Shown piece after piece: positions 1-64,000 of a stretch of 64,000 bases of DNA. The stretch covers positions 7,192,001 through 7,256,000 of the forward strand of contig NZ_CP028158.1 in assembly GCF_003030345.1 (NCBI RefSeq), in the 5' to 3' direction. The position numbers were made by a program, and so were the translations under genes. This DNA comes from Plantactinospora sp. BC1. Its GTDB lineage: Bacteria; Actinomycetota; Actinomycetes; Mycobacteriales; Micromonosporaceae. The notes under the pieces were generated by a model. It was given only the letters and a program-made list of their open reading frames with translations. It did not search any database and was not told where the DNA came from. The number at the start of each line of letters is the position of its first letter. The stretch's first letter is position 1.

Positions 1-491
1 ATCCCGAAGTCGATCACCTTCGGGCTGCCGGGCGGCAGCAGCACGTTGCTCGGCTTGAGATCGCGGTGGATCACCCCGGCGCCGTGGATCGCGGTGAGCG
101 CGGTCGCCATCCCGATCGCGAGTCCGTAGAGGTTGCCCGGGGTGAGCGGGCCACGGTCGGCGACCACCGTGGACAGACTGGGGCCGTCGACGTACTCGAC
201 GATCAGGTAGGGCGGGTCGTGGTCGGGGTCGGCGTCGAGCACCTCGGCGGTGCAGAACGGCGGCACCTGCCGGGCCCGTTTCACCTCGCCCCGGAACCGG
301 CGCCGGAACTCGGCGTCGTGCGCCAGGTCCGGCCGGATCACCTTGACCGCGACCGTCCGCGCATCGGCCAGCCGGGCCAGGTAGACGGTGCCCATGCCGC
401 CCTCGCCGAGCCGACCGACCAGCTCGCACGGGCCGAGTTGGCGTGGATCGGTGGGCCGGAGCGGTTGTGCCCCGGAGACCTCGCCCGTCAT
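1..491 (-). CDS. Serine/threonine protein kinase, N-terminal part (runs off the window)
   Basis: The reading frame starts at ATG 489-491 behind a GGAGGG ribosome site and is still open at base 1. About 163 residues are visible, all from the N-lobe and early C-lobe of a Hanks-type kinase. The glycine-rich loop GEGGMGTVYLA is near residues 29-39, the ATP-anchoring Lys in VAVKVI is residue 50, the catalytic loop HRDLKPSN is near residue 140, and the DFG metal-binding motif sits at the very edge of the window. All catalytic elements seen are intact, so an active kinase that phosphorylates Ser/Thr is expected. Sensor and membrane parts would lie in the missing C-terminal portion, so the signal sensed cannot be stated. 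Confidence 0.93.
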   Translation of the reverse strand, partial: MTGEVSGAQPLRPTDPRQLGPCELVGRLGEGGMGTVYLARLADARTVAVKVIRPDLAHDAEFRRRFRGEVKRARQVPPFCTAEVLDADPDHDPPYLIVEYVDGPSLSTVVADRGPLTPGNLYGLAIGMATALTAIHGAGVIHRDLKPSNVLLPPGSPKVIDFG

Positions 492-633
492 CCCGACCCT
501 CCACCGCCCCGCGGACCAGCCACCCCGTCACCGGAAGTCGAGTAAGTATCACATTGGATCAGCTCCCTCGGGAGGCCGGTCGGCGCCACCGTGTGCGCGC
601 GACTCGGCGACGGGGCCTCCCCGGACAGGGCGG

Positions 634-662
634 ACGGCGCCGGGCGGGTGGCCCGGCGCCGT
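634..662 (-). terminator. GC-rich hairpin downstream of the small basic protein gene
   Basis: A perfect 12-bp stem (arms 634-645 and 651-662, 5-base loop) lies 24 bases after the stop of the minus-strand gene at 686-970. There is no U-tract, as is common for actinobacterial hairpin terminators. The rest of 492-685 shows nothing else supportable. Confidence 0.6.
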
Positions 663-685
663 TCCCGTGGATGGGTGCGGCCGGC

Positions 686-970
686 TCAGCTGCGCCGGAA
701 GGCGTACTGGCGGGACGACGCGCTGCCCCGACCACGCCCGACACCGGCCGGGCCGCCGCCGTTGCGGATCGCCGGACCCGCCTTCGGCGCCGCCGGCCGC
801 TGGCGTGCCGGGCTGTCGTCACCCGGCGACCCGGTCGGGGTGTCGTCACCCGGCAGCACGATCGGGGCGGCGAGTTCGATCGGGTCGTCCGCCGGCCGGG
901 CGACCCGGGCCGGGAAACCGCCCTTACCGGTCGAGCCGGTGGTCTTCCTGGACTTTCGTTTGGCAGGCAT
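686..970 (-). CDS. Small basic hypothetical protein (94 aa)
   Basis: Start ATG 968-970 is preceded by a strong AGGAGGAGAG ribosome site, which favours this start over an in-frame upstream one that would give 169 residues. The protein begins with a Lys/Arg cluster (MPAKRKSRK), continues with a Pro/Asp/Gly-rich disordered stretch and ends in the Arg-rich tail SSRQYAFRRS. It has no signal peptide, membrane segment or recognisable domain. The charge pattern would suit a nucleic-acid-binding or ribosome-associated peptide, but that is only inference. It stands alone, with a hairpin after its stop. Confidence 0.6.
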   Translation of the reverse strand: MPAKRKSRKTTGSTGKGGFPARVARPADDPIELAAPIVLPGDDTPTGSPGDDSPARQRPAAPKAGPAIRNGGGPAGVGRGRGSASSRQYAFRRS

Positions 971-1226
971 ACGGTGTTCTCTCCTCCTGGTCGGGACCGC
1001 CCTGCTTGCGCAGCGGCAGCGGCGCGCGGGAATGGGATCCCGGGAGTCCGTTCGCGGAGGTGTCACCGATCGGTGACGGGTCGCCGGAAAAGGCGGAACG
1101 GCACGGACGCCCGGAGCGCTCGCACCCGCGCCGCGCGGAACAGGCGGGCGGGTCGGCTCGGATGAAGGGGCATCAGTACCGCATGTCTGGACCATAGCCC
1201 GGTTCGCTCCCCGGGCGCACCTGTTT

Positions 1227-1243
1227 TTCGACTCGAAGTCGAA
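1227..1243. other. 7-bp inverted repeat in the gap upstream of the small basic protein gene
   Basis: TTCGACT-CGA-AGTCGAA, flanked by a run of five T on the plus strand. It lies between uppS (stop at 1267) and the small gene (start at 970). It could be a weak operator or structural element. It does not match the actinobacterial SOS box. The remaining 971-1266 holds nothing else that I can support. Confidence 0.3.
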
Positions 1244-1266
1244 CCGTCTTCCGCGGGCCCGCGCGG

Positions 1267-2091
1267 TCAGCCGTGTGCCGGTCCGGGCGCGACCGGGTTG
1301 GGCAGGGCACCGCCGAACCTGCGGTCCCGCTGCGCGTACAGCTCGCAGGCGTACCAGAGGTGGCGGCGGTCGAAGTCCGGCCAGAGGGTGTCCAGGTAGA
1401 CCAGTTCGGCGTACGCGCTCTGCCAGAGCAGGAAGTTGGAGATCCGCTGTTCGCCGGAGGGGCGGAGGAACATGTCGACCGGCGGCACCTCGGGGTGGTA
1501 GAGGTACCGCGAGATCATCTTTTCGTTGACCTTGCCCGGATCCACCCTGCCGGCGGCGACGTCCCGGGCGATCGCGGCGGCCGCGTCGGCGATCTCGGCC
1601 TGCCCGCCGTAGTTGACGCAGAACTGGAGGGTCAGCGTCGAGTTGCCCCGGGACATCTCCTCGGCCGTCTGCAACTCCGAGATCACGCTCTTCCAGAGCC
1701 GGCCGGCCCGCCCGGACCAGACGACCCGGACCCCCAGCTCCACCAACTGGTCCCGGCGGCGCCGGATGACGTCCCGGTTGAAGCCCATCAGGAAGCGCAC
1801 CTCGTCCGGCGAGCGCCGCCAGTTCTCCGTGGAGAAGGCGTACGCCGACAGATAGGGGATGCCGAGTTCGATCGCGCCCTCGATGGTGTCGAAGAGGGAG
1901 TACTCGCCCTGCTCGTGACCCTTGGTCCGGGGCAGTCCGCGCTGCTTGGCCCAGCGCCCGTTGCCGTCCATCACCACCGCCACGTGCTTCGGCAGCGCCT
2001 CGACCGGCAGCGCCGGGGGGCGGGCCCCGGACGGGTGCGGGGTCGGTGGCACCGGGCCCCGACGGCCCCGGTTGGTCATCGCTCGGATCAC
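1267..2091 (-). CDS. uppS: Isoprenyl transferase (polyprenyl diphosphate synthase, UppS family)
   Basis: Cis-prenyltransferase that adds isopentenyl diphosphate units to make the long-chain polyprenyl diphosphate carrier used for peptidoglycan and arabinogalactan-type precursors. The family signature is complete: the MDGNGRWA substrate loop near residue 41, FSTENW near residue 86, and [15 protein letters not shown] towards the C-terminus. The first 30 residues are a Pro/Arg-rich leader typical of actinobacterial homologues. The chosen GTG start at 2089-2091 overlaps the recO stop (GTGA) and has GAAGGAAG just upstream, so translation is probably coupled to recO. An internal ATG at 2077-2079 is the alternative. 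Total 274 residues, normal for the family. Confidence 0.96.
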
Positions 2092-2927
2092 TGTGCTTCC
2101 TTCGTTACGTCCGCCGGGTCGGGGCGCGGGAGGTGCCGCGCCCGCTCGGTACGCTCACCGGTCGATCCCCTGTCGACCAGCGGCAAGGAGCGTAACCCCC
2201 GCTCCAGATGCCATTGCAGGTGTGCCGCCACCAGCCCGCTGCACTCCCGGCGGTGCGGCGGCTCGGCGGCGTCCGCGGTCCGCCAGTCCCCGGAGGCGAG
2301 CGCGGCCATCAGGTCGAGGGTGGCCGGCGCCGGATGGGCGGCGCCGGGCGGCCGGCAGTCCGGGCAGACACAACCCCCGGCGGGTACGGAGAACGCGCCG
2401 TGCCGGCCCGGCGTACCGCAGACCGCGCAGGCGACCAGTGCCGGTGCCCAGCCGGCCAGCCCCATCCCGCGCAGCAGGTAGGCGTCCAGCACCAGGGTGC
2501 TGGCGTGCTCCCCGTCGGCGAGCGCGCGCAGCCCGCCCAGGGTGAGCTGGAACAGCCGCAGCGACGGCTCCCGCTCGACCGGGGTGAGCCGCTCCGCCGT
2601 CTCGGCGATCGCGCTCGCCGCCGTGTAGCGGGGATAGTCGGAGACGAACGCCTTGCCGTAGAGCGCGATCCCCTCCACCTGGCTGATCGAGTGCAGCGAG
2701 CTGCCCTGCTCGCCCTTCGGGTCGCCGGCGATCTGGAGGTCGACGTGGCCGAACGGCTCCAGCCGGGCACCGAACCGCGAGGTGGTCCGGCGTACCCCCC
2801 GGGCGACCGCCCGCAGCCGGCCGTGCCGGCGGGTCAGCAGGGTGATGATCCGGTCGGATTCGCCGAGTTTCTGCACGCGCAGCACCACCGCGTCGTCGCG
2901 GTAGAGCTGTCGGCGGTACCCGGGCAC
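2088..2927 (-). CDS. recO: DNA repair protein RecO
   Basis: RecO loads RecA onto SSB-coated DNA in the RecFOR pathway. The N-terminal OB-fold begins [19 protein letters not shown], followed by the helical domain. A four-cysteine zinc site is present as CAVC...CPDC near residues 170-195. I place the start at GTG 2925-2927, giving 279 residues; a much longer open frame continues upstream but has no family similarity and runs antisense to the lipoprotein gene. The 3' end overlaps the uppS start by four bases, so the two form an operon. The ribosome site is weak. Confidence 0.93.
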
Positions 2928-3071
2928 CCGCCCATTGTTCCCTGCCGCCGGACCCCGCCGGTCGCCCGGTCCGCCGGGCGCTGCCCCGGTCGGCGACCCT
3001 GAGACGGTTCTCAGGGTCGGATCGGGGTCGGTCGGTGGCGGACCCGGATGTCCCGGGCCCCGCCGCCGCCA

Positions 3072-3077
3072 TACTCT
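3072..3077 (+). promoter_or_regulatory. Putative -10 hexamer TACTCT for a leaderless mRNA
   Basis: TACTCT ends six bases before the ATG of the DUF4097 lipoprotein gene, and no ribosome site is present in between. This spacing puts the expected transcription start on the first base of the start codon. No clear -35 was seen. Confidence 0.4.
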
Positions 3078-3083
3078 TCGGCA

Positions 3084-3869
3084 ATGCTGGTTTCCCGGAC
3101 CACCGCCCTGACCGGCGGGCTCGCCCTGGTCGCCCTGATCGGCCTCGCCGGCTGCGACGGCTTCGCCGAACAGCGCCTCACCTACGACCGGACCGAGGAC
3201 GTGAAGATCACCGAGATCGAGGTGCTCCCCGGCGCCGGAGACGTGGTGATCCGGACCGGAGCGGTGCAGAACGTCCGGATCGAGCGGGTGGTGCAGTACC
3301 GCGGCCCCGAGCCGAACGACGCCACCTACCGGATCGAGGGCACGAAGCTCGTCCTGGACACCGACTGCGGCAAGCACTGCGGGGTCTCCTACGACGTCCT
3401 CGCTCCGGCCGGGGTCGCGCTGCGCGGCGAGAACGGCTCCGGGAACGTCACCCTGACCGCGCTGACGACGGTGGACATCAAGGTCGGCTCCGGCGACATC
3501 TCGGTGACCGACGCGAGCGGCGCGGTACGCGTCGAGACCGGCTCCGGGGACATCCGGCTGAACCGGGTACCCGGCACCGTCTCGGCCCGGGCCGGCTCCG
3601 GATCGATCGAGGGACGCTCGCTGGGCGCCGGAAAGGTGAGCGCGCAGACGGGTTCCGGCGACATCTCGCTGACCCTCGTCGCCGCCGGCTCGGTCCAGGC
3701 CAGCGCGTCGAGCGGCTCGATCGACGTCACCGTACCGGCCGGCGGCTACCAGGTGACCGCGCACGCCGACTCGGGCAGTACCGACGTGCGGGTGCCGAAC
3801 GACCCGGCCGCGAAGTCCGTACTCGACATGCAGACCGGCAGCGGCGACATCACCGTCCGGTCGAACTGA
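3084..3869 (+). CDS. DUF4097-type beta-helix lipoprotein
   Basis: A 261-residue secreted lipoprotein. Residues 1-24 form a lipoprotein signal peptide ending in the lipobox LAGC, so the mature protein should be diacylated on Cys and anchored outside the membrane. The rest is a run of short beta-strand repeats with the recurring motif GSGDI (GSGDISV, GSGDIRL, GSGSIEG, GSGDISL, GSGDITV), characteristic of the DUF4097 right-handed beta-helix family. Function is unknown; relatives are thought to be structural or adhesive cell-surface proteins. The start is ATG 3084, supported by the lipobox position and a -10 hexamer six bases upstream. Its 3' end overlaps the convergent acyltransferase gene by 20 bases. 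Confidence 0.85.
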   Translation: MLVSRTTALTGGLALVALIGLAGCDGFAEQRLTYDRTEDVKITEIEVLPGAGDVVIRTGAVQNVRIERVVQYRGPEPNDATYRIEGTKLVLDTDCGKHCGVSYDVLAPAGVALRGENGSGNVTLTALTTVDIKVGSGDISVTDASGAVRVETGSGDIRLNRVPGTVSARAGSGSIEGRSLGAGKVSAQTGSGDISLTLVAAGSVQASASSGSIDVTVPAGGYQVTAHADSGSTDVRVPNDPAAKSVLDMQTGSGDITVRSN

Positions 3870-4947
3870 GCCCGGCGGGCTCGCCGGCCGGCGTACCCCG
3901 GGCCGGCTCCCTCCGGACCGCCGCCGTGGCGCCGCCGGCCGGCGCCCGGACGGTGCCGCCGGGCAGCAGGCACGGTGGACGCCGGGCCGCCACGTCCTCG
4001 ACCCAGCCGAAGAGCGCGACCGCGACCGCCACCAGCACCGCGACGGCGGCCAGCCGGGTCGCCAGGCCGAGCGCGGAGGAATGGGCGAGCCCGAGCCCGG
4101 AGAGCAGCTCGTTGACGGCGATCACGAAGGGCATGTGCCAGAGATAGACGGTCAGCGCCCGGGCGTTCAGCACGGTCACCGCCCGGCGCAGCGGCGCCCA
4201 GCGGTCGACCGGGGCGACCGCCGAGGGAGCGAAGCCGAAGACCAGCAGCACGAAGGCGACGGACCAGAGCGCGTTGCCCAGCGGTACGTCGTTCAGGTCG
4301 TAGCCGCGCGGCCCCTGGTGGCTCAGGGTCCAGGCGAGCCCGACCGCGCCGACCGGTACCGCGACGGCCAGCAGCAGCCGGCGGGACATCCGCCGCAGCA
4401 GCCCGTCGTGCTGGGCGAAGCCGAGCAGCCAGGCCCCGTAGTAGAGCCCGAAGTCGCGGAGCAGTCCCGGCGCCTCGGGATAGCCGAACTCGACGACCCC
4501 GAGCAGCAGGTACGGGGCGAGCAGCGTCGGCACCGGCCAGCGGCGGAAGAGCCAGCGGGCCAGCGGCGAGACTGCGACGAACCACAGGTAGTCCCGCAGA
4601 TACCAGACCACGCTCAGCGTCAGCGCGCCCCAGGAGTTGGCCGGCGGGTCGGCCAGCGGCAGTACCCAGAAGACCAGCCGCCAGGACGGCGCCAGGCCGG
4701 TGAGCAGCATCGCGGGTACGAAGAGCAGCGCCACCAGCCAGAGCGACGGCAGCAGTCGACGCAGCCGCCGGCCGACCGCCGCGGGACCCCAGCGGTCGAG
4801 GGAACTGGCCATCAACGCCCCGGCGAGGGCGAACATCACCGACATGGCCGGGAACGCCAGGGTGAGGAAGGCCCAACCGGTGACGTGGTAGACGACGACT
4901 CGGACGATGGCAAGACAGCGGAGCAGGTCGTAGTACCGGTTTCGCAT
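3850..4947 (-). CDS. Acyltransferase 3 family integral membrane protein
   Basis: A 365-residue polytopic membrane protein. It opens with the typical family sequence RYYDLLRCLAIVRVVVYH (the R...H signature in the first membrane segment) and has about ten hydrophobic helices. A second family hallmark, ALTVYLWHMPFV, lies near residue 280. Members transfer acyl groups, usually acetyl or succinyl, to sugars of exopolysaccharides, lipids or antibiotics on the membrane. The substrate cannot be told from sequence, and there are no sugar-biosynthesis neighbours. The start at ATG 4945-4947 is chosen by the family N-terminus; the ribosome site is weak. The C-terminal 40 residues are Pro/Arg/Ala-rich and cytoplasmic. 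Confidence 0.85.
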   Translation of the reverse strand: MRNRYYDLLRCLAIVRVVVYHVTGWAFLTLAFPAMSVMFALAGALMASSLDRWGPAAVGRRLRRLLPSLWLVALLFVPAMLLTGLAPSWRLVFWVLPLADPPANSWGALTLSVVWYLRDYLWFVAVSPLARWLFRRWPVPTLLAPYLLLGVVEFGYPEAPGLLRDFGLYYGAWLLGFAQHDGLLRRMSRRLLLAVAVPVGAVGLAWTLSHQGPRGYDLNDVPLGNALWSVAFVLLVFGFAPSAVAPVDRWAPLRRAVTVLNARALTVYLWHMPFVIAVNELLSGLGLAHSSALGLATRLAAVAVLVAVAVALFGWVEDVAARRPPCLLPGGTVRAPAGGATAAVRREPARGTPAGEPAGLSSTGR

Positions 4948-5096
4948 CAGCCTGACTTGTCGCCGGGAGGAGGGGACAGGATGCCTTCGTACCCCGCATC
5001 CCCGCCCCGACAACCGATTCCGCGCAGGTTCCGCGATGAACCCTCCGGGAATTCGCGGCGAACGGCCCGGAACCGCCGTCGGACACCCCTACCGGG

Positions 5097-5753
5097 TCAG
5101 ACCCCCAACCGTCGCCTGACCTGCTCGCGCAACTCCTCCGGCGCCTCCTCGACGGCGAGCAGCCGGTGCAGCAGCTCCGGCTCGGACATCCAGGCCCGGA
5201 ACCCCTCGGCGACCGTCACCCCGTGCTCCGGCCGGTGCGACACCGTCACCTCGTCACCCGCGCGCACCTGCCCCGGCCGCACCACCCGGAGGTACGCCCC
5301 CGGCCGGGCCGCCTGGGTGAACCGCTTCAGCCAGCGCGGCAGCCCCATCTTGACCTGGAAGGTGGCGCACGGGATCCGGCCGAACGTGGTCTGCAACACC
5401 AGCTCGGAGCCGACCTGCCACCGCTCGCCGAGAACCGCCCCGTTCACGTCGAGCCCGACCGTGGTCAGGTTCTCCCCGAAGAGGCCGCCGGGGAGCGGGC
5501 GCCCCAGTTCCGCCTCCCACCAGTCGTAGTCCTCCCGGGCGTACGCGTAGACCGCCTGGTCGTCGCCGCCGTGGTGCGCCAGGTCGAAGATCTGGTCACC
5601 GACCAGGCCGCTGCCCAGCCCGACCTTCTTCGGCCCGGGTGCCCGGACCAGTACGGGCCCGTCCACCGGGCGCTTGTTGATGCCGGTGGTCCCGACCGCC
5701 TTGGCGCTGTTCGGCTCGGGCACGGCCAGGTTGACGGAGAGGATTTTTCCCAT
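5097..5753 (-). CDS. MOSC domain-containing protein (YiiM-like)
   Basis: A 218-residue single-domain MOSC protein. These proteins bind a molybdenum-cofactor sulfur or act in detoxification of N-hydroxylated bases, as described for E. coli YiiM. Visible family features are the N-terminal strand KILSVNLAVPEP, the GLVGD and HHGGDDQAVYAY segments near residues 50-70, the GENLTT motif near residue 93 and the conserved Cys in GRIPCATFQ near residue 126. The first ATG in the alignment-supported frame (5751-5753) is used. A TAGGGT hexamer eight bases upstream may be its promoter. It is monocistronic by spacing. Confidence 0.88.
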   Translation of the reverse strand: MGKILSVNLAVPEPNSAKAVGTTGINKRPVDGPVLVRAPGPKKVGLGSGLVGDQIFDLAHHGGDDQAVYAYAREDYDWWEAELGRPLPGGLFGENLTTVGLDVNGAVLGERWQVGSELVLQTTFGRIPCATFQVKMGLPRWLKRFTQAARPGAYLRVVRPGQVRAGDEVTVSHRPEHGVTVAEGFRAWMSEPELLHRLLAVEEAPEELREQVRRRLGV

Positions 5754-5861
5754 GGATCCGCACCCTACCCAGTGCCGTCCTTCGACATGCACCGATTTCA
5801 TGCGCTCTCCGGGGGCCGGAGACGCCGCCGGTCCGGCCGCGCGGCCCCGTCACCCGTCGGG

Positions 5862-6701
5862 TCACTGCCGCTCGCCGAGCGGATAGGCACAGAACTGCGC
5901 GCCGACCAGACCGGCGGTGGCCTCCTCGCCGTCGAGCGGACGCGCCCGGTCGGCGTAGGGCTCGGCGTCGTCCTCGGGCTCGTACCCGATCTCCCGCCCC
6001 TCGGCCAGCGACCACCACCGCCGGCTGTTCCGGCTGATCCCCCAGAGCAGCCGGAAACCGGTGGCGTCCGACCGCAGGCAGGCGTCGACCAGCCGGGCAC
6101 AGTCGTCCGGGGAGATCCAGTTCTCCAGCCCGCTGATCCCGGGCGGCTCGGGGAAGCAGGCGCCGAGCCGCAGCGCGAAGACCACCATGCCGAACCGGTC
6201 GGCGTAGAGGCTGCCGAGCGACTCGACGGCCGCCTTGGACCAGCCGTAGTAGGTGTCCGGGCGGGGCGGCGCCGTCGCTGGCACCCCGTCCGGCCCGGTC
6301 GGTGCCGGTACGCCGGCCGGCTCCGGGCTGCTGCCGGCCCGGCGGTACCAGCCGGCCGCGTGGATCGACGAGGCGAGCACCACCCGGGGTACCCCGGCCA
6401 CCCGGGCCGCCTCCAGCAGGCTCTGGGTGCCCGCCACGTTCACCCGGAGCAGTTCCGCGAAGGTGTCCTCGCCGGGAATCGCCGCCAGGTGCAGTACGGC
6501 GTCGACGCCGGAACAGGCCGACGCCAGCGCCACCGGATCGTGCAGGTCGGCGCGGACGATCTCCACCGGTTCGCCGGGCGCCGCCGGAGGCTGCTCGGCG
6601 ACGTCGAGCAGCCGCAGGAACCGTTCCGGGCCGGCCAGCCGGGGCCGGAGCAGCCGTCCGATCCGCCCGGCCGCGCCGGTGACCAGTAGCCGTGCCGGCA
6701 T
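5862..6701 (-). CDS. NAD-dependent epimerase/dehydratase, uronate dehydrogenase-like
   Basis: An extended short-chain dehydrogenase of 279 residues. It has the Rossmann motif GAAGRIG at residues 8-14, an NVAGT segment, ASSIHAAGWY, and the catalytic Tyr-Lys pair in YYGWSK. The C-terminal part contains LGACFPEP, NWISPDDCARL and LLWGISRNSRRWW, which resemble bacterial uronate dehydrogenases as I recall them; those oxidise galacturonate or glucuronate to the aldarolactone. The family is clear but the exact substrate is inference. A Pro/Gly-rich insert of about 25 residues precedes the catalytic Tyr. The gene sits 35 bases downstream of era and may be read with it. Confidence 0.82.
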   Translation of the reverse strand: MPARLLVTGAAGRIGRLLRPRLAGPERFLRLLDVAEQPPAAPGEPVEIVRADLHDPVALASACSGVDAVLHLAAIPGEDTFAELLRVNVAGTQSLLEAARVAGVPRVVLASSIHAAGWYRRAGSSPEPAGVPAPTGPDGVPATAPPRPDTYYGWSKAAVESLGSLYADRFGMVVFALRLGACFPEPPGISGLENWISPDDCARLVDACLRSDATGFRLLWGISRNSRRWWSLAEGREIGYEPEDDAEPYADRARPLDGEEATAGLVGAQFCAYPLGERQ

Positions 6702-6736
6702 TCGCGCCCCCTCCCCCGACCGATCCGCGACCGGGC

Positions 6737-7699
6737 TCAGAAGCCGAGCTTGCGGAGCTGCTTCGGATCCCGCTGCCAGTCCTTGGCCACCCGGACGTGC
6801 AGGTCGAGATAGACCCGGGTGCCGAGCAGCTCCTCGATCTGCTGCCGGGCCCGGATGCCGACGTCCTTGAGCCGGCTGGCCCGGGCGCCGATCACGATCG
6901 CCTTCTGGCTGGAGCGTTCCACGTAGACGTCGGCGTAGATCTTCATCAGCCGGTCCTCGGGGATCATCTCCTCGACCACCACCGCGATCGAGTGCGGCAG
7001 CTCGTCCCGGACCCCCTCCAGGGCCGCCTCCCGGATCAGCTCGGCGACCAGGATCTGCTCCGGCTCGTCGGTGAGCATGTCGTCCGGATAGAGCTGCGGC
7101 GACGACGGCAGGTAGCCGGTCATCACGTCGACCAGGGTGTCCACCTGGTGGCCGGAGACCGCGCTGACCGGTACGACCTCGGCGAAGTCGCCCAGCTCGC
7201 TGACCGCGAGCAACTGCTCGGCCAGCCGCTTCCGGTCCACCAGGTCGGTCTTGGTGACCACCGCCAGCACCTTGGCCTTCAGCTCGGCCAGCTCGCCGGT
7301 GATGAACCGGTCGCCCCGGCCGATCGGCTCGTCCGCCGGGATGCAGAGGCCGATCACGTCGACCTCGCTCCAGGTCTGCCGGACCAGGTCGTTGAGGCGC
7401 TCGCCGAGCAGGGTACGCGGCCGGTGCAGCCCGGGGGTGTCCACGAGCACGAGCTGCGAGTCCGGCCGGTGCAGTACGGCCCGGATCACGTGCCGGGTGG
7501 TCTGCGGCTTGTTGGAGGTGATCGCGATCTTCTGCCCGACGATCGCGTTGGTCAGCGTCGACTTGCCGGCGTTCGGCCGCCCGACGAAGCAGGCGAACCC
7601 GGCCCGGTAGCCGGCCGCCTGGCCGGTCGAGCGGTGCCCTGCCGCCTGGCCGGTGGAGCGGCCGCCTGCCCGCTGGCCGGCGGAGCGGGGTGCGGTCAC
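6737..7699 (-). CDS. era: GTPase Era
   Basis: Ras-like GTPase that binds the 3' end of 16S rRNA and assists 30S subunit maturation. G1 GRPNAGKST, G2 region NKPQTTRHV, G3 DTPG and G4 TKTD are present, followed by the KH domain that ends ...QRDPKQLRKLGF. The protein is 320 residues, slightly longer than usual. The extra length is an N-terminal stretch made of nine-residue repeats (RSTGQAAGH, RSTGQAAGY) encoded by a 27-bp tandem repeat. The GTG start at 7697-7699 overlaps the stop of the upstream gene as GTGA, implying coupled translation in the phoH-ybeY-corC-cdd-era chain. Confidence 0.96.
   Translation of the reverse strand: MTAPRSAGQRAGGRSTGQAAGHRSTGQAAGYRAGFACFVGRPNAGKSTLTNAIVGQKIAITSNKPQTTRHVIRAVLHRPDSQLVLVDTPGLHRPRTLLGERLNDLVRQTWSEVDVIGLCIPADEPIGRGDRFITGELAELKAKVLAVVTKTDLVDRKRLAEQLLAVSELGDFAEVVPVSAVSGHQVDTLVDVMTGYLPSSPQLYPDDMLTDEPEQILVAELIREAALEGVRDELPHSIAVVVEEMIPEDRLMKIYADVYVERSSQKAIVIGARASRLKDVGIRARQQIEELLGTRVYLDLHVRVAKDWQRDPKQLRKLGF
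7614..7694. repeat. 27-bp tandem repeat (3 copies) forming the 5' end of era
   Basis: Units at 7614-7640, 7641-7667 and 7668-7694. The length is a multiple of three, so each copy encodes nine residues (consensus RSTGQAAGx) without breaking the frame. The array begins two bases inside the era start codon. Units 1 and 2 are closest; unit 3 has diverged. Confidence 0.85.
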
Positions 7700-8091
7700 T
7701 CCAGCACCGTGCCGAGCAGGGTGCCGTCCGGGGCGGCGACGTGGATCGGCGCGTCCGCCGCGAGGTCCCGGACGGCGGCGTGCCCGGCGCCGTCCAGCGT
7801 CGACGCCTCGGTCACCACCGCACCGGCCTCCAGCCGGGTCGCTCCGGCGGCGACCGCCGAGGCGACCGCGAGCTGCAACGCGGTGATGGTCAGCGACGGC
7901 AGCGAGACACTGGCGGCGGCGTACGTCCGGCCGTCCTGGTCGCGTACTGCCGCGCCCTCCACCGCGCCGACCCGGCCCCGGGCACCCCGGGCCAGGACCA
8001 CCAGCTTGGTGTCCTCGGCGGTCAGCTCGACCGTCGCCGACGGGGTGTGTCCACCGACCGGGGCGGTCGGTGGGGCGGACGGGTCAGGCAT
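7696..8091 (-). CDS. Cytidine-deaminase-like protein lacking the catalytic site
   Basis: A 131-residue protein lying between the corC-type gene and era, the position occupied by a conserved small protein in other actinobacteria that is often annotated as cytidine deaminase. The core ([48 protein letters not shown]) follows the deaminase fold pattern, with strand, NxxPS-like turn and helix. However, there is not a single cysteine: both the HAE/CAE zinc motif and PCxxC are absent. It is therefore unlikely to deaminate cytidine; a binding or structural role is more plausible. It overlaps corC by eight bases and era by four, so it is firmly within the operon. Confidence 0.75.
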
Positions 8092-9517
8092 CGGCGGGTT
8101 GCCTCTCCTCGGCCCGGGAGTGCTGCTCCCGGGTGCTCTGTGCGCCCCGGGACTCGGGGTCGGTGGCGGTCTGCTGCTGCTCCGGCTCGTCGGCCTCGGT
8201 GAGCCGGCGGACCAGTACGGAGTCGATGTGGTTGCGCCGGCCGGTGGTGCCCTCGGCGATCAGCCGCAGCCCGCCCACGTCGGCCGAGGCACCGGGCAGC
8301 GGCACCCGGCCGAGGGACTGGGCGAGCAGCCCGCCGACGGTCTCCACCTCGTCGGCCGGCAACTCGACGTCGAAGAGCTCGCCGAGATCCTCGACCGGCA
8401 GCCGGGCGGTGACCCGCACCTGGCCGTCGTCGAGGCGCTCGACCGGCGGGCGCTCGACGTCGTACTCGTCGGTGATCTCGCCGACGATCTCCTCCAGGAT
8501 GTCCTCGATGGTGACCAGCCCGCCGGTGCCGCCGTACTCGTCGACGACGATCACCATGTGGGTCCGGGCCGCCTGCATCTCGGAGAGCAGGTCGTCGACC
8601 GGCTTCGACTCGGGCACGAAGGTGGCGGTGCGCATCACCTCGGAGACCGGCCGCTCGGCGGCGGCGGGGTCGTCGCCCTGGGTCTGCCGGATCACGTCCT
8701 TGAGATAGAGCACCCCGAGCACGTCGTCGACGCTGTCGCCGATCACCGGGATCCGGGAGAAGCCGGAGCGGAGAAAGAGCACCAGCGCCTGCGGCAGCTT
8801 CTTGTGCGCCTCGATCCAGACCATCTCGGTACGCGGCACCATCACCTCGCGGACGATGGTGTCGCCGAGCGCGAAGACGGAGTGGATCATCTGCCGTTCG
8901 CCGTGCTCCACGACGCCGCGCTGCTCGGCCAGGTCGACCAGCTCGCGCAGCTCGACCTGGGTGGCGAACGGGCCCTCCCGGAAACCGCGCCCCGGGGTCA
9001 CCGCGTTGCCGATCAGGATCAGCAGCGAGGCGAGCGGGTTGAGCACCCGGCCCAGCCAGCGGACCAGCGGCGCGGTGACCCGGCCGACCGTGTAGGCGTG
9101 CTGCCGGCCGATGGTGCGCGGCGCCACGCCGACCACCACGAAGCTGACCACCGTCATCGCGCCCGCGGTGACCAGGGCGGCGGTCCAGCCGGCGCCGAAG
9201 GTGTCCACCGCGACGAGCGCGACCAGCACGGTCGCGGTCAGTTCGCAGAGCAGTCGCAGCAACAGCAGCAGGTTGATGTGCCGGACCGCGTCGGCGGCGA
9301 CGACCTGGAGGGTACGCGCGCCGCGTACGCCGTCCCGGGCCAGCTCACCGGCCTGGGCCGGGGAGACGGCGCCGAGCGCGGCGTCGGCCATCGCGAAGAT
9401 GCCGGCGAGCACCACCAGGCCGGCGGCGAAGAAGAGCAGTGCGAGATCGGGTAGGCCGCCCGGGGCGCTGACGGTGGACGCCAGCGGCGCGGGCAGCGCG
9501 GCTAAATGACCAGGCAT
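8084..9517 (-). CDS. CNNM/CorC-type hemolysin family membrane protein with CBS pair
   Basis: A 477-residue protein. The N-terminal CNNM domain has about four membrane helices (residues 20-160), followed by two CBS domains ([14 protein letters not shown] near residue 215 to [12 protein letters not shown] near residue 350) and a C-terminal CorC/HlyC domain. Relatives are implicated in Mg2+ or Co2+ efflux; the older name hemolysin is not informative. The ATG start at 9515-9517 shares one base with the ybeY stop (TGATG), so it is coupled to ybeY. The tail is rich in Glu/Gln/Arg. An open frame continues further upstream but overlaps ybeY and phoH and has no family support. Confidence 0.92.
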
Positions 9518-9984
9518 CACTGGGTCCGGGTCGCGCGCCAGCTGTCCAGGAGCCGCGCCTGTAGCGCGAACATCTCCCGTTCCTCCTCCGGTTCGGCGTG
9601 GTCGTAGCCGAGTAGGTGCAGTACGCCGTGCACGGTCAGCAGGTGCAGCTCGTCGGCGGCCGAGTGCCCGGCGGTGGCGGCCTGCTTGGCGGCCACCTCC
9701 GGGCAGAGCACGATGTCGCCGAGGAGCGCCGGCTCGCCGCCGTTCACCTCGCCGGGCCCGTGGTCGACGCTCCCCTCGTCCATCGGGAAGGCGAGTACGT
9801 CGGTCGGGCCGTCCCCACCCATCCAGCGGTGGTTCAGCTCGGTCATGTAGTCGACGTCGACGAGCAGCACCGACAGCTCGGCGAGGGAGTTCACTCCCAT
9901 CTCGTCGAGGGCGTGCCGGGCGACGGCGAGCACGGCGTCGGTGTCGACGCTGCTCCCCGACTCGTTGGCGATCTCGATGGACAA
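9517..9984 (-). CDS. ybeY: Endoribonuclease YbeY (16S rRNA maturation)
   Basis: Zinc-dependent single-strand RNase needed for 16S rRNA 3'-end maturation and 70S ribosome quality control. The signature [11 protein letters not shown] (three metal-ligand histidines) lies near residues 117-127, and [14 protein letters not shown] precedes it. I choose the rare TTG at 9982-9984 as start because the protein then begins [10 protein letters not shown] like its relatives and AGGGGA is well spaced upstream. An in-frame GTG at 10024-10026 would add 14 residues. It is 155 residues, normal. It follows phoH by about 50 bases and is coupled to the corC gene. Confidence 0.92.
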
Positions 9985-10037
9985 CTGGTTCCCCTGATGC
10001 GCTGTCGGAAGCTGTGGTGGCCGCACTGTCGGCCGGT

Positions 10038-11201
<1,164 letters not shown>

Positions 11202-11461
11202 CGTATCTGTTCAACGCCGACGGCACGCTGCCCATTTCCGCCACCGACCGCCGGCCCGGGCAGGGCGTGCCGCACCCCGTCCGCGCCGGAGCCCACCGAG
11301 CCGCCCCGCCGCCGCGAGGCCGGCGCGGCCGATCCGCTCGCCGACCGGCCGGCACCCCCACCGACCTGGACAACCTGGGCGTAACGGGACGGCGGTGACG
11401 CCGCTCCGGCACAGGTCGGGGCCCGGCGCGCCGGCGGGAACCACACGGGAGGCACCAGCCG

Positions 11462-12853
11462 TCAGCTCGCGCGGAAGTCGAAGCGGTCGAAGGTCTCCTG
11501 GCGGCGGGTGAAGCGGTAGGTGGCCCAGTGCATCCTGACCACCTCGCCCCGGTCGTCCCGGGTCAGCCGGAGCAGTTCGCCGACCTCCCGGCCGGAGACC
11601 GTACGCAGCACGTCCGGCCGGTCCGGCAGCGGCGCGAAGACGGCCGGCGGCTTTCCGGCCGGATCGGCCGCGCCCCGGGCCCGCAGGGTGCCGTCCCGCC
11701 ACGAGAAGACGTACTCGAAGCCCTCGCCCCACCAGCGGCCGAGCAGCCCACGGTACGGCTCCGGAGCCGGCTCGCCCGGAGCCCACGGCACGATGTCGGC
11801 GGGATCGTCCTGGGCCGAGGCGGCCAGGAGCTGGTGCGTCAGGTCGTTCACCGCCACGCCGGTACCGGAGGACCCGAGCACCGCGCACCCCATCGCCCCC
11901 GGGGTGCCGGGCCCGCCACGCCGGCCGTAGACGCTGGCCAGGAAGCCCGGCATGGCGCCGTCGTGCCCGACGTGCGTGATCCGCTCGGCGGCGCCCGACG
12001 CATCCCGCTGGGGCAGCAGGATGAGTCCCAGCCCGAACCCGGCGGTCCAGAGCGACTCGTCGGTCACCGTCAGCGGCCAGCGCATCTCGTCGAGGGTGGT
12101 GGACCGGAGCACCGCGCCGGCCGGATCCACCGCCGCCGGGTCGGCCAGGAACGCCGCCCAGCGGGCCATATCGGGTGCGGTGCTCCAGAGCTGCGCGGCC
12201 GGGCCGACCGCGCCGAGGTCGGTGTTCGGCTCCGGCCGGGCGTGGTCGGAGTAGGCGTCGACCAGGAACCCGGTCGCCGCGCCGGCCGGCGGCTGCGGCT
12301 GGGTGTCGGCCAGCCCGAGCGGACCGAGTACCCGCTCGGCGAGCACCTCCGCCCAGGTACCGCCACGGAGCCGGGCGACCGCCTGGCCGAGCAGCGCGGC
12401 CCCGAGGTTGGAGTAGTGGAAGCGGCGGCCCGCCGGGAGCACCCGTTCGGCCCGGGCCAGGTCGGCGAGGAACTCGTCGAGTTCCGGCGTGTGCAGGGTG
12501 TCCCAGATGTCGCCGTACGGCTCGCGCTGCACCCCGGAGGTGTGCGACAGCAGCCGACGTACGGTCAGTTCGCCGTGCGCCGGTACGTCGAGGTGCGCCC
12601 CGATCGGGTCGTCCAGGTCGAGCAGGCCGTCGTCCCGACACTGCATCACGAGTACGGCGGTGAAGGTCTTCGTCACCGAGCCGATCCGGAACGCCGTACC
12701 GGGGCCCAGCGGCGCGTCGTTGCCGGTGGTGCCGACCGTGCAGGTCCGCAGCGGCCGGTCGGCCCGGTGCAGCGCGGCGGAGACCGCCGGGATCCGGGAC
12801 TCGGCCTGCGCCTGCCGGACCAGCCGCTCGAACCGTCCGTCTCCCTCGGCCAC
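11462..12853 (-). CDS. Serine hydrolase of the class C beta-lactamase/D-Ala-D-Ala peptidase family
   Basis: A 463-residue protein with the penicillin-binding fold active-site triad: SVTK (SxxK nucleophile motif) near residue 58, YSN near residue 147 in HYSNLG, and HVGHDG (equivalent of KTG) near residue 290. A C-terminal beta-rich domain of about 100 residues follows. There is no signal peptide, so it is probably cytosolic and an esterase or peptidase rather than a secreted beta-lactamase. The real substrate is unknown. It stands between phoH and the HIT gene with gaps of 260 and 142 bases that show nothing notable. Confidence 0.85.
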   Translation of the reverse strand: MAEGDGRFERLVRQAQAESRIPAVSAALHRADRPLRTCTVGTTGNDAPLGPGTAFRIGSVTKTFTAVLVMQCRDDGLLDLDDPIGAHLDVPAHGELTVRRLLSHTSGVQREPYGDIWDTLHTPELDEFLADLARAERVLPAGRRFHYSNLGAALLGQAVARLRGGTWAEVLAERVLGPLGLADTQPQPPAGAATGFLVDAYSDHARPEPNTDLGAVGPAAQLWSTAPDMARWAAFLADPAAVDPAGAVLRSTTLDEMRWPLTVTDESLWTAGFGLGLILLPQRDASGAAERITHVGHDGAMPGFLASVYGRRGGPGTPGAMGCAVLGSSGTGVAVNDLTHQLLAASAQDDPADIVPWAPGEPAPEPYRGLLGRWWGEGFEYVFSWRDGTLRARGAADPAGKPPAVFAPLPDRPDVLRTVSGREVGELLRLTRDDRGEVVRMHWATYRFTRRQETFDRFDFRAS

Positions 12854-12995
12854 GATGCCCCCTCGCCGGCGATCCCTTCGCCAAGATCACGGATCCTAAC
12901 GCCCGCCCACCTGGCCGTCCCCGCTGGCCACCGCCCCGGCCGCCCCGGTCCGCGCGGGTTTCCCGACCGGTGGGGCGGGGCGGGGGAAGCCGCGC

Positions 12996-13355
12996 TCAGC
13001 GGGCCAGCATCGGCCCCAGCGGCGCGCCGCCCAACACGTGGGCGTGGGCGTGGAAGACCTCCTGCCCGCCGTACGGGCCGGTGTTGAAGATCAGCCGGAA
13101 GCCGTCGGCGGCCAGTCCCTCGGTCTCGGCGACCACCGCCGCGGTGCCGAGCACGTCGCCGGCCAGCCCCGGATCGGCCTCGGTCAGGGTCACCACGTCG
13201 GCGTAGTGCTCCTTCGGGATCACCAGCACGTGCACCGGTGCCTTCGGGTCGATGTCCCGGAAGGCGAGCGTGGTGTCGGTCTCCCGGACGACGGTGGCCG
13301 GGATCTCGCCCGCGACGATCCGGCAGAACAGGCAGTTGGTCTCCATCATCGCCAT
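12996..13355 (-). CDS. HIT family nucleotide-binding protein
   Basis: A small HINT-like protein of 119 residues that hydrolyses or transfers nucleotides from phosphoramidates or dinucleotides. The histidine triad HAHAH lies near residues 98-102 in VFHAHAHVLGG. The N-terminal CLFC pair, with a later histidine, is a likely zinc or structural site. Three nearby ATG codons (13353-13355, 13347-13349, 13344-13346) could start it; I use the outermost. The tandem repeat at 13375-13498 lies directly upstream, leaving about 20 bases for the leader. Confidence 0.93.
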   Translation of the reverse strand: MAMMETNCLFCRIVAGEIPATVVRETDTTLAFRDIDPKAPVHVLVIPKEHYADVVTLTEADPGLAGDVLGTAAVVAETEGLAADGFRLIFNTGPYGGQEVFHAHAHVLGGAPLGPMLAR

Positions 13356-13374
13356 CGTAGGGGCTGCCCCTGCC

Positions 13375-13498
13375 CGACGCGGCCCGGCCGGCACCCGGCA
13401 CGACACGGCCCGGCCGGCACCCGACACGACGCGGCCCGGTTGGCGCACGGCGCGGCACGGCCCGGTTGGCGCACGGCGCGACACGGCCCGGCCGGCGC
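13375..13498. repeat. 26-bp minisatellite, about 4.8 copies, between the HIT and SDR genes
   Basis: Units at 13375-13400, 13401-13426, 13427-13452, 13453-13478 and a partial copy from 13479. All share the core CGGCCCGG. Copies 1-2 and copies 3-4 are closest to each other, which suggests stepwise duplication. It fills most of the divergent gap between the minus-strand HIT gene and the plus-strand SDR gene. Confidence 0.85.
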
Positions 13499-13562
13499 GC
13501 TCTGGCACGGGCCGGGCCGGCCCGGTCGGGCCGGGGTGGGCGGCGACCGGCATCATGGCCGG

Positions 13563-14324
13563 ATGACTGGACGAGCGGTGCTGGTGACGGGGGCGTCCCG
13601 GGGAATCGGGCGGGCGGTGGCGACGGCGTTCGCCGCCGGAGGCGATCGGGTGGCCGTGCACCACCGCGACTCGACGCCGCTGGCCGAACAACTCGTCGCG
13701 GCCCTGCCCGGCGAGGGGCACGTGGTGGTCCGGGCCGACCTGGCCGACCCGGAGGAGGTACGCACGATGGTCGACGACGCGGCCGACCGGCTCGGCGGCC
13801 TGGACGTACTGGTGAACAACGCCGGGATCTTCGGCAGTGCGGATGCCGGGCACCCGGTCTTCGAGTCCTCCTACGAGCAGTGGCAGCAGCAGTGGCGCCG
13901 CACCCTCGACGTCAACCTGCTGGGCGCGGCCAACACCATCTGGTGTGCCGCCCGGCACCTGCCGCAGCCGGGTGGCCGGATCGTCAACGTCTCGTCGCGG
14001 GGCGCGTTCCGGGGCGAGCCGACGCAGCCGGCGTACGGCGCCAGCAAGGCCGGGCTGAACGCGCTCGGCCAGTCCCTGGCGGTGGCCCTCGCCCCGTACG
14101 GCATCGCGGTCGCCACGGTCGCGCCCGGCTTCGTCGAGACCGACATGACCAACGAGCACCTCAAGGCGCCGCGCGGCGACGCGATCCGGGCGCAGAGCCC
14201 GTTCAACCGGATCGCCCGGCCGGAGGAGATCGCCGCCGCCGTGCACTGGCTGGCCTCGCCCGAGGCGGAGTGGGCCTCCGGCACCATCGTGGACCTCAAC
14301 GGCGCCTCCTACCTGCGTACCTGA
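13563..14324 (+). CDS. SDR family oxidoreductase
   Basis: Classical short-chain dehydrogenase/reductase of 253 residues. It shows the cofactor motif TGASRGIG near residues 9-16, NNAG near residue 88, catalytic Ser in NVSSRG and the YGASK catalytic Tyr-Lys near residue 160, then PGFVETDM. The early HHRD after the second strand suggests NADP(H) preference, but this is weak. Substrate unknown; the pattern is close to FabG-type 3-oxoacyl reductases. The ATG at 13563 follows a near -10 hexamer (CATCAT) by six bases and lacks a ribosome site, so a leaderless transcript is possible. Confidence 0.9.
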   Translation: MTGRAVLVTGASRGIGRAVATAFAAGGDRVAVHHRDSTPLAEQLVAALPGEGHVVVRADLADPEEVRTMVDDAADRLGGLDVLVNNAGIFGSADAGHPVFESSYEQWQQQWRRTLDVNLLGAANTIWCAARHLPQPGGRIVNVSSRGAFRGEPTQPAYGASKAGLNALGQSLAVALAPYGIAVATVAPGFVETDMTNEHLKAPRGDAIRAQSPFNRIARPEEIAAAVHWLASPEAEWASGTIVDLNGASYLRT

Positions 14325-14332
14325 CCGCCGCC

Positions 14333-14371
14333 GCCGGACGACGCCGACCGGCGCCGGACGACGCCGACCGG
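14333..14371. repeat. Short direct repeat, 20-bp period, 2 copies, after the SDR stop
   Basis: A 19-base sequence (GCCGGACGACGCCGACCGG) occurs at 14333-14351 and again at 14353-14371, starting nine bases after the SDR stop codon. It resembles, on a small scale, the other arrays found at gene ends in this window. Confidence 0.75.
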
Positions 14372-14465
14372 AGTAGTCCGGAAATCGGGCGGTGGTCGTC
14401 GGGCGGCGGGCGGCGGCCCGGACTGGCAGGATGATCGATATCCGGCCGGTGGAAGGGGCGCGACG

Positions 14466-16988
14466 ATGACGGTGGATCGGCGGGACACGGCGGAAGCCGA
14501 CGGAGCGAAGGCCGACGCGGCCGACGGGGCGGACGGGACGAAGGCCGACGGGGCGGACGCGGTGGTCGACCCGGCGGAGGCGGTGGTCGAACGGGCGCTC
14601 GCCGCGCTGGACCTGGAGACCAAGGTCCGACTCCTCTCCGGCCAGGACTTCTGGACTCTGCCGGCCGTACCCGAGATCGGGCTCGGCTCGCTGGTCATGT
14701 CCGACGGCCCGATCGGGATACGCGGCGTTCGCTGGGCCCCGGACAACCCGTCGATCGCCCTGCCCAGCCCGACCGCGCTGGCCGCCACCTGGGATCCTGC
14801 GCTGGCCCGGCAGGCGGGCCGGGTGCTCGGGGCCGAATGCCGGCGCAACGGCATCCACCTGCTCCTCGCCCCCACCGTCAACCTGCACCGCAGCCCGCTC
14901 GGCGGCCGGCACTTCGAGTGCTATTCGGAGGATCCGCTGCTCAGTGCCGAGATCGGCGTCGGTTACGTCACCGGCGTACAGGACCTCGGCGTCGGGGCCA
15001 CGGTCAAGCACCTGGTCGCCAACGACTCGGAGACGGACCGGATGACCGTGGACGTCCGGGTCTCCGAACGGGCACTCCGGGAGCTCTACCTCGCCCCGTT
15101 CGAACGGATCGTCGCCGCCGGGGTCTGGGCGGTGATGGCGGCGTACAACGGGGTCAACGGGCACACCATGACCGAGCACGCCGGCCTGCTCCGGGACCTG
15201 CTCAAGCGGGAGTGGGGCTTCGACGGGATCGTGGTCTCGGACTGGACGGCGGCGAGGAGCACCGAGGCGTCCGCGAACGCCGGCCTCGACGTGGTGATGC
15301 CGGCCGCCGGGGACCCGTGGGGCGCCGCGCTGGTCGCCGCCGTCCGAGCCGGCACGGTCGCCGAGACGGAGGTGGACGACAAGGTACGCCGGGTGCTCCG
15401 GCTCGCCGGCCGGGTCGGGCTGCTCGACGGCGTACCCCCGGCGGTGGCCCCCGCCGACCGGCCGCGCCCGCCGGACGGCGCCGCCCTGGCGCACGCGGTC
15501 GCGGTCCGCTCCTTCGTGCTGGCCCGCAACGACGGCGACCTGCTGCCGCTCGATCCGGGCGAGCTGCGCCGGGTCGCGGTGCTCGGCGCGCTCGCCGACG
15601 ACGCGCGGATCCAGGGCGGCGGCAGTGCGCTGGTCGTGCCGCCGCACGCCATCTCCCCGCTCGCCGGGCTGACCGCCGCGCTGCCCGAGGCCGACCTCGA
15701 CCACGCGGTCGGCGCCGACCCCCGGCTCCGGCTGCCGGCGGCCGGCGGGGTGGCCTGGACGCCGATCACCGCGACGCTGCGCGACGCCGACGGCCGGGAG
15801 CGCTACCGGACGGAGCTGGACCGGGCGACGGTGCGCTGGATGGGTGAGCTGCCCGACGGGCTGCCGCCGGAGGAGCTGGCCAGCATCGAACTCACCGCCG
15901 TGCACACGCCGCTGCGCAGCGGCACCGCCCGGCTCGCCGTCGAGGGCTTCGGGGTCCTCACCCTCACCGTGGACGGCACGGAACTCTTCGACGGCCCGCT
16001 CTACGAGCCGTCGGAGGAGCCCGGCACCGTCTTCCGGGCCACCGTGGAGCGCCGGTTCGAGATCGCCGTACGGGCCGGTGAGCCGGTCGAGGTACGGCTC
16101 ACCCGCCGGATGGTCGACGGCGAGCACCCGGGCTTCGTCTCCGTCACCCTCGGACACGCCGAGCCCGCGGTCGCCCCGGACGACGCCCTGCTCGACGAGG
16201 CGGTCCGGATCGCCGCCGACGCCGACGTGGCGGTGGTGGTGGTCGGCACCACCGAGGAGGTCGAGTCGGAGGGGTTCGACCGGAGCACGCTCACGCTGCC
16301 CGGCCGGCAGGACGAGCTGGTCCGGCGGGTCGCGGCGGCCAATCCCCGGACGGTGGTGGTGGTCAACGCCGGCTCCCCGGTGCTGATGCCCTGGGCCGAC
16401 GAGGTGGCGGCGATCCTGCTCACCTGGTTTCCCGGGCAGGAGGCCGGGGCGGCGCTCGCCGACGTGCTGCTCGGCCGGGCGGAACCGGGCGGACGGCTCC
16501 CCACCACCTGGCCACGCCGCCCGGAGGACTGCCCGGCGCTTTCCACCACCCCGGTCGACGGGGTGCTCGACTACACCGACGGGATCTTCGTCGGCTACCG
16601 GGGCTGGCGGGCCGCACCGCTCTTCCCGTTCGGGCACGGCCTCGGCTACACCGACTGGGCGTACGAGTCGCTGACCGTCGAGGAGGGGGCGGAGGGGCCG
16701 GTCGCGGTGGTCACCGTCCGCAACGCCGGTCGCCGTCCCGGCCGCGAGGTGGTGCAGGTGTACGTCGGCCCGGAGGCCGCCGAGCCGGACCGCCCGGTCC
16801 GCTGGCTGGCCGGCTTCGCCGCTGCCGAGGCGGCTCCCGGAGCGGCGGCGACGGTCCGGGTGCCCCTGCCGGCCCGGACCTTCCAGGTCTGGGAGCGGGA
16901 CGGTTGGCAGACCCGCCCCGGCCGTTACCGGGTCGAGGCGGCGCACAGCATCGCCGACGTTCGCCAGTCCACCACCCTCGACCGCTGA
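14466..16988 (+). CDS. Glycoside hydrolase family 3 beta-glucosidase with PA14 insert
   Basis: An 840-residue enzyme. The catalytic (alpha/beta)8 domain holds the nucleophile Asp in VVSDWTA near residue 257. The second domain has EEVESEGFDRSTLTLPG, the usual acid/base region, near residues 600-615. Between them (about residues 430-560) lies a PA14-like beta domain (GELPDG...GTVFRATVERRF), and a fibronectin-III-like domain ends the protein (VVTVRNAGRRPGREVVQVYV). No signal peptide, so imported oligosaccharides are the likely substrate, as for bacterial BglB/BglX types with PA14. The first 35 residues are a degenerate ADGADGTKADGADA repeat. Ribosome site GAAGGGG before ATG 14466. Confidence 0.92.
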   Translation: MTVDRRDTAEADGAKADAADGADGTKADGADAVVDPAEAVVERALAALDLETKVRLLSGQDFWTLPAVPEIGLGSLVMSDGPIGIRGVRWAPDNPSIALPSPTALAATWDPALARQAGRVLGAECRRNGIHLLLAPTVNLHRSPLGGRHFECYSEDPLLSAEIGVGYVTGVQDLGVGATVKHLVANDSETDRMTVDVRVSERALRELYLAPFERIVAAGVWAVMAAYNGVNGHTMTEHAGLLRDLLKREWGFDGIVVSDWTAARSTEASANAGLDVVMPAAGDPWGAALVAAVRAGTVAETEVDDKVRRVLRLAGRVGLLDGVPPAVAPADRPRPPDGAALAHAVAVRSFVLARNDGDLLPLDPGELRRVAVLGALADDARIQGGGSALVVPPHAISPLAGLTAALPEADLDHAVGADPRLRLPAAGGVAWTPITATLRDADGRERYRTELDRATVRWMGELPDGLPPEELASIELTAVHTPLRSGTARLAVEGFGVLTLTVDGTELFDGPLYEPSEEPGTVFRATVERRFEIAVRAGEPVEVRLTRRMVDGEHPGFVSVTLGHAEPAVAPDDALLDEAVRIAADADVAVVVVGTTEEVESEGFDRSTLTLPGRQDELVRRVAAANPRTVVVVNAGSPVLMPWADEVAAILLTWFPGQEAGAALADVLLGRAEPGGRLPTTWPRRPEDCPALSTTPVDGVLDYTDGIFVGYRGWRAAPLFPFGHGLGYTDWAYESLTVEEGAEGPVAVVTVRNAGRRPGREVVQVYVGPEAAEPDRPVRWLAGFAAAEAAPGAAATVRVPLPARTFQVWERDGWQTRPGRYRVEAAHSIADVRQSTTLDR

Positions 16989-17002
16989 CCCACCCCTTCC
17001 CG

Positions 17003-17057
17003 CAAGATTCTTGTAGATCTGTGGTTCGGAGCTGACCACAGATCTACAAGAATCTTG
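17003..17057. terminator. Perfect 23-bp AT-rich inverted repeat between convergent genes
   Basis: Arms 17003-17025 (beginning caagattcttg) and 17035-17057 (ending caagaatcttg) are exact reverse complements around a 9-base loop. It lies 15 bases after the GH3 stop and 10 bases before the end of rsmE, so it would fold in both transcripts and could end both. Its composition is far more AT-rich than anything around it, and there is no U-tract. A mobile extragenic palindrome is an alternative reading. Confidence 0.7.
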
Positions 17058-17066
17058 AACTGCGGG

Positions 17067-17810
17067 TCACCACCGGCCGAGCCGGGTCGACAGTACGGCG
17101 AGGGCGGCTACGCCGGCGGTCGAGGTACGCAGCACCTCCGGGCCGAGCCGGACCGGTACGGCACCCGCCGAGGTGAGCGTCGCCAGCTCGGCCGGCGACA
17201 CGCCTCCCTCGGGACCGACCACCAGCACGATGTCGCCGGAGGGCGGCAGGTCGGCGGTGCCGAGCCGCGCCCGCGCCTCCTCGTGCAGCACGAAACCGGC
17301 CGCCGCCTCGGCGACCCGCCGGGCCACCGCCCGGGTCGACTCGTCCGGCGCCTGCGCCGAGCCGGCGACCGTCGGCAGCCAGGCGCGGCGGGCCTGCTTG
17401 GCCGCCTCACGGGCGGTCGCCGCCCAGCGGTCCCGGGCCCGGGCGCCCCGGTCGCCGCGCCACTGCGCCACCGAACGCTCCGCCGCCCAGGGCACGATCT
17501 CGTCCACCCCGACCTCGGTCATCGCCTGCACGGCCAGCTCGGCCCGGTCGCCCTTGGCGATGCCCTGCACCACCACCAGCCTCGGGTCGGGCGGGTCGAC
17601 GTACCGCCGGGAGGTGACCGCGGCGGTCAGGGTGCCCCGTCCGACGGCGGTGACCACGGCGGTCAGGGTGCCGCCGCGTCCGTCGGCGAGCAGCAGCTCC
17701 TCGCCGGTACGCAGCCGCTGCACGGTCGCCGCGTGATGCCCCTCCGGACCGTCCAGCGTGACGGAGTCGTCCGGCGGCAACGACTCGACCAGGAACAGCG
17801 GCGCGCTCAC
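17067..17810 (-). CDS. rsmE: 16S rRNA (uracil-1498-N3)-methyltransferase RsmE
   Basis: SPOUT-class methyltransferase that methylates U1498 of 16S rRNA using S-adenosylmethionine. An N-terminal PUA-like domain (LDGPEGHHAATVQRLRTGEELLLADG) is followed by the knotted domain with VVVQGIAKGDRAELAVQ, VGPEGG near residue 200 and LGPEVLRTSTAG near residue 225. I use GTG 17808-17810, which yields the usual MSAPLFLV-type N-terminus and 247 residues. A TAACCT hexamer ends seven bases upstream, so it may have its own leaderless promoter, although it also lies downstream of dnaJ. Confidence 0.94.
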   Translation of the reverse strand: MSAPLFLVESLPPDDSVTLDGPEGHHAATVQRLRTGEELLLADGRGGTLTAVVTAVGRGTLTAAVTSRRYVDPPDPRLVVVQGIAKGDRAELAVQAMTEVGVDEIVPWAAERSVAQWRGDRGARARDRWAATAREAAKQARRAWLPTVAGSAQAPDESTRAVARRVAEAAAGFVLHEEARARLGTADLPPSGDIVLVVGPEGGVSPAELATLTSAGAVPVRLGPEVLRTSTAGVAALAVLSTRLGRW

Positions 17811-17817
17811 GGCGAGC

Positions 17818-17823
17818 AGGTTA
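17818..17823 (-). promoter_or_regulatory. Putative -10 hexamer TAACCT for rsmE
   Basis: On the minus strand TAACCT is followed by seven bases and then the GTG start of rsmE, with no ribosome site between. This fits a leaderless transcript; no -35 was identified. Confidence 0.3.
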
Positions 17824-17870
17824 GCGGGTCGTCCGGCCGGCACGGCTCGCCGGCCGGACGACGCGCCAAT

Positions 17871-17922
17871 CAGGCGTGACCGTCAGGCGTGGCCGTCAGG
17901 CGTGGCCGTCAGGCGTGGCCGT
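17871..17922. repeat. 13-bp tandem repeat, 4 copies, spanning the dnaJ stop codon
   Basis: Unit CAGGCGTGGCCGT (plus strand), first copy with one change, in four consecutive copies. The dnaJ stop is within the array. Because 13 is not a multiple of three, the copies downstream of the true stop place TGA in the other two frames as well. Confidence 0.9.
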
Positions 17923-19045
17923 TGAAGGCGTCGCGCATCCGGGAGAAGAAGCCGCCCTGCTTGGTCAGCTCGGCGACCTCCTCGCCCCGGGTCTTGGCGA
18001 ACTCGCGCAGCATCCGCTCCTGCTCGGCGTCGAGCTTGGTCGGGGTACGCACGTCGAGGTGCACGTAGAGGTCGCCCCGGCCGGTACCGCGCAGGTGTGG
18101 CACTCCCCGGGCGCGCAGCCGCAGCGTCGAGCCCGGCTGGGTGCCCGGCTTGACGTCGACCGGCTCCTCGCTGTCCAGCGTCTTGATGGTCAGCCGGGTA
18201 CCGAGTGCGGCGGCGGTCATCGGCACGGTGACCCGGCAGTGCAGGTCGTCGCCCTTGCGGGAGTAGACGTCGTGCGGCCGCTCGTGGATCTCGACGTAGA
18301 GGTCGCCGGCCGTACCGCCGCCGGGGCCGACCTCGCCCTGCTGGGCCAGCCGGATCCGCATGCCGTCCTCGACGCCGGCCGGGATCTTGACGGTCAGCGA
18401 GCGACGGGTACGCACCCGGCCGTCCCCGGCGCAGGTCGGGCAGGGGTGCGGGATGACCGTGCCGTACCCCTGGCAGACGGTGCACGGCCGGGACGAGACT
18501 ACCTGGCCGAGGAAGGTGCGCTGGACCGACTGCACCTCGCCCCGCCCGCCGCACGCCTCGCAGGTCGCCAGGTGGGTGCCGGGCGCCGTGCCGGCCCCCG
18601 TGCAGGTGGTGCAGAGCACGGCGGTGTCCACCGCGATCGGCGCCTCGACCCCGAAGGCCGTCTCGTGCAGGTCGAGCTCGAGCCGCAGGATGGCGTCGGC
18701 ACCCGGCCGGGTACGGGGGCGCGGCCCCCGGGAACCACCCGCCGCACCGAAGAAGGCGTCCATGATGTCCTGGAAGCCGACGAACGGCCCACCGGCACCG
18801 CCCGGGCCGGCACCGGGGCCGCCACCGGGAGCCAGCGGGTCGCCACCGAGGTCGACGATCTGCCGCTTCTGGTCGTCCGAGAGGACTTCGTACGCGGCGT
18901 TGATGTCCTTGAACTTCTCGTGTGCCTCCGGATCCGGATTAACGTCCGGGTGGTACTGCCGCGCCAACTTGCGGTAGGCGCGCTTGATGTCGTCGTCGGA
19001 GGCGTCCCGGCTGACGCCGAGAATCCCGTAGTAGTCCTTGGCCAC
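17909..19045 (-). CDS. dnaJ: Chaperone DnaJ (type I, DnaJ2-like)
   Basis: Hsp40 co-chaperone that delivers substrates to DnaK and stimulates its ATPase. The J-domain with HPD lies near residues 32-34, then comes a Gly-rich linker ([14 protein letters not shown]). Four zinc motifs follow: [24 protein letters not shown] and CPTCAGDG, and then the C-terminal substrate-binding domains. It is 378 residues from the GTG at 19043-19045, which gives the conserved [11 protein letters not shown] start; an ATG six codons upstream (19061-19063) is possible. It is directly downstream of hrcA with a 66-base gap, so it is probably co-transcribed from the CIRCE-controlled promoter. It does not appear next to dnaK, as expected for the second actinobacterial DnaJ. 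Confidence 0.95.
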
Positions 19046-19111
19046 TGCGTTCCGTGTCCTCATGTCTGTCTCGCGTTACCGTCCGCCGGTCGTCAGGGGT
19101 GAGCTTGGTGG

Positions 19112-20134
19112 TCAGTTCTGCGCCAGCACGTCGCCGACGTAGCGTGCCACGGCCCGCACCGTGGCGATGGTGCCCGGGTAGTCCATCCGAGTGGGCCCCA
19201 ACACGCCGAGTCCGCCGACGATGGTCGTACCCGGACCGTATCCGGTGCTGACCACCGAGGTGGCCCGCAGATTGTCGATCTCGTTCTCGTCGCCGATGCG
19301 CACCTGGAGGGTGTTCGGCTCCACCTCGCCGATCAGCTTGAGCAGAACGACCTCCTCCTCGAGTGCCTCGAGAATCGGTCGCAGTGAACCCTGGAAGTCG
19401 AGCAGTCCGCCCCGGGTCAGGTTGGCGGTGCCGGCCATCACGATCCGCTCCTCGTGCCGCTCGACCAGGGTCTCCAGCAGCACCGTGGCGAGCGTGGTCA
19501 TCGCCGGGCGGAGCCCCGGAGGCACCTCCTCGACCAGCGCCTGGACCAGCGGCGGGGTGTCGGCCAGCTTCTTGCCGACGAGCCGCTCGTTGACCAGCCG
19601 GCGCAGGTCCGTCACGTCGTCGGCGCTGATCGGGATGGGCAGCTCGACCAGCCGCTGCTCCACCCGACCGGTGTCGGCGATCATGACCAGCATCAGCCGG
19701 GTGGTGGAGATCGGCACCAGTTCCAGGTGCCGGACGGCGGAGCGGGCCAGGCTCGGGTACTGCACCACGGCCACCTGCCGGGTGAGCTGGGCGAGCAGCC
19801 GGACCGTACGGTGCACCACGTCGTCGAGGTCCACCGCGCCGACCATGAAACGCTCGATCGCCCGGCGCTCGGCCGGGGTGAGCGGCTTGACCCGGGAGAG
19901 CCGGTCCACGAAGAGCCGGTAACCACGGTCGGTGGGCACCCGGCCGGCGCTGGTGTGCGGCTGCCGGATGTAGCCCTCCTCCTCCAGCACGGCCATGTCG
20001 TTGCGGACGGTGGCCGGGGAGACCCCGAGTTGGTGCCGCTCGACCAGGGCCTTGCTGCCGACCGGCTCCTGGGTGGCGACGTAGTCCTCCACGATCGCGC
20101 GCAGCACGTCGAGCTTGCGGTCGTCGAGACCCAT
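19112..20134 (-). CDS. hrcA: Heat-inducible transcription repressor HrcA
   Basis: Repressor of class I heat-shock genes that binds the CIRCE operator. The winged-helix domain ([27 protein letters not shown]...[35 protein letters not shown]) occupies residues 3-75, followed by the GAF-like domain and dimerisation region to residue 340. The ATG at 20132-20134 has the strong ribosome site GGAGGTGAGG. A perfect CIRCE lies 78 bases upstream, so it represses itself and the following dnaJ. Confidence 0.97.
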
Positions 20135-20211
20135 CCTCACCTCCCTGCGACGTCCCGGCCCCGGCTGGGCGAAACGACCGGGGCGACCACGACGGTCGGG
20201 CCAGGTCCGCC

Positions 20212-20238
20212 CTGGCACTCGACTGTAGCGAGTGCCAG
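20212..20238. promoter_or_regulatory. CIRCE operator (HrcA-binding site)
   Basis: CTGGCACTC, nine spacer bases, GAGTGCCAG: a perfect 9-bp inverted repeat with exactly the 9-base spacer of the CIRCE consensus TTAGCACTC-N9-GAGTGCTAA. It is between hrcA (minus) and the DUF4870 gene (plus), so it controls hrcA-dnaJ and might also affect the divergent gene. Confidence 0.95.
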
Positions 20239-20405
20239 TCTACGACCAAGGCGTACCCGGCGCGATGATCGTTTGGAGGGGATATCCGAACCTGGACAAC
20301 AGGCTTGCCAGCACACCCTACCCCGGTGGACCTAGCAGGTACGGTCGGCCATTGTCCAGATTCGATTCGGGGGGCGGCTGGCGCTGGTTGATCGGGAGTC
20401 CTACC

Positions 20406-21173
20406 GTGACCTCCATGACTGAACCGCCTCGCCCTCCCGGAGAATACGGCGGTCCGCCCCAGGACCCGACCACCCCGATGAATCCGGGCCAATACCCGAC
20501 ACCAGGCGAGGGGTACCCCCCGCCCGCCGCACCGCAGTACGGTGCGCCCGGCACGCCCCCGCCGACCTCGGGCGGCGGGACGTACCCGACCTCGGGCGCG
20601 GGGACGTACCCGACCTCCGGTGGCGGGACGTACCCGACGTCAGGTGGCGGGACCTATCCGACCTCCGGTGGCGGTTATCCCCCGCCCGGCGGCGGTTACC
20701 CGCCGGCCGGCGGTTACCCACCTCCCGGTGGCGGCTACCCGCCCCCCGGCGGTCAGCCCCCGGGTGGGTACCCGGGCGCCGGCTACCCGCCGCCGGGTGG
20801 CTACCCGCCGCCGGGCAACCCGTACGGCGCCCCGGCACCGTCCGGCTACGCCAACAGCGACGAGAAGACCTGGGCCCTGATCGCGCACTTCGGCGGCATC
20901 GTGGTCGGCTTCATCGCCTCGCTGGTCGCGCTGCTCGCCAAGGGCAACGAGTCGCCGACCGTACGCGCGCACGCGGTCGAGGCGCTCAACTTCCAGATCA
21001 CCTGGGGCATCATCTCGATCGTCTCGCTGATCGTCGGGACCTGCACCATCGTGCTGTTCTTCCTGCCGTTGATCGCCTGGGTGATCGTGCTGATCTTCTC
21101 GGTCATCGCCGGCATGAAGGCCAACGAGGGCGTGCTGTACCGGTACCCGATGACCATCCGCATGATCAAGTAA
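20406..21173 (+). CDS. DUF4870 membrane protein with Pro/Gly/Tyr-rich N-terminal repeats
   Basis: A 255-residue protein. The first ~150 residues are low-complexity, built from repeats of GGGTYPTS and then GGYPPPGG. The C-terminal ~105 residues form the DUF4870 domain: HFGGIVVGFIASLVALLAKG, ALNFQITWGIISIVSLIVG and a third segment, three or four hydrophobic helices. Function unknown; such proteins are small integral membrane proteins with a cytoplasmic disordered tail. I choose GTG 20406-20408 because GGGAG is well spaced upstream; the ATG at 20415 is the alternative. A strong hairpin follows the stop. Confidence 0.85.
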   Translation: MTSMTEPPRPPGEYGGPPQDPTTPMNPGQYPTPGEGYPPPAAPQYGAPGTPPPTSGGGTYPTSGAGTYPTSGGGTYPTSGGGTYPTSGGGYPPPGGGYPPAGGYPPPGGGYPPPGGQPPGGYPGAGYPPPGGYPPPGNPYGAPAPSGYANSDEKTWALIAHFGGIVVGFIASLVALLAKGNESPTVRAHAVEALNFQITWGIISIVSLIVGTCTIVLFFLPLIAWVIVLIFSVIAGMKANEGVLYRYPMTIRMIK

Positions 21174-21189
21174 CGTCCGAACCGTCTCC

Positions 21190-21225
21190 GCGACGGCCCG
21201 CGCCGGCTCCGGCGCGGGCCGTCGC
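21190..21225. terminator. Perfect 16-bp hairpin between convergent DUF4870 and hemW genes
   Basis: Arms 21190-21205 and 21210-21225 pair perfectly around the 4-base loop GCTC. It sits 16 bases after the DUF4870 stop and 26 bases before the hemW stop, so it can end transcription from both sides. No U-tract. Confidence 0.8.
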
Positions 21226-21251
21226 GCCGTCCGGGGTCGAAACGGGTCGGA

Positions 21252-22475
21252 TCAGGGCAGCAGGTCCCGGACCACCGCGTCGGCCAGCAGCCGGCCGCGC
21301 AGGGTGAGCACGGCCCGCCCCGCGTCGTACGCCGCCCCGTCCAGCAGACCGGTCCGGCAGGCTCCGGCCGCAGCCGCCCGACCGGCGTCGTCGAGGACCG
21401 ACAGCGGCAGCCCGGCGGCGAGCCGGAGCCCGAGCAGCACCTCCTCCGTCCGCCGCTCCTCGGCCGAGAGCACCTCCCGGGCCTGCCCCGGGGAGTGCCC
21501 CGCCGCCAGCCGGGCCGCGTAACTCGACGGGTGCTTGACGTTCCACCAGCGGACCCCGCCGACGTGGCTGTGCGCGCCGGGGCCGAGGCCCCACCAGTCG
21601 CCGCCGGTCCAGTAGAGCAGGTTGTGCCGGCAGGCCGCGGCCGGCGTACGGGCCCAGTTGGAGACCTCGTACCAGGAGAAACCCGCCGCCGAGAGCGCCG
21701 CCTCGGCGGCCAGGTAGCGGTCCGCCGCCACGTCGTCGTCCGGGTACGCCAGCTCGCCGCGCCGCATCCGGGCGGCCAGCCGGGTGCCATCCTCGACGAT
21801 CAGGGCGTACGCGCTGACGTGGTCGACCCCGGCGGCCAGCACCGCCCGAAGCGACGCCGCGAAGTCCTCGGCCCGCTCCCCCGGCGTTCCGTAGATCAGG
21901 TCCAGGTTGACGTGGTCGAAGCCGACCTCCCGGGCCTCCTGCGCGGCCTCGGTGGCCCGGCCGGCGGTGTGCCGGCGGTCGAGGATCGCCAGCACCGGCT
22001 GGGCGGCCGACTGCATGCCCAGGGAGATCCGGGTGTAGCCCGCCGCCCGGAGCGCCTTGAGCGACTCCCGGGTCACCGACTCCGGGTTCGCCTCCGTGCT
22101 GACCTCGGCGTCGGCGGCAAGTCCCCAGGTCCGGTCGATGCCGTCCAGGATCCGGGCCAGGTCGTCCGGGGGCAGCAGGGTGGGGGTACCGCCGCCGACG
22201 AAGACCGTGTCGACCCGGGTCGGCGGCCGGTCGGCCAGCACCCGGTCGGCCAGGCGCAGTTCGGCGAGTACCTGGTCGGCGTAGCCGTCCCGGCCCGCCG
22301 AACCGCCGAGTTCGGTCGCGGTGTACGTGTTGAAGTCGCAGTAGCCGCAGCGGCTGGCGCAGAACGGCACGTGGACGTAGACGCCGAAGCCGCGGTCACC
22401 CACCGTGGCCAGGGCGGCGGCGGGCAGCGCCCCGTCGACGGGTACGGGCTCGCCCGCTGGGAGCACTCCAGGCAT
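21252..22475 (-). CDS. hemW: Radical SAM heme chaperone HemW
   Basis: Radical-SAM protein of the coproporphyrinogen oxidase-like family; members of this shorter type bind heme and deliver it rather than oxidising coproporphyrinogen. The cluster motif CASRCGYCDFNT (CxxxCxxC) is near residue 38, GGGTPTLL near residue 95 and the HemW-type C-terminal domain from about residue 300. It has 407 residues from ATG 22473-22475. The start is only 17 bases from that of the divergent enoyl-CoA hydratase gene. In the wider actinobacterial gene order it sits between hrcA and lepA, as here. Confidence 0.94.
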   Translation of the reverse strand: MPGVLPAGEPVPVDGALPAAALATVGDRGFGVYVHVPFCASRCGYCDFNTYTATELGGSAGRDGYADQVLAELRLADRVLADRPPTRVDTVFVGGGTPTLLPPDDLARILDGIDRTWGLAADAEVSTEANPESVTRESLKALRAAGYTRISLGMQSAAQPVLAILDRRHTAGRATEAAQEAREVGFDHVNLDLIYGTPGERAEDFAASLRAVLAAGVDHVSAYALIVEDGTRLAARMRRGELAYPDDDVAADRYLAAEAALSAAGFSWYEVSNWARTPAAACRHNLLYWTGGDWWGLGPGAHSHVGGVRWWNVKHPSSYAARLAAGHSPGQAREVLSAEERRTEEVLLGLRLAAGLPLSVLDDAGRAAAAGACRTGLLDGAAYDAGRAVLTLRGRLLADAVVRDLLP

Positions 22476-22480
22476 GGGAC

Positions 22481-22486
22481 TAGTGT
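22481..22486 (+). promoter_or_regulatory. Putative -10 hexamer TAGTGT for a leaderless enoyl-CoA hydratase mRNA
   Basis: TAGTGT ends six bases before the ATG at 22493 and no ribosome site fits in the short gap. The divergent hemW starts at 22475, so the promoter upstream of this hexamer lies inside the hemW coding region. Confidence 0.4.
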
Positions 22487-22492
22487 GCCGGC

Positions 22493-23278
22493 ATGACCTC
22501 AGCCCCTGATCCGCTCGTCCGGGTGTCTACCACGCACGGAGTGACAACTCTCACCCTGGACAGCCCGCGCAACCGCAACGCGCTCTCCAGCGCCCTGCTC
22601 GGTCAACTGCTCGACGCGCTGGGCGCGGCGGCGGCCGACGACGACGTCCGGGTGGTGGTGCTCTCGCACACCGGGCCGGTCTTCAGCTCGGGTGCGGACC
22701 TGAAGGAGACGGCGGCGGCGTACCGCGAGGGCACGGTGCCGGTGGCGATGCTGGGTGACGTGCTCGCGGCGATCTGGGAGTGCCCGAAACCGGTGGTGGC
22801 CCGGATCGGCGGGCCGGCCCGGGCCGGTGGGCTCGGCCTGATCGCGGCGGCCGACGTGGCGATCTGCGCCCAGGAGGCCACCTTCGCGTTCACCGAGGTA
22901 CGGCTCGGGGTGATCCCGGCGGTGATCTCGGCGACCGTGCTGCCCCGGTTGCAGCCACGGGCCGCCGCCGAGCTGTATCTGACCGGGGACACCTTCGACG
23001 GCCGTCGGGCGGCCGAGATCGGGTTGGTCACCACGGTCACCTCGGCCGAGGCGCTGGACGAGACGGTCGCCTCGTACTGCCTGGCGCTGGTCCGGGGTGC
23101 CCCCGGCGCGCTGGCCGGGGCGAAGGAGCTGCTCCGGCGCGGCTCGACGGAGAGCTTCCGGGCCGAGCTGGCGCGGCTGCGCGACCTCTCGGTGCGGTAC
23201 TTCCACTCCGAGGAGGGGCGCGAGGGTGTTGCGGCGTTCGGGGAGAAACGGCCCGCCCGGTGGGTACCCGGTAGCTGA
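22493..23278 (+). CDS. Enoyl-CoA hydratase/isomerase family protein
   Basis: Crotonase-fold protein of 261 residues. The oxyanion-hole segments are SSGADLKE near residue 65 and RAGGLGLIAAADVAI near residue 105. The second catalytic Glu is present in FTEVRLGVIPAVIS, but the first (GGGxE) position is replaced by GGLGL. This pattern occurs in methylglutaconyl-CoA hydratase-type members, so branched-chain amino acid (leucine) breakdown is a possible role, though the substrate is not determined. It is divergent from hemW and followed by the transglycosylase-like gene after 94 bases. Confidence 0.88.
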   Translation: MTSAPDPLVRVSTTHGVTTLTLDSPRNRNALSSALLGQLLDALGAAAADDDVRVVVLSHTGPVFSSGADLKETAAAYREGTVPVAMLGDVLAAIWECPKPVVARIGGPARAGGLGLIAAADVAICAQEATFAFTEVRLGVIPAVISATVLPRLQPRAAAELYLTGDTFDGRRAAEIGLVTTVTSAEALDETVASYCLALVRGAPGALAGAKELLRRGSTESFRAELARLRDLSVRYFHSEEGREGVAAFGEKRPARWVPGS

Positions 23279-23372
23279 CTCGGGCCCGGCCGGCCGCTGA
23301 CCCGACCGTGACCCGGTCCGGATTTTGGGCGGTCGAAGTAGGCTGTGTCCGACTATCGGGCAGGGGGTGGCG

Positions 23373-24227
23373 GTGCGGACTCGGGCCGTGGTGGCAGCGG
23401 GCGTGGCGCTCGCGGCGGTTGCCGGATTCGGCGTCTACCTGGGTGCCCGGGAGTTCGGGCACAAGCTGCCGCTACCCAGCGCCGCCCCCGGCTGCGTGGT
23501 CGAGGCGGACGGCCGGGTCACGTTGAACGCCGAGCAGATGGCGAACGCGGCCACCATCGCCGCGGTGGGCATCCGGCGCAAGATGCCGGAGCGGGCCGTG
23601 GTGGTGGCCCTGGCGACCGCGTTCCAGGAGTCCCGGCTGCGCAACCTGGCCGGCGGTGACCGGGACTCGGTCGGGCTGTTCCAGCAGCGGCCGAGTCAGG
23701 GCTGGGGCACGCCGGAGCAGATCCGGGATCCGCGCTACGCCGCGACCAGGTTCTACAACGCGCTGAAGAGGGTCCGGGGCTGGGAGCAGATGGAGGTCAC
23801 GGTCGCGGCCCAGCGGGTGCAGCGGTCGGCCTTCCCCAACGCGTACCAGCAGTGGGCGGACGAGTCCGAGGTGCTGACCCGGGCCCTGCTGGGCAACGCC
23901 ACCGGCGCGGTGGCCTGCACGGTGGGCCGGGAGCCGGCGATGCGCGGGAACGCGGCGGCGGTGGCGTTGGCCGCCGGGCTGAAGCTCGACTGGGGCCGGC
24001 TGGAGACCTCGGTGCCGCCCGAGTTGACCGGTCTGGCCGTACCGACGACGGATCCGCAGGTGGGCTGGCGTTACGCGCACTGGCTGGTGTCGCACGCCGA
24101 CGACCACGGGGTGAAGACGGTGCGCTTCGGCGACCTCCAGTGGACGGCGGACGGCGGCACCTGGGCGCCGGTCAAGGGCGTACCGCCGACACCGCACCAG
24201 GTGGTCGCCGAGGTCTTCACCGACTGA
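23373..24227 (+). CDS. Membrane-anchored lysozyme/transglycosylase-like protein
   Basis: A 284-residue protein with one N-terminal hydrophobic segment (residues 6-22) that serves as a membrane anchor or uncleaved signal. The segment ATAFQESRLRNLAGGDRDSVGLFQQRPSQGWG near residues 95-125 is the key similarity: a helix with a candidate catalytic Glu followed by a GLFQ motif, as in goose-type lysozyme and soluble lytic transglycosylase folds. The remainder has no clear domain. A role in cutting or sensing peptidoglycan outside the membrane is therefore likely but not proven. GTG 23373 follows AGGGGG at good spacing; GTG 23367 is an alternative. Confidence 0.75.
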   Translation: MRTRAVVAAGVALAAVAGFGVYLGAREFGHKLPLPSAAPGCVVEADGRVTLNAEQMANAATIAAVGIRRKMPERAVVVALATAFQESRLRNLAGGDRDSVGLFQQRPSQGWGTPEQIRDPRYAATRFYNALKRVRGWEQMEVTVAAQRVQRSAFPNAYQQWADESEVLTRALLGNATGAVACTVGREPAMRGNAAAVALAAGLKLDWGRLETSVPPELTGLAVPTTDPQVGWRYAHWLVSHADDHGVKTVRFGDLQWTADGGTWAPVKGVPPTPHQVVAEVFTD

Positions 24228-24285
24228 GCCGCCTCACCGACTGAGCCGCCTCACCGACTGATCCACCTTCGCGGACTGATCCGCC
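24218..24285. repeat. 17-bp tandem repeat, 4 copies, spanning the stop of the transglycosylase-like gene
   Basis: Unit CACCGACTGAGCCGCCT at 24218-24234, 24235-24251, then diverged copies 24252-24268 and 24269-24285. Each copy carries ACTGA. The TGA codons at 24225, 24242 and 24259 fall in three different frames, so all reading frames are closed within 35 bases. Confidence 0.9.
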
Positions 24286-24310
24286 GGCGATTCTGTTGCT
24301 TCCCGGAACG

Positions 24311-24357
24311 ATCACTAACTGGCAGTGATTGCACAAACGGTCAGATCGCCACAGGCT
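24311..24357 (+). promoter_or_regulatory. Possible promoter and operator for the PhyH gene
   Basis: TTGCAC (24329-24334), 17 bases, then CAGGCT (24352-24357) resembles a -35/-10 pair. An inverted repeat ATCACT-N7-AGTGAT (24311-24329) touches the -35. A second pair, AAACGGTC (24335-24342) and GACCGTTT (24370-24377), brackets the -10. This looks like regulator binding, but no regulator gene is nearby. The rest of the 24286-24529 gap shows nothing else. Confidence 0.35.
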
Positions 24358-24529
24358 CCCTCATTTTTCGACCGTTTCGTTGCGGTGTGTCAAAGGCTCG
24401 CTGCCCTGCGTACCCCCGGATGGCCGCCGCCGATCCGGCGGCCGAGCGCCGGGCTGCGGGTCTTGCGGAGGGAGTTACGATCGGCAGCCTGTGCTCAGAA
24501 AGAGTTTCACCCTATGGGGAGGGGACGCG

Positions 24530-25432
24530 GTGTTCGACTACGGCGGCCGCACTGGCTACGAGCCGATCAGTGACACGGATCGCAAGGAGTTCCACGAGCA
24601 GGGCTTCCTGTTGCTCCGCAACGTCCTGACCGAGGACCACCGCGCGGCCCTGGAGGCGGCGGTCGACCGGGTCTACGCCGAGGAGAAGGCGAAGGGCAAC
24701 ACCACCAAGGACGGCACCCTGCACCTGCTCGGCTTCCTGGAGCGGGACGAGCTCTTCGGCGAGCTGCTCACCCACCCGATCTCGTTCCCCTACATGTGGG
24801 GCCTCGCGGGCTGGAACATCTACACCCACCACAACCACCTGGACGTCACCCCGCCGGCCCTGGAGCCGGAGAAGCCGTACTGGGGCTGGCACCAGGACGG
24901 TTACCGGCAGAACTCGGACCCGGAGACGATGGATCCGAACCTGCCCCGGCCGATGTTCTCGCTCAAGGTCGCGTACGTGCTCTCCGACCTCTCGGAGAAG
25001 GGCCGGGGTGCCACCAAGGTCATCCCGGGCAGCCACCTGTGGAACTCGCTGCCGCGTCCGGCCGACCTGACGGTGCAGAACCCGGACCCGGAGGGGACCG
25101 TGGAGATCACGGCCAACCCCGGCGACGCCTTCATCTTCGACCGGCGGCAGTGGCACTCCCGGTCCACCAACCTCTCCAACATCACCCGGAAGATGCTCTT
25201 CGTGGGCTACACCTACCGGTGGATCCGCCCGTTGGACGAGCTGCACCCGGACAAGAACGGGCAGTGGTACCAGAACCGGACCCCGGTGCAGCGCCAGCTG
25301 CTCGGCGAGGGTACGCACACCGCCAACTACTGGGGCATCAACTGGAACGGGTACGTCGACGACGAGATCCCGCTGCGCAAGGAGCTGAAGGAGCGCGGTC
25401 TGCTCGACCGCAGCATCCCCTGGCTGCGCTGA
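24530..25432 (+). CDS. Phytanoyl-CoA dioxygenase (PhyH) family protein
   Basis: Non-heme Fe(II)/2-oxoglutarate-dependent oxygenase of 300 residues. The iron ligands are visible as WHQDGY (His-x-Asp) near residue 124 and the distal His in RQWHSRS near residue 206, with an Arg two residues on that may hold 2-oxoglutarate. The double-stranded beta-helix is flanked by a helical N-terminus. Relatives hydroxylate very different substrates (phytanoyl-CoA, ectoine, halogenated peptides), so no substrate is assigned. GTG 24530 is chosen because GGGGAGGGG is well spaced upstream; the protein begins VFDYGGRTGYEPIS. It is monocistronic and ends in a clear terminator. Confidence 0.88.
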   Translation: MFDYGGRTGYEPISDTDRKEFHEQGFLLLRNVLTEDHRAALEAAVDRVYAEEKAKGNTTKDGTLHLLGFLERDELFGELLTHPISFPYMWGLAGWNIYTHHNHLDVTPPALEPEKPYWGWHQDGYRQNSDPETMDPNLPRPMFSLKVAYVLSDLSEKGRGATKVIPGSHLWNSLPRPADLTVQNPDPEGTVEITANPGDAFIFDRRQWHSRSTNLSNITRKMLFVGYTYRWIRPLDELHPDKNGQWYQNRTPVQRQLLGEGTHTANYWGINWNGYVDDEIPLRKELKERGLLDRSIPWLR

Positions 25433-25446
25433 GCTTCCGGGCCGAG

Positions 25447-25500
25447 GGTGGTGGCTGTGCCGGTTCCGTCGGGACCGGCGCAGTCACCACCGCTTTGTTT
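25447..25500 (+). terminator. Rho-independent terminator after the PhyH gene
   Basis: An 18-bp stem (arms 25447-25464 and 25474-25491, two G-U pairs, 9-base loop) is followed by GCTTTGTTT. It starts 14 bases after the stop. The remaining 25501-25809 contains no gene I can support; it is somewhat less GC-rich than its surroundings. Confidence 0.8.
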
Positions 25501-25809
25501 CCGGAGATCGGGCCGAACCCCGACCGGTCAGCCGGCCGGTGATTTCCGGCCGCCGGTTCCGAACCCTTTGCGCCGAATGAAACCGACGCATAACCCTGGG
25601 TAATTCACCCGTCGCATTGGCAGTTCTACCGATGCCGTAGGAAGTGGTTCGGGACGGGCCTGCCGCCTCGGCCGGGATGCGGTCGCCGATTCGGGTGGAC
25701 GGCGACGACCGGTCGGCGCCTATTCTCCCCGCGGAACGCGGACGCCAACGCGACGGAATTGCCGAACCATTCATGTTCGACCGAGCCGACCGGCACCGTT
25801 CGGGTCGCG

Positions 25810-26646
25810 CTAGGCCAGCCGACCGGACATCCGGTAGACGTCGACGAGAAGGGCCCACAGCTCGTTATTCAATGGCTGGCCCTCCTCGTTGGTCAGCCGG
25901 TGCGCCGGACACTTCATGGTCGGGCTGGTCACCTCGACCCCGTGCGGCGGAACGCTGCCGAACCGGATCCTCTGCTGCCCCTCGGGGCCGACGGCACGGA
26001 ACTTGTCCGGCCCGATCCGGAAGGCGCCCCGGACGATGTCCGCGACGGTGAACCTCGGATGCTGGATCTCGGTCGGGTCGCCGGTCAACTGCCGCATCCG
26101 GGCCATCTCCTGCTGGTCGTGCAGGACGGAGAGGCTGGCCAGCATGGAGGTGCTGCCCCGCAGGGTGCGCTCCAGCGTCTCTCCGGACAGGCCCAGGGTG
26201 TCCCGCCCGTAGCTCAGGGCCGACTCCAGGCAGATCAACGCCTCCAGCAGGGCGAGGCTGATGTTGCGCTTGAACTTGTGTCGCAGCGAGGCGGCCAGCT
26301 CCTCGGCACCGGCACCCGGACTCGGCACCAGCTGGTCCTCCCAGACGACCGCCTCCCGGTGTGCGGCCACGACCGCGACGGCGCGCTCCAGTACCGGTGT
26401 CGGGTGTGCGAACATGCCGTCGACCAGGTCCCGGAAAAGCTGGTCGAGCCTTTGCAGATTCTCGACGAGATCCCGGCCCGGCCCGTCCTGCCGCAATTCC
26501 CTCAGCCCACTGGAAACCCGCAGCGCGGAGAACCACTCTTCGACCAGGGGGGTGTACGCCTCAAGGTACAACGCGACCTTGGGATGCTGATCCGAAAGCT
26601 GTAGAGGCGACACCCTGACGCTTCCCGGGAGAGAGTCCGTGGACAC
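25810..26646 (-). CDS. Unknown mostly helical protein (278 aa)
   Basis: I do not recognise this protein. It is 278 residues with no signal peptide or membrane segment. Residues 20-190 look like a bundle of amphipathic helices (VALYLEAYTPLVEEWFSAL, LVENLQRLDQLFRDLVDGMF, LLEALICLESALSYG). The last ~80 residues form a smaller domain with IRFGSVPPHGVEV and the segment MKCPAHRL, where a Cys and His might bind metal. The GTG start 26644-26646 lacks a ribosome site but has a good promoter immediately upstream, so it is probably leaderless. It is bounded by intergenic gaps of 377 and 347 bases, so it is transcribed alone. Confidence 0.7.
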   Translation of the reverse strand: MSTDSLPGSVRVSPLQLSDQHPKVALYLEAYTPLVEEWFSALRVSSGLRELRQDGPGRDLVENLQRLDQLFRDLVDGMFAHPTPVLERAVAVVAAHREAVVWEDQLVPSPGAGAEELAASLRHKFKRNISLALLEALICLESALSYGRDTLGLSGETLERTLRGSTSMLASLSVLHDQQEMARMRQLTGDPTEIQHPRFTVADIVRGAFRIGPDKFRAVGPEGQQRIRFGSVPPHGVEVTSPTMKCPAHRLTNEEGQPLNNELWALLVDVYRMSGRLA

Positions 26647-26652
26647 TTACAG

Positions 26653-26681
26653 AGCGTAACATGGGGAGATCATTTGAGCAA
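26653..26681 (-). promoter_or_regulatory. Putative -35/-10 promoter for a leaderless mRNA
   Basis: On the minus strand TTGCTC (26676-26681), 17 bases, TACGCT (26653-26658), then six bases to the GTG start of the unknown gene. Spacing is ideal for transcription to begin at the start codon. Further out, AGTCGATC occurs twice, 13 bases apart (26720-26727, 26733-26740), and may be an activator or repressor site. Confidence 0.45.
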
Positions 26682-26816
26682 ATGCGAATGGACGTTCACA
26701 ACTATAGGTGATGCCGGCTAGTCGATCACGACAGTCGATCGTACGGCCGTGGTGAATTTAGCGGTTCCCGGCAATCGGCGCCAGACCGATCCGGCCGATC
26801 TGCCGCTCCCGCCGGC

Positions 26817-26926
26817 AGCGGGCTCGACGGCTCCGGCCGGCAGCGGGTTCGACGGCTCCCGGCTACAAGCGGGCTCGACGGCTCCCCGGCGGCAAGCGGG
26901 CTCGACGGTTCCGGCGGCAAGCGGGG
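26817..26926. repeat. 25-27-bp minisatellite, about 4 copies, beyond the GlsB-type gene
   Basis: Units start at 26817, 26842, 26868 and 26895, with the beginning of a fifth at 26920. Each opens with AGCGGG(C/T)TCGACGG(C/T)TCC and differs in its 3' third, with lengths 25, 26, 27 and 25. It occupies the gap between the unknown gene's promoter and the 3' end of the GlsB-type gene. Confidence 0.8.
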
Positions 26927-26993
26927 CGAGAACGCCAGCAGGGGCGCCGGCCGAGAGTCGGCCGACGCCCCTTGCTACCGGGGAGCGGGGTGC

Positions 26994-27281
26994 TCAGTAC
27001 CGGCTGACTCGGCGCCGACGACCGACTCCGGCCACCAGGGCCACACCGATGGCGGCGAGCGCGACCTGGATCAGCAGCTCCATCCAGTCGATGCCGGCCG
27101 TCTCGGTCGCGATACCGGCGGCCCGGGCGATGACCGTACCGAGCAGCGCGGCGCCGACACCGATCAGCATGGTCAGCCAGATTGGGATGTCCTGGCGGCC
27201 TGGTACGACCAGACGACCGAGGGCGCCGATAACGAGACCGACGATGAGCGCGGTGATGATACCCCAGACGGTGAGTTCCAC
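26994..27281 (-). CDS. GlsB/YeaQ/YmgE family stress-response membrane protein
   Basis: A 95-residue protein with three hydrophobic helices: WGIITALIVGLVIGALGRLV, WLTMLIGVGAALLGTVIA and LLIQVALAAIGVALVAGV. The GRLVVPGRQDIPIWLTMLIG stretch is the family's transglycosylase-associated signature. Such proteins are inner-membrane stress proteins of unknown mechanism. The GTG start at 27279-27281 has the strong ribosome site AAGGAGGA. The Arg-rich tail would face the cytoplasm. Confidence 0.88.
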   Translation of the reverse strand: MELTVWGIITALIVGLVIGALGRLVVPGRQDIPIWLTMLIGVGAALLGTVIARAAGIATETAGIDWMELLIQVALAAIGVALVAGVGRRRRVSRY

Positions 27282-27358
27282 GGCCGTCCTCCTTCGGATG
27301 CGTCACACGTTGTTGTGGTGACTGGTAGATTCCCGAAGGCCGAAAATCTCAAACCGCC

Positions 27359-27906
27359 CTAGGCACCCAAGCGTCGCGCCGCCTCCCGAACCGCCACGTC
27401 CATCGTGCCGAAGGCCAGCGGTGGCGGATCCACCAGGGAAAACCAGCTCAGCTCGGCAGACTCGGCCGGGTCGAGCACGACCCGCGGGTCGTCCAGGGTG
27501 GCCAGAAAAAAGTTGTCGAGGACCGGCAAAATCTCGTCCTGGAACTCGTAGCTGCCGACGTACATGCCGAGATGGTCACCAAGGGTGATCGACACCCCGA
27601 GTTCCTCCCGGGCCTCCCGGACCGCCGCCTCGGCCGGGTGCTCCCAGCCGTCGCAGAACCCACCCGGCGTCTCCCAGCGGCCGATCATCGGTTCCGCCGC
27701 CCGCCGCAGGGCCAGGAAGCGCGGCTCCGCGACCGCCGGAGCGGCCGACCCGGACGACGGACGGTCCAGGATGACGAGGCCGACGGTCGGACGGGCGTTG
27801 ACGAAGAGCTGGTAGCCGCACCGGGTACAGGTGGTCGGTGCGGGGCCGGGCAGGGCCGCCGCGCACCGGGGACAGAAGGAGGCGCCGGGGCCGTACCCCC
27901 GGGGAA

Positions 27907-27910
<4 letters not shown>
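27359..27910 (-). CDS. NUDIX hydrolase with N-terminal zinc ribbon
   Basis: A 183-residue protein. A zinc ribbon (FCPRC...CTRCGY) occupies residues 12-35, as in NADH pyrophosphatase NudC-like and ADP-ribose-type hydrolases. The Nudix box follows the pattern Gx5Ex7REUxEExGU with [23 protein letters not shown] near residues 84-106. It would hydrolyse a nucleoside diphosphate linked to another group; the exact substrate is unknown. The GTG start overlaps the lepA stop as GTGA, so its translation is coupled to lepA. Confidence 0.88.
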
Positions 27911-29787
<1,877 letters not shown>

Positions 29788-29976
29788 GGCGGTCCGTTCT
29801 GCTTGGCTGACGACGATGGGCCTTCTATGTTCCCATGCCGCCGGACGGTGCCCGGCCGAGGCCGCCGGATCACCGCCGCGAGTTCCGTCACCATCACCGG
29901 GATTCCGCTCCCAGGGGGCTTCCGGGGCGCCGCCGTAACACGGCCGGCGGCGGCCGATCCGCCCGGCGGCGGGGGG

Positions 29977-30093
29977 GGCACCCCGGCCGGCGACAGCGGG
30001 CACCCGAGCCCGGCGGCGGCGGGCGCCCCGGCCGGCGACAGCGGACATCCGAGCCCGGCGGCGGGGGCGCCCCGGTCGGCGACAGCGGGCCGA
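29977..30093. repeat. 44-45-bp minisatellite, about 2.6 copies, between lepA and the phosphotransferase gene
   Basis: Units start at 29977, 30022 and 30066, the last partial. They share CCCCGG(C/T)CGGCGACAGCGG and differ by a few substitutions and one length change. The rest of the 29788-30133 divergent gap shows no other feature. Confidence 0.8.
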
Positions 30094-30133
30094 AATCCCG
30101 GCCGATCGGCCGGGCCGGGGCAGACTTGACGAC

Positions 30134-31117
30134 ATGGCCGCCATCTCGGTACCGCCCCGACCGTATGACGCGACCGCCGTACGCCCTGGCTGGGCCGATC
30201 TCCCCGCCGACCTGCGGGCCGCGATCACCGCCCGGCTGGGCGCCCGGGTCGGCTGGGCCGGCACCGCCGGTGGCGGCTTCACCCGGGGATTCGCCGGAGT
30301 CTTGCAGACCGTCGCCGGGGACCGGGTCTTCGTCAAGGCGGCGTCCCTGGTCGACCAGCGACACCTCAGCGACTGGTACGCCCGGGAGGCGGCGATCACC
30401 GCCGTACTGCCGGCCGGGCTCGCCGTCGCCCGCCCCCGCTGGACGCTGACCGCCGCCGGGTACCACGTGATCTGCCTGGACGCCATCGACGGCCGGATGC
30501 CGGGGCTGCCCTGGGCGCCGGCCGAGCTGGCGGCGACCCTCGACGCGTACGCGACCGCCGCGGCGGCGCTCCGGCAGCCCCCGGTGGAACTGGCGGCGCT
30601 CGGCGTACCCCGGCTCGCCGACCTCGCCCGGGCGGACCTGGCCTGGTGGACCGAGCTGGCCGCCGGCCGGGAGACGCTGCCGGAGATCCCCGCCGTCGCC
30701 GGGCACCGGCTGCCCGAACTCGCCGCGTTGGAGGCCCGGCTGCCCGGGTACGCCGACCGCCCGTCGATGATCCACGGCGACCTGCGGGTGGACAACGTAC
30801 TGCTGGACCGGGCCGGAGTCGCCTGGCTCTGCGACTGGACGTGGCTCTGCTACGGGCCGCCCTGGTTCGACCTCGCCAGCCTGCTGGTCACCGCGTACGC
30901 CAGCGGGCTGGACGCCGACGCCCTGTTCGCCACCCATCCGGCGGGGCTGGACGCTCCGGCCGACGGGCTGGACGCCGCACTCGCCGCACTCTCCGGATAC
31001 TGGCTGGTACGCGCGGCGGCCGGCAGCGGCACCGGCTCCCCGCACATCCGGGCGCACCAGCGGTGGAGTGCCCAGACCGCGCTCGACTGGCTGGCCGAGC
31101 GGCAGGGATGGCGGTGA
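30134..31117 (+). CDS. Aminoglycoside phosphotransferase (APH) family protein
   Basis: A kinase-like protein of 327 residues. Brenner's motif is present as HGDLRVDN near residue 214, and the metal-binding DFG equivalent is CDWTW near residue 235. The N-lobe ([12 protein letters not shown]...VFVKAASL) has a Gly-rich loop and an ATP-anchoring Lys. These proteins phosphorylate small molecules or sugars, and only some confer antibiotic resistance. Nothing here points to a substrate, so no resistance role is claimed. ATG 30134 lacks a good ribosome site; CAGACT seven bases upstream may be its -10. Confidence 0.85.
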
Positions 31118-31273
31118 GCTGGGGCGGGGCGGCGATGGGCTGTTTTGGCCCCGGCGGGGCGTACCTGGTAACGTGGCTCTTCGCGCGTGCCGACACGGGC
31201 CGTACTCCGACGTGCGTCGCCGCCCGCGCATCAAAGGCAAACGTAACCCTAGCTATTAGGACGAGGCTGTCGC

Positions 31274-31540
31274 GTGGCGAACATCAAGTCCCAGATCAAG
31301 CGCAACCGGCAGAACGAGAAGCGCCGGCTGCGTAACAAGTCGGTCAAGTCGTCGCTGAAGACCGCCATTCGCAAGTTCCACGAGGCGACCGAGAGCGGAG
31401 ACAGCGCCAAGGCGACCGAGCTCATGCGGGACGCCTCGCGCAAGCTCGACAAGGCGGTCAGCAAGGGCGTGATCCACCAGAACCAGGCGGCGAACCGCAA
31501 GTCGGCGATCGCCAAGCGGCTCCAGTCGCTCTCCGCCTGA
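31274..31540 (+). CDS. rpsT: 30S ribosomal protein bS20
   Basis: A small, very basic ribosomal protein of 88 residues that binds 16S rRNA early in 30S assembly. It starts [17 protein letters not shown] and shows the three-helix pattern ending [10 protein letters not shown]. The start is GTG 31274-31276 with GGACGAGG upstream. The leader before it (31230-31260) is AT-richer and probably carries the promoter. A strong terminator follows 22 bases after the stop. Confidence 0.98.
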
Positions 31541-31562
31541 CAAGCGGGACACCACACACCTG

Positions 31563-31609
31563 ACGTGTGGCCCCCGAGCCGGCCGGCTCGGGGGCCACAC
31601 GTGTTCTTC
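31563..31609 (+). terminator. Strong terminator after rpsT
   Basis: A 40-base perfect palindrome (31563-31582 paired with 31583-31602) followed by GTTCTTC. The last two bases of the palindrome are also the first bases of the 38-bp repeat array that follows. Confidence 0.85.
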
Positions 31610-31738
31610 CGGCACGGCCAGCCCACGTATTCGGGTCAGGTGTTCTTCGGCACGGCCAGCCCATGTCTTCGGGTCAGGTGTTCCTCGGCACGGCCAGCCC
31701 ATGCCTTCCGGTCAGGTGTTCCTCGGCACGGCCACATC
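31601..31738. repeat. 38-39-bp minisatellite, about 3.6 copies, downstream of rpsT
   Basis: Units at 31601-31639, 31640-31677, 31678-31715 and a partial copy from 31716. They differ by only a few bases. The array lies between the rpsT terminator and the 3' end of the convergent membrane-protein gene. Confidence 0.9.
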
Positions 31739-31786
31739 TCACGCTCGGGCTCAACGTGGCCGGTGTCGATTTCCTCGGCGGCCCGG

Positions 31787-32599
31787 CTAGCGGTAGCGGC
31801 GTCTGGCGGACTGCCGGCCGGTGTCGATCGGGTCCTGCCGGGAGACCCAGCGGCGCTCCGGCCGCTGGTCCAGGCGCTCGGCCAGGCCGCTGTTCCGGGC
31901 CCGGGCGGCGGCTGCCGGTGGCGGTGCTGCCTGCCGGGTCTGTGGCAGGCCGAGACGTGGCCGCCCAGCCTCCCGCCCGGTGACACCGCCGACCTCCTGT
32001 CCCAGCCGGCCGTCGCCCTTCGACGACCGGCTCGCCGGGGTCGACGGGCCGATCAGGTCCGGCGTGACCGCCTCGGGACGGGGTCGACGGCGGGCGCCGA
32101 GTTCGAGCCGGGCCCGGACCATCGCGGTCATGCTGAACGGGCGGGCGACCAGGAACCGGGCCGGCAGCCGGTTACCCGGGGCGGTCCGAGGGGCCGGCGC
32201 GTCGTCGGCTGCGACGCCGGGTCGCGGCGCGGTCAGCCGGTGGGTCTGCCCGGACCCGACCAGTGACCGCTTGGGCACGCTGGCCCGGCCGACCGCCGGC
32301 TGGAGCTGCCGACGGAACCGTTCCCGTTCCTGCGTCGGCACCCGGGCCGCCGACCGAAGCACCGCAGCGGCCACCACGTCGTTGACCTTCACCATCACCG
32401 CGACGGTCGCGGGCAGGACGAGTACGCCCCACCAGCTCACCAGCTCGGCGAGCGCGAGCAGCAGGCCGAGGGCCACGGTGCCCTCGAAGTAGACGAAGCA
32501 GAGCATCCCGCCCGGGTCGACGTGCCGGAGCCGCAGCACACGGGCGTAGAGCGGTCGTAGCCGCTCCTCGTCCGCCGGCACCGCCGTCGCCGTGCTCAT
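31787..32599 (-). CDS. Hypothetical membrane protein with long charged C-terminal tail
   Basis: A 270-residue protein without a recognised family. After RLRHVDPGGMLCFVYFEG there are two closely spaced hydrophobic helices (residues 35-80: FEGTVALGLLLALAEL and WGVLVLPATVAVMVKVNDVVAAAVL). The remaining 190 residues are Arg/Pro/Ala-rich and probably cytoplasmic and disordered. The ATG at 32597-32599 overlaps the holA stop as ATGA, so it is translated with holA. The coupling suggests a cell-envelope or replication-linked role, but this is inference. Confidence 0.7.
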   Translation of the reverse strand: MSTATAVPADEERLRPLYARVLRLRHVDPGGMLCFVYFEGTVALGLLLALAELVSWWGVLVLPATVAVMVKVNDVVAAAVLRSAARVPTQERERFRRQLQPAVGRASVPKRSLVGSGQTHRLTAPRPGVAADDAPAPRTAPGNRLPARFLVARPFSMTAMVRARLELGARRRPRPEAVTPDLIGPSTPASRSSKGDGRLGQEVGGVTGREAGRPRLGLPQTRQAAPPPAAAARARNSGLAERLDQRPERRWVSRQDPIDTGRQSARRRYR

Positions 32600-33570
32600 C
32601 GCGAAGCGCTCGCCCTGCGGGCAGCCGCGACCGCGACCACGGCACGCTCCAGGGCGTAACCCCGGTCGTCGGAGCCGCCCTTGACGGCGGCGTTGCACTC
32701 GGCGGCGGCGTACATGGCGTCGGCCAGCCCCTCCGGGGTCCAGCCCCGGCCGACCCGCTGCGCCTTCTCGATCTTCCACGGTGGCATGCCCAGGCTGCTC
32801 GCCAACTGGTAGGCGCTGCCCCGACCCGCCGAACTGACCCGGGCCACCGTCCGTACCCCGTCGGCGATCGCGTCGGCGATCGGCACCGGGTCCACCCCGA
32901 CGTGCAGCGCCCAGCGCAGCGCCTCCAGGGCGCCCGGCACGTCACCGGCCATCGCCGCGTCGGCGACCGTGAACCCGCTGACCTCGGCCCGCCCCCGGTA
33001 ATAGCGGGCCACCGTGTCGACGCCGATCCGCCCGTCGGTGTCGGCCAGCAACTGGGAACAGGCGGAGGCGAGTTCGCGCAGGTCGTTGCCGACCGCCGCG
33101 ATCAGCGCCTCGGCCGCGTCGTCGGTGCACCGGCCACCGCCGCGCCGGATCTCGTCCCGGACGAACGCGACCCGGTCCCGGTGGCTCTTCAGCTTCGCCG
33201 CCGGCACGACCTCCGCGCCGGCCGCCCGCAGGCCGTCGGCGAAGGCCTTGCCCTTGGCTCCGCCGGCGTGCGCGACCACCAACTGCACCTCGGGGTCGGG
33301 ATTCTTCGCGTACGCCAGCAGCGCCGCCGCCAGATCCTTCCGGGCGTCCTGTCCAGCCCGGACGATCAGCACCCGCCGACCGCCGAACAGGGACGGTCCG
33401 AGTAGTTCGGCGATCTCCCCCGGCCCCAACGCACCCGCCTCATGGTCGTGTACGTCGACGTCCGGGTCGGCGGCTCTGGCCGCGTCGACCACTCCGGCGA
33501 CCGCTCTGGTGGCGAGCAGTTCTTCGTCACCGAGCACGAGTACGACGGGGGCGAGACTAGCGGGGGTCAC
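32596..33570 (-). CDS. holA: DNA polymerase III subunit delta
   Basis: Clamp-loader subunit that opens the beta clamp; 324 residues. Typical features are the N-terminal VLVLGDEELLATRAV, SLFGGRRVLIVR near residue 60 and the helical C-terminal collar domain (ADAIADGVRTVARV, MPPWKIEKAQRVGRGW). Family identity is firm although sequence conservation is low by nature. The start is GTG 33568-33570, giving the standard N-terminus. An in-frame Cys-rich stretch upstream has no start codon. It overlaps the following membrane-protein gene. Confidence 0.93.
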   Translation of the reverse strand: MTPASLAPVVLVLGDEELLATRAVAGVVDAARAADPDVDVHDHEAGALGPGEIAELLGPSLFGGRRVLIVRAGQDARKDLAAALLAYAKNPDPEVQLVVAHAGGAKGKAFADGLRAAGAEVVPAAKLKSHRDRVAFVRDEIRRGGGRCTDDAAEALIAAVGNDLRELASACSQLLADTDGRIGVDTVARYYRGRAEVSGFTVADAAMAGDVPGALEALRWALHVGVDPVPIADAIADGVRTVARVSSAGRGSAYQLASSLGMPPWKIEKAQRVGRGWTPEGLADAMYAAAECNAAVKGGSDDRGYALERAVVAVAAARRASASR

Positions 33571-33636
33571 GAGGTCATCGTCGCACGTGGCGTGCGTCCA
33601 TCGGGCCTGGTCACCCGGCTCGCTGCGGCTGACCCC

Positions 33637-33647
33637 GCACTTAGTGC
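33637..33647. other. Palindrome GCACTTAGTGC in the holA upstream region
   Basis: An 11-base palindrome about 70 bases upstream of the holA start, within an AT-richer stretch (33640-33680) that probably contains the holA promoter. It may be an operator. No other feature was seen in 33571-33815. Confidence 0.25.
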
Positions 33648-33815
33648 AAATCCAGACATTTATCTTAACCCTGGCATTCCACGCCAGTGGTTGTGGTGAC
33701 CGATCGCAGCGTACCGCCGGAGCGGACGGTAACGGCGTCACCACGCGGGGCGGTAACCGACGCACCCGAACGGGTACCTGCCGCACGCGCCGGTCGGCGA
33801 GGACCACGAGAAGGC

Positions 33816-36539
33816 TCACCGGGTGGACGGGTCGCCGGGGTCCAGCCCCCGGACCGCCACCGACAGCCGCCCGCTGCCCGGCTCGACCACCGCCAGATCC
33901 CCCTGCTCGTCGGTCCGGAGCACCCTGGCGCCGGCCCGGGACAGCCGGGCGAGTACCCCGGCGTTGGGGTGCCCGTACCCGTTGTCGGCGCCGACCGGCA
34001 CCAGCGCCACCGCCGGGCGTACGGCGTCGAGGAACGCCGGCTCCTGGTACGCCGAGCCGTGGTGAGCGAGTTTCAACACGTCCGCCCGGAGCCGGGCGAC
34101 CGGTACGACCTCCAGCAACGCCTGCTGCTCCTCGGTCTCGGCGTCCCCGGTGAGCAGGATGCTGACACCGTGGACCTCGGCGCGCAGGACCAGCGAGTTG
34201 TTGTTCGGGTCCGAACGGGTGCCCCGGATCGGGTGCGGCGGCCCCAACAGGGTCAGCGTCACCGGGCCGGCCGCATAGGTCCAGCCCGCCCCGGCCGCGC
34301 CGACCGGTACGCCGTTCGCGCTGGCGGCGCGCTCGACGGTGCCGCGTCCCTCGACCGGCTCCAGCCACTGCGGAACCACCACAGCGGCCACCCGACGTCC
34401 CCGGAACACCCCGTCCACCCCCTGCACGTGGTCGGCGTGGAAGTGGCTCACCACCAGCAGGGACACCTCCCGTACGCCGAGCCGGCGCAGGCAGCGGTCC
34501 ACCGCCCCGGGGTCCGGACCGGCGTCCACCACCACCGCCCGGCCGACGCCGACCGGCAGCACCAGGCTGTCGCCCTGACCCACGGCACAGGCGACGACCA
34601 CCCAGCCGGTCGGCGGCCATCCGGTGGCGATCAGCCGCACCGGCAACGCACCGACCAGCACGGCGGCCGCGACCACCGCGACGAGCCGGCGCACCGGTGG
34701 CCGACGGGCGGCGACCAGCAGCGCCACCGTCAGGGCTCCGAGCAGCAGCCCGCCGGGCACCCCGTCCAGCCAGGGCAACGTCCCGGCGGGCAGGCGTGCG
34801 CCGTACCGGGCCACCAGGACCAGCCACCAGGCCGGCCAACTGCCGAGCCACGCCACACCCTCCGCACCGGCCGGCCAGAACGGCGACAGCACCGCCGCCG
34901 TCACCCCGAGCACCGTGGCCGGTGCCACCGCCGGCACCGCGAGAAGGTTCGCCGGTACGGCCACCAGGCTGATGGTGCCGGAGAGTCCGGCCACCACCGG
35001 GGCGCAGGCCAGTTGCGCCGCCGCCGGGATGGCCAACGCCTCCGCCGCACCCGCTGGTACACCCCGCTGCCGCAGCGCGTCCCGCCACCGGGGGGCGAGC
35101 AGCAGGAGCCCACCGGTGGCCAGTACGGAGAGCGCGAACCCCGGGTCGCCGGCCAGCTCCGGATCGACAAGCACCAGTACGGTGACCGCGCTGGCCAGCG
35201 CCGGTAGCGCTGCCCGGGGGCGTCCGACGGCGAGCGCCAGCAGACCGATCGCGCCCATCGTGCCGGCCCGGACGACGCTCGGCGACGGCCGGGCCAGGAT
35301 GACAAAGCCGACCAGCGCCGTGCCACAGAGGACGGCGGCGAGCCACGGCCCGGCCCGGCCCCACCGGGCGAGCAGTAGCACCAGGCCGACCACGATCGCC
35401 ACGTTGGAGCCGGAGACCGCGGTCAGGTGCGTCATCCCGGTGGTCAGGAAGTCCTCCTCGACCGCCGGTTCCAGCCGACTGGTGTCGCCGACCACCAGTC
35501 CCGGCAGCAACCCGCCCGGTTCGGTGGGCAGCGGCGCACAGGCCCGTTGCAGCCCGGCCCGTAACGTGCCGGCCGCCCGCTGCGCCCAGGACGGGGTGCC
35601 GCGCAGCACGGGTGGGGTGCTGACCGTCAGCACGGCGGCGGTGAGGTCGCCGCCGCGCGGTGGCGCCAGTCGCCCGGTGGTGGTAACCCGCTGGCCGGGC
35701 AGCAGTCCACGCCAGTCCGGGTCGCTGGCCAGCACCAGGATCCGGACCGACGCGCTGACCCTGTCGTTCCCCGCCTCCCCGGCGGCCCAGACCAGCCGGG
35801 TCGACAACAGATAGGTCGCCGGCCGGCCGGCGACCCCGCCGATGGGCCGTGGATCCTCCCGGACCACCAGCTCGGCGCTGACCCTGGCTCGTTCCTCGGC
35901 CAACCGGGCGATCGACGGGGCGTCCCGTACCCCCGACCGGGCAGCCGTGGCCACGCTCCCGCAGACCACACCGAGCAGTACGGTCACCACCACCCAGCCG
36001 TGCCGGCCCGGTACTGCCGGCAGCCGGCGGGTCGACCGACAGGCCAGGACCAGCGCGGCGCCCCCGGCCAGCACCGCCACCAGCACGGCCGGCCCGGTGC
36101 CGATCAGGAGCCCGGCCAGCGCCGACAGCCAGGCGCCCACCGCCAGCCCGGCCAACCGCAGGTCCGGCGGCCGTCGAGGCGGCTCGGCCGCCTCTGCCGC
36201 GTCATGACCCGCATCCGGCGGCCCTGCCGTCGGACCCGGCGGGCTCGCCGTCGAAGCCCGCAGACTGGCCGTCGCGCCCTGCTGCCGGGCCGCCGGACCC
36301 GGCGGACTCGCCGTCGAGACTCGCGGGCTCGCCGTCGCGCCGAGCAGCCGGGCCGCCAGACCCGGCGGACTCACCGTCGACGCTCGCAGGCTCGCCGTCG
36401 AGACTCGCGGGCTCGCCGCCGAGGATTGTCCACCGGCCCACGAAGCCCTCAGTCCGGTCGTCGGATCTCGGGTATCGGCCGGTGGACCGATCTGGTTCGC
36501 CGGGTCGACGGGGTGCCGGGGGCGGGGGCGGTCTGTCAC
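33816..36539 (-). CDS. comEC: ComEC/Rec2 competence channel protein
   Basis: Membrane channel for DNA uptake, 907 residues. After an N-terminal disordered region come the ComEC OB-like domain (VREDPRPIGGVAGRP...GLLPGQRVTTTGRL), the competence transmembrane domain (THLTAVSGSNVAIVVGLVLLL and about eight more helices) and a C-terminal metallo-beta-lactamase domain with SHFHADHVQG near residue 720. The full three-domain form is present. Residues ~42-107 are an imperfect repeat (ASPRVSTAS, SPPGPAARQQGAT) unusual for the family. The GTG start overlaps the comEA stop (GTGA), so the two are coupled. Natural competence has not been established from these two genes alone. Confidence 0.93.
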   Translation of the reverse strand: MTDRPRPRHPVDPANQIGPPADTRDPTTGLRASWAGGQSSAASPRVSTASLRASTVSPPGLAARLLGATASPRVSTASPPGPAARQQGATASLRASTASPPGPTAGPPDAGHDAAEAAEPPRRPPDLRLAGLAVGAWLSALAGLLIGTGPAVLVAVLAGGAALVLACRSTRRLPAVPGRHGWVVVTVLLGVVCGSVATAARSGVRDAPSIARLAEERARVSAELVVREDPRPIGGVAGRPATYLLSTRLVWAAGEAGNDRVSASVRILVLASDPDWRGLLPGQRVTTTGRLAPPRGGDLTAAVLTVSTPPVLRGTPSWAQRAAGTLRAGLQRACAPLPTEPGGLLPGLVVGDTSRLEPAVEEDFLTTGMTHLTAVSGSNVAIVVGLVLLLARWGRAGPWLAAVLCGTALVGFVILARPSPSVVRAGTMGAIGLLALAVGRPRAALPALASAVTVLVLVDPELAGDPGFALSVLATGGLLLLAPRWRDALRQRGVPAGAAEALAIPAAAQLACAPVVAGLSGTISLVAVPANLLAVPAVAPATVLGVTAAVLSPFWPAGAEGVAWLGSWPAWWLVLVARYGARLPAGTLPWLDGVPGGLLLGALTVALLVAARRPPVRRLVAVVAAAVLVGALPVRLIATGWPPTGWVVVACAVGQGDSLVLPVGVGRAVVVDAGPDPGAVDRCLRRLGVREVSLLVVSHFHADHVQGVDGVFRGRRVAAVVVPQWLEPVEGRGTVERAASANGVPVGAAGAGWTYAAGPVTLTLLGPPHPIRGTRSDPNNNSLVLRAEVHGVSILLTGDAETEEQQALLEVVPVARLRADVLKLAHHGSAYQEPAFLDAVRPAVALVPVGADNGYGHPNAGVLARLSRAGARVLRTDEQGDLAVVEPGSGRLSVAVRGLDPGDPSTR
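36220..36416. repeat. Imperfect repeat in the 5' coding region of comEC
   Basis: This segment encodes three diverged copies of a roughly 21-28-residue unit, recognisable as A-S-(P/L)-R-(V/A)-S-T-A-S followed by SPPG(L/P)AAR. It keeps frame and lies in the cytoplasmic N-terminal extension before the first conserved domain. Confidence 0.6.
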
Positions 36540-37357
36540 ACCGTCACCAGGTCTTTGAGGTCCTCGTAGCGGGCGTCGCCGATGCCGGTGACCTGGCGGA
36601 GGTCGGCCACCGAGCGGAATCCGCCGTGCTCCTCCCGGTGCGCCACGATGCGCTGGGCGAGCACCGGGCCGACCCCGGGCAGTGTGTCGAGTTGCGCCAC
36701 GGTGGCGGTGTTGAGGTTGACCTTTCCGCCGCCCGGTTGGGCACCGGTGGCTCCACCGGGCGCCCCGGGCGGGCCGGCGCCGGCCGGGCCAGCCCCGGGC
36801 GGCGGAGTCACCCCGACCAGGATCAGCTCGCCGTCGGTCACCTTGCGGGCAAGGTTGAGCAACGCCACGTCGACGCCGGGCAACGCGCCGCCGGCGGATT
36901 CGAGGGCGTCGGCGACCCGGGCACCGGCGGGCAGGCGTACGAGGCCGGGGCGGCGTACCTTGCCGGCGACCGCGACCACCACCTCGGCGGCGCCGACCGC
37001 GGCCCCCGAGGTCGACGATGCGGGCGCGAAGGTCGCCGCCGAGGCGGGCGGGGGCGCGACCGGCTCGGTCCGGGGCCGGGACAGCCAGGCCCAGCCGGCC
37101 GCACCGAGCACCACGACGACCGCCACCACCGCGAGGGCCTTCACCCCACGCCGTCCCGGATCGAAGGCGCCGGGACCGGCCGGATCGAAGGCGCCCGGAC
37201 CGGCGAGCCGCCCCGGCTCCGCCGGTGGGTCCGCCGAGGGGTCTGGTCCGGTGCCGGCGGGAGCGGGTCCGGCGGCCGACCGCTCCGCCGGGATGGCGCG
37301 GTCGCCGAGCAGCCGGGAGAGGCGTTGCCGTACCACTGTTTCGTCGTCGTCGGACAC
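36536..37357 (-). CDS. comEA: ComEA-type DNA-binding protein
   Basis: Membrane-anchored DNA receptor for uptake, 273 residues. One transmembrane helix (ALAVVAVVVVLGAAGWAWL, near residues 75-93) follows a Pro/Gly-rich cytoplasmic part. Outside are an SLBB domain (VVVAVAGKVRRPGLVRLPAGARV) and the C-terminal helix-hairpin-helix pair (NLNTATVAQLDTLPGVGPVLAQRIV...GFRSVADLRQVTGIGDARYEDLKDLV). GTG 37355-37357 is taken as start; its ribosome site is weak. Two DnaA boxes lie 53-80 bases upstream. Confidence 0.93.
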   Translation of the reverse strand: MSDDDETVVRQRLSRLLGDRAIPAERSAAGPAPAGTGPDPSADPPAEPGRLAGPGAFDPAGPGAFDPGRRGVKALAVVAVVVVLGAAGWAWLSRPRTEPVAPPPASAATFAPASSTSGAAVGAAEVVVAVAGKVRRPGLVRLPAGARVADALESAGGALPGVDVALLNLARKVTDGELILVGVTPPPGAGPAGAGPPGAPGGATGAQPGGGKVNLNTATVAQLDTLPGVGPVLAQRIVAHREEHGGFRSVADLRQVTGIGDARYEDLKDLVTV

Positions 37358-37409
37358 CCGGCGAAGGTAGGCGACGCAGAGGGCGTCCCACCGGCCGTGG
37401 ACCACCGGC

Positions 37410-37437
37410 TGTGGACAAAGGACGCCAGTGTGGACAA
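37410..37437. promoter_or_regulatory. Two perfect DnaA boxes upstream of comEA
   Basis: TGTGGACAA at 37410-37418 and again at 37429-37437 (TTGTCCACA on the minus strand) match the high-affinity actinobacterial DnaA box exactly, in the same orientation, 19 bases apart. A degenerate third site CGTGGACCA lies at 37396-37404. They are in the comEA promoter region, where DnaA could control comEA-comEC. Confidence 0.7.
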
Positions 37438-37519
37438 CGCCCTGATCAAGCAAAACTGTGCTAGCGCCGCCGCGACCCGGGTCGCCGGCCGACCGCGTGC
37501 CGGCCGGCGACCCGACGTC

Positions 37520-38767
37520 TCAGTTGGGGTTGCCGGCGTGGGTCAGGGTCTCCCAGGCGACGAAGAGATAGTTCGTGCCGGCCGGGCGTTGCCGCTCGGT
37601 GAGCTGCTGCGTCCGGGTCATCGGGATGCCCCGACGGTTGTTCAGGGCGTTGAAGGCCACCTCGGTGACCGGGCCGAGCCCCAGGGTCAGGCTGCCGCCG
37701 CAGAGCGTCGAGGGTACGGCGTCGCCCAGCTCGTACCTGGCGTGGAAGCCGAGCGCGTGCCGCAGCCGGTCCTGGATCTCCGGGTAGATGTCCTGGCCCT
37801 GGTGCCGGAGCGTCTCGGCGACGTGCGAGATGGCCGAGATGCCGTACCCGGTGTGCGTGAAGTCGCGGCAGGTCTCCTGGGAGAGGCCGTCGGAGAAGAC
37901 CTCCTGGTCGTGCCAGTACGACACGATCTCGGCCCGGGTGTCGATGCTGCTGCCGGCCGGGCCGCGCGGGTACGCCCCGTCGCTGCTCAGGTAGAGGAAG
38001 GCCGGCAGCCGGTCGCGGAACTTGCCGACCGCCCGGTCGTAGACGGCCCGGTCCTCCAGGAAGACCGCGATCCCGAGCGAGGCCTCCATCATGCTCAGTT
38101 CCCAGTTGCCGTTGCTGGTCGCGTTGCCGTTGATGATCTCGGGCAGGTAGACGTCGCGCAGCATCGCGCCGAACCGGCTGATTCCGGCCGAGGACCAGCC
38201 GCCGTAGGTGTACCGGATGATCTCGGCGGCCCGGGGCCAGCTCGACCCGGCCCAGGCGGTCTGCAACGGGGCGTTGCTGTTGGTGTGGTCCCGGATCGTC
38301 GCCGACCAGGCGTCCATGATCTGGATCGCCTTCTCCGCGTACCGGCTGTCCTGGGTGATGTACCAGGCCAGCGCCAGGCTGTACGCGGCCAGCGCGTCCT
38401 GCCGCTCGTCGGTGCAGCCGTTGTTGGGGTTGGAGTACGAGCCGCACTCGACGACCGCCCGGGGCTTCGGGGTACGGCTCAGCGAGGCGAAGGCGCTGGC
38501 CATCATCTGGTCGTAGGCGCCCTTCCAGGGCTGCGCCCCGGCGTTGACCCGGCCTCGGACGAAGTCGAGTTGCGGCCGGCTGACGAGTACGCCCGGGTGG
38601 GTGAAGGTGGGTGGCGCGGCGATCCGCACCTCGGCGCCGGGCGGGGCGGCCTGCGCGGCCGGCGCGGCAGCGCCGGGACCGGCGTACGGGACGATCACGG
38701 CGGTCGACAGCAGTACTCCGGCGGCGATCATCCGGGACGTTCTGGCGCGGAGACGGGATCTGGACAC
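37520..38767 (-). CDS. Secreted alginate lyase family protein
   Basis: A 415-residue exported enzyme. Residues 1-40 form a signal peptide (Arg-rich start, hydrophobic core MIAAGVLLSTAVIV, Ala-rich cleavage region AAAPAAQA). The rest fits the alginate lyase (alpha/alpha barrel) family: PTFTHPGVLVSRPQLDFVRGRV, LALAWYITQDSRYAEKAIQIMDAW, and the catalytic-region segment GNWELSMMEASLGIAVFLED, followed by HTGYGISAISHVAETLRHQG. Its polysaccharide substrate cannot be fixed from sequence; alginate is only one option. GTG 38765-38767 is chosen for the AGGAGGAG ribosome site; an in-frame upstream codon would add 16 residues. TTAGGAAGGTTTACT (38820-38834) upstream may be part of a regulatory site. Confidence 0.83.
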   Translation of the reverse strand: MSRSRLRARTSRMIAAGVLLSTAVIVPYAGPGAAAPAAQAAPPGAEVRIAAPPTFTHPGVLVSRPQLDFVRGRVNAGAQPWKGAYDQMMASAFASLSRTPKPRAVVECGSYSNPNNGCTDERQDALAAYSLALAWYITQDSRYAEKAIQIMDAWSATIRDHTNSNAPLQTAWAGSSWPRAAEIIRYTYGGWSSAGISRFGAMLRDVYLPEIINGNATSNGNWELSMMEASLGIAVFLEDRAVYDRAVGKFRDRLPAFLYLSSDGAYPRGPAGSSIDTRAEIVSYWHDQEVFSDGLSQETCRDFTHTGYGISAISHVAETLRHQGQDIYPEIQDRLRHALGFHARYELGDAVPSTLCGGSLTLGLGPVTEVAFNALNNRRGIPMTRTQQLTERQRPAGTNYLFVAWETLTHAGNPN

Positions 38768-38891
38768 GCTGCTCCTCCTGCTCGCGGCGTCGGCGGGGGT
38801 GACGGACGACCACAATCTCTTAGGAAGGTTTACTGTCCCATAAGATCACCCAGATCGACCCCGGTCAACGCCTACCGGGCAAGAAGCCGCC

Positions 38892-38981
38892 TTGTCGCGA
38901 CAAAACCAACAAGGCCGACAACACCAGCAACGCGAACAACCCGGCGCGGCCAGCAACGCCACAAGGCCGACAACACCAGCA
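38892..38981. repeat. 21-bp direct repeat and short palindrome between the lyase and DegV genes
   Basis: The 21-base sequence beginning ACAAGGCCGACAACACC occurs at 38909-38929 and 38961-38981, 52 bases apart. GCGCGGCCAGC also recurs just after each copy. TTGTCGCGACAA (38892-38903) is a 12-base palindrome just before it. No gene is supported in this 238-base gap. Confidence 0.7.
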
Positions 38982-39005
38982 GGGCGACAAGACGGGCGCG
39001 GCCAG

Positions 39006-39851
39006 CTACAAGCGGTGCACCACGACACAGACCAGTCCCGGTCCGGTGTGCGTGGCGATCACCGCGCCGGCCTCCGTGACGTAGCTGGCCCGGAGCCGGT
39101 CACCGAGGCGCCCGCCGAGCTTCTCCGCCAGTTCGGCCGCGCGCCCGGGTACGGCGAGATGGTGCAGCGCCACCTCGACCTCACCGCTCCCGGCCGCCTC
39201 CACGGCGAGGTCGACCAGCCGGGCCAGTCCCCGTCCGGCGGTCCGGACCCGGTCCCGCAGCGCGATGCCGCCGTCCGCCATGTGCAGGATCGGCTTCACC
39301 GACAGGGCGGTGCCGAGCAGCGCCTCGGCGGCGTTGATCCGGCCACCGCGCCGGAGGAACTCCAGGGTGTCGACGTAGAAGAAGGTGCTGGTCCGGTCGA
39401 TGGCGTCCAGCGCCGCCCGGCGTACCTCGGTCAGGCCCGCACCCCGGGCGGCGGCCGAGGCGGCGGCGAGCGCCGGGAAACCGAGACCCATCCCGGTCGA
39501 CCGGGCGTCGACCACGCTGACCCGGGGACCCAGCTCGGCGGCGGCCAGCCGGGCCGCCTCCACCGTGCCGGAGAGTTCCGCGGACAGGTGTACCGAGACG
39601 ACGCCGTCGGCCCCCTCGGCCAAGAGCCGGCGGTACGTCTCGACGAACTCCTCCGGCGCCGGCCGGGAGGTACTCATCGCGAACCGCCGGGCGGCCAGCG
39701 CCTGGGCCGCGTCGGCCGGCCCGACGTCGACGCCCTCCCGTCCCGGCGTCCCGTCGAGGACGACGATCAGCGGTACGACGGTGAGCCGGTGCCGGTCGGC
39801 CAACTCGGCCGGCAGGTAGGCGGTGGAGTCGGTGACGACCGCGACAGGCAT
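39006..39851 (-). CDS. DegV family fatty-acid-binding protein
   Basis: A 281-residue cytosolic protein that binds a fatty acid between two domains; Gram-positive relatives (FakB) present fatty acids to the FakA kinase. Features are the N-terminal VAVVTDSTAYLP, the SVHLSAELSGTVEAA motif near residue 85 and GRINAAEALLGTALSVKPIL near residue 170. No FakA-like kinase is in the window, so the partner is elsewhere or absent. It is separated from the histidine phosphatase by 89 bases and probably belongs to the same minus-strand series. Confidence 0.9.
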   Translation of the reverse strand: MPVAVVTDSTAYLPAELADRHRLTVVPLIVVLDGTPGREGVDVGPADAAQALAARRFAMSTSRPAPEEFVETYRRLLAEGADGVVSVHLSAELSGTVEAARLAAAELGPRVSVVDARSTGMGLGFPALAAASAAARGAGLTEVRRAALDAIDRTSTFFYVDTLEFLRRGGRINAAEALLGTALSVKPILHMADGGIALRDRVRTAGRGLARLVDLAVEAAGSGEVEVALHHLAVPGRAAELAEKLGGRLGDRLRASYVTEAGAVIATHTGPGLVCVVVHRL

Positions 39852-39940
39852 TCCGGCACGTTAGCCGATCACCGGCGGCGGAACGACCGGCCGGCCACCG
39901 GATCGTGACCCAGCCGGGCGGAGGACCCGCCGGGAGCGGC

Positions 39941-40573
39941 TCAGACGGGGGCCGGGGCCGGGCCCGGGGCGACCAGGCGGCCGACGTTGTGCCCGCGCAA
40001 CTGCCAGCCGCGTACCTCGTCGTGCCGCAACTCGGTCCAGTGGCAGTTGTTCAGCGAGCCGACCGACCGCAGCACGGTGGAGTCCCAGCCGAGCAGATAG
40101 CCGCAGCCCTGCCGGGCGCCGCCGCCGTGCGTGGCGATCACGACCGTGCCGCCCGGTACGGCGTCGGCGGCCTCCTGCAACGCCGTGCCGACCCGCTTGC
40201 CGAGGTCGTCGAGGCTCTCCACCTCGGCGCCCGGATCCGGGTCACCGCTGCGCCAGCGGGCGTGTTCGGCGGGGAAGCGCTGCGCCACCTCGGTCATCAG
40301 CAGCCCCTGCCACTGCCCGTAGAACCGCTCCCGGAGCCGGGGGTCGGTGCGGATCGGCAGCCCGGTCAGCGCCGCCAGCGCGGCGGCGGTGTCGGCCGCC
40401 CGCCGCAGGTCACTGGCGACGATCGCGTCCGGGCGCAGCCCGGCGAGCAGCGGCGCGGCCTCGGTCGCCTGTTCGCGGCCGAGGTCGTTGAGTGGTACGT
40501 CGAGTTGGCCCTGCACCCGGTTGGCGGCGTTCCAGTCCGTGTTGCCGTGCCGCCAGACGATCAGCCGGGTCAT
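39941..40573 (-). CDS. Histidine phosphatase family protein (possible glucosyl-3-phosphoglycerate phosphatase)
   Basis: A 210-residue phosphoglycerate-mutase-like phosphatase. The phosphohistidine motif is RHGNTDWN near residues 8-15, followed by GQLDVPLNDLGREQA and SDLRRAADTA, with the second His in ATHGGGARQG. In M. tuberculosis the gene at this position, next to rsfS and nadD, is the glucosyl-3-phosphoglycerate phosphatase of methylglucose lipopolysaccharide synthesis; that role here is inference from position and similarity. The ATG overlaps the rsfS stop (ATGA), showing coupled translation. Confidence 0.85.
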   Translation of the reverse strand: MTRLIVWRHGNTDWNAANRVQGQLDVPLNDLGREQATEAAPLLAGLRPDAIVASDLRRAADTAAALAALTGLPIRTDPRLRERFYGQWQGLLMTEVAQRFPAEHARWRSGDPDPGAEVESLDDLGKRVGTALQEAADAVPGGTVVIATHGGGARQGCGYLLGWDSTVLRSVGSLNNCHWTELRHDEVRGWQLRGHNVGRLVAPGPAPAPV

Positions 40574-40971
40574 TCGGCGATGCCCGCCTCGGCCTCCACC
40601 AGGTCCCGGTCGACGAACGGGATCGTCGGGCAGTCCTTCCAGAGCCGGTCGAGCGCGTAGAACTCGCGTTCCTCGCTGTGCTGGACGTGCACCACCAGGT
40701 CGACGTAGTCGAGCAGCACCCAGCGGCCCGCCCGCTCACCCTCGCGGCGGACCGGCTTGGCCTTCTCTGGCAGGGCGAGCAGTGCCTCCTCGATCGCGTC
40801 CACGATCGCGGTCACCTGCCGCTCGTTCGGCGCGGAGGCGAGCAGGAACGCGTCGGTGATCACTAGCTGGTCCGCCACGTCGATGATGACGATGTCCTGC
40901 GCCTTCTTGTCGGCGGCGGCCTGCGCGGCGGCCGTTGCCAGCTCACGGGCGCGGTCGGAAGCTGTCACCAT
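40570..40971 (-). CDS. rsfS: Ribosomal silencing factor RsfS
   Basis: Binds ribosomal protein uL14 and blocks subunit joining during nutrient limitation. The protein is 133 residues, with the family core DIVIIDVADQLVITDAFLLASAPNERQV and WVLLDYVDLVVHVQHSEEREFYALDRLW. ATG 40969-40971 is nearly adjacent to its AAGGAG site; the GTG immediately after it (40966-40968) has better spacing and may be the true start. It lies between nadD and the histidine phosphatase, the common actinobacterial order. Confidence 0.95.
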   Translation of the reverse strand: MVTASDRARELATAAAQAAADKKAQDIVIIDVADQLVITDAFLLASAPNERQVTAIVDAIEEALLALPEKAKPVRREGERAGRWVLLDYVDLVVHVQHSEEREFYALDRLWKDCPTIPFVDRDLVEAEAGIAE

Positions 40972-41067
40972 TCTCCTTCGATCAACCGTCGGACCCTTCT
41001 AGCCTCTCACACCCGGGGACCGTACGGCCCGGCGGTTAACGAACGATGAGCATGAAACCGGGCGGAA

Positions 41068-41664
41068 TCACCCCCGGTACAGCCTCCGTTTGGCGATGTA
41101 CTGCACCACACCGTCCGGGACGAGATACCAGAGTGGCCCACCGGCGGCCACCCGGGCCCGGCAGTCGGTCGAGGAGATGGCCATCGCCGGCACCTCGACC
41201 AGGCTGACCGTGTCGGCCGGCAGGTGCGCGTCGGAGAGGACGAAACCGGGCCGGGTGACCCCGATGAAATGGGCCAGTTCGAACATCTGGTCGAGATCCT
41301 TCCAGGAGAGGATCTTCTCCAGCGCGTCGGCACCGGTGATGAAGAAGAGCTGCACCTTCGGGCCGTACTCCGAGTGCAGGTCGCGCAGCGTGTCGACGGT
41401 GTAGGTCGGGCCGCCCCGGTCGATGTCGGCCCGGCTCACCTGGAAGCGCGGGTTCGAGGCGGTCGCGATCACGGTCATCAGGTAGCGGTCCTCGGCCGAG
41501 CTGACCGGCTCGTCGGCCTTCTGCCACGGCTGGCCGGTGGGCACGAAGACCACCTCGTCCAGCTCGAACCGGTCGGCGACCTCGCTCGCGGCGACGAGGT
41601 GCCCGTGGTGGATCGGGTCGAAGGTACCCCCCATGATCCCTATCCGCCGGATGTCTGCCTCCAC
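41068..41664 (-). CDS. nadD: Nicotinate-nucleotide adenylyltransferase
   Basis: Transfers AMP from ATP to nicotinate mononucleotide, giving deamido-NAD in NAD synthesis. It is 198 residues, with the nucleotidyltransferase motif [11 protein letters not shown] near residues 12-22 and the ISSTDCR segment near residue 165. The GTG at 41662-41664 is used; the N-terminus ([12 protein letters not shown]) fits the family, and a TACGAT hexamer lies exactly six bases upstream, implying a leaderless transcript. It is followed by rsfS after 96 bases. Confidence 0.95.
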
Positions 41665-41670
41665 GGCTTG

Positions 41671-41676
41671 ATCGTA
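41671..41676 (-). promoter_or_regulatory. Putative -10 hexamer TACGAT for leaderless nadD mRNA
   Basis: TACGAT on the minus strand ends six bases before the nadD GTG and no ribosome site is present, as expected when transcription starts at the first base of the codon. No convincing -35. Confidence 0.45.
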
Positions 41677-41758
41677 AGCCGGACGCGCCGCCCGGTCCGG
41701 CGAGCATGAGCCAGATCGCATTTTCCGGCCCACCGGAGCGGCCCGGCCCGGCCGGGGC

Positions 41759-44281
41759 TCAGCGCCGCGCGGCGAGCGCCCGGCGCAGGTCGTCGTCCTC
41801 GTCGACCACCACCCGGCGCAGGCCGGAGGGCAGGTCGTCCCGGCCCAGCAGCGCCGCCGCCAGTTCCCGGGTCCGCGCGGAGACGGCGTAGCGCGGATAG
41901 GCCAGCGCCGCGACCCGGTCGGCGACCCAGGGGGTACGCCGCCGCGCCGCCGCCGGCATCTCGGCGAAGTACCGCTCCACATAGGAGTCGGTCAGTTCCG
42001 CCTGCTCCGGTTGCCAGAACCCGCGCGCCGTCGCCTCCAGCAGCCGGTTCGACAGGCTCGTCTCGCCGACGAGCAGCCGCCAGGCGTGCTCCTTGGCCGC
42101 CGGGTCCGGCAGCGCCGCCCGACAGGTGGCGGCCCGCTCCGCCCCGCTGGCACTTCCGTCCTCGGCCTGCTCGGCGGCGACCTCCGGCTCCCCCACCGCA
42201 CCGAGTACGGCCAGCCGGCCCAGCACCGCCCAGCGCAGCTCGGCGTCGACCGCCAGCCCGTCGGGCACCTCCTTGCCGGCCAGCCAGCCGGTCAGCCGGG
42301 CCACCTCGACGGTCGAGGAGATCCAGCCGCGCGCCGCGGCGAGCTGCCCCGAACCGCCGGGCGGGGCCACCGCGAGCAGCCGCGCGCAGGCCCCGGCGAG
42401 CTGCTCCAGCGCGGCCGGCCGGACCTCCGGCTGGAGATGGCGGTCGAGCAGGTCGCAGGTCCGGGCCAGCACGTCCTGCACCACGACCACCTCGGTCTCG
42501 GCGGGCAGGGCGGCCACCACCAGCGCCACCAGGTCGGCGACCGGCCGTTCCCCGTCGGTCACCGCGTCCAGCGCCTCCGCCCAGAGCAGCGCCCGGGTCA
42601 GCGGATCGGCCAGCTCGGGCAGGGCCGCCGGCACGGCGGCGACGGAGGCGGCGTCCAGGCGTACCTTGGCGAAGGTCAGGTCGCCGTCGTTGGGCAGCAG
42701 CAGCCGGGCCGCCGGCTGACCGGTCAACCCGGGCAGCACCGTACGGCCGCCGTCCGCCGCCGGGTCGAGGTCCACCTCGACCCGGTCCCGCAACCGCAGC
42801 GCGGTCCCCCCGCCGGCCGGGTCGGGATCGTAGAGCCCGACACCGATCCGGTGCGGGCGCAGCACCGGATGCTCCGGCGGGGCGGTCTGCACCAGGGCGA
42901 CCTCGGCGTAGTGCCCGTCGTCGCGCAGCCGCACCTCGGTGCGCAGGGTGTTGAGCTGCGGCTGCCGCAGCCACACCGCCGCCCAGCCGGCCAGGTCGCG
43001 GCCGCTGCCGGCGGCGAGCGCGGCGAGCAGGTCGGCGAGGGTGGCGTTGCCGAACCGGTGCGCGGCGAAATATCCCCGCAGCCCGGCCAGGAAGGCGTCG
43101 TCGCCGAGCCAGGCGACGAGCTGGCGGAGCACCGAGGCACCCTTGGCGTACGAGATGCCGTCGAGGTTGGCCAGCGCCTCGGTCGCGTCGGCCACCTCCG
43201 TCGGCGCGACGGGATGGGTGGAGGGTCGCTGGTCGGCGGCGTAGCCCCAGGCCTTGCGGCGCAGCGCGAACGTGGTCCACGCCCGGTCGAACCGGGTCGC
43301 CTCGGCGGTGATCCGGGTGCCGAAGTACTCGGCGAACGACTCGTTCAGCCACAGGTCGTCCCACCAGCGCAGGGTGACCAGGTCGCCGAACCACATGTGC
43401 GACATCTCGTGCGCGATGCTGTTCGCCCGCTGTTCCCGCTCGGCGTCGGTCACCGCCGACCGGGGCAGGAACTCGTCCCGGAAGGTGACCAGGCCCGGGT
43501 TCTCCATCGCACCCATGTTGAACTCCGGCACGAACGCCTGGTCGTACTTGCCGAACGGGTAGCGCACCCCGAAAAGCCGGTGCAGCCGGTCCAGGCACTG
43601 CCGGGTGACGGTGAGGATCTCCTCGGCGTCCCGGTCCAGGTGCTCGGTGAGCGAACGCCGGCAGTAGAGGCCGAGCGGGATACCGTCGTGCTCGGCCCGG
43701 CGCACCGCGTACGGGCCGGCGACCAGTGAGACGAGGTAGGTGGCCAGCGGCGGGGTCGGGGCGAAGACCCACCGCCCGGCGACCGGCCCGCTGTCGAGCC
43801 GCCCGTTGCCGGCGACGATCCACTCCTCCGGCGCGACGACGGCCAGGGTCACCGGCGCCTTCAGGTCGGGCTGGTCGAAGCAGGCGAAGATCCGCTGGGC
43901 GTTGTCCATCCCCGACATCGCGTAGAGGTAGGTCTCGCCGTCGGCCGGGTCGACGAAGCGGTGCAGCCCCTCGCCGCTGTTCGAGTACGCCATCTCCGCC
44001 TCGACCACCAGCGTGTTCTCGGCGGCCAGCCCGGTCAGCGGGTACTGGTTGTCGTCCAGGGCGGCCGGGTCCAGCGCGGCGCCGTTGAGTCGTACCCCGA
44101 GCAGTCGAGCCGGCCTGACCTCGACGAACGTCCCGGCCCCCGGCGTGGCCGCCCGGAACCGGACCGTGGTGGTCGACCGGAACCGCTCCGCCGACCCGGT
44201 GAGATCAAGTTCGATGTCGTACGACTCCACGGTGAGCAGGGCGGCGCGTTCCGCCGCCGCTACCCGGGTCAGGCTCGGCAT
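41759..44281 (-). CDS. pepN: Aminopeptidase N
   Basis: M1-family zinc aminopeptidase of 840 residues that removes N-terminal residues from peptides in the cytoplasm. The exopeptidase motif GAMEN (MGAMENPG) is near residue 260, the zinc motif HEMSH with the third ligand Glu in NESFAEY lies near residues 295-320, and the ERAP1-like C-terminal domain completes it. I choose ATG 44279-44281 because AGGA is well spaced; a GTG 15 bases upstream is possible. It lies between nadD and a plus-strand gene pair, in the accessory block that separates nadD from obgE. Confidence 0.95.
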
Positions 44282-44351
44282 CCGCTTATCCTGCACGATG
44301 GGTCCGCGGACGGTTCGGTCCCGGCCAGATCACGCTATGGAGGAACCGACG

Positions 44352-44570
44352 ATGGCGCAGCACCCCAAGGGTGATTTCGACCTGTCCCGCGCCGTGTGGC
44401 AGCGGGCCGAGGGCGACGACTCCGAGGGCGCGGTCGAAATCGCGTTCGTCGACGATCTGATCGGCATGCGCAACTCCGCCGAACCGGACGGTCCGGTGCT
44501 GGTCTTCACCCAGGCCGAGTGGGACGCCTTCGTGGCCGGCGCCCAGGACGGCGAGTTCGACCTCGACTGA
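44352..44570 (+). CDS. DUF397 domain-containing protein (72 aa)
   Basis: A small acidic protein of 72 residues. The motif LSRAVWQRAEG, the central VEIAFVDDLIGMRNS and the terminal VLVFTQAEWDAFVAGAQDGEFD are typical of DUF397. In Streptomyces and relatives these genes usually lie directly beside a helix-turn-helix (XRE/Scr1-type) regulator, whose antagonist they are thought to be. Here no such regulator is adjacent, since pepN is divergent upstream and a sugar dehydrogenase follows. ATG 44352 follows GGAGGA with an 8-base spacer. The rest of 44571-44893 contains no other gene. Confidence 0.88.
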   Translation: MAQHPKGDFDLSRAVWQRAEGDDSEGAVEIAFVDDLIGMRNSAEPDGPVLVFTQAEWDAFVAGAQDGEFDLD

Positions 44571-44893
44571 CCGGGGCGGCGCAGCGGGCGGCTGCGCACC
44601 CCGGGCGGCCGTGTGGCGGCGGCCGGCCGGTCGGGTGGAACCGGTTCGCCCGACCGGACAGGCACTCTCCGATGATCCGCTGAGGCGGTGCGTCGTGATC
44701 CGGGCGGCATCATCCCCATACATCAGATGACGTACGGTTAGCCCGTAGTCACGAGATGCTCACTCCGGGCGGGACCGGGCTGCCGCGCCCCGCCCCTCCC
44801 CCTAGCGTGACAGGTCCTTTGTGCACCCGGTCCCGGACCGGCGCGAAGGTCGCACCGTGCACTGCTTGGAGCTGCGCCAAGTTGGGGGAACGA

Positions 44894-47617
44894 ATGCCAT
44901 CTTCCGCACGACCGTCACCGGTCAACCGCCTACTACGGACAGGAGTCGCGGTCGCGCTGGTCGCGGCGCTGGCCGCACCGATCTCCGGTACGGCACCCGC
45001 CGCCGCCGTGGTGCTGCCGACCGGCTTCCAGGAACAGGTCGTCTTCACCGGCCTGAACCAGCCGACCAATATCGAGTTCGCCCCGGACGGGCGGGTCTTC
45101 GTCGCCGAGAAGGGCGGCCGGATCAAGGTGTACGACGACCTCGCCGACACCACCGCCACCGTCTTCGCCGACCTGTCGGCGAACGTGCACAACCAACACG
45201 ACCGGGGACTGCTCGGGCTGGCCCTGCACCCGGACTTCCCGACCCAGCCGTACGTCTACGTGCTCTACGCCTACGACGCCCCGCCGGGGCAGACCGCGCC
45301 GTACTGGAACGACAACTGCGCCTCGGTCGGCGGTACCAACGGCGGGCGGTGCATCGTCACCGGCCGGCTCTCCCGGCTGACCGCCGCCGGCAACACGATG
45401 ACCGGCACCGAGCAGGTCTTCATCGACGACTGGTGCCAGCAGTACGCCAGCCACGCCACCGGTGACCTGCGGTTCGGTGCCGACGGGATGCTCTACGCCA
45501 CCGCCGGGGACGGAGCCAGCTACGACCTGGTCGACTACGGCCAGCTCGGCACCCCGCCGAACCCCTGCGCCGACCCGCCCGGCGGCACGATGTCCCCGCC
45601 GACCGCCGAGGGCGGCGCGCTGCGCTCCCAGGACTCCCGGACCACCGCCGACCCGACCAGCCTGGACGGTACGGTGCTGCGGCTCGACCCGCTGACCGGC
45701 GCCGCCGCCCCCGGCAACCCGTCGGCGGCCAGCCCCGACCCGAACACCCGACGGATCGTCGCGCAGGGGCTGCGCAACCCGTTCCGGTTCACCATCCGGC
45801 CCGGCACCAACGAGGTCTGGGCCGGTGACGTCGGCTGGACCCGGTGGGAGGAGGTCAACCGGGTGGTCGACCCGACCGCCTCGGTCACCAACTTCGGCTG
45901 GCCGTGCTTCGAGGGCGCCGGCCGGCAGAGCGGCTACGACAGCGCCAACCTCGACATGTGCGAGAGCCTCTACAGCGGTGCCGGGCAGACGGCGCCGTTC
46001 TACACGTACGACCACGCGGCCCGGGTGGTGGCCGGGGAGGCGTGTCCGACCGGCAGCTCGTCGGTCTCGGGTGCCGCCTTCTATCCGGCGGCCGGCGGCA
46101 GCTATCCGGCCGAGTACGCGGGCGCGCTCTTCTTCTCCGACTACTCCCGGGACTGCATCTGGGCGATGTTGCCCGCCGCACCCGGTGGGCTGCCGGTGGC
46201 GAGCAGCCGGCGTACCTTCGGCAGCGCCGCCGCCAATCCCGTCGACCTGGCCATGGGGCCGGGCGGTGACCTCTACTACGTCGACCACGCCGGTTCGGTA
46301 CGCCGGATCCGCTACTTCCCCGGCAACCAGCCGCCGGTCGCCTCCATCGCCGCCTCCCCCACCTCCGGGACGGCGCCGCTGACGGTGAACTTCGACGGCA
46401 CCGGCTCCTCCGACGCGGACCCGGCCGACGCCGGCCGGCTGCGCTACGAGTGGGATTTCACCAACGACGGCACCGTCGACGCCACCACGGCGACGGCGAC
46501 GTACACCTATCCGGCCGGCGGCCCGTACACCGCCCGGCTGACCGTCTACGACACGCTGAACGCCTCCGGCACCCAGACGGTGCCGATCCAGACCGGCAAC
46601 AGCATGCCGACCGCGGTGATCGACAGTCCGGGCGGCGACTTCACCTGGGCGGTCAACGACACGATCAGCTTCACCGGGCACGCGACCGACCCGGACCAGG
46701 GCACCCTGCCGGCCAGCGCGCTGCACTGGCGGATGCTGCTGCACCACTGCTACACGCTGGACAACTGCCACATCCACACGTTGCAGGACTTCACCGGCGC
46801 CAGCGGCAGCATGTTCGGGCCGGACCACGAGTATCCGTCCTATCTGGAGCTGGTGCTCACCGCCACGGACAGCGGCGGGCTGTCGCACAGCACCAGCGTG
46901 CGGCTCGACCCGAAGACCGTCGACCTGACCTTCAACTCCAGCCCGCCGGGTCTGCAACTGGTCTTCGGGGCGACGGCCCAGGCGGCGCCCTTCACCCGTA
47001 CCGTCATCCAGGGGTCCAGCAACACCGTCAGCGCGGTCACCCCGCAGACCCTCGGCGGCGTGCCGTACGTCTTCGGTTCCTGGTCCGACGGCGGGGCGCA
47101 GACCCACGTGATCACCGCCCCGACGACCCCGACCAGCTACACCGCCACCTACAACCCGCAGTCCGGCAGCACCCGGCTGCCGCAGTCGGCCTGGACCGTG
47201 GCCGGGGCGGACAGCCAGGAGACGCTCCTGGTCAACGGCCGGGCCAACAACGTCCGGGACGGCAGCAGCTCGTCGATCTGGCACACCCAGCGGCTGCTCT
47301 CCAACCCGGCGCACCCGCACTGGATCGACCTCGACCTGGGCAGCGCCCGGACGGTCAACCGGCTGTACTACCTGCCCCGGCAGGGCTCGAACACCGGCGG
47401 CCGGATCACCGGCTACGAGGTGTACGTCTCGAACAGCCGGAGCAGTTGGGGCACCCCGGTGGCCACCGGCACCTTCCCGAACAGCGCGGCGGAACAGACG
47501 GTGACGATCCCGCCGACCAGCGGCCGGTACCTCCGGCTCCGCGCCCTCGGTGAGGTCAGCGGCAACCGGTGGACCTCGGTGGCCGAACTCAACGTCGGTG
47601 TGGTGCCGACCGGCTGA
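44894..47617 (+). CDS. Secreted PQQ-type sugar dehydrogenase with PKD and F5/8-type C domains
   Basis: A 907-residue exported protein. A signal peptide covers residues 1-37 (VNRLLRTGVAVALVAALAAP...APAAA). A six-bladed beta-propeller of the glucose/sorbosone dehydrogenase family spans about residues 45-470 (PTNIEFAPDGRVFVAEKGGRIKVYDD, DRGLLGLALHPDFP, RIVAQGLRNPFRF, GDVGWTRWEEVN). A PKD domain follows (SPTSGTAPLTVNFDGTGSSDAD), then a short beta-region and a C-terminal discoidin (F5/8 type C) sugar-binding domain. It probably oxidises or binds sugars at the cell surface or outside; a PQQ source was not seen. ATG 44894 has GGGGGAA before it. Confidence 0.88.
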   Translation: MPSSARPSPVNRLLRTGVAVALVAALAAPISGTAPAAAVVLPTGFQEQVVFTGLNQPTNIEFAPDGRVFVAEKGGRIKVYDDLADTTATVFADLSANVHNQHDRGLLGLALHPDFPTQPYVYVLYAYDAPPGQTAPYWNDNCASVGGTNGGRCIVTGRLSRLTAAGNTMTGTEQVFIDDWCQQYASHATGDLRFGADGMLYATAGDGASYDLVDYGQLGTPPNPCADPPGGTMSPPTAEGGALRSQDSRTTADPTSLDGTVLRLDPLTGAAAPGNPSAASPDPNTRRIVAQGLRNPFRFTIRPGTNEVWAGDVGWTRWEEVNRVVDPTASVTNFGWPCFEGAGRQSGYDSANLDMCESLYSGAGQTAPFYTYDHAARVVAGEACPTGSSSVSGAAFYPAAGGSYPAEYAGALFFSDYSRDCIWAMLPAAPGGLPVASSRRTFGSAAANPVDLAMGPGGDLYYVDHAGSVRRIRYFPGNQPPVASIAASPTSGTAPLTVNFDGTGSSDADPADAGRLRYEWDFTNDGTVDATTATATYTYPAGGPYTARLTVYDTLNASGTQTVPIQTGNSMPTAVIDSPGGDFTWAVNDTISFTGHATDPDQGTLPASALHWRMLLHHCYTLDNCHIHTLQDFTGASGSMFGPDHEYPSYLELVLTATDSGGLSHSTSVRLDPKTVDLTFNSSPPGLQLVFGATAQAAPFTRTVIQGSSNTVSAVTPQTLGGVPYVFGSWSDGGAQTHVITAPTTPTSYTATYNPQSGSTRLPQSAWTVAGADSQETLLVNGRANNVRDGSSSSIWHTQRLLSNPAHPHWIDLDLGSARTVNRLYYLPRQGSNTGGRITGYEVYVSNSRSSWGTPVATGTFPNSAAEQTVTIPPTSGRYLRLRALGEVSGNRWTSVAELNVGVVPTG

Positions 47618-47628
47618 CCCGTCGAACC

Positions 47629-47687
47629 GGCTCCCCGGCGAGCGCCGGTGACGGCTGACGACCGTCGCCGACCGCTCGCCGGGAGCC
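47629..47687 (+). terminator. Long hairpin terminator after the sugar dehydrogenase gene
   Basis: Arms 47629-47644 and 47673-47687 pair with one bulge; a smaller hairpin (GACGG...CCGTC) sits in the loop. It begins 12 bases after the stop and isolates the dehydrogenase from the trpS attenuator. Confidence 0.6.
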
Positions 47688-47748
47688 GCCCGGCACCAGC
47701 CCGCCGACCGGGGCGCGGCGGACCTCCCACCCGGCGCACCGGCCCTGC

Positions 47749-47754
47749 TACCGT
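47749..47754 (+). promoter_or_regulatory. Putative -10 hexamer TACCGT for the trpS leader transcript
   Basis: TACCGT is followed by six bases and then GTG 47761, in frame with the ATG at 47767. It would start transcription at or next to the leader peptide. The GGAGGT between them can also serve as ribosome site for the ATG. Confidence 0.45.
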
Positions 47755-47766
47755 GGAGGTGTGCGG

Positions 47767-47796
47767 ATGACCTCGAACGGTTGGTGGCTGCCCTGA
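47767..47796 (+). CDS. Tryptophan leader peptide of trpS (MTSNGWWLP)
   Basis: A 9-codon ORF with two adjacent Trp codons (TGG 47782-47784 and 47785-47787) and a TGA at 47794-47796. GGAGG (47755-47759) is spaced 7 bases before ATG 47767; an in-frame GTG at 47761 would add MR. Two Trp in such a short peptide, directly before competing hairpins and trpS, is the hallmark of ribosome-mediated attenuation. The predicted function is to sense charged tRNA-Trp. Confidence 0.8.
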   Translation: MTSNGWWLP

Positions 47797-47859
47797 CGGG
47801 CGGCCCGCGCATCCGCGTACCCGAACAACAGCCAGCGGCCGCCCTCCGGGCGGCCGTTT
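47788..47859 (+). promoter_or_regulatory. trpS transcription attenuator
   Basis: Three alternative hairpins. Pause hairpin: CTGCCC (47788-47793) with GGGCGG (47798-47803). Antiterminator: GGGCGGCC (47798-47805) with GGCCGCCC (47837-47844), perfect. Terminator: CGGCCGCCC (47836-47844) with GGGCGGCCG (47848-47856), then TTT. Segments 47798-47805 and 47848-47855 are identical, so they compete for the same partner. A ribosome stalled at the Trp codons leaves 47798-47805 free to form the antiterminator; one at the stop codon covers it, and the terminator forms. Comparable control of trpS (trpRS1) is known in Streptomyces coelicolor. Confidence 0.8.
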
Positions 47860-47909
47860 CGCATGTGCTCACCCGGGGGCGACCGCCACACCGGTAAGGA
47901 GCACCTGTC

Positions 47910-48941
47910 ATGGCCCCGAGCACCGCACTTCCGGCAGCCACCGCACTCGCCCCGAACGCACCGGCACTGCGCCGGATCACCGGCCTCAAACCAACCGGCC
48001 ACCTGCACCTGGGCAACCTGGTCGGTGCGATCCGGCCGATCGTCGCCGGCCAGTACCGGGCCGAGACGATCGTCTTCCTCGCCGACCTGCACGCGCTCAC
48101 CGTGACCCACCAACCGGCGCAGATCCGGGCGCTGACCCTGGAGCAGGCCACCGTACTGCTCGCCGCCGGCCTCGACCCGGACCGGGCGCTGCTCTACGTG
48201 CAGTCACAGGTGCCGCAGCACACCGAACTGCACTACCTGCTGGAGTGTGCCACCGGCTACGGCGAGGCGCACCGGATGATCCAGTTCCGGGAGAAGTCGG
48301 CGCGGCACGGGCAGGTCCGGCTGAGCCTGCTCAGCTATCCCGTGCTGATGGCCGCCGACATTCTGCTGCACGACGTGCAGGAGGTGCCGGTCGGCGACGA
48401 CCAGAGCCAGCATCTCGAACTCACCCGCGCCGTGGCGACCCGGTTCAACACCCGGTACGGCGACACCTTCACCATCCCCCGGGCGGTCCATCCGACGGTG
48501 TCGGCCCGGCTGATGGACCTGGCCGACCCGACCGCCAAGATGGGCAAGACCAGCAGCAGCGAGGCCGGCACCGTCTTCCTGCTCGATCCGCCCGAGGTGA
48601 TCCGCCGCAAGGTGCTGCGCGCCGTCACCGACCCGGGCCGGACCGTCGAGTACGACCCGCAGCGCCGGCCCGGCGTGGCGAACCTGCTGGAGATCCTGGC
48701 GACCTGCCTGGGCGGCTCCCCCGCCGACCTGGCCGCCGGGTACGGCTCGTACGCCCAGTTGAAGAACGCGGTCGCCGAGGCGGTCGAGGCGATGCTCCGG
48801 CCGATCCGACTCCGCTACACGGAACTCGCCCGCGATCCGGGCTATGTCCGGCGGGTACTCGCCGACGGCGCCGACCGGGCCCGCGACAACGCCACCGACA
48901 CCGTCCACCGGGCGAAGCGCGCGCTGGGGCTGCTGCCCTGA
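47910..48941 (+). CDS. trpS: Tryptophan--tRNA ligase under attenuation control
   Basis: Class I aminoacyl-tRNA synthetase of 343 residues. The HIGH-type motif is HLHLGN near residues 31-36, preceded by ITGLKPTG. The KMSKS equivalent reads KMGKTSSS near residue 211. VPVGDDQSQHLELTR and FNTRYGDTF are typical TrpRS segments. The His of ADLHALT is retained; its replacement in Bacillus TrpRS is linked to indolmycin resistance, so resistance is not predicted from this site. ATG 47910 follows AAGGAG with an 8-base spacer. The gene is tightly convergent with the GNAT gene (3 bases between stops). It may be a second, inducible TrpRS, but the rest of the genome is not visible. Confidence 0.95.
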   Translation: MAPSTALPAATALAPNAPALRRITGLKPTGHLHLGNLVGAIRPIVAGQYRAETIVFLADLHALTVTHQPAQIRALTLEQATVLLAAGLDPDRALLYVQSQVPQHTELHYLLECATGYGEAHRMIQFREKSARHGQVRLSLLSYPVLMAADILLHDVQEVPVGDDQSQHLELTRAVATRFNTRYGDTFTIPRAVHPTVSARLMDLADPTAKMGKTSSSEAGTVFLLDPPEVIRRKVLRAVTDPGRTVEYDPQRRPGVANLLEILATCLGGSPADLAAGYGSYAQLKNAVAEAVEAMLRPIRLRYTELARDPGYVRRVLADGADRARDNATDTVHRAKRALGLLP

Positions 48942-48944
48942 GGG

Positions 48945-49487
48945 CTACCCCAGCGAGACTGTGGCCTCGGCCCGTCCGGGCAGCCGCTCTCTCCCCGAGG
49001 TGGCCGGCTGCCGCTTCTCGAAGCAGACGCTGTAGGGGTTGCTGGTGTATTCGCCGTAGGCGGGGATCTCCACGTAGCCGGAGGAGAGGTAGAGCTGGAT
49101 GGCGCCGGGGAGGTAGCTGCCGGTCTCCAGCCGCAGTACGGTCTGCCCGGCCCGCAGGGCCAGTTCCTCGAGCGCGCCGAGCATCTGCCGGGCGAGGCCC
49201 TGACCCCGGTGGGCCGGCCGGACGTACATCCGCTTGACCTCGGCGGTGTCCCGGTCCAGCGTCTGGATCGCCCCGCAGGCCACCGCCCGGCCGGCGATCA
49301 CGCCCACCAGGTAGCGGGCGTCGTCGTGCGGCATGAACACCTGCCCGTCCAGACCGCCGTCGGCTTCCCGAAGCTCACGCTGCTGGGCCACCACCAGGGC
49401 GGCCAGCTCGGGATCCGACGACGAACGCGACTCGATCAGCACACCGCCGACGGTAACCACCAGGCGTTTCGTCGAGGTTTCGGCCAA
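48945..49487 (-). CDS. GNAT family N-acetyltransferase
   Basis: A 180-residue acetyltransferase. Acetyl-CoA-binding motif A is VKRMYVRPAHRGQGLARQMLGALEELA near residues 85-110, with the Q/RxxGxG/A pattern RGQGLA. Motif B follows as LRLETGSYLPGAIQLYLSSGYVEIPAYGEY. Substrate unknown; the type resembles small-molecule or protein N-acetyltransferases. The start used, TTG 49485-49487, is uncertain because no ribosome site is visible; later GTG codons in the first 20 residues are alternatives. A 24-bp repeat array lies between this gene and the obgE stop. Confidence 0.8.
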   Translation of the reverse strand: MAETSTKRLVVTVGGVLIESRSSSDPELAALVVAQQRELREADGGLDGQVFMPHDDARYLVGVIAGRAVACGAIQTLDRDTAEVKRMYVRPAHRGQGLARQMLGALEELALRAGQTVLRLETGSYLPGAIQLYLSSGYVEIPAYGEYTSNPYSVCFEKRQPATSGRERLPGRAEATVSLG

Positions 49488-49506
49488 GTGGACCCGATAC
49501 GCCGAC

Positions 49507-49578
49507 GCAGCGAACTAATCCGCCTACGACGCAGCTAACTAGTCCACGTCCGGCACAGCGAACTAGTCCGCGTCCGGC
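49507..49578. repeat. 24-bp tandem repeat, 3 copies, spanning the obgE stop codon
   Basis: Units at 49507-49530, 49531-49554 and 49555-49578, sharing (G/A)CAGC(G/T)AACTA(A/G)TCC. Because 24 is a multiple of three, each copy repeats an in-frame TAG: the true obgE stop (49563-49565) is followed by TAG codons in the same frame from the other two copies. Confidence 0.88.
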
Positions 49579-51047
49579 GCCGTGCCGCTGTCGGGCCGCT
49601 GCACGGTGCCGTCCGGGGTCGGGTCCGGGGTCGCCTCCTCCGGCGGCCGCTGCCGACGGGCCTTGCGGGCGGCGAGCCGCTCGGCCGCGGTCGGCCGGGT
49701 AACCTTCTCGGCCAGCCGGCTGTCGGTGCCCCGGGCACTCGGCACGTACTCGGCACCGGCGTAGAGCGTCGGCTGCCAGTCGAACTCCCGCTCCCCGATC
49801 CGGACCAGGCTGCCCGGCTCCGCACCCGCCTTGGCGAGCTGCTCCTCGACACCGAGCCGGGCCAGCCGGTCGGCCAGGTAGCCGACCGCCTCCTCGTTGT
49901 CGAAGTTGGTCTGCTTGACCCAGCGCTCCGGCCGCTGCCCGCGTACCACGTACGCGCCGTCCGGCGCCGTCTCGATCGTGAAGCCGGCGTCGTCGACCGC
50001 GACCGGCCGGATCACGATCCGGGTCGGCTCCAGGTCGGGCGCCACCGCCCGGGACTGCTCGACCAGCTCCGCCAGCGCGAAGGTCAGCTCGCGCAGCCCC
50101 TCCCGGGTCACCGCCGAGACCTCGAATACCCGCAGGCCACGGGCCTCGATGTCGGGGCGGACGATCTCGGCGAGATCCCGCCCGTCCGGTACGTCGATCT
50201 TGTTGAGTACGACCAGCCGGGGCCGGTCGGCCAACCCGCCGTACTCGGAGAGCTCCGCCTCGATGGCGTCGATGTCGGCCAGCGGATCGCGCCCCGGCTC
50301 GGGGTTGGCCGCGTCCACCACGTGCACCAGCACCGCGCAGCGCTCGATGTGCCGGAGGAACTCCAGCCCGAGCCCCTTGCCGGTGGCGGCACCGGGGATC
50401 AGGCCCGGCACGTCGGCGACGGTGAAGGTGTGCTCGTCGACCCGGACCACGCCGAGGTTCGGCACCAGCGTGGTGAACGGGTAGTCGGCGATCTTCGGCT
50501 TGGCGGCCGAGAGGACCGAGATCAGCGAGGACTTGCCGGCCGACGGGAAACCCACCAGGCCGACGTCGGCCACGCTCTTGAGTTCGAGTACGACGTCGAG
50601 CCGGTCCCCCGGCTCGCCCAGCTCGGCGAAGCCGGGCGCCTTGCGCCGGGCGTTGGCCAGCGAGGCGTTGCCCCGACCGCCCCGACCGCCCCGGGCCACC
50701 TCGAAGGTGGTGCCGGCGCCGACCAGGTCGGCCAGCACCGTGCCGTCCATGGCGTGCACGACCGTGCCGTCCGGGACCTTGAGCACCAGGTCGTGCCCGT
50801 TGGCACCGTCCCGGTTGGAGCCGGCGCCGCCCTTGCCGTTCTCGGCCTTGACGTGCGGCCGGAAGTGGAAGTCGAGCAGGGTGTGCACCTGGGGGTCGAC
50901 CACCAGGGACACGCTGCCGCCGTGTCCGCCGTTGCCGCCGTCCGGCCCGCCGAACGGCTTGAACTTCTCCCGGTGGATCGAGACGCAACCGTGCCCGCCG
51001 TCACCGGCCTGCAGGTGCAGTACGACCCGGTCAACGAACGTCGTCAC
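49563..51047 (-). CDS. obgE: GTPase ObgE (CgtA)
   Basis: Essential GTPase of late 50S assembly and stress control; 494 residues. The N-terminal Obg domain carries glycine-rich helices ([19 protein letters not shown]), the GTPase core has [18 protein letters not shown] and NKID near residues 165-290, and the C-terminal OCT domain ([19 protein letters not shown]) is present, as in actinobacterial Obg, followed by a charged tail. The start GTG 51045-51047 has AAGGA spaced 7 bases. It sits downstream of rpmA, its usual partner, with a hairpin in between. Confidence 0.97.
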
Positions 51048-51146
51048 GCTGCAATCCTTTCATCGGCGCCGACCGGCGGCGCCGGATACGGCACAGGTCG
51101 GTCGCCCGGCCGGACGGCCGGGCACGGTCGACCGGTGCCCGAGAAA

Positions 51147-51190
51147 CGGCGGAGCGGGCCCGGACACCAGGTCCGCGGCCCGCTCCGCCG
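51147..51190 (-). terminator. Hairpin between rpmA and obgE
   Basis: A 14-bp perfect stem (arms 51147-51160 and 51177-51190) with a nested small hairpin CGGAC...GTCCG. On the minus strand it is followed by TTTCTC. It may lower obgE transcription relative to the ribosomal genes while letting part of it through. Confidence 0.65.
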
Positions 51191-51202
51191 GAAAAGCTGA
51201 CG

Positions 51203-51460
51203 TTACCGCTCGGACGGCACGATGCTGACGACCTTGCGGCCGCGCTTGGTGCCGAACTGGACCGCACCGGCGGCCAGCGCGAAGAGCGTGTCGTCGCCAC
51301 CGCGACCGACCAGGTCACCGGGGTGGAACTTGGTGCCCCGCTGCCGAATCAGGATCTCGCCGGCGCTGACGACCTGCCCACCGAACCGCTTGACGCCGAG
51401 TCGCTGCGCCGCGGAGTCGCGACCGTTCCGCGAGCTGGACGCACCCTTTTTGTGAGCCAT
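51203..51460 (-). CDS. rpmA: 50S ribosomal protein bL27
   Basis: An 85-residue ribosomal protein near the peptidyl-transferase centre. It begins [29 protein letters not shown], with no N-terminal extension to be cleaved, and ends [12 protein letters not shown] 51458-51460; the ribosome site is weak. It follows rplU by 29 bases, the standard rplU-rpmA-obgE arrangement. Confidence 0.98.
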
Positions 51461-51489
51461 CTGAGGACGACCTGTCTTTCCGCTGGGGC

Positions 51490-51804
51490 TTACTTGCCGT
51501 TGGAGATGCCGGTCACCTTGACCTGGGTCAGCGGCTGGCGGTGACCCTGGCGCTTGTGGTAGCCGGTCTTGTTCTTGAACTTGTGGATCCGGATCTTCGG
51601 ACCCTTGGTGTGTGCGGCGATCTCGCCGGACACCGCGACCTTGGCCAGCTGCGCGGCGTCGGTCACCAGGTTGTCCCCGTCGACGAGGAGGACGGCGGCG
51701 AGCTTGATCGCGTCGCCGGGCTGGCCGACCAGCTTCTCGACCTCGATCACGTCGCCCTCGGCGACCTTGTACTGCTTGCCGCCGGTCTTGACGATCGCGT
51801 ACAT
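51490..51804 (-). CDS. rplU: 50S ribosomal protein bL21
   Basis: A 104-residue 23S rRNA-binding protein. It begins [18 protein letters not shown], contains [21 protein letters not shown] and ends [13 protein letters not shown] 51802-51804 with AGGGAG about ten bases upstream. It heads the rplU-rpmA-obgE operon; its promoter must lie in 51805-51930, where TACGCT (minus strand, near 51925) is a possible -10. No other feature was seen in 51931-52033. Confidence 0.98.
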
Positions 51805-52033
51805 CGGACGCGGACTCCCTGTCGTTGAGGCTGCGGGTGGTTGTTCGCGACGGTCCGCTCGACCGCACGGGAGGTGCGGGGCGGGCACGCGAGAACGTGG
51901 CGCGTAATCAGCGCCGCAGGTTAGCGTACGCCATGACGGGCCGCTCACCCAAACCGGGCCTGCCGATCGGCCCGGGCGGCGGGGGCGGTGACCAGGCTCG
52001 TCACCCTCCTCGGCGCTGCCGGGCCGGTCGGGA

Positions 52034-52567
52034 TCAGCTCGGGCAGAGCACGTCCAGCCGCTGCTGCAACTGCTGGAGCTTGTTCTCGTCGACCGACTCG
52101 ACGCTGGCCTTCATCGTGCCGACCTCGGTCGCGATCTCGGCGAGTACCGTCTTGAGCCGCTCGTCGGTGGCCCGGGCGGACTGCTCCCGCATCGCCGCGC
52201 CCCAGGTCTGCAACGCCGCCTCCGCCTTGCGCTGGGCCGCCTGCGCCCCGGCGGTGTCGCCGCTCCCCGCCGCCTGGAGCGACTTGCCCAGTTCGGAGAC
52301 GAAGGTCTGCACGGAGGAGGTGGCCGCCTTGGTGGCCGCCGCGCAGACCTCCTTGCCGTTGCCGCCGGCCGGGCTCGTCTCCACCGGCGGTGACCCGGCC
52401 GGACCGCCCGGGCTGGCGCCCGGCGTCGCGGTGGCCGACGACGACGGTACGCCGGCCGACGGGCCGCCGGAGGGCCCGGGCCCGGCGACACCGTCCCGCT
52501 CACCCGAGCAGCCGGCGGCCGCGAACAGCGCGGTGGCGATAGCGGCGGTCACCAGCAGGCGTCGCAT
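52034..52567 (-). CDS. Secreted lipoprotein with a helical C-terminal domain
   Basis: A 177-residue exported lipoprotein with no recognised family. The signal peptide ends at the lipobox AAGC (residues 15-19, FAAAGC). A Pro/Ser/Thr/Gly-rich linker of ~50 residues follows, then a ~100-residue helical domain ([63 protein letters not shown]). Cys pairs near the linker and at the C-terminus may form a disulphide. ATG 52565-52567 has AGGAGAA. It sits between rplU and rne; no partner is obvious. Confidence 0.8.
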
Positions 52568-52712
52568 GATCTTCTCCTGTCGGGGGGCGGCCGGTCCCGA
52601 GCGGGGCGGTGCCGACGGTGGTCGGACGCCCGGCCCGGGATCGCGAGGGAGTGAGCCCAGCCTAGCCACCAGCGGCGTCAGCGGAGCAACCGTCTCCGCC
52701 GACGGCGCCGAG

Positions 52713-55700
52713 TCAGGGCCGGGTGCGGCGGCGGGTACCGCCACGTCGGGCCCGGCGACGACCGCCGCCGATCTCCGCGCCCTCGCCCTCCGCGTCCAGG
52801 TCACCGGTGTCCTCGATCCCGTCCGGGTCACCGGCCCCGGCCAGTCGCATCGACTCGGCCGGTGCGGCCTCGACGACGTCGCCGACCTCGGGGGTCTCCG
52901 CCTCGTAGCGGGACAGGTCGTACCCCATGGTGTCCTCGTACTCCGAGACCTCGACGACGACCCGCTCCGGCGCGGCGGCCTTGCGGCCCCGGCGCCGACC
53001 GCCGCCGGCCGGTGCCTCCGAGGCCGGGGCGGCGGCCGGTGCCGAGGTACCGGTGGCCGAGGCGACCGCCTTCACCTTGTCTCCCGCGCCCGGGCGGGAC
53101 TTCTCCGGCACCGGCTCGGTGTGGATGATCACGCCACGGCCCTTGCAGCAGTCGCAGGTCTCGCTGAACGCCTCCAGCAGCCCGGCACCGATCCGCTTCC
53201 GGGTCATCTGGACCAGGCCGAGCGAGGTGATCTCGGTCACCTGGTGCTTGGTCCGGTCCCGGCCCAGGCACTCGGTGAGCCGGCGCAGCACCAGGTCCCG
53301 GTTCGACTCCAGCACCATGTCGATGAAGTCGATCACGACGATGCCGCCCAGGTCACGGAGGCGGAGCTGCCGGACGATCTCCTCGGCCGCCTCCAGGTTG
53401 TTCCGGGTGACCGTCTCCTCCAGGTTGCCGCCGGCACCGGTGTACTTGCCGGTGTTGACGTCGATCACCGTCATCGCCTCGGTACGGTCGATCACCAGGT
53501 GACCGCCGGAGGGGAGGAAGACCTTCCGGTCCAGCCCCTTGAGGATCTGCTCGTCGATCCGCCGCTCGGCGAAGACGTCCGCCGTACCGGTGTGCCGGCG
53601 CAGCCGGGGCACCAGGTCGGGCGAGACGTGCGAGAGGTAGGACTCGACCATGTCGTACGACTCGTCGCCCTGCACTACCAGCTCGCGGAAGTCCTCGTTG
53701 AACAGGTCCCGGACCACCCGGATCACCAGGTCGGGCTCCTCGTAGAGCAGCACCGGGGCGCCACCCTCGGCCGCCTTCGCCTGGATGTCCTCCCACTGCG
53801 CCTGGAGCCGCTTCACGTCCCGGGCCAGCTCGTCCTCGCTGGCGCCCTCGGCGGCGGTCCGGACGATCACTCCGGCACCGTCCGGGACCAGCTTCTTCAG
53901 GATGTCCCGCAGCCGCTTGCGCTCGGTGTCGGGCAGCTTGCGACTGATCCCCGAGGCGTTGCCGTGCGGCACGTAGACCAGGTGCCGCCCGGAGAGCGCG
54001 ATGTGGCTGGTCAGCCGGGCGCCCTTGTGCCCGATCGGGTCCTTGGTGACCTGCACCAGCACCGAGTCACCGGAGCGCAGCGCCTGCTCGATCGAGCGGG
54101 CCCGCCCCTCCAGGCCGGTGGTGTCCCAGTTGACCTCTCCGGCGTAGAGCACGGCGTTGCGGCCGCGCCCGACGTCGACGAAGGCCGCCTCCATGCTGGG
54201 CAGCACGTTCTGCACCTTGCCGAGGTAGACGTTGCCGGCCATCGTGCCGGCGGAGGCGCGGGTGACGTAGTGCTCGACCAGCACCCCGTCCTCCAGTACG
54301 GCGATCTGGGTCCGGTCGCCGCGCTGGCGTACCGCCATCACCCGGTCGACCGCCTCCCGGCGGGCCAGGAACTCCGACTCGCTCAGGATCGGCGGCCGGG
54401 TACGCCGCTGCTCACGACCGTCCCGGCGGCGCTGGCGCTTGGCCTCCAGCCGGGTCGAGCCGGAGACGCCCTGCACCTCGTCCACGCTCCGGCGGGGCTC
54501 GCGGATCTTGATGACCGTGGGTACGCCGTCGTCCGCCGCGCCGTCGGTCTCCCCGGCGCCCTTGCGCCGACGTCGGCGGCGGCGTCGGGTGACCCCGTCG
54601 CCGGCCTCGCCGTCCTCGTCCTCGTCGTCGTCGGCCCCCTCCTCGGCCTGGGCCGCCGGCTCGTCGCCCTCCTCGGAGTCCTCGACGTCGTCGGCACCGC
54701 CCTTGCCCCGGCCCCGGCCCCGGCGGCCGCGTCGCCGCCTGCGCCGGGCCGCCGCGCTCTCCTCGTCCTCGTCGGCCTCGACGTCGGAGTCGGTGACGTC
54801 GGCGGCCTCCTCGTCAATGACCGCCTCGACCTCGGCCTCGACCTCCGGCACGGCGGGCTCGGCGGCACGCCGGCCACGGCGACGCCGTCGGGCGCCCTCG
54901 ACGGGCTCGACCGGCTCACCCTCGGCCTCGACCTCGGTCGGTCGGGTCGCCGCAGCGGGCTCGACCGCCGCACCGACCCGGGCCGGCGGGGTCTCCGGCT
55001 CGGGAGCCATGAACAGCACGGTCGGCGCGGAGAGCGCCGCGCGGCGCCGACGCCCACGGGGCGTCTCCTCGGCCACCACCTCGGCCTCGGCCTCGGCCGG
55101 GCCGCCGGCCGCCGGCAGGCCGGCTCCGCCGGTCAGTTCGGGGGCGGCCGGGGCGCCGACGTCGGACCCGGTCACCGGGACCTCGCCGGCCGCCGCCGGG
55201 GCGCTCTCGACGGCCTGCGGCGGGGCGACGGCCGCGTCGGTCGGCTCGGCCGGCGGCGCCGCCTTCTTCCGGCGGGTACGCGTCACCTTCACCGGCGGTA
55301 CGGCTTCGATCGCGGCCGCGTCGTCGGCACCGGCGGCGGAGGTACCCGGGTCGACGGCCGCGGCCGACTCGCCGGCCGGAAGTCCGGTGTCGTCCTTCTT
55401 CTCCGCCGTGGTGGCCTTGCGGCGTCGCCGGGTCGCCTTCGGGGCGGGCTCGATGTCGGCGGCCACCGGTGCCAGCACCTCGGCGTCGGGCGCCTCTCCG
55501 CTGGTGGTCCGGGCCGTGCTGGGCGCCTCGGCCGGTACGCCGGTCGGCGCCGGTTCACTGGACGGGCTGGAGGTGCGGCGCCGGGTGGTACGCCGACGAG
55601 CCGGCGCCTCGGCGCCGCCGCTCTCCGCGCCGCCGCTCTCCGGGCTGCCGCCTCCGGCGCCCGTGCTACCGGTGTCGCCGGTGTTGCCGCTTGCGGTGGT

Positions 55701-55760
55701 GGCGTCGACGGCCGGCTCAGCGCCGGTCCGGTCTCCGCCCTCTGGCTCGTTCTCGAGCAT
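52713..55760 (-). CDS. rne: Ribonuclease E/G with long disordered N-terminal region
   Basis: The main endoribonuclease of mRNA turnover and rRNA/tRNA processing; 1015 residues. Unlike proteobacterial RNase E, the extension is N-terminal: residues 1-480 are low-complexity, rich in Pro/Ala/Glu with Arg-rich blocks (RRRRRGRRGRGRGK). The catalytic part starts with the S1 domain (GTMAGNVYLGKVQNVLPSMEAAFVDVG near residue 535), has the metal ligands in IDFIDM and ends with the Zn-link CDCCKGRG. A basic C-terminal tail follows. ATG 55758-55760 has GGAG spaced 7 bases. The layout is normal for actinobacterial RNase E. Confidence 0.94.
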   Translation of the reverse strand: MLENEPEGGDRTGAEPAVDATTASGNTGDTGSTGAGGGSPESGGAESGGAEAPARRRTTRRRTSSPSSEPAPTGVPAEAPSTARTTSGEAPDAEVLAPVAADIEPAPKATRRRRKATTAEKKDDTGLPAGESAAAVDPGTSAAGADDAAAIEAVPPVKVTRTRRKKAAPPAEPTDAAVAPPQAVESAPAAAGEVPVTGSDVGAPAAPELTGGAGLPAAGGPAEAEAEVVAEETPRGRRRRAALSAPTVLFMAPEPETPPARVGAAVEPAAATRPTEVEAEGEPVEPVEGARRRRRGRRAAEPAVPEVEAEVEAVIDEEAADVTDSDVEADEDEESAAARRRRRRGRRGRGRGKGGADDVEDSEEGDEPAAQAEEGADDDEDEDGEAGDGVTRRRRRRRRKGAGETDGAADDGVPTVIKIREPRRSVDEVQGVSGSTRLEAKRQRRRDGREQRRTRPPILSESEFLARREAVDRVMAVRQRGDRTQIAVLEDGVLVEHYVTRASAGTMAGNVYLGKVQNVLPSMEAAFVDVGRGRNAVLYAGEVNWDTTGLEGRARSIEQALRSGDSVLVQVTKDPIGHKGARLTSHIALSGRHLVYVPHGNASGISRKLPDTERKRLRDILKKLVPDGAGVIVRTAAEGASEDELARDVKRLQAQWEDIQAKAAEGGAPVLLYEEPDLVIRVVRDLFNEDFRELVVQGDESYDMVESYLSHVSPDLVPRLRRHTGTADVFAERRIDEQILKGLDRKVFLPSGGHLVIDRTEAMTVIDVNTGKYTGAGGNLEETVTRNNLEAAEEIVRQLRLRDLGGIVVIDFIDMVLESNRDLVLRRLTECLGRDRTKHQVTEITSLGLVQMTRKRIGAGLLEAFSETCDCCKGRGVIIHTEPVPEKSRPGAGDKVKAVASATGTSAPAAAPASEAPAGGGRRRGRKAAAPERVVVEVSEYEDTMGYDLSRYEAETPEVGDVVEAAPAESMRLAGAGDPDGIEDTGDLDAEGEGAEIGGGRRRARRGGTRRRTRP

Positions 55761-55869
55761 GGACGTTCTCCAGTTCTGGCTTCCCCGGGCGCGGGTGAGC
55801 GCTGCCACGCAGGGTTGCCGCAAAGTATTTCCGGTGACGCGTCAAGGTGACCGGGTCGCCGAAGTCTGC

Positions 55870-56673
55870 CTACCTGACCGCCGGCCGGGCTTCCGGCTGG
55901 CGTTCGCCGATGGCGGTCCCGTCGCGATCCGCCTCCAACGGATCCACGATCTCCCCCTGCGTGGTCAGCGTGCCCTGTGCCAGCCGGGTCGCCCTCGGCG
56001 GCACCGGCGGCTCCAGGTCGGCCACCACGCGGAGGCCGGAAAGGACGTCATCGGGCCGTACGGACGGGGTGACCTGCCGTACGACCACTTCGAGTATCGC
56101 ACACGGTACGCCCGCGACCCCGGAAGGTGCCTCGGTCCTCTCGATCACATCGATGGTCGTGACGGCGGCACGGGTGTCGAAGACCCGTCGTCCCTGCTTG
56201 GTCATCCGCTCGACCAGCACCTCGGAGGCGGCCAGAAAGGTCGACACGGCGGCACGGAGGACATCCGGCGCGACACCGGGCAGTTCGATCCGCCAGCGGG
56301 AGGCGTCGATCCGGTCGGCGAGGCTGCCGCCGCCGGCCACCACCGCGTCGAGTACGTCGAGTCCGGGCGAGAGCACGCCGTCCAGGGCGATCCGCAGCTC
56401 GGTAGGGTCCACCGGCCGCTGGAGCCCGATCTCCAGGTACTCCGCCTCGCTGGCCACCCCGGTCGGGGCCGCGCTGGCGTAGGAGATCTTCGGATGCGGG
56501 GTGAAGCCCTGCGAGAACGCCACCGGTACGCCGGCCCGGCGCAACGCGCGCTCGAAGGCCCGGGCGAAGTCCCGGTGTGAGGTGAACCGCAGCGGACCGC
56601 GTTTGGCGTACCTGATGCGGATCCGCTGTACGACCGGCGCCTGGCCGCCCTCCGGCTGTGGTTTTCTGCTGAT
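55870..56673 (-). CDS. TIGR03936/DUF2344 family protein, apparent ATC start
   Basis: A 267-residue protein paired with the radical-SAM gene next to it; the two are fused in some bacteria. Conserved parts are RIRYAKRGPLRFTSHRDFARAFERALRRAGVPVAFSQGFTPHPKISYASAAPTGVASEAEYLEIGL. Its function is unknown. No ATG, GTG or TTG lies at the expected start: the codon at 56671-56673, exactly 7 bases after GAGGAG (56681-56686), is ATC, followed by AGC AGA AAA CCA. The only upstream in-frame option is CTG overlapping the radical-SAM stop (CTGA). It ends 109 bases before rne; that gap shows nothing else. Confidence 0.85.
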   Translation of the reverse strand: MSRKPQPEGGQAPVVQRIRIRYAKRGPLRFTSHRDFARAFERALRRAGVPVAFSQGFTPHPKISYASAAPTGVASEAEYLEIGLQRPVDPTELRIALDGVLSPGLDVLDAVVAGGGSLADRIDASRWRIELPGVAPDVLRAAVSTFLAASEVLVERMTKQGRRVFDTRAAVTTIDVIERTEAPSGVAGVPCAILEVVVRQVTPSVRPDDVLSGLRVVADLEPPVPPRATRLAQGTLTTQGEIVDPLEADRDGTAIGERQPEARPAVR

Positions 56674-56753
56674 CGTGCCGCTCCTCGGGTGCGGATGGTC
56701 GGGGTGCGCCCGTTCCCCTGCGGAGTCGACTGCTCCGGCGGGAACGGGCGAGG

Positions 56754-58742
56754 TCAGTGTCCGGTGCCGGCCGGCAGCCGCAGGCCGGTGTTGACCGGCG
56801 TCAGCGGCAGCAGCTTCTTGCCGGTCGGACCGATCTGGATCTCGGTGTCCATGGAGGGGCAGACGCCGCAGTCGAAGCACGGCGTCCACCGGCAGTCGTC
56901 CTGCTCGTACTCGGTGAGGGCGTCCTGCCAGTCCTGCCAGAGCCAGTCCTTGTCCAGGCCGGAGTCGAGGTGGTCCCAGGGCAGCACCTCGGTCTGCTCC
57001 CGCTCCCGGACGGTGTACCAGTCGAGGTCGACCCCGAAGGTCGGCAGCACCTCGGCGGCGGCGTCGACCCAGCGCCGGTAGGAGAAGTGCTCGCTCCAGC
57101 CGTCGAACCGGCCGCCGTTCTCCCAGACCCGCCTGATCACCGCGCCGACCCGGCGGTCACCCCGGCTGAGCAGCCCCTCGATCAGCGACGGCTCGCCGTC
57201 GTGGTAGCGGTAACCGATCGCCCGGCCGAGCGACCGGTCGGAGTTGATCGCCTGCTTGAGCAGCCTGAGCCGGTTGTCGATCACCTCGGGGCGCTCCATC
57301 GGCGCCCACTGGAACGGGGTGTGCGGCTTGGGCACGAAGCCGCCGATCGACACGGTGCAGCGGATGTCCTTGGAGCCGGTGGCGGCCCGGCCGGCCTTGA
57401 TCACCTCGTGTGCGAGCCGGGCGATCTGGAGGACGTCGGAGTCCTCCTCGGTCGGCAGCCCGCACATGAAGTAGAGCTTCACCTGCCGCCACCCGTTGGT
57501 GTAGGCGGTGACCACGGTGCGGATGAGGTCCTCCTCCGACACCATCTTGTTGATCACCTTGCGGATCCGCTCCGAGCCGCCCTCCGGGGCGAAGGTCAGC
57601 CCGGTACGCCGGCCGTTGCGGGACAGCTCCTGGGCCAGCTCGATGTTGAACGCGTCGACCCGGGTCGACGGCAGCGAGAGCGAGACGTTCGTGCCCTCGT
57701 ACTGCTGGGCGAGGCCGGAGCACATGTCGCCGATCTCCGAGTGGTCGGCCGATGACAGCGACAGCAGCCCCACCTCGTGGAAGCCGGAGTATTCCAGGCC
57801 GTCCCGCACCATCTGCCCGACGGTGGTGATCGAACGTTCGCGTACCGGCCGGGTGATCATGCCCGCCTGGCAGAACCGGCAACCCCGGGTGCAACCCCGG
57901 AAGATCTCCACCGCGTACCGCTCGTGCACGGTCTCGGCGAGCGGCACGATCGGCTTCTTCGGGTACGGCCAGGCGTCCAGGTCCATCGTCGTGCGCTTGT
58001 GCACCCGGAACGGCACGTCCGCCCGGTTCGGCACGACCCGCTGGATCCGGCCGTCGGGCAGGTAGTCGACGTCGTAGAAGCGCGGCACGTAGACGCTCTC
58101 GGTCCGGGCCAGCCGGAGCAGCAGCTCGTCCCGCCCGCCGGGGCTGCCCTCCTCCTTCCAGACCCGGACGATCTCGGTGATCTCCAGTACGGCTTCCTCG
58201 CCGTCGCCGAGCACCGCCGCGTCGATGAAGTCCGCGATCGGTTCCGGGTTGAACGCGGCGTGCCCGCCGGCCACGACCACCGGGTGCGCGTCGGTGCGGT
58301 CGGCGGAGAGCAGCGGGATGCCGGCCAGGTCGATCGCGGTGAGCAGGTTGGTGTAGCCCAGCTCGGTGGCGAACGAGATCCCGAAGAGGTCGAAGGCGCC
58401 GACCGGCCGGTGCGCCTCGACGGTGAACTGCGGCACGCCCTCGGCGCGCATCAGCCGCTCCAGGTCGGGCCAGACCGCGTACGTCCGCTCGGCCAGTACG
58501 TCCGGCAGCTCGTTGAGCACCTCGTAGAGGATCTGCACGCCCTGGTTCGGCAGGCCCACCTCGTACGCGTCCGGATACATCAGCGCCCAACGGACGACCG
58601 CCGACTCCCACTCCTTCACCACCGCGCCCAGTTCGCCGCCGACGTACTGGATCGGCTTGCTGACCTGGGGCAGCAGTTGCTCGAGCTGCGGCCAGACCGT
58701 CATCGCCGCTGACCTTTCCGCGGCGGACGACGCGGCGCTCAT
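56754..58742 (-). CDS. TIGR03960 family B12-binding-domain/radical SAM protein
   Basis: A 662-residue protein with an N-terminal cobalamin-binding-like domain (residues 40-200) and a radical-SAM domain whose cluster motif CTRGCRFC is near residue 285. The C-terminus has a Cys-rich motif CFDCGVCP near residue 635, perhaps an additional iron-sulphur site. ATG 58740-58742 follows GGGAGG. The function of the family is not known; the constant pairing with DUF2344, often near RNase E/G, points to RNA modification, but this is inference. The start is 235 bases from the divergent proline-rich gene; that gap shows no other feature. Confidence 0.88.
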   Translation of the reverse strand: MSAASSAAERSAAMTVWPQLEQLLPQVSKPIQYVGGELGAVVKEWESAVVRWALMYPDAYEVGLPNQGVQILYEVLNELPDVLAERTYAVWPDLERLMRAEGVPQFTVEAHRPVGAFDLFGISFATELGYTNLLTAIDLAGIPLLSADRTDAHPVVVAGGHAAFNPEPIADFIDAAVLGDGEEAVLEITEIVRVWKEEGSPGGRDELLLRLARTESVYVPRFYDVDYLPDGRIQRVVPNRADVPFRVHKRTTMDLDAWPYPKKPIVPLAETVHERYAVEIFRGCTRGCRFCQAGMITRPVRERSITTVGQMVRDGLEYSGFHEVGLLSLSSADHSEIGDMCSGLAQQYEGTNVSLSLPSTRVDAFNIELAQELSRNGRRTGLTFAPEGGSERIRKVINKMVSEEDLIRTVVTAYTNGWRQVKLYFMCGLPTEEDSDVLQIARLAHEVIKAGRAATGSKDIRCTVSIGGFVPKPHTPFQWAPMERPEVIDNRLRLLKQAINSDRSLGRAIGYRYHDGEPSLIEGLLSRGDRRVGAVIRRVWENGGRFDGWSEHFSYRRWVDAAAEVLPTFGVDLDWYTVREREQTEVLPWDHLDSGLDKDWLWQDWQDALTEYEQDDCRWTPCFDCGVCPSMDTEIQIGPTGKKLLPLTPVNTGLRLPAGTGH

Positions 58743-58977
58743 GGAACCTCCCGGGACACTCCGTTGGAACACCAACCATTCAGGGTACGCGCCACCCCCG
58801 CACCTCGGCGCGGTAGTCCCCGGGCCCCTCCCGATGCGGTGTTTCCACCGGAACGTGCCACGCACGCCCGCTCGCCGGGATTTCCCCGCCGTCCGAGACG
58901 CTCGTACGATCCGGCGTGGAACGACCGATTGGTCGGGCGGTACTAACCTCGGACGGGCGCGAGAGGAGATCCGCACA

Positions 58978-61014
58978 ATGCCCCAGCCCCAGCCGGAGGA
59001 GACCGTACCGGCGGGCCGAGTCACGCCGGCCGGACCGCCCCCGGCCGACGGACCGGCGACCGTGGCGTCCGGCGACCAGCACGCCCCGGCCGACGACCAG
59101 CACGCCCCGGCCGACGACGAGCACGACGGCCGAGCCGCTGACCAGCAGGAGCGTGCCGCCGCCGACCAGCAGGAACGTGCCGCCACTGACCAGCAGGAAC
59201 GTGCCGCCGCTGACCGGCAGGGCCGGACCGGCGAGCCGGACGACACGGCCGTGGACGTCCCGGCCGGGCCGGACGGACCCGCCGACGGGTCGGCCGATGT
59301 CGACGCCGATATCGACGCCGAGCTCGACCTACCGACCCGGCCCACGCCGCGGTCGCCCGACCCCGCGGCCTCCACCGCCACCTCCACGCTCGCCGAGCCC
59401 GACGGGGCGGTGCCACCGCCGCCCGGCCCCGACGAAGGGTCCCCGGCCGAAGGACCGCCGTCCCCGGCCGCCTCCGAAGCTCCCCCGAGCGAGGAAGCGC
59501 ACTCCACCCCCACCAAACGTGACGTGGCCGAAGAATCGCCCGCCACGGTCGACGGGCCACCATCCCCGGCCGGTGCCCCACCGTCCGCCTCCACGGCCGC
59601 TACCAGCCCCGACCGGACCGCCGCCAGCCCCGACCCGACCGCCGTCAGCTCCGACCCGACCGCCGTCAGCTCCGACCGGACCGCCGCCGATTCCGACCCG
59701 ACCGCCGCCGGCCCCGAGCCGCCGGCCGGGGCCGGTACGCCGGCAACGTCACCGTCGGAGGATGACGAGGCGGCCCCTACCCGGGTCGCGGCGCCGCGCT
59801 GGACCGGCTCGGCGGCCGTACCACCGCCCCGGCCGCGCAAGCGTCGCTGGTTCCGGGGCGGCCCCGAGGAGCCCGACGAGGCGGCGGCACCGACGGCGCG
59901 CACCCGGCCACCCGATCCGACCCTGCGGATGCCGGCCGTCGAGGCGGACGAGGACGAGATCCCCACCCCGGTCGACCCCTGGGCCGGTGCCGCCGAGGAC
60001 CCGTGGGCGGCGCACCCGCCGTACCCGCCGGTCGCCGGCCACCCGCCGGCGGCGAGTCATCCACCGGTCGGCTACGACGCGCCGGTCAGCCCACCCCCGG
60101 CCCGGCAGTTGCCGGTGACCCGGCGTTTCCCCGCGCCGACCGGCCCACCGCCGCCACCGCCACCGCGCACCGCACCGGCACCGCGCACCGCACCGGCACC
60201 GCGCACGCCGCCACCGCCGCAGACTGCGCCACCGCCACCGCCACCGCCACCGCCACCGCCGGCTCGGGCCGCCCGACCGCCGGCCGCGCCCGCGCCCCGG
60301 AAGCAGCCGCCGCCACCGCCGGTCGCCCCGCCCCGGCCGGCGAAGCAACGGCGCCGGCCGGAGGCACCACCGGTCCGCAAGGCGCCGCCCGCACCCGTTC
60401 CGCCGGTACGCCGACGACGCCGCTGGCCCCGGGTGATGTTCACGCTGACCCTGCTCAGCATCGCCTGCTGCTGCGGCATCCCGGCGTACTACGCCAAGCC
60501 GGTCTGGGACCAGTACCCGGCGTCGCCGAAGGATCCCCTGCCCAGTGAGGTACTCGACCTGCGGCTGCTGGACAACGCGTCCGGCCGGCAGACCGCCGAG
60601 CAGTTGAAGCAGGAGGTCCAGGGGCGGAACTGGTTCAACGGCGGCGAGGCGTTCGCCGGGGTCTACCGGGCCTCGAACGGCAAGCGGGTGGTCATCTTCG
60701 GCAGTACCGGTTTCCGGCTCAGTCCGGAGTCGGCGGTGCAGGAGGAGGTCACCCGGCTCCAGGACGAGTACGGGGTCGCCTCGGTCGAGTCGGTGCCGAC
60801 CGGCGTACGCGGCGAGTACCGCAGCTGCGGCACGGGCCGGGCCGACGGTGACGAGGTGGTGGTCTGCACCTGGGCGGACCACGGCAGCCTGGCCACCGCC
60901 CTATTCACCCGACTGTCGATAGCGGACAGCTCCGAGCTGCTGACCACGCTGCGGGAGAACATCATCGAGCGGGACCCGGTCGGCTCCGGCGGCGGCAGCC
61001 CCAGCACGGGCTGA
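58978..61014 (+). CDS. Large proline-rich membrane protein with repeat-built N-terminal region
   Basis: A 678-residue protein without a recognised family. Residues 1-480 are disordered: acidic repeats at 28-80 (DQQERAAA, DQHAPAD), a 7-residue repeat array at 212-246 (DPTAVSS), then Pro-rich blocks (up to 11 Pro in a row near residue 425) ending in the basic VRRRRRWPR. A single transmembrane helix (VMFTLTLLSIACCCGIPAYY, near residues 485-504) follows. The last ~170 residues form a folded extracytoplasmic domain (VLDLRLLDNASGRQTAEQLKQEV, NGKRVVIFGSTGFRLSPESAVQEEV) with two Cys. ATG 58978 has AGAGGAG. Likely a surface or scaffold protein; nothing more can be said. Confidence 0.75.
   Translation: MPQPQPEETVPAGRVTPAGPPPADGPATVASGDQHAPADDQHAPADDEHDGRAADQQERAAADQQERAATDQQERAAADRQGRTGEPDDTAVDVPAGPDGPADGSADVDADIDAELDLPTRPTPRSPDPAASTATSTLAEPDGAVPPPPGPDEGSPAEGPPSPAASEAPPSEEAHSTPTKRDVAEESPATVDGPPSPAGAPPSASTAATSPDRTAASPDPTAVSSDPTAVSSDRTAADSDPTAAGPEPPAGAGTPATSPSEDDEAAPTRVAAPRWTGSAAVPPPRPRKRRWFRGGPEEPDEAAAPTARTRPPDPTLRMPAVEADEDEIPTPVDPWAGAAEDPWAAHPPYPPVAGHPPAASHPPVGYDAPVSPPPARQLPVTRRFPAPTGPPPPPPPRTAPAPRTAPAPRTPPPPQTAPPPPPPPPPPPARAARPPAAPAPRKQPPPPPVAPPRPAKQRRRPEAPPVRKAPPAPVPPVRRRRRWPRVMFTLTLLSIACCCGIPAYYAKPVWDQYPASPKDPLPSEVLDLRLLDNASGRQTAEQLKQEVQGRNWFNGGEAFAGVYRASNGKRVVIFGSTGFRLSPESAVQEEVTRLQDEYGVASVESVPTGVRGEYRSCGTGRADGDEVVVCTWADHGSLATALFTRLSIADSSELLTTLRENIIERDPVGSGGGSPSTG
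59074..59220. repeat. In-frame 21-bp (x2) and 24-bp (x3) repeats in the proline-rich protein gene
   Basis: A 21-bp unit at 59074-59094 and 59095-59115 (protein DQHAPAD) is followed by a 24-bp unit at 59140-59163, 59164-59187 and 59188-59211 (protein DQQERAAA), plus a partial copy. All are multiples of three and leave the frame intact. Confidence 0.85.
59611..59715. repeat. In-frame 21-bp repeat, 5 copies, in the proline-rich protein gene
   Basis: Five consecutive 21-bp units (59611-59631 to 59695-59715) encode seven-residue repeats DRTAASP, DPTAVSS, DPTAVSS, DRTAADS, DPTAAGP. Copies 2 and 3 encode the same peptide and are the most recent pair. Confidence 0.88.
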
Positions 61015-61051
61015 GCCGGCCGACGCCCAGCGGCGGCGGACGGACGGGGGT

Positions 61052-61738
61052 CTACGAGCCGCCGTTCTCCGCCGCGTTGCGGGCCGGCGCGTACCGGGGC
61101 ACGTACTCCTGCCCGGTCAGCTTCTGGATCTCCGCCATGATCTCGTCGGTGATCTGCCGCAACGAGGTACGGTCCGTCGGGCGGCCGACGAACTCCATCG
61201 GCTTGCCGAACCGGATGGTCACCTTTCCGGTGCCCAGCCGGGGCAACCGGGCCCCGATCGGCTGGACCCGTTCGGTGCCGATCACACCGACCGGGATCAC
61301 CGGCACCTCGGCGGCGAGGGCCAGCCGGGCCACCCCGGTACGCCCCCGGTAGAGCCGGCCGTCCGGCGACCGGGTGCCCTCCGGGTAGATCGCCACCAGG
61401 TCACCGGCGCGGAGCACCGGGATCGCCCCGTCGAACGCCGAGAGTGCGGCTCGGCCGCCGGCCCGTTCCACCCGGATCGCACCGAGCCCGCTGATCACCG
61501 ACCGGGTGATCCAGCCGCGCACCCCGGTACCGGTGAAATACTCGGCCTTGGCCCAGAAGGCGAGGTGCCGGGGCACCACCGAGCCGAGGAACAGCTCGTC
61601 GGCGACCGAGAGGTGGTTGCCCGCGAAGATCGCGCCGCCGGTCGCGGGGACGTTCTCCAGGCCCTCCACGGTCGGACGCCAGGCAACCCGCATCGCGGTG
61701 CCGACGGTGTACTGGCCGATGGTGTAGAGCAGCGGCAC
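61052..61738 (-). CDS. 1-acyl-sn-glycerol-3-phosphate acyltransferase
   Basis: PlsC-type acyltransferase of 228 residues, converting lysophosphatidate to phosphatidate at the membrane. The HX4D catalytic motif is NHLSVAD near residues 41-47, and the substrate-binding EGT motif lies in YPEGTRS near residue 118. The start is GTG 61736-61738 with CGGAGG upstream. It could also acylate a related lipid; several paralogues are usual in actinobacteria. It is convergent with the proline-rich gene. Confidence 0.9.
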   Translation of the reverse strand: MPLLYTIGQYTVGTAMRVAWRPTVEGLENVPATGGAIFAGNHLSVADELFLGSVVPRHLAFWAKAEYFTGTGVRGWITRSVISGLGAIRVERAGGRAALSAFDGAIPVLRAGDLVAIYPEGTRSPDGRLYRGRTGVARLALAAEVPVIPVGVIGTERVQPIGARLPRLGTGKVTIRFGKPMEFVGRPTDRTSLRQITDEIMAEIQKLTGQEYVPRYAPARNAAENGGS

Positions 61739-61872
61739 GGGACCTCCGGCGGTCGAGGTAGTGGGGCGCTGTCACGTTAACCGACGGCCGACCGGTCCGC
61801 GTAGGTGACCGTCTCGATCACCCACCCGGACCGGTCGGACCGCACCCGGCAACGCTCAGCGCGACGGACCGC

Positions 61873-64000
61873 TCAGCGGCGGCGTACCGCCACCGTCACC
61901 CGGTCGCCCTCGCCGACCTCACCGGCGAAGCCGTCGACCCCCTCGGCGAAGCCGGCGGAGTCGGCCTGGTCGGCGAAGCCGATCGAGTCGGCCAGCACCT
62001 CCCGGGCCACGAAGTCCCGGTACGCCTCGACCGCCGAGACGACCTCCGCCGGAGCGGCGAGCAGCACCTCAATCCGGTCCGACACGTCCAGCCCGGCGTC
62101 GCGGCGGGCCTGCTGCACCACCCGTACGACGTCCCGGGCCAGGCCCTCGGCGGCGAGTTCCGGGGTGACGGCGGTGTCCAGCACCACCACGCCCTCCCCG
62201 CCGGGCAGCGGCGCGGAGTGCTCGGCGTCGGCGGGGACCAGCTTCAGCTCGTACTCGCCCTCCTCCAGCCGGACCCCGGCCGCCTCCGGTACCCCGTCCA
62301 CCAGCGTCCAGTCGCCGGCCTTGACCGCCTTGATCACGGTCTGCACCTGCTTGCCGACCCGGGGGCCGAGCGCCCGGGGCACCACCGTGAGCACCTGCTG
62401 GCAGTAGCTGGCCAGCTCGTCGCTGAAGGTGACCGCCTTGACGTTCACCTCGTCGGCGACCAGGTCGGCGAAGGGCCGCAGGGTGGCCGCGGCCGGGCTG
62501 GCCACGGTCAGCGACGACAGCGGCAGCCGGACCCGCAGCCCCTTTGCCTTGCGCAGCGAGAGCGCCGCCGAGGCGACCGCCCGGGTGGCGTCCATCGCGG
62601 CGACCAGCTCGTGGTCGGCCGGGAACTCGGCGGCCTCCGGCCAGTCGGTCAGGTGCACCGACCGCTCGCCGGTGAGTCCGCGCCAGACCTCCTCGGCGGT
62701 CAGCGGGGCCAGCGGGGCCAGCACCCGGCTAACCGTCTCCAGCACCGTGTAGAGGGTGTCGAAGGCGTCCCGGTCGCCGGACCAGAACCGGTCCCGGGAC
62801 CGTCGGACGTACCAGTTGGTCAGCGCGTCGAGGAAGGAGCGGACCGTGCCGCAGGCGCCGGAGATGTCGTAGACGTCGAGCTGCCCCTGTACCGCCTCGA
62901 CCAGCTCCCGGGTCTTGGCCAGCACGTACCGGTCGAGCAGGTGCGTCGAGTCGGTACGCCGGACGGCCTGGTAACCCTCCGCGTTGGCGTAGAGCGAGAA
63001 GAAGTACCAGACGTTCCAGTACGGCAGCAGCACCTGGCGTACCGAGTCCCGGATCGTCGTCTCGCTGACCACCACGTCGCCGCCGCGCAGCACCGGCGAG
63101 GACATCAGCGTCCAGCGCATCGCGTCCGAGCCGTAGCTGTCGAACATCTCGTAGACGTCCGGATAGTTGCGCAGGCTCTTGGACATCTTGCGCCCGTCCG
63201 AGCCGAGCACGATGCCGTGCACCACGGCGTTGCGGAACGCCGGCCGGTCGAAGAGCGCGGTCGCCAGCACGTGCATGGTGTAGAACCAGCCGCGCACCTG
63301 CGGGACGTACTCGACGATGAAGTCCCCGGGGTAGTGGTGCTCGAACCACTCGCGGTTCTCGAACGGGTAGTGCACCTGGGCGAACGGCATCGAACCGGAC
63401 TCGAACCAGCAGTCCAGTACCTCCGGCACCCGGCGCATGGTGGAGCGCCCGGTCGGGTCGTCCGGGTTGGGCCGGGTCAGCTCGTCGATGCCGGGCCGGT
63501 GCAGGTCGGTGACCTTGACCCCGAAGTCGGCCTCCAGCTCGGCGAGCGAGCCGTAGACGTCGACCCGTGGATACTGCGGGTCGTCCGACTTCCAGACCGG
63601 GATCGGCGAGCCCCAGAACCGGTTCCGGCTGATCGACCAGTCCCGGGCGTTCGCCAGCCACTTGCCGAACGAGCCGTCCCGGACGTGCCCCGGAGTCCAG
63701 CTGATCTGCTGGTTCAGCTCCAGCATCCGGTCCTTGACCTTGGTGACGGCCACGAACCAGGAGGAGACCGCCTTGTAGACCAGCGGGGTGTCGCAGCGCC
63801 AGCAGTGCGGGTACGCGTGGGTGTAGGTGTCCTGCCGGAGCACCACCCCGCGCTCCTTCAGCTCCCGGATCACCGACTTGTTGACGTCGAAGACCTGCTC
63901 ACCCTGGTACGGCGGGACCAGCGCGGTGAACCGGGTGTGGTCGTCCACGGTCACCACGGTCGGGATGCCGGCCGCGTTGCACGCCTTCTGGTCGTCCTCG
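61873..64000 (-). CDS. ileS: Isoleucine--tRNA ligase, C-terminal part (runs off the window)
   Basis: About 708 residues of class I isoleucyl-tRNA synthetase, open to the window end; the N-terminal part with HIGH lies outside. Visible are the editing-domain end ([14 protein letters not shown]), [49 protein letters not shown] and the KMSKS motif [19 protein letters not shown]. The anticodon-binding domain and a long C-terminal extension follow. The sequence resembles the eukaryote-type IleRS often found in actinobacteria and associated with mupirocin insensitivity, but this cannot be confirmed from the part seen. Repeats [20 protein letters not shown] mark the C-terminus. Confidence 0.95.

Follow-up and report, generated by a model that had tools for sequence, protein, structure and literature searches.

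Transcription of trpS, an auxiliary tryptophanyl-tRNA synthetase (TrpRS) gene of Plantactinospora sp. BC1, is very probably controlled by a ribosome-mediated attenuator in front of the gene, which would induce the enzyme when charged tRNA-Trp is scarce. The window (the whole stretch of DNA that was analysed, 64,000 nt) and related genomes were examined at the sequence level, where the anatomy of the leader, its conservation, the promoter spacing and the covariation of a helix at the leader start were observed. The original prediction had proposed a complete Trp attenuator of a kind known in Streptomyces, and this reading was supported by anatomy and conservation. Absent from that prediction were the auxiliary identity of the gene, the optional second Trp codon, the covarying 5' helix and the leaders at anthranilate-synthase-type genes.

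Leader anatomy and proposed mechanism

The genome (one contig, 8.33 Mb) contains two TrpRS matches, one of which is trpS at 47910-48941; the other (G000:C1:2890972) is 47% identical to the trpS product, which is itself 89% identical to the auxiliary TrpRS of Plantactinospora mayteni. A midpoint-rooted TrpRS tree of 48 rows (16 of 73 auxiliary copies from the family, 12 housekeeping copies and 20 copies from named loci) placed leader-bearing and housekeeping copies on opposite sides of the root (100/99 for each side), the housekeeping side also containing rows from Actinotalea, Clostridia and Thermoleophilia. Judged by its sequence, trpS is the second, auxiliary TrpRS gene of the genome and not the housekeeping copy. 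A large gene 5' of trpS (44756-47617, + strand) has a weak likeness to PQQ-dependent glucose/sorbosone dehydrogenases (56.9 bits, far under the cut-off). On the other side, a gene convergent with trpS (48945-49487, - strand) has a weak GNAT acetyltransferase likeness, below cut-offs, and is followed by obgE (49563-51047, - strand). The following features were assigned.

47746..47754, + strand: extended -10 promoter element TGC-TACCGT, 6 nt before the leader GTG (relatives below)
47761..47796, + strand: leader peptide ORF VRMTSNGWWLP*, predicted leaderless with the RNA 5' end at the GTG (sequence, conservation, promoter spacing)
47782..47787, + strand: tandem Trp codons TGG TGG, the first being the fourth codon before the stop
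47761..47769, + strand: start helix 5' strand GUGCGGAUG (covariation)
47810..47818, + strand: start helix 3' strand CAUCCGCGU (covariation)
47786..47793, + strand: pause/protector hairpin 5' strand GGCUGCCC, partner 47798-47805 (folding, alignment)
47798..47805, + strand: segment 2, antiterminator 5' strand GGGCGGCC (folding, alignment)
47837..47844, + strand: segment 3 GGCCGCCC, common to antiterminator and terminator (folding, alignment)
47848..47855, + strand: segment 4 GGGCGGCC, terminator 3' strand (folding, alignment)
47834..47859, + strand: intrinsic-terminator-like hairpin of 11 pairs (47834-47858), then only UUU (stem search, folding; missed by the standard scan)
47865..47870, + strand: GUGCUC, possible partner of the trpS Shine-Dalgarno (SD) sequence, weakly supported (folding, shuffled controls)
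47896..47904, + strand: trpS SD AAGGAG plus CAC, possible partner of 47865-47870 (sequence)
47910..48941, + strand: trpS, auxiliary TrpRS, 343 aa (TIGR00233, 298 bits against a cut-off of 177; TrpRS tree)

The leader ORF, the hairpin across its stop, the 8-bp antiterminator and the 11-pair terminator with its UUU occupy 100 nt (47761-47860). A letter-by-letter check placed the leader start GTG at 47761, an inner ATG at 47767 and the TGA at 47794-47796, and confirmed the predicted short ORF with tandem Trp codons and the identical segments 47798-47805 and 47848-47855 competing for 47837-47844. The leader stop had been described as one base before segment 2, and a single base (C 47797) does separate it from GGGCGGCC at 47798-47805; the pause hairpin overlapping the end of the ORF (47786-47805) and the perfect 8-bp antiterminator (47798-47805/47837-47844) were also seen as described. 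The proposed terminator with T's held for its 11-pair stem, but only TTT (47857-47859) follows it, and standard scans of the leader region matched neither a sigma-70 promoter nor a U-rich terminator. Placement of the device directly before trpS was not upheld, the gap to the trpS ATG (47910) being about 50 nt.

As in a classical attenuator, a leader ORF with Trp codons (predicted translation) is joined to mutually exclusive hairpins that share a strand, and the spacing is such that a ribosome on the stop would cover the antiterminator strand and one on the Trp codons would not (footprint assumed). In the proposed mechanism, transcription would start at or next to GTG 47761 and the leader peptide would be read from the leaderless 5' end. 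Given ample Trp-tRNA, the ribosome would get to the TGA (47794) and cover segment 2, upon which segments 3 and 4 would pair, the terminator would form and trpS would be left untranscribed. When Trp-tRNA is scarce, the ribosome would stall on the first or second TGG, and the free segment 2 would pair with segment 3 as it emerges, allowing RNA polymerase to continue into trpS. The start helix (47761-47769/47810-47818) probably re-forms behind or after the ribosome, helping to hide segment 2. We infer termination, stalling and a response to tryptophan or to TrpRS inhibitors.

Conservation and the predicted leaderless start

The family was sampled with 150 Micromonosporaceae genomes, all of which contained a TrpRS match. 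Auxiliary-type TrpRS genes were present at at least 73 places scoring above 350 bits, one each in 73 genomes, in a list that is incomplete (the RNA model added, for example, L174). The 73 upstream regions were fetched and 72 were readable, L070 being dropped at a contig end. The original prediction held that WW codons and hairpins should recur in relatives; a Trp-codon leader was found in 72/72 regions (56 WW, 16 single Trp) and a terminator stem with the same core in 72/72. Leader length was 11-14 codons in 71/72; the leader stop lay beside GGCGG in 71 regions (exception L015), the distance from its first base to the GGCGG being 4-7 nt in 71/72. The first Trp codon was the fourth-last before the stop in 70/72 leaders regardless of leader length (exceptions L015 and L021), and the codon after it was Trp, Arg or, once, Gln. 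With this position constant and the next codon variable, selection seems to maintain a single Trp codon at a single place; by the same sequence comparison, the second Trp codon is optional and the leader body free. L015 (G015) retains the WW, the start and the terminator but not the usual stop, and its ORF extends to 21 codons; this leader is possibly a broken attenuator.

For the comparison across Micromonosporaceae, 18 regions upstream of housekeeping trpS genes served as a control set. None of the 18 contained a WW ORF, and covariance model R1 gave a lone match there (12.8 bits, E 0.25), so the comparison came out in favour of the attenuator. R1 matched at E <= 0.1 in 128/150 family genomes, many of these matches being weak and unchecked.

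Such genomes are rich in G+C-rich inverted repeats and small ORFs, and Trp was present among the last six residues of 13/100 background small ORFs (drawn from control regions and from sequence 5' of the leaders), so that a terminator could have come to lie in a GC-rich intergenic region beside an unrelated small ORF. The probability of this chance origin is negligible. WW was found in 0/100 of the background ORFs, and a small ORF followed by an 8-mer X, its reverse complement and X again occurred at one place only in the window (both strands, with or without the WW requirement) and nowhere in 30 x 128 kb (3.84 Mb) of second-order Markov sequence; conservation in 72/72 family regions, and in other actinobacterial families, already refutes it. 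The fold of the leader region itself gave z = -2.39, with 4/200 shuffles equally stable.

The original prediction had allowed that the attenuator leader may be leaderless, and this gained support from promoter spacing. A strict TANNNT hexamer was found 6, 7 or 8 nt before the leader ATG or GTG in 47, 9 and 2 of the 72 leaders, respectively (58/72 in total), and at none of the spacings of 2-5 and 9-15 nt; further upstream the rate was 16 of 7776 positions. By eye, the remaining 14 leaders mostly have an ANNNT element (ACAAT, GATAAT) at about the same place. The bases preceding the hexamer (45 leaders) were TGN, as in an extended -10, in 29, NGN in 12 and other in 4. Leader starts in the 72-leader test were chosen partly via the -10, and a repeat of the test took the stop codon as its sole anchor. 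The 50 non-redundant regions anchored in this way yielded 46 hexamers; 44 of these had an in-frame RTG at 6-8 nt on the 3' side, and none had an out-of-frame RTG at 5-9 nt. An SD-like string preceded the upstream RTG in 2/72 leaders. Given the 6-8 nt spacing from the -10 to the leader start, a leaderless window leader, with its RNA predicted to start at or next to GTG 47761, is well supported. For Streptomyces lividans, the available part of PMC8079986 reports a leaderless share of 17% among transcripts, TAnnnT as the -10 and a leaderless trpL2.

The inner ATG (47767) was tried and rejected as a general leader start: an RTG at codon 3 is present in 33/72 leaders, preceded by an SD-like string in 3/72, and the -10 favours the upstream RTG in 58/72. 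In the window, translation from the inner ATG could use the GGAGG at 47755-47759, provided that the RNA starts further upstream.

A leaderless leader ORF in an attenuator setting, as in the window, is also found in trpL/rnTrpL of Sinorhizobium meliloti, at another gene and in another lineage (PMC7298713, available part). The resemblance of a leaderless leader RNA to rnTrpL, the 5' end of which is the trpL ATG (PMC7298713, available part), speaks for the terminated RNA or the peptide also acting in trans, as rnTrpL and peTrpL do in S. meliloti, but such action is very unlikely here: the peptides vary in sequence from the third codon up to the Trp codons, their lengths also vary (11-14 codons in 71/72), and the conserved peptide end is explained by RNA pairing.

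RNA structure, covariation and a possible trpS Shine-Dalgarno stem

Element tests were based on alignment A1, composed of 51 of the 72 leaders (<90% alike). The terminator is paired in nearly all A1 rows and its outer pairs covary. The antiterminator is paired in 97.0% of cells over the 51 rows, in which no covariation was seen and the strands are nearly invariant; little variation is expected because one strand serves two partners. The pause hairpin is paired in 82.8% of A1 cells with little covariation. The start helix, formed by the leader start (RTGCGGATG) and the stretch between segments 2 and 3 (CATCCGCGY), is paired in 78.3%. Its cells changed on both sides numbered 33 vs 18.8 in shuffles (0/500 as high; slides 8 to 18), and three of five covariation measures beat every shuffle; the other two gave 5 vs 5.0 pairs with two-sided change and 20 vs 17.0 further pair types (reached by 32/500 shuffles). 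The helix strands scored -12.9 kcal/mol with their own partners vs -10.7 when swapped (0 of 10,000 permutations as good), the strand and covariation tests both being inflated by related rows. A leader's own strand beat the mean of the others in 41/51 leaders, and two distinct helix types (CGG, CGC) each favour their own partner. Unconstrained RNAalifold paired the 3' stretch of the start helix with the Trp codons instead, and on this modelling the start helix and the Trp-codon pairing may compete for the same 3' stretch.

Folding was also performed with the ribosome masked, its footprint being an assumption. With RNA extending to 47844, the antiterminator formed when the ribosome was on the first or the second TGG; with the ribosome on the stop, no antiterminator formed and the start helix was obtained instead. 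In the complete RNA, the terminator was the minimum-energy fold at each ribosome position tried, and antitermination must therefore be kinetic, chosen during transcription. Known attenuators also decide during transcription.

Ribosome-free complete RNA folded into the start helix and the terminator in the window, and into the terminator in 51/51 leaders. When the RNA ended at segment 3, this segment was predicted in the window to pair with the part of the leader that contains the Trp codons; across the 51 leaders its partner was between segments 2 and 3 in 20 and segment 2 in 1, and it was free in 3. In the other 27/51 it paired with the leader upstream of segment 2. In view of these pairings, ribosome-free termination was dropped as a firm prediction.

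Just three Us follow the terminator hairpin, the terminator scan was negative, and the longest T run after the hairpin is <=3 in 61/72 relatives. On these grounds the hairpin might be a poor terminator and the leader might act mainly on translation of trpS, its structures and an SD stem (47865-47870/47899-47904) hiding the start. Own strands of the SD stem beat swapped ones (permutation p 0.0025; 0 of 20,000 over 49 regions), and the stem beat shuffled controls (p < 0.05) in 5/25 genus representatives, with p 0.055 in the window. A mainly translational leader is nevertheless improbable: the hairpin has the same core in 72/72 regions and a T run of >=4 in 11/72, the SD stem is non-significant in 20/25 genera, and Vecchione and Sello 2010 use the word transcriptional in their title for the control of a related auxiliary TrpRS gene. 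In the housekeeping regions intended as a control for the stem, the SD-finding rule gave an SD in 0/18.

The possible SD stem takes the form GUGCUC/GAGCAC in the window and GGUCUCC/GGAGACC, GGCUCC/GGAGCC or GUCUCC/GGAGAC elsewhere. Between the terminator and trpS, GGCGGYC, which resembles the antiterminator strand, was present in 18/49 regions (shuffled mean 1.4, highest 6). This third GGGCGG-like copy may feed the SD stem, with support that is uneven across genera. Transcription attenuation remains the preferred account of the leader, and an elaboration of it into a three-stage device is put forward only tentatively and is rather doubtful. In such a device, the first bases of the leaderless transcript would serve both as start codon and as one strand of the covarying helix, which would close over the antiterminator. 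Loading of a ribosome on the free 5' end would then act as a gate in its own right, in addition to stalling on a single essential Trp codon in a fixed position, and the SD stem, overlapping the third GGGCGG-like copy in some genera, would add a translational stage.

Distribution and relation to known Trp leaders

Outside and alongside the family set, 29 of 80 named loci were examined. At 23/29 loci, a Trp leader follows a TANNNT spaced 6-8 nt from its start; these loci are distributed over Plantactinospora, Actinomadura, Nonomuraea, Pseudonocardia, Streptomyces, Nocardioides and one unplaced Actinomycetales (L092, L094 and L134 among them being genomes already in the family set); in two further Nocardioides loci the leader has WW and lacks the strict hexamer, and four of the 29 have no comparable leader. 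With L092, L094, L134 and L136 removed, R1 found 20 of the 25 distant loci at E < 1e-4, including 13/13 from Streptomyces. These R1 matches and the TrpRS tree point to common ancestry with the Streptomyces leaders.

Twenty further R1 matches were fetched and their downstream genes read by eye. Six are followed by an auxiliary-type trpS (L174-L177, L179, L185), eight by anthranilate-synthase-like genes (L178, L181-L184, L186, L188, L189) and two by another anthranilate-synthase type (L190, L192). By NCBIfam, L190 is anthranilate synthase component I (778 bits, cut-off 645), and the likeness of L178 and L188 to anthranilate synthases scores far below cut-offs. L188 (G000:C1:2205544-2205641; 35.7 bits, E 0.0097) is the second R1 match in the genome of the window; its leader VLARLNSWWPAIPAADLRA runs past the antiterminator-like strand before its stop, a layout shared by L189 (G036) and unlike that of the trpS leaders. 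In other Micromonosporaceae, L187, L191 and L193 (G007, G046, G004) have a leaderless-looking WWPS leader before a different trpS type (NCBIfam for L187: trpS, 226 bits, cut-off 177). At L180 (G044:C153:4495-4593), a leader VRSSAFLGWWAP and hairpins are present and neither trpS nor trpE was recognised downstream.

The gene treated by Vecchione and Sello is reportedly trpRS1 of Streptomyces coelicolor. The title of their paper names ribosome-mediated transcriptional attenuation of an auxiliary, antibiotic-resistant TrpRS gene (Vecchione and Sello 2010), and TrpRS1 is indolmycin-resistant (PMC9437257, available part). By that title, the S. coelicolor attenuator and the window share an auxiliary TrpRS gene under ribosome-mediated attenuation; the window leader differs in having two Trp codons and in coming from Micromonosporaceae. 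According to the available part of PMC8079986, S. lividans trpL2, which precedes trpS, is likewise a leaderless Trp leader; it forms two hairpins, lacks a U-rich stretch and ends in LWRAA*, similar to GWWLP* of the window, but it has a single Trp codon and a different leader body (MMTRTCTQLWRAA); S. lividans trpE also has a leaderless Trp leader of its own. A classical attenuator was predicted before another actinomycete trpS, S. avermitilis trpS2 (PMC1262725), where a complementary triple gGCC-rGCy-GGCC is reported for trp operons; in the available part of that paper the prediction covers Streptomyces only, the genome list names no Micromonosporaceae and a start helix is not mentioned. Mycobacterial leaderless polycysteine ORFs are attenuator-type as well, for another amino acid and in another lineage (Canestrari 2020, available part).

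The best-scoring Rfam family was RF00513 Trp_leader (47776-47863, model positions 1-100, E 0.0018), at 26 bits against a gathering score of 41, so the window leader is not a formal member. No Rfam family, T-box and riboswitches included, reached its gathering score in the window, and the T-box was absent also from a permissive list of 13 matches.

Like the trpRS1/trpL2 type of actinobacterial leader, the window has an auxiliary TrpRS gene and a leader that is leaderless by promoter spacing. The window attenuator is another case of the Trp attenuation already known in Streptomyces trpRS1/trpL2. A start helix, a fixed place of the Trp codon and a spread in Micromonosporaceae were not found in the part of the literature on known leaders that was covered, and they are not claimed to be unpublished. 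The literature search returned no report of a Micromonospora attenuator leader peptide; the Actinoplanes SE50/110 RNA-seq study (Wolf 2017) may contain a precedent from the family.

The finding extends the Streptomyces device to a family rich in drug producers and reveals its constraint, a single Trp codon in fourth position before the stop and a start fixed by the promoter, with the second Trp codon and the leader body free. On leaderless RNA, ribosome loading at the 5' end has to take place while the transcript is folding, and the dozens of natural variants are a good test bed for attenuation on such RNA. The Trp leader is also a simple mark for auxiliary TrpRS genes in actinomycete genomes.
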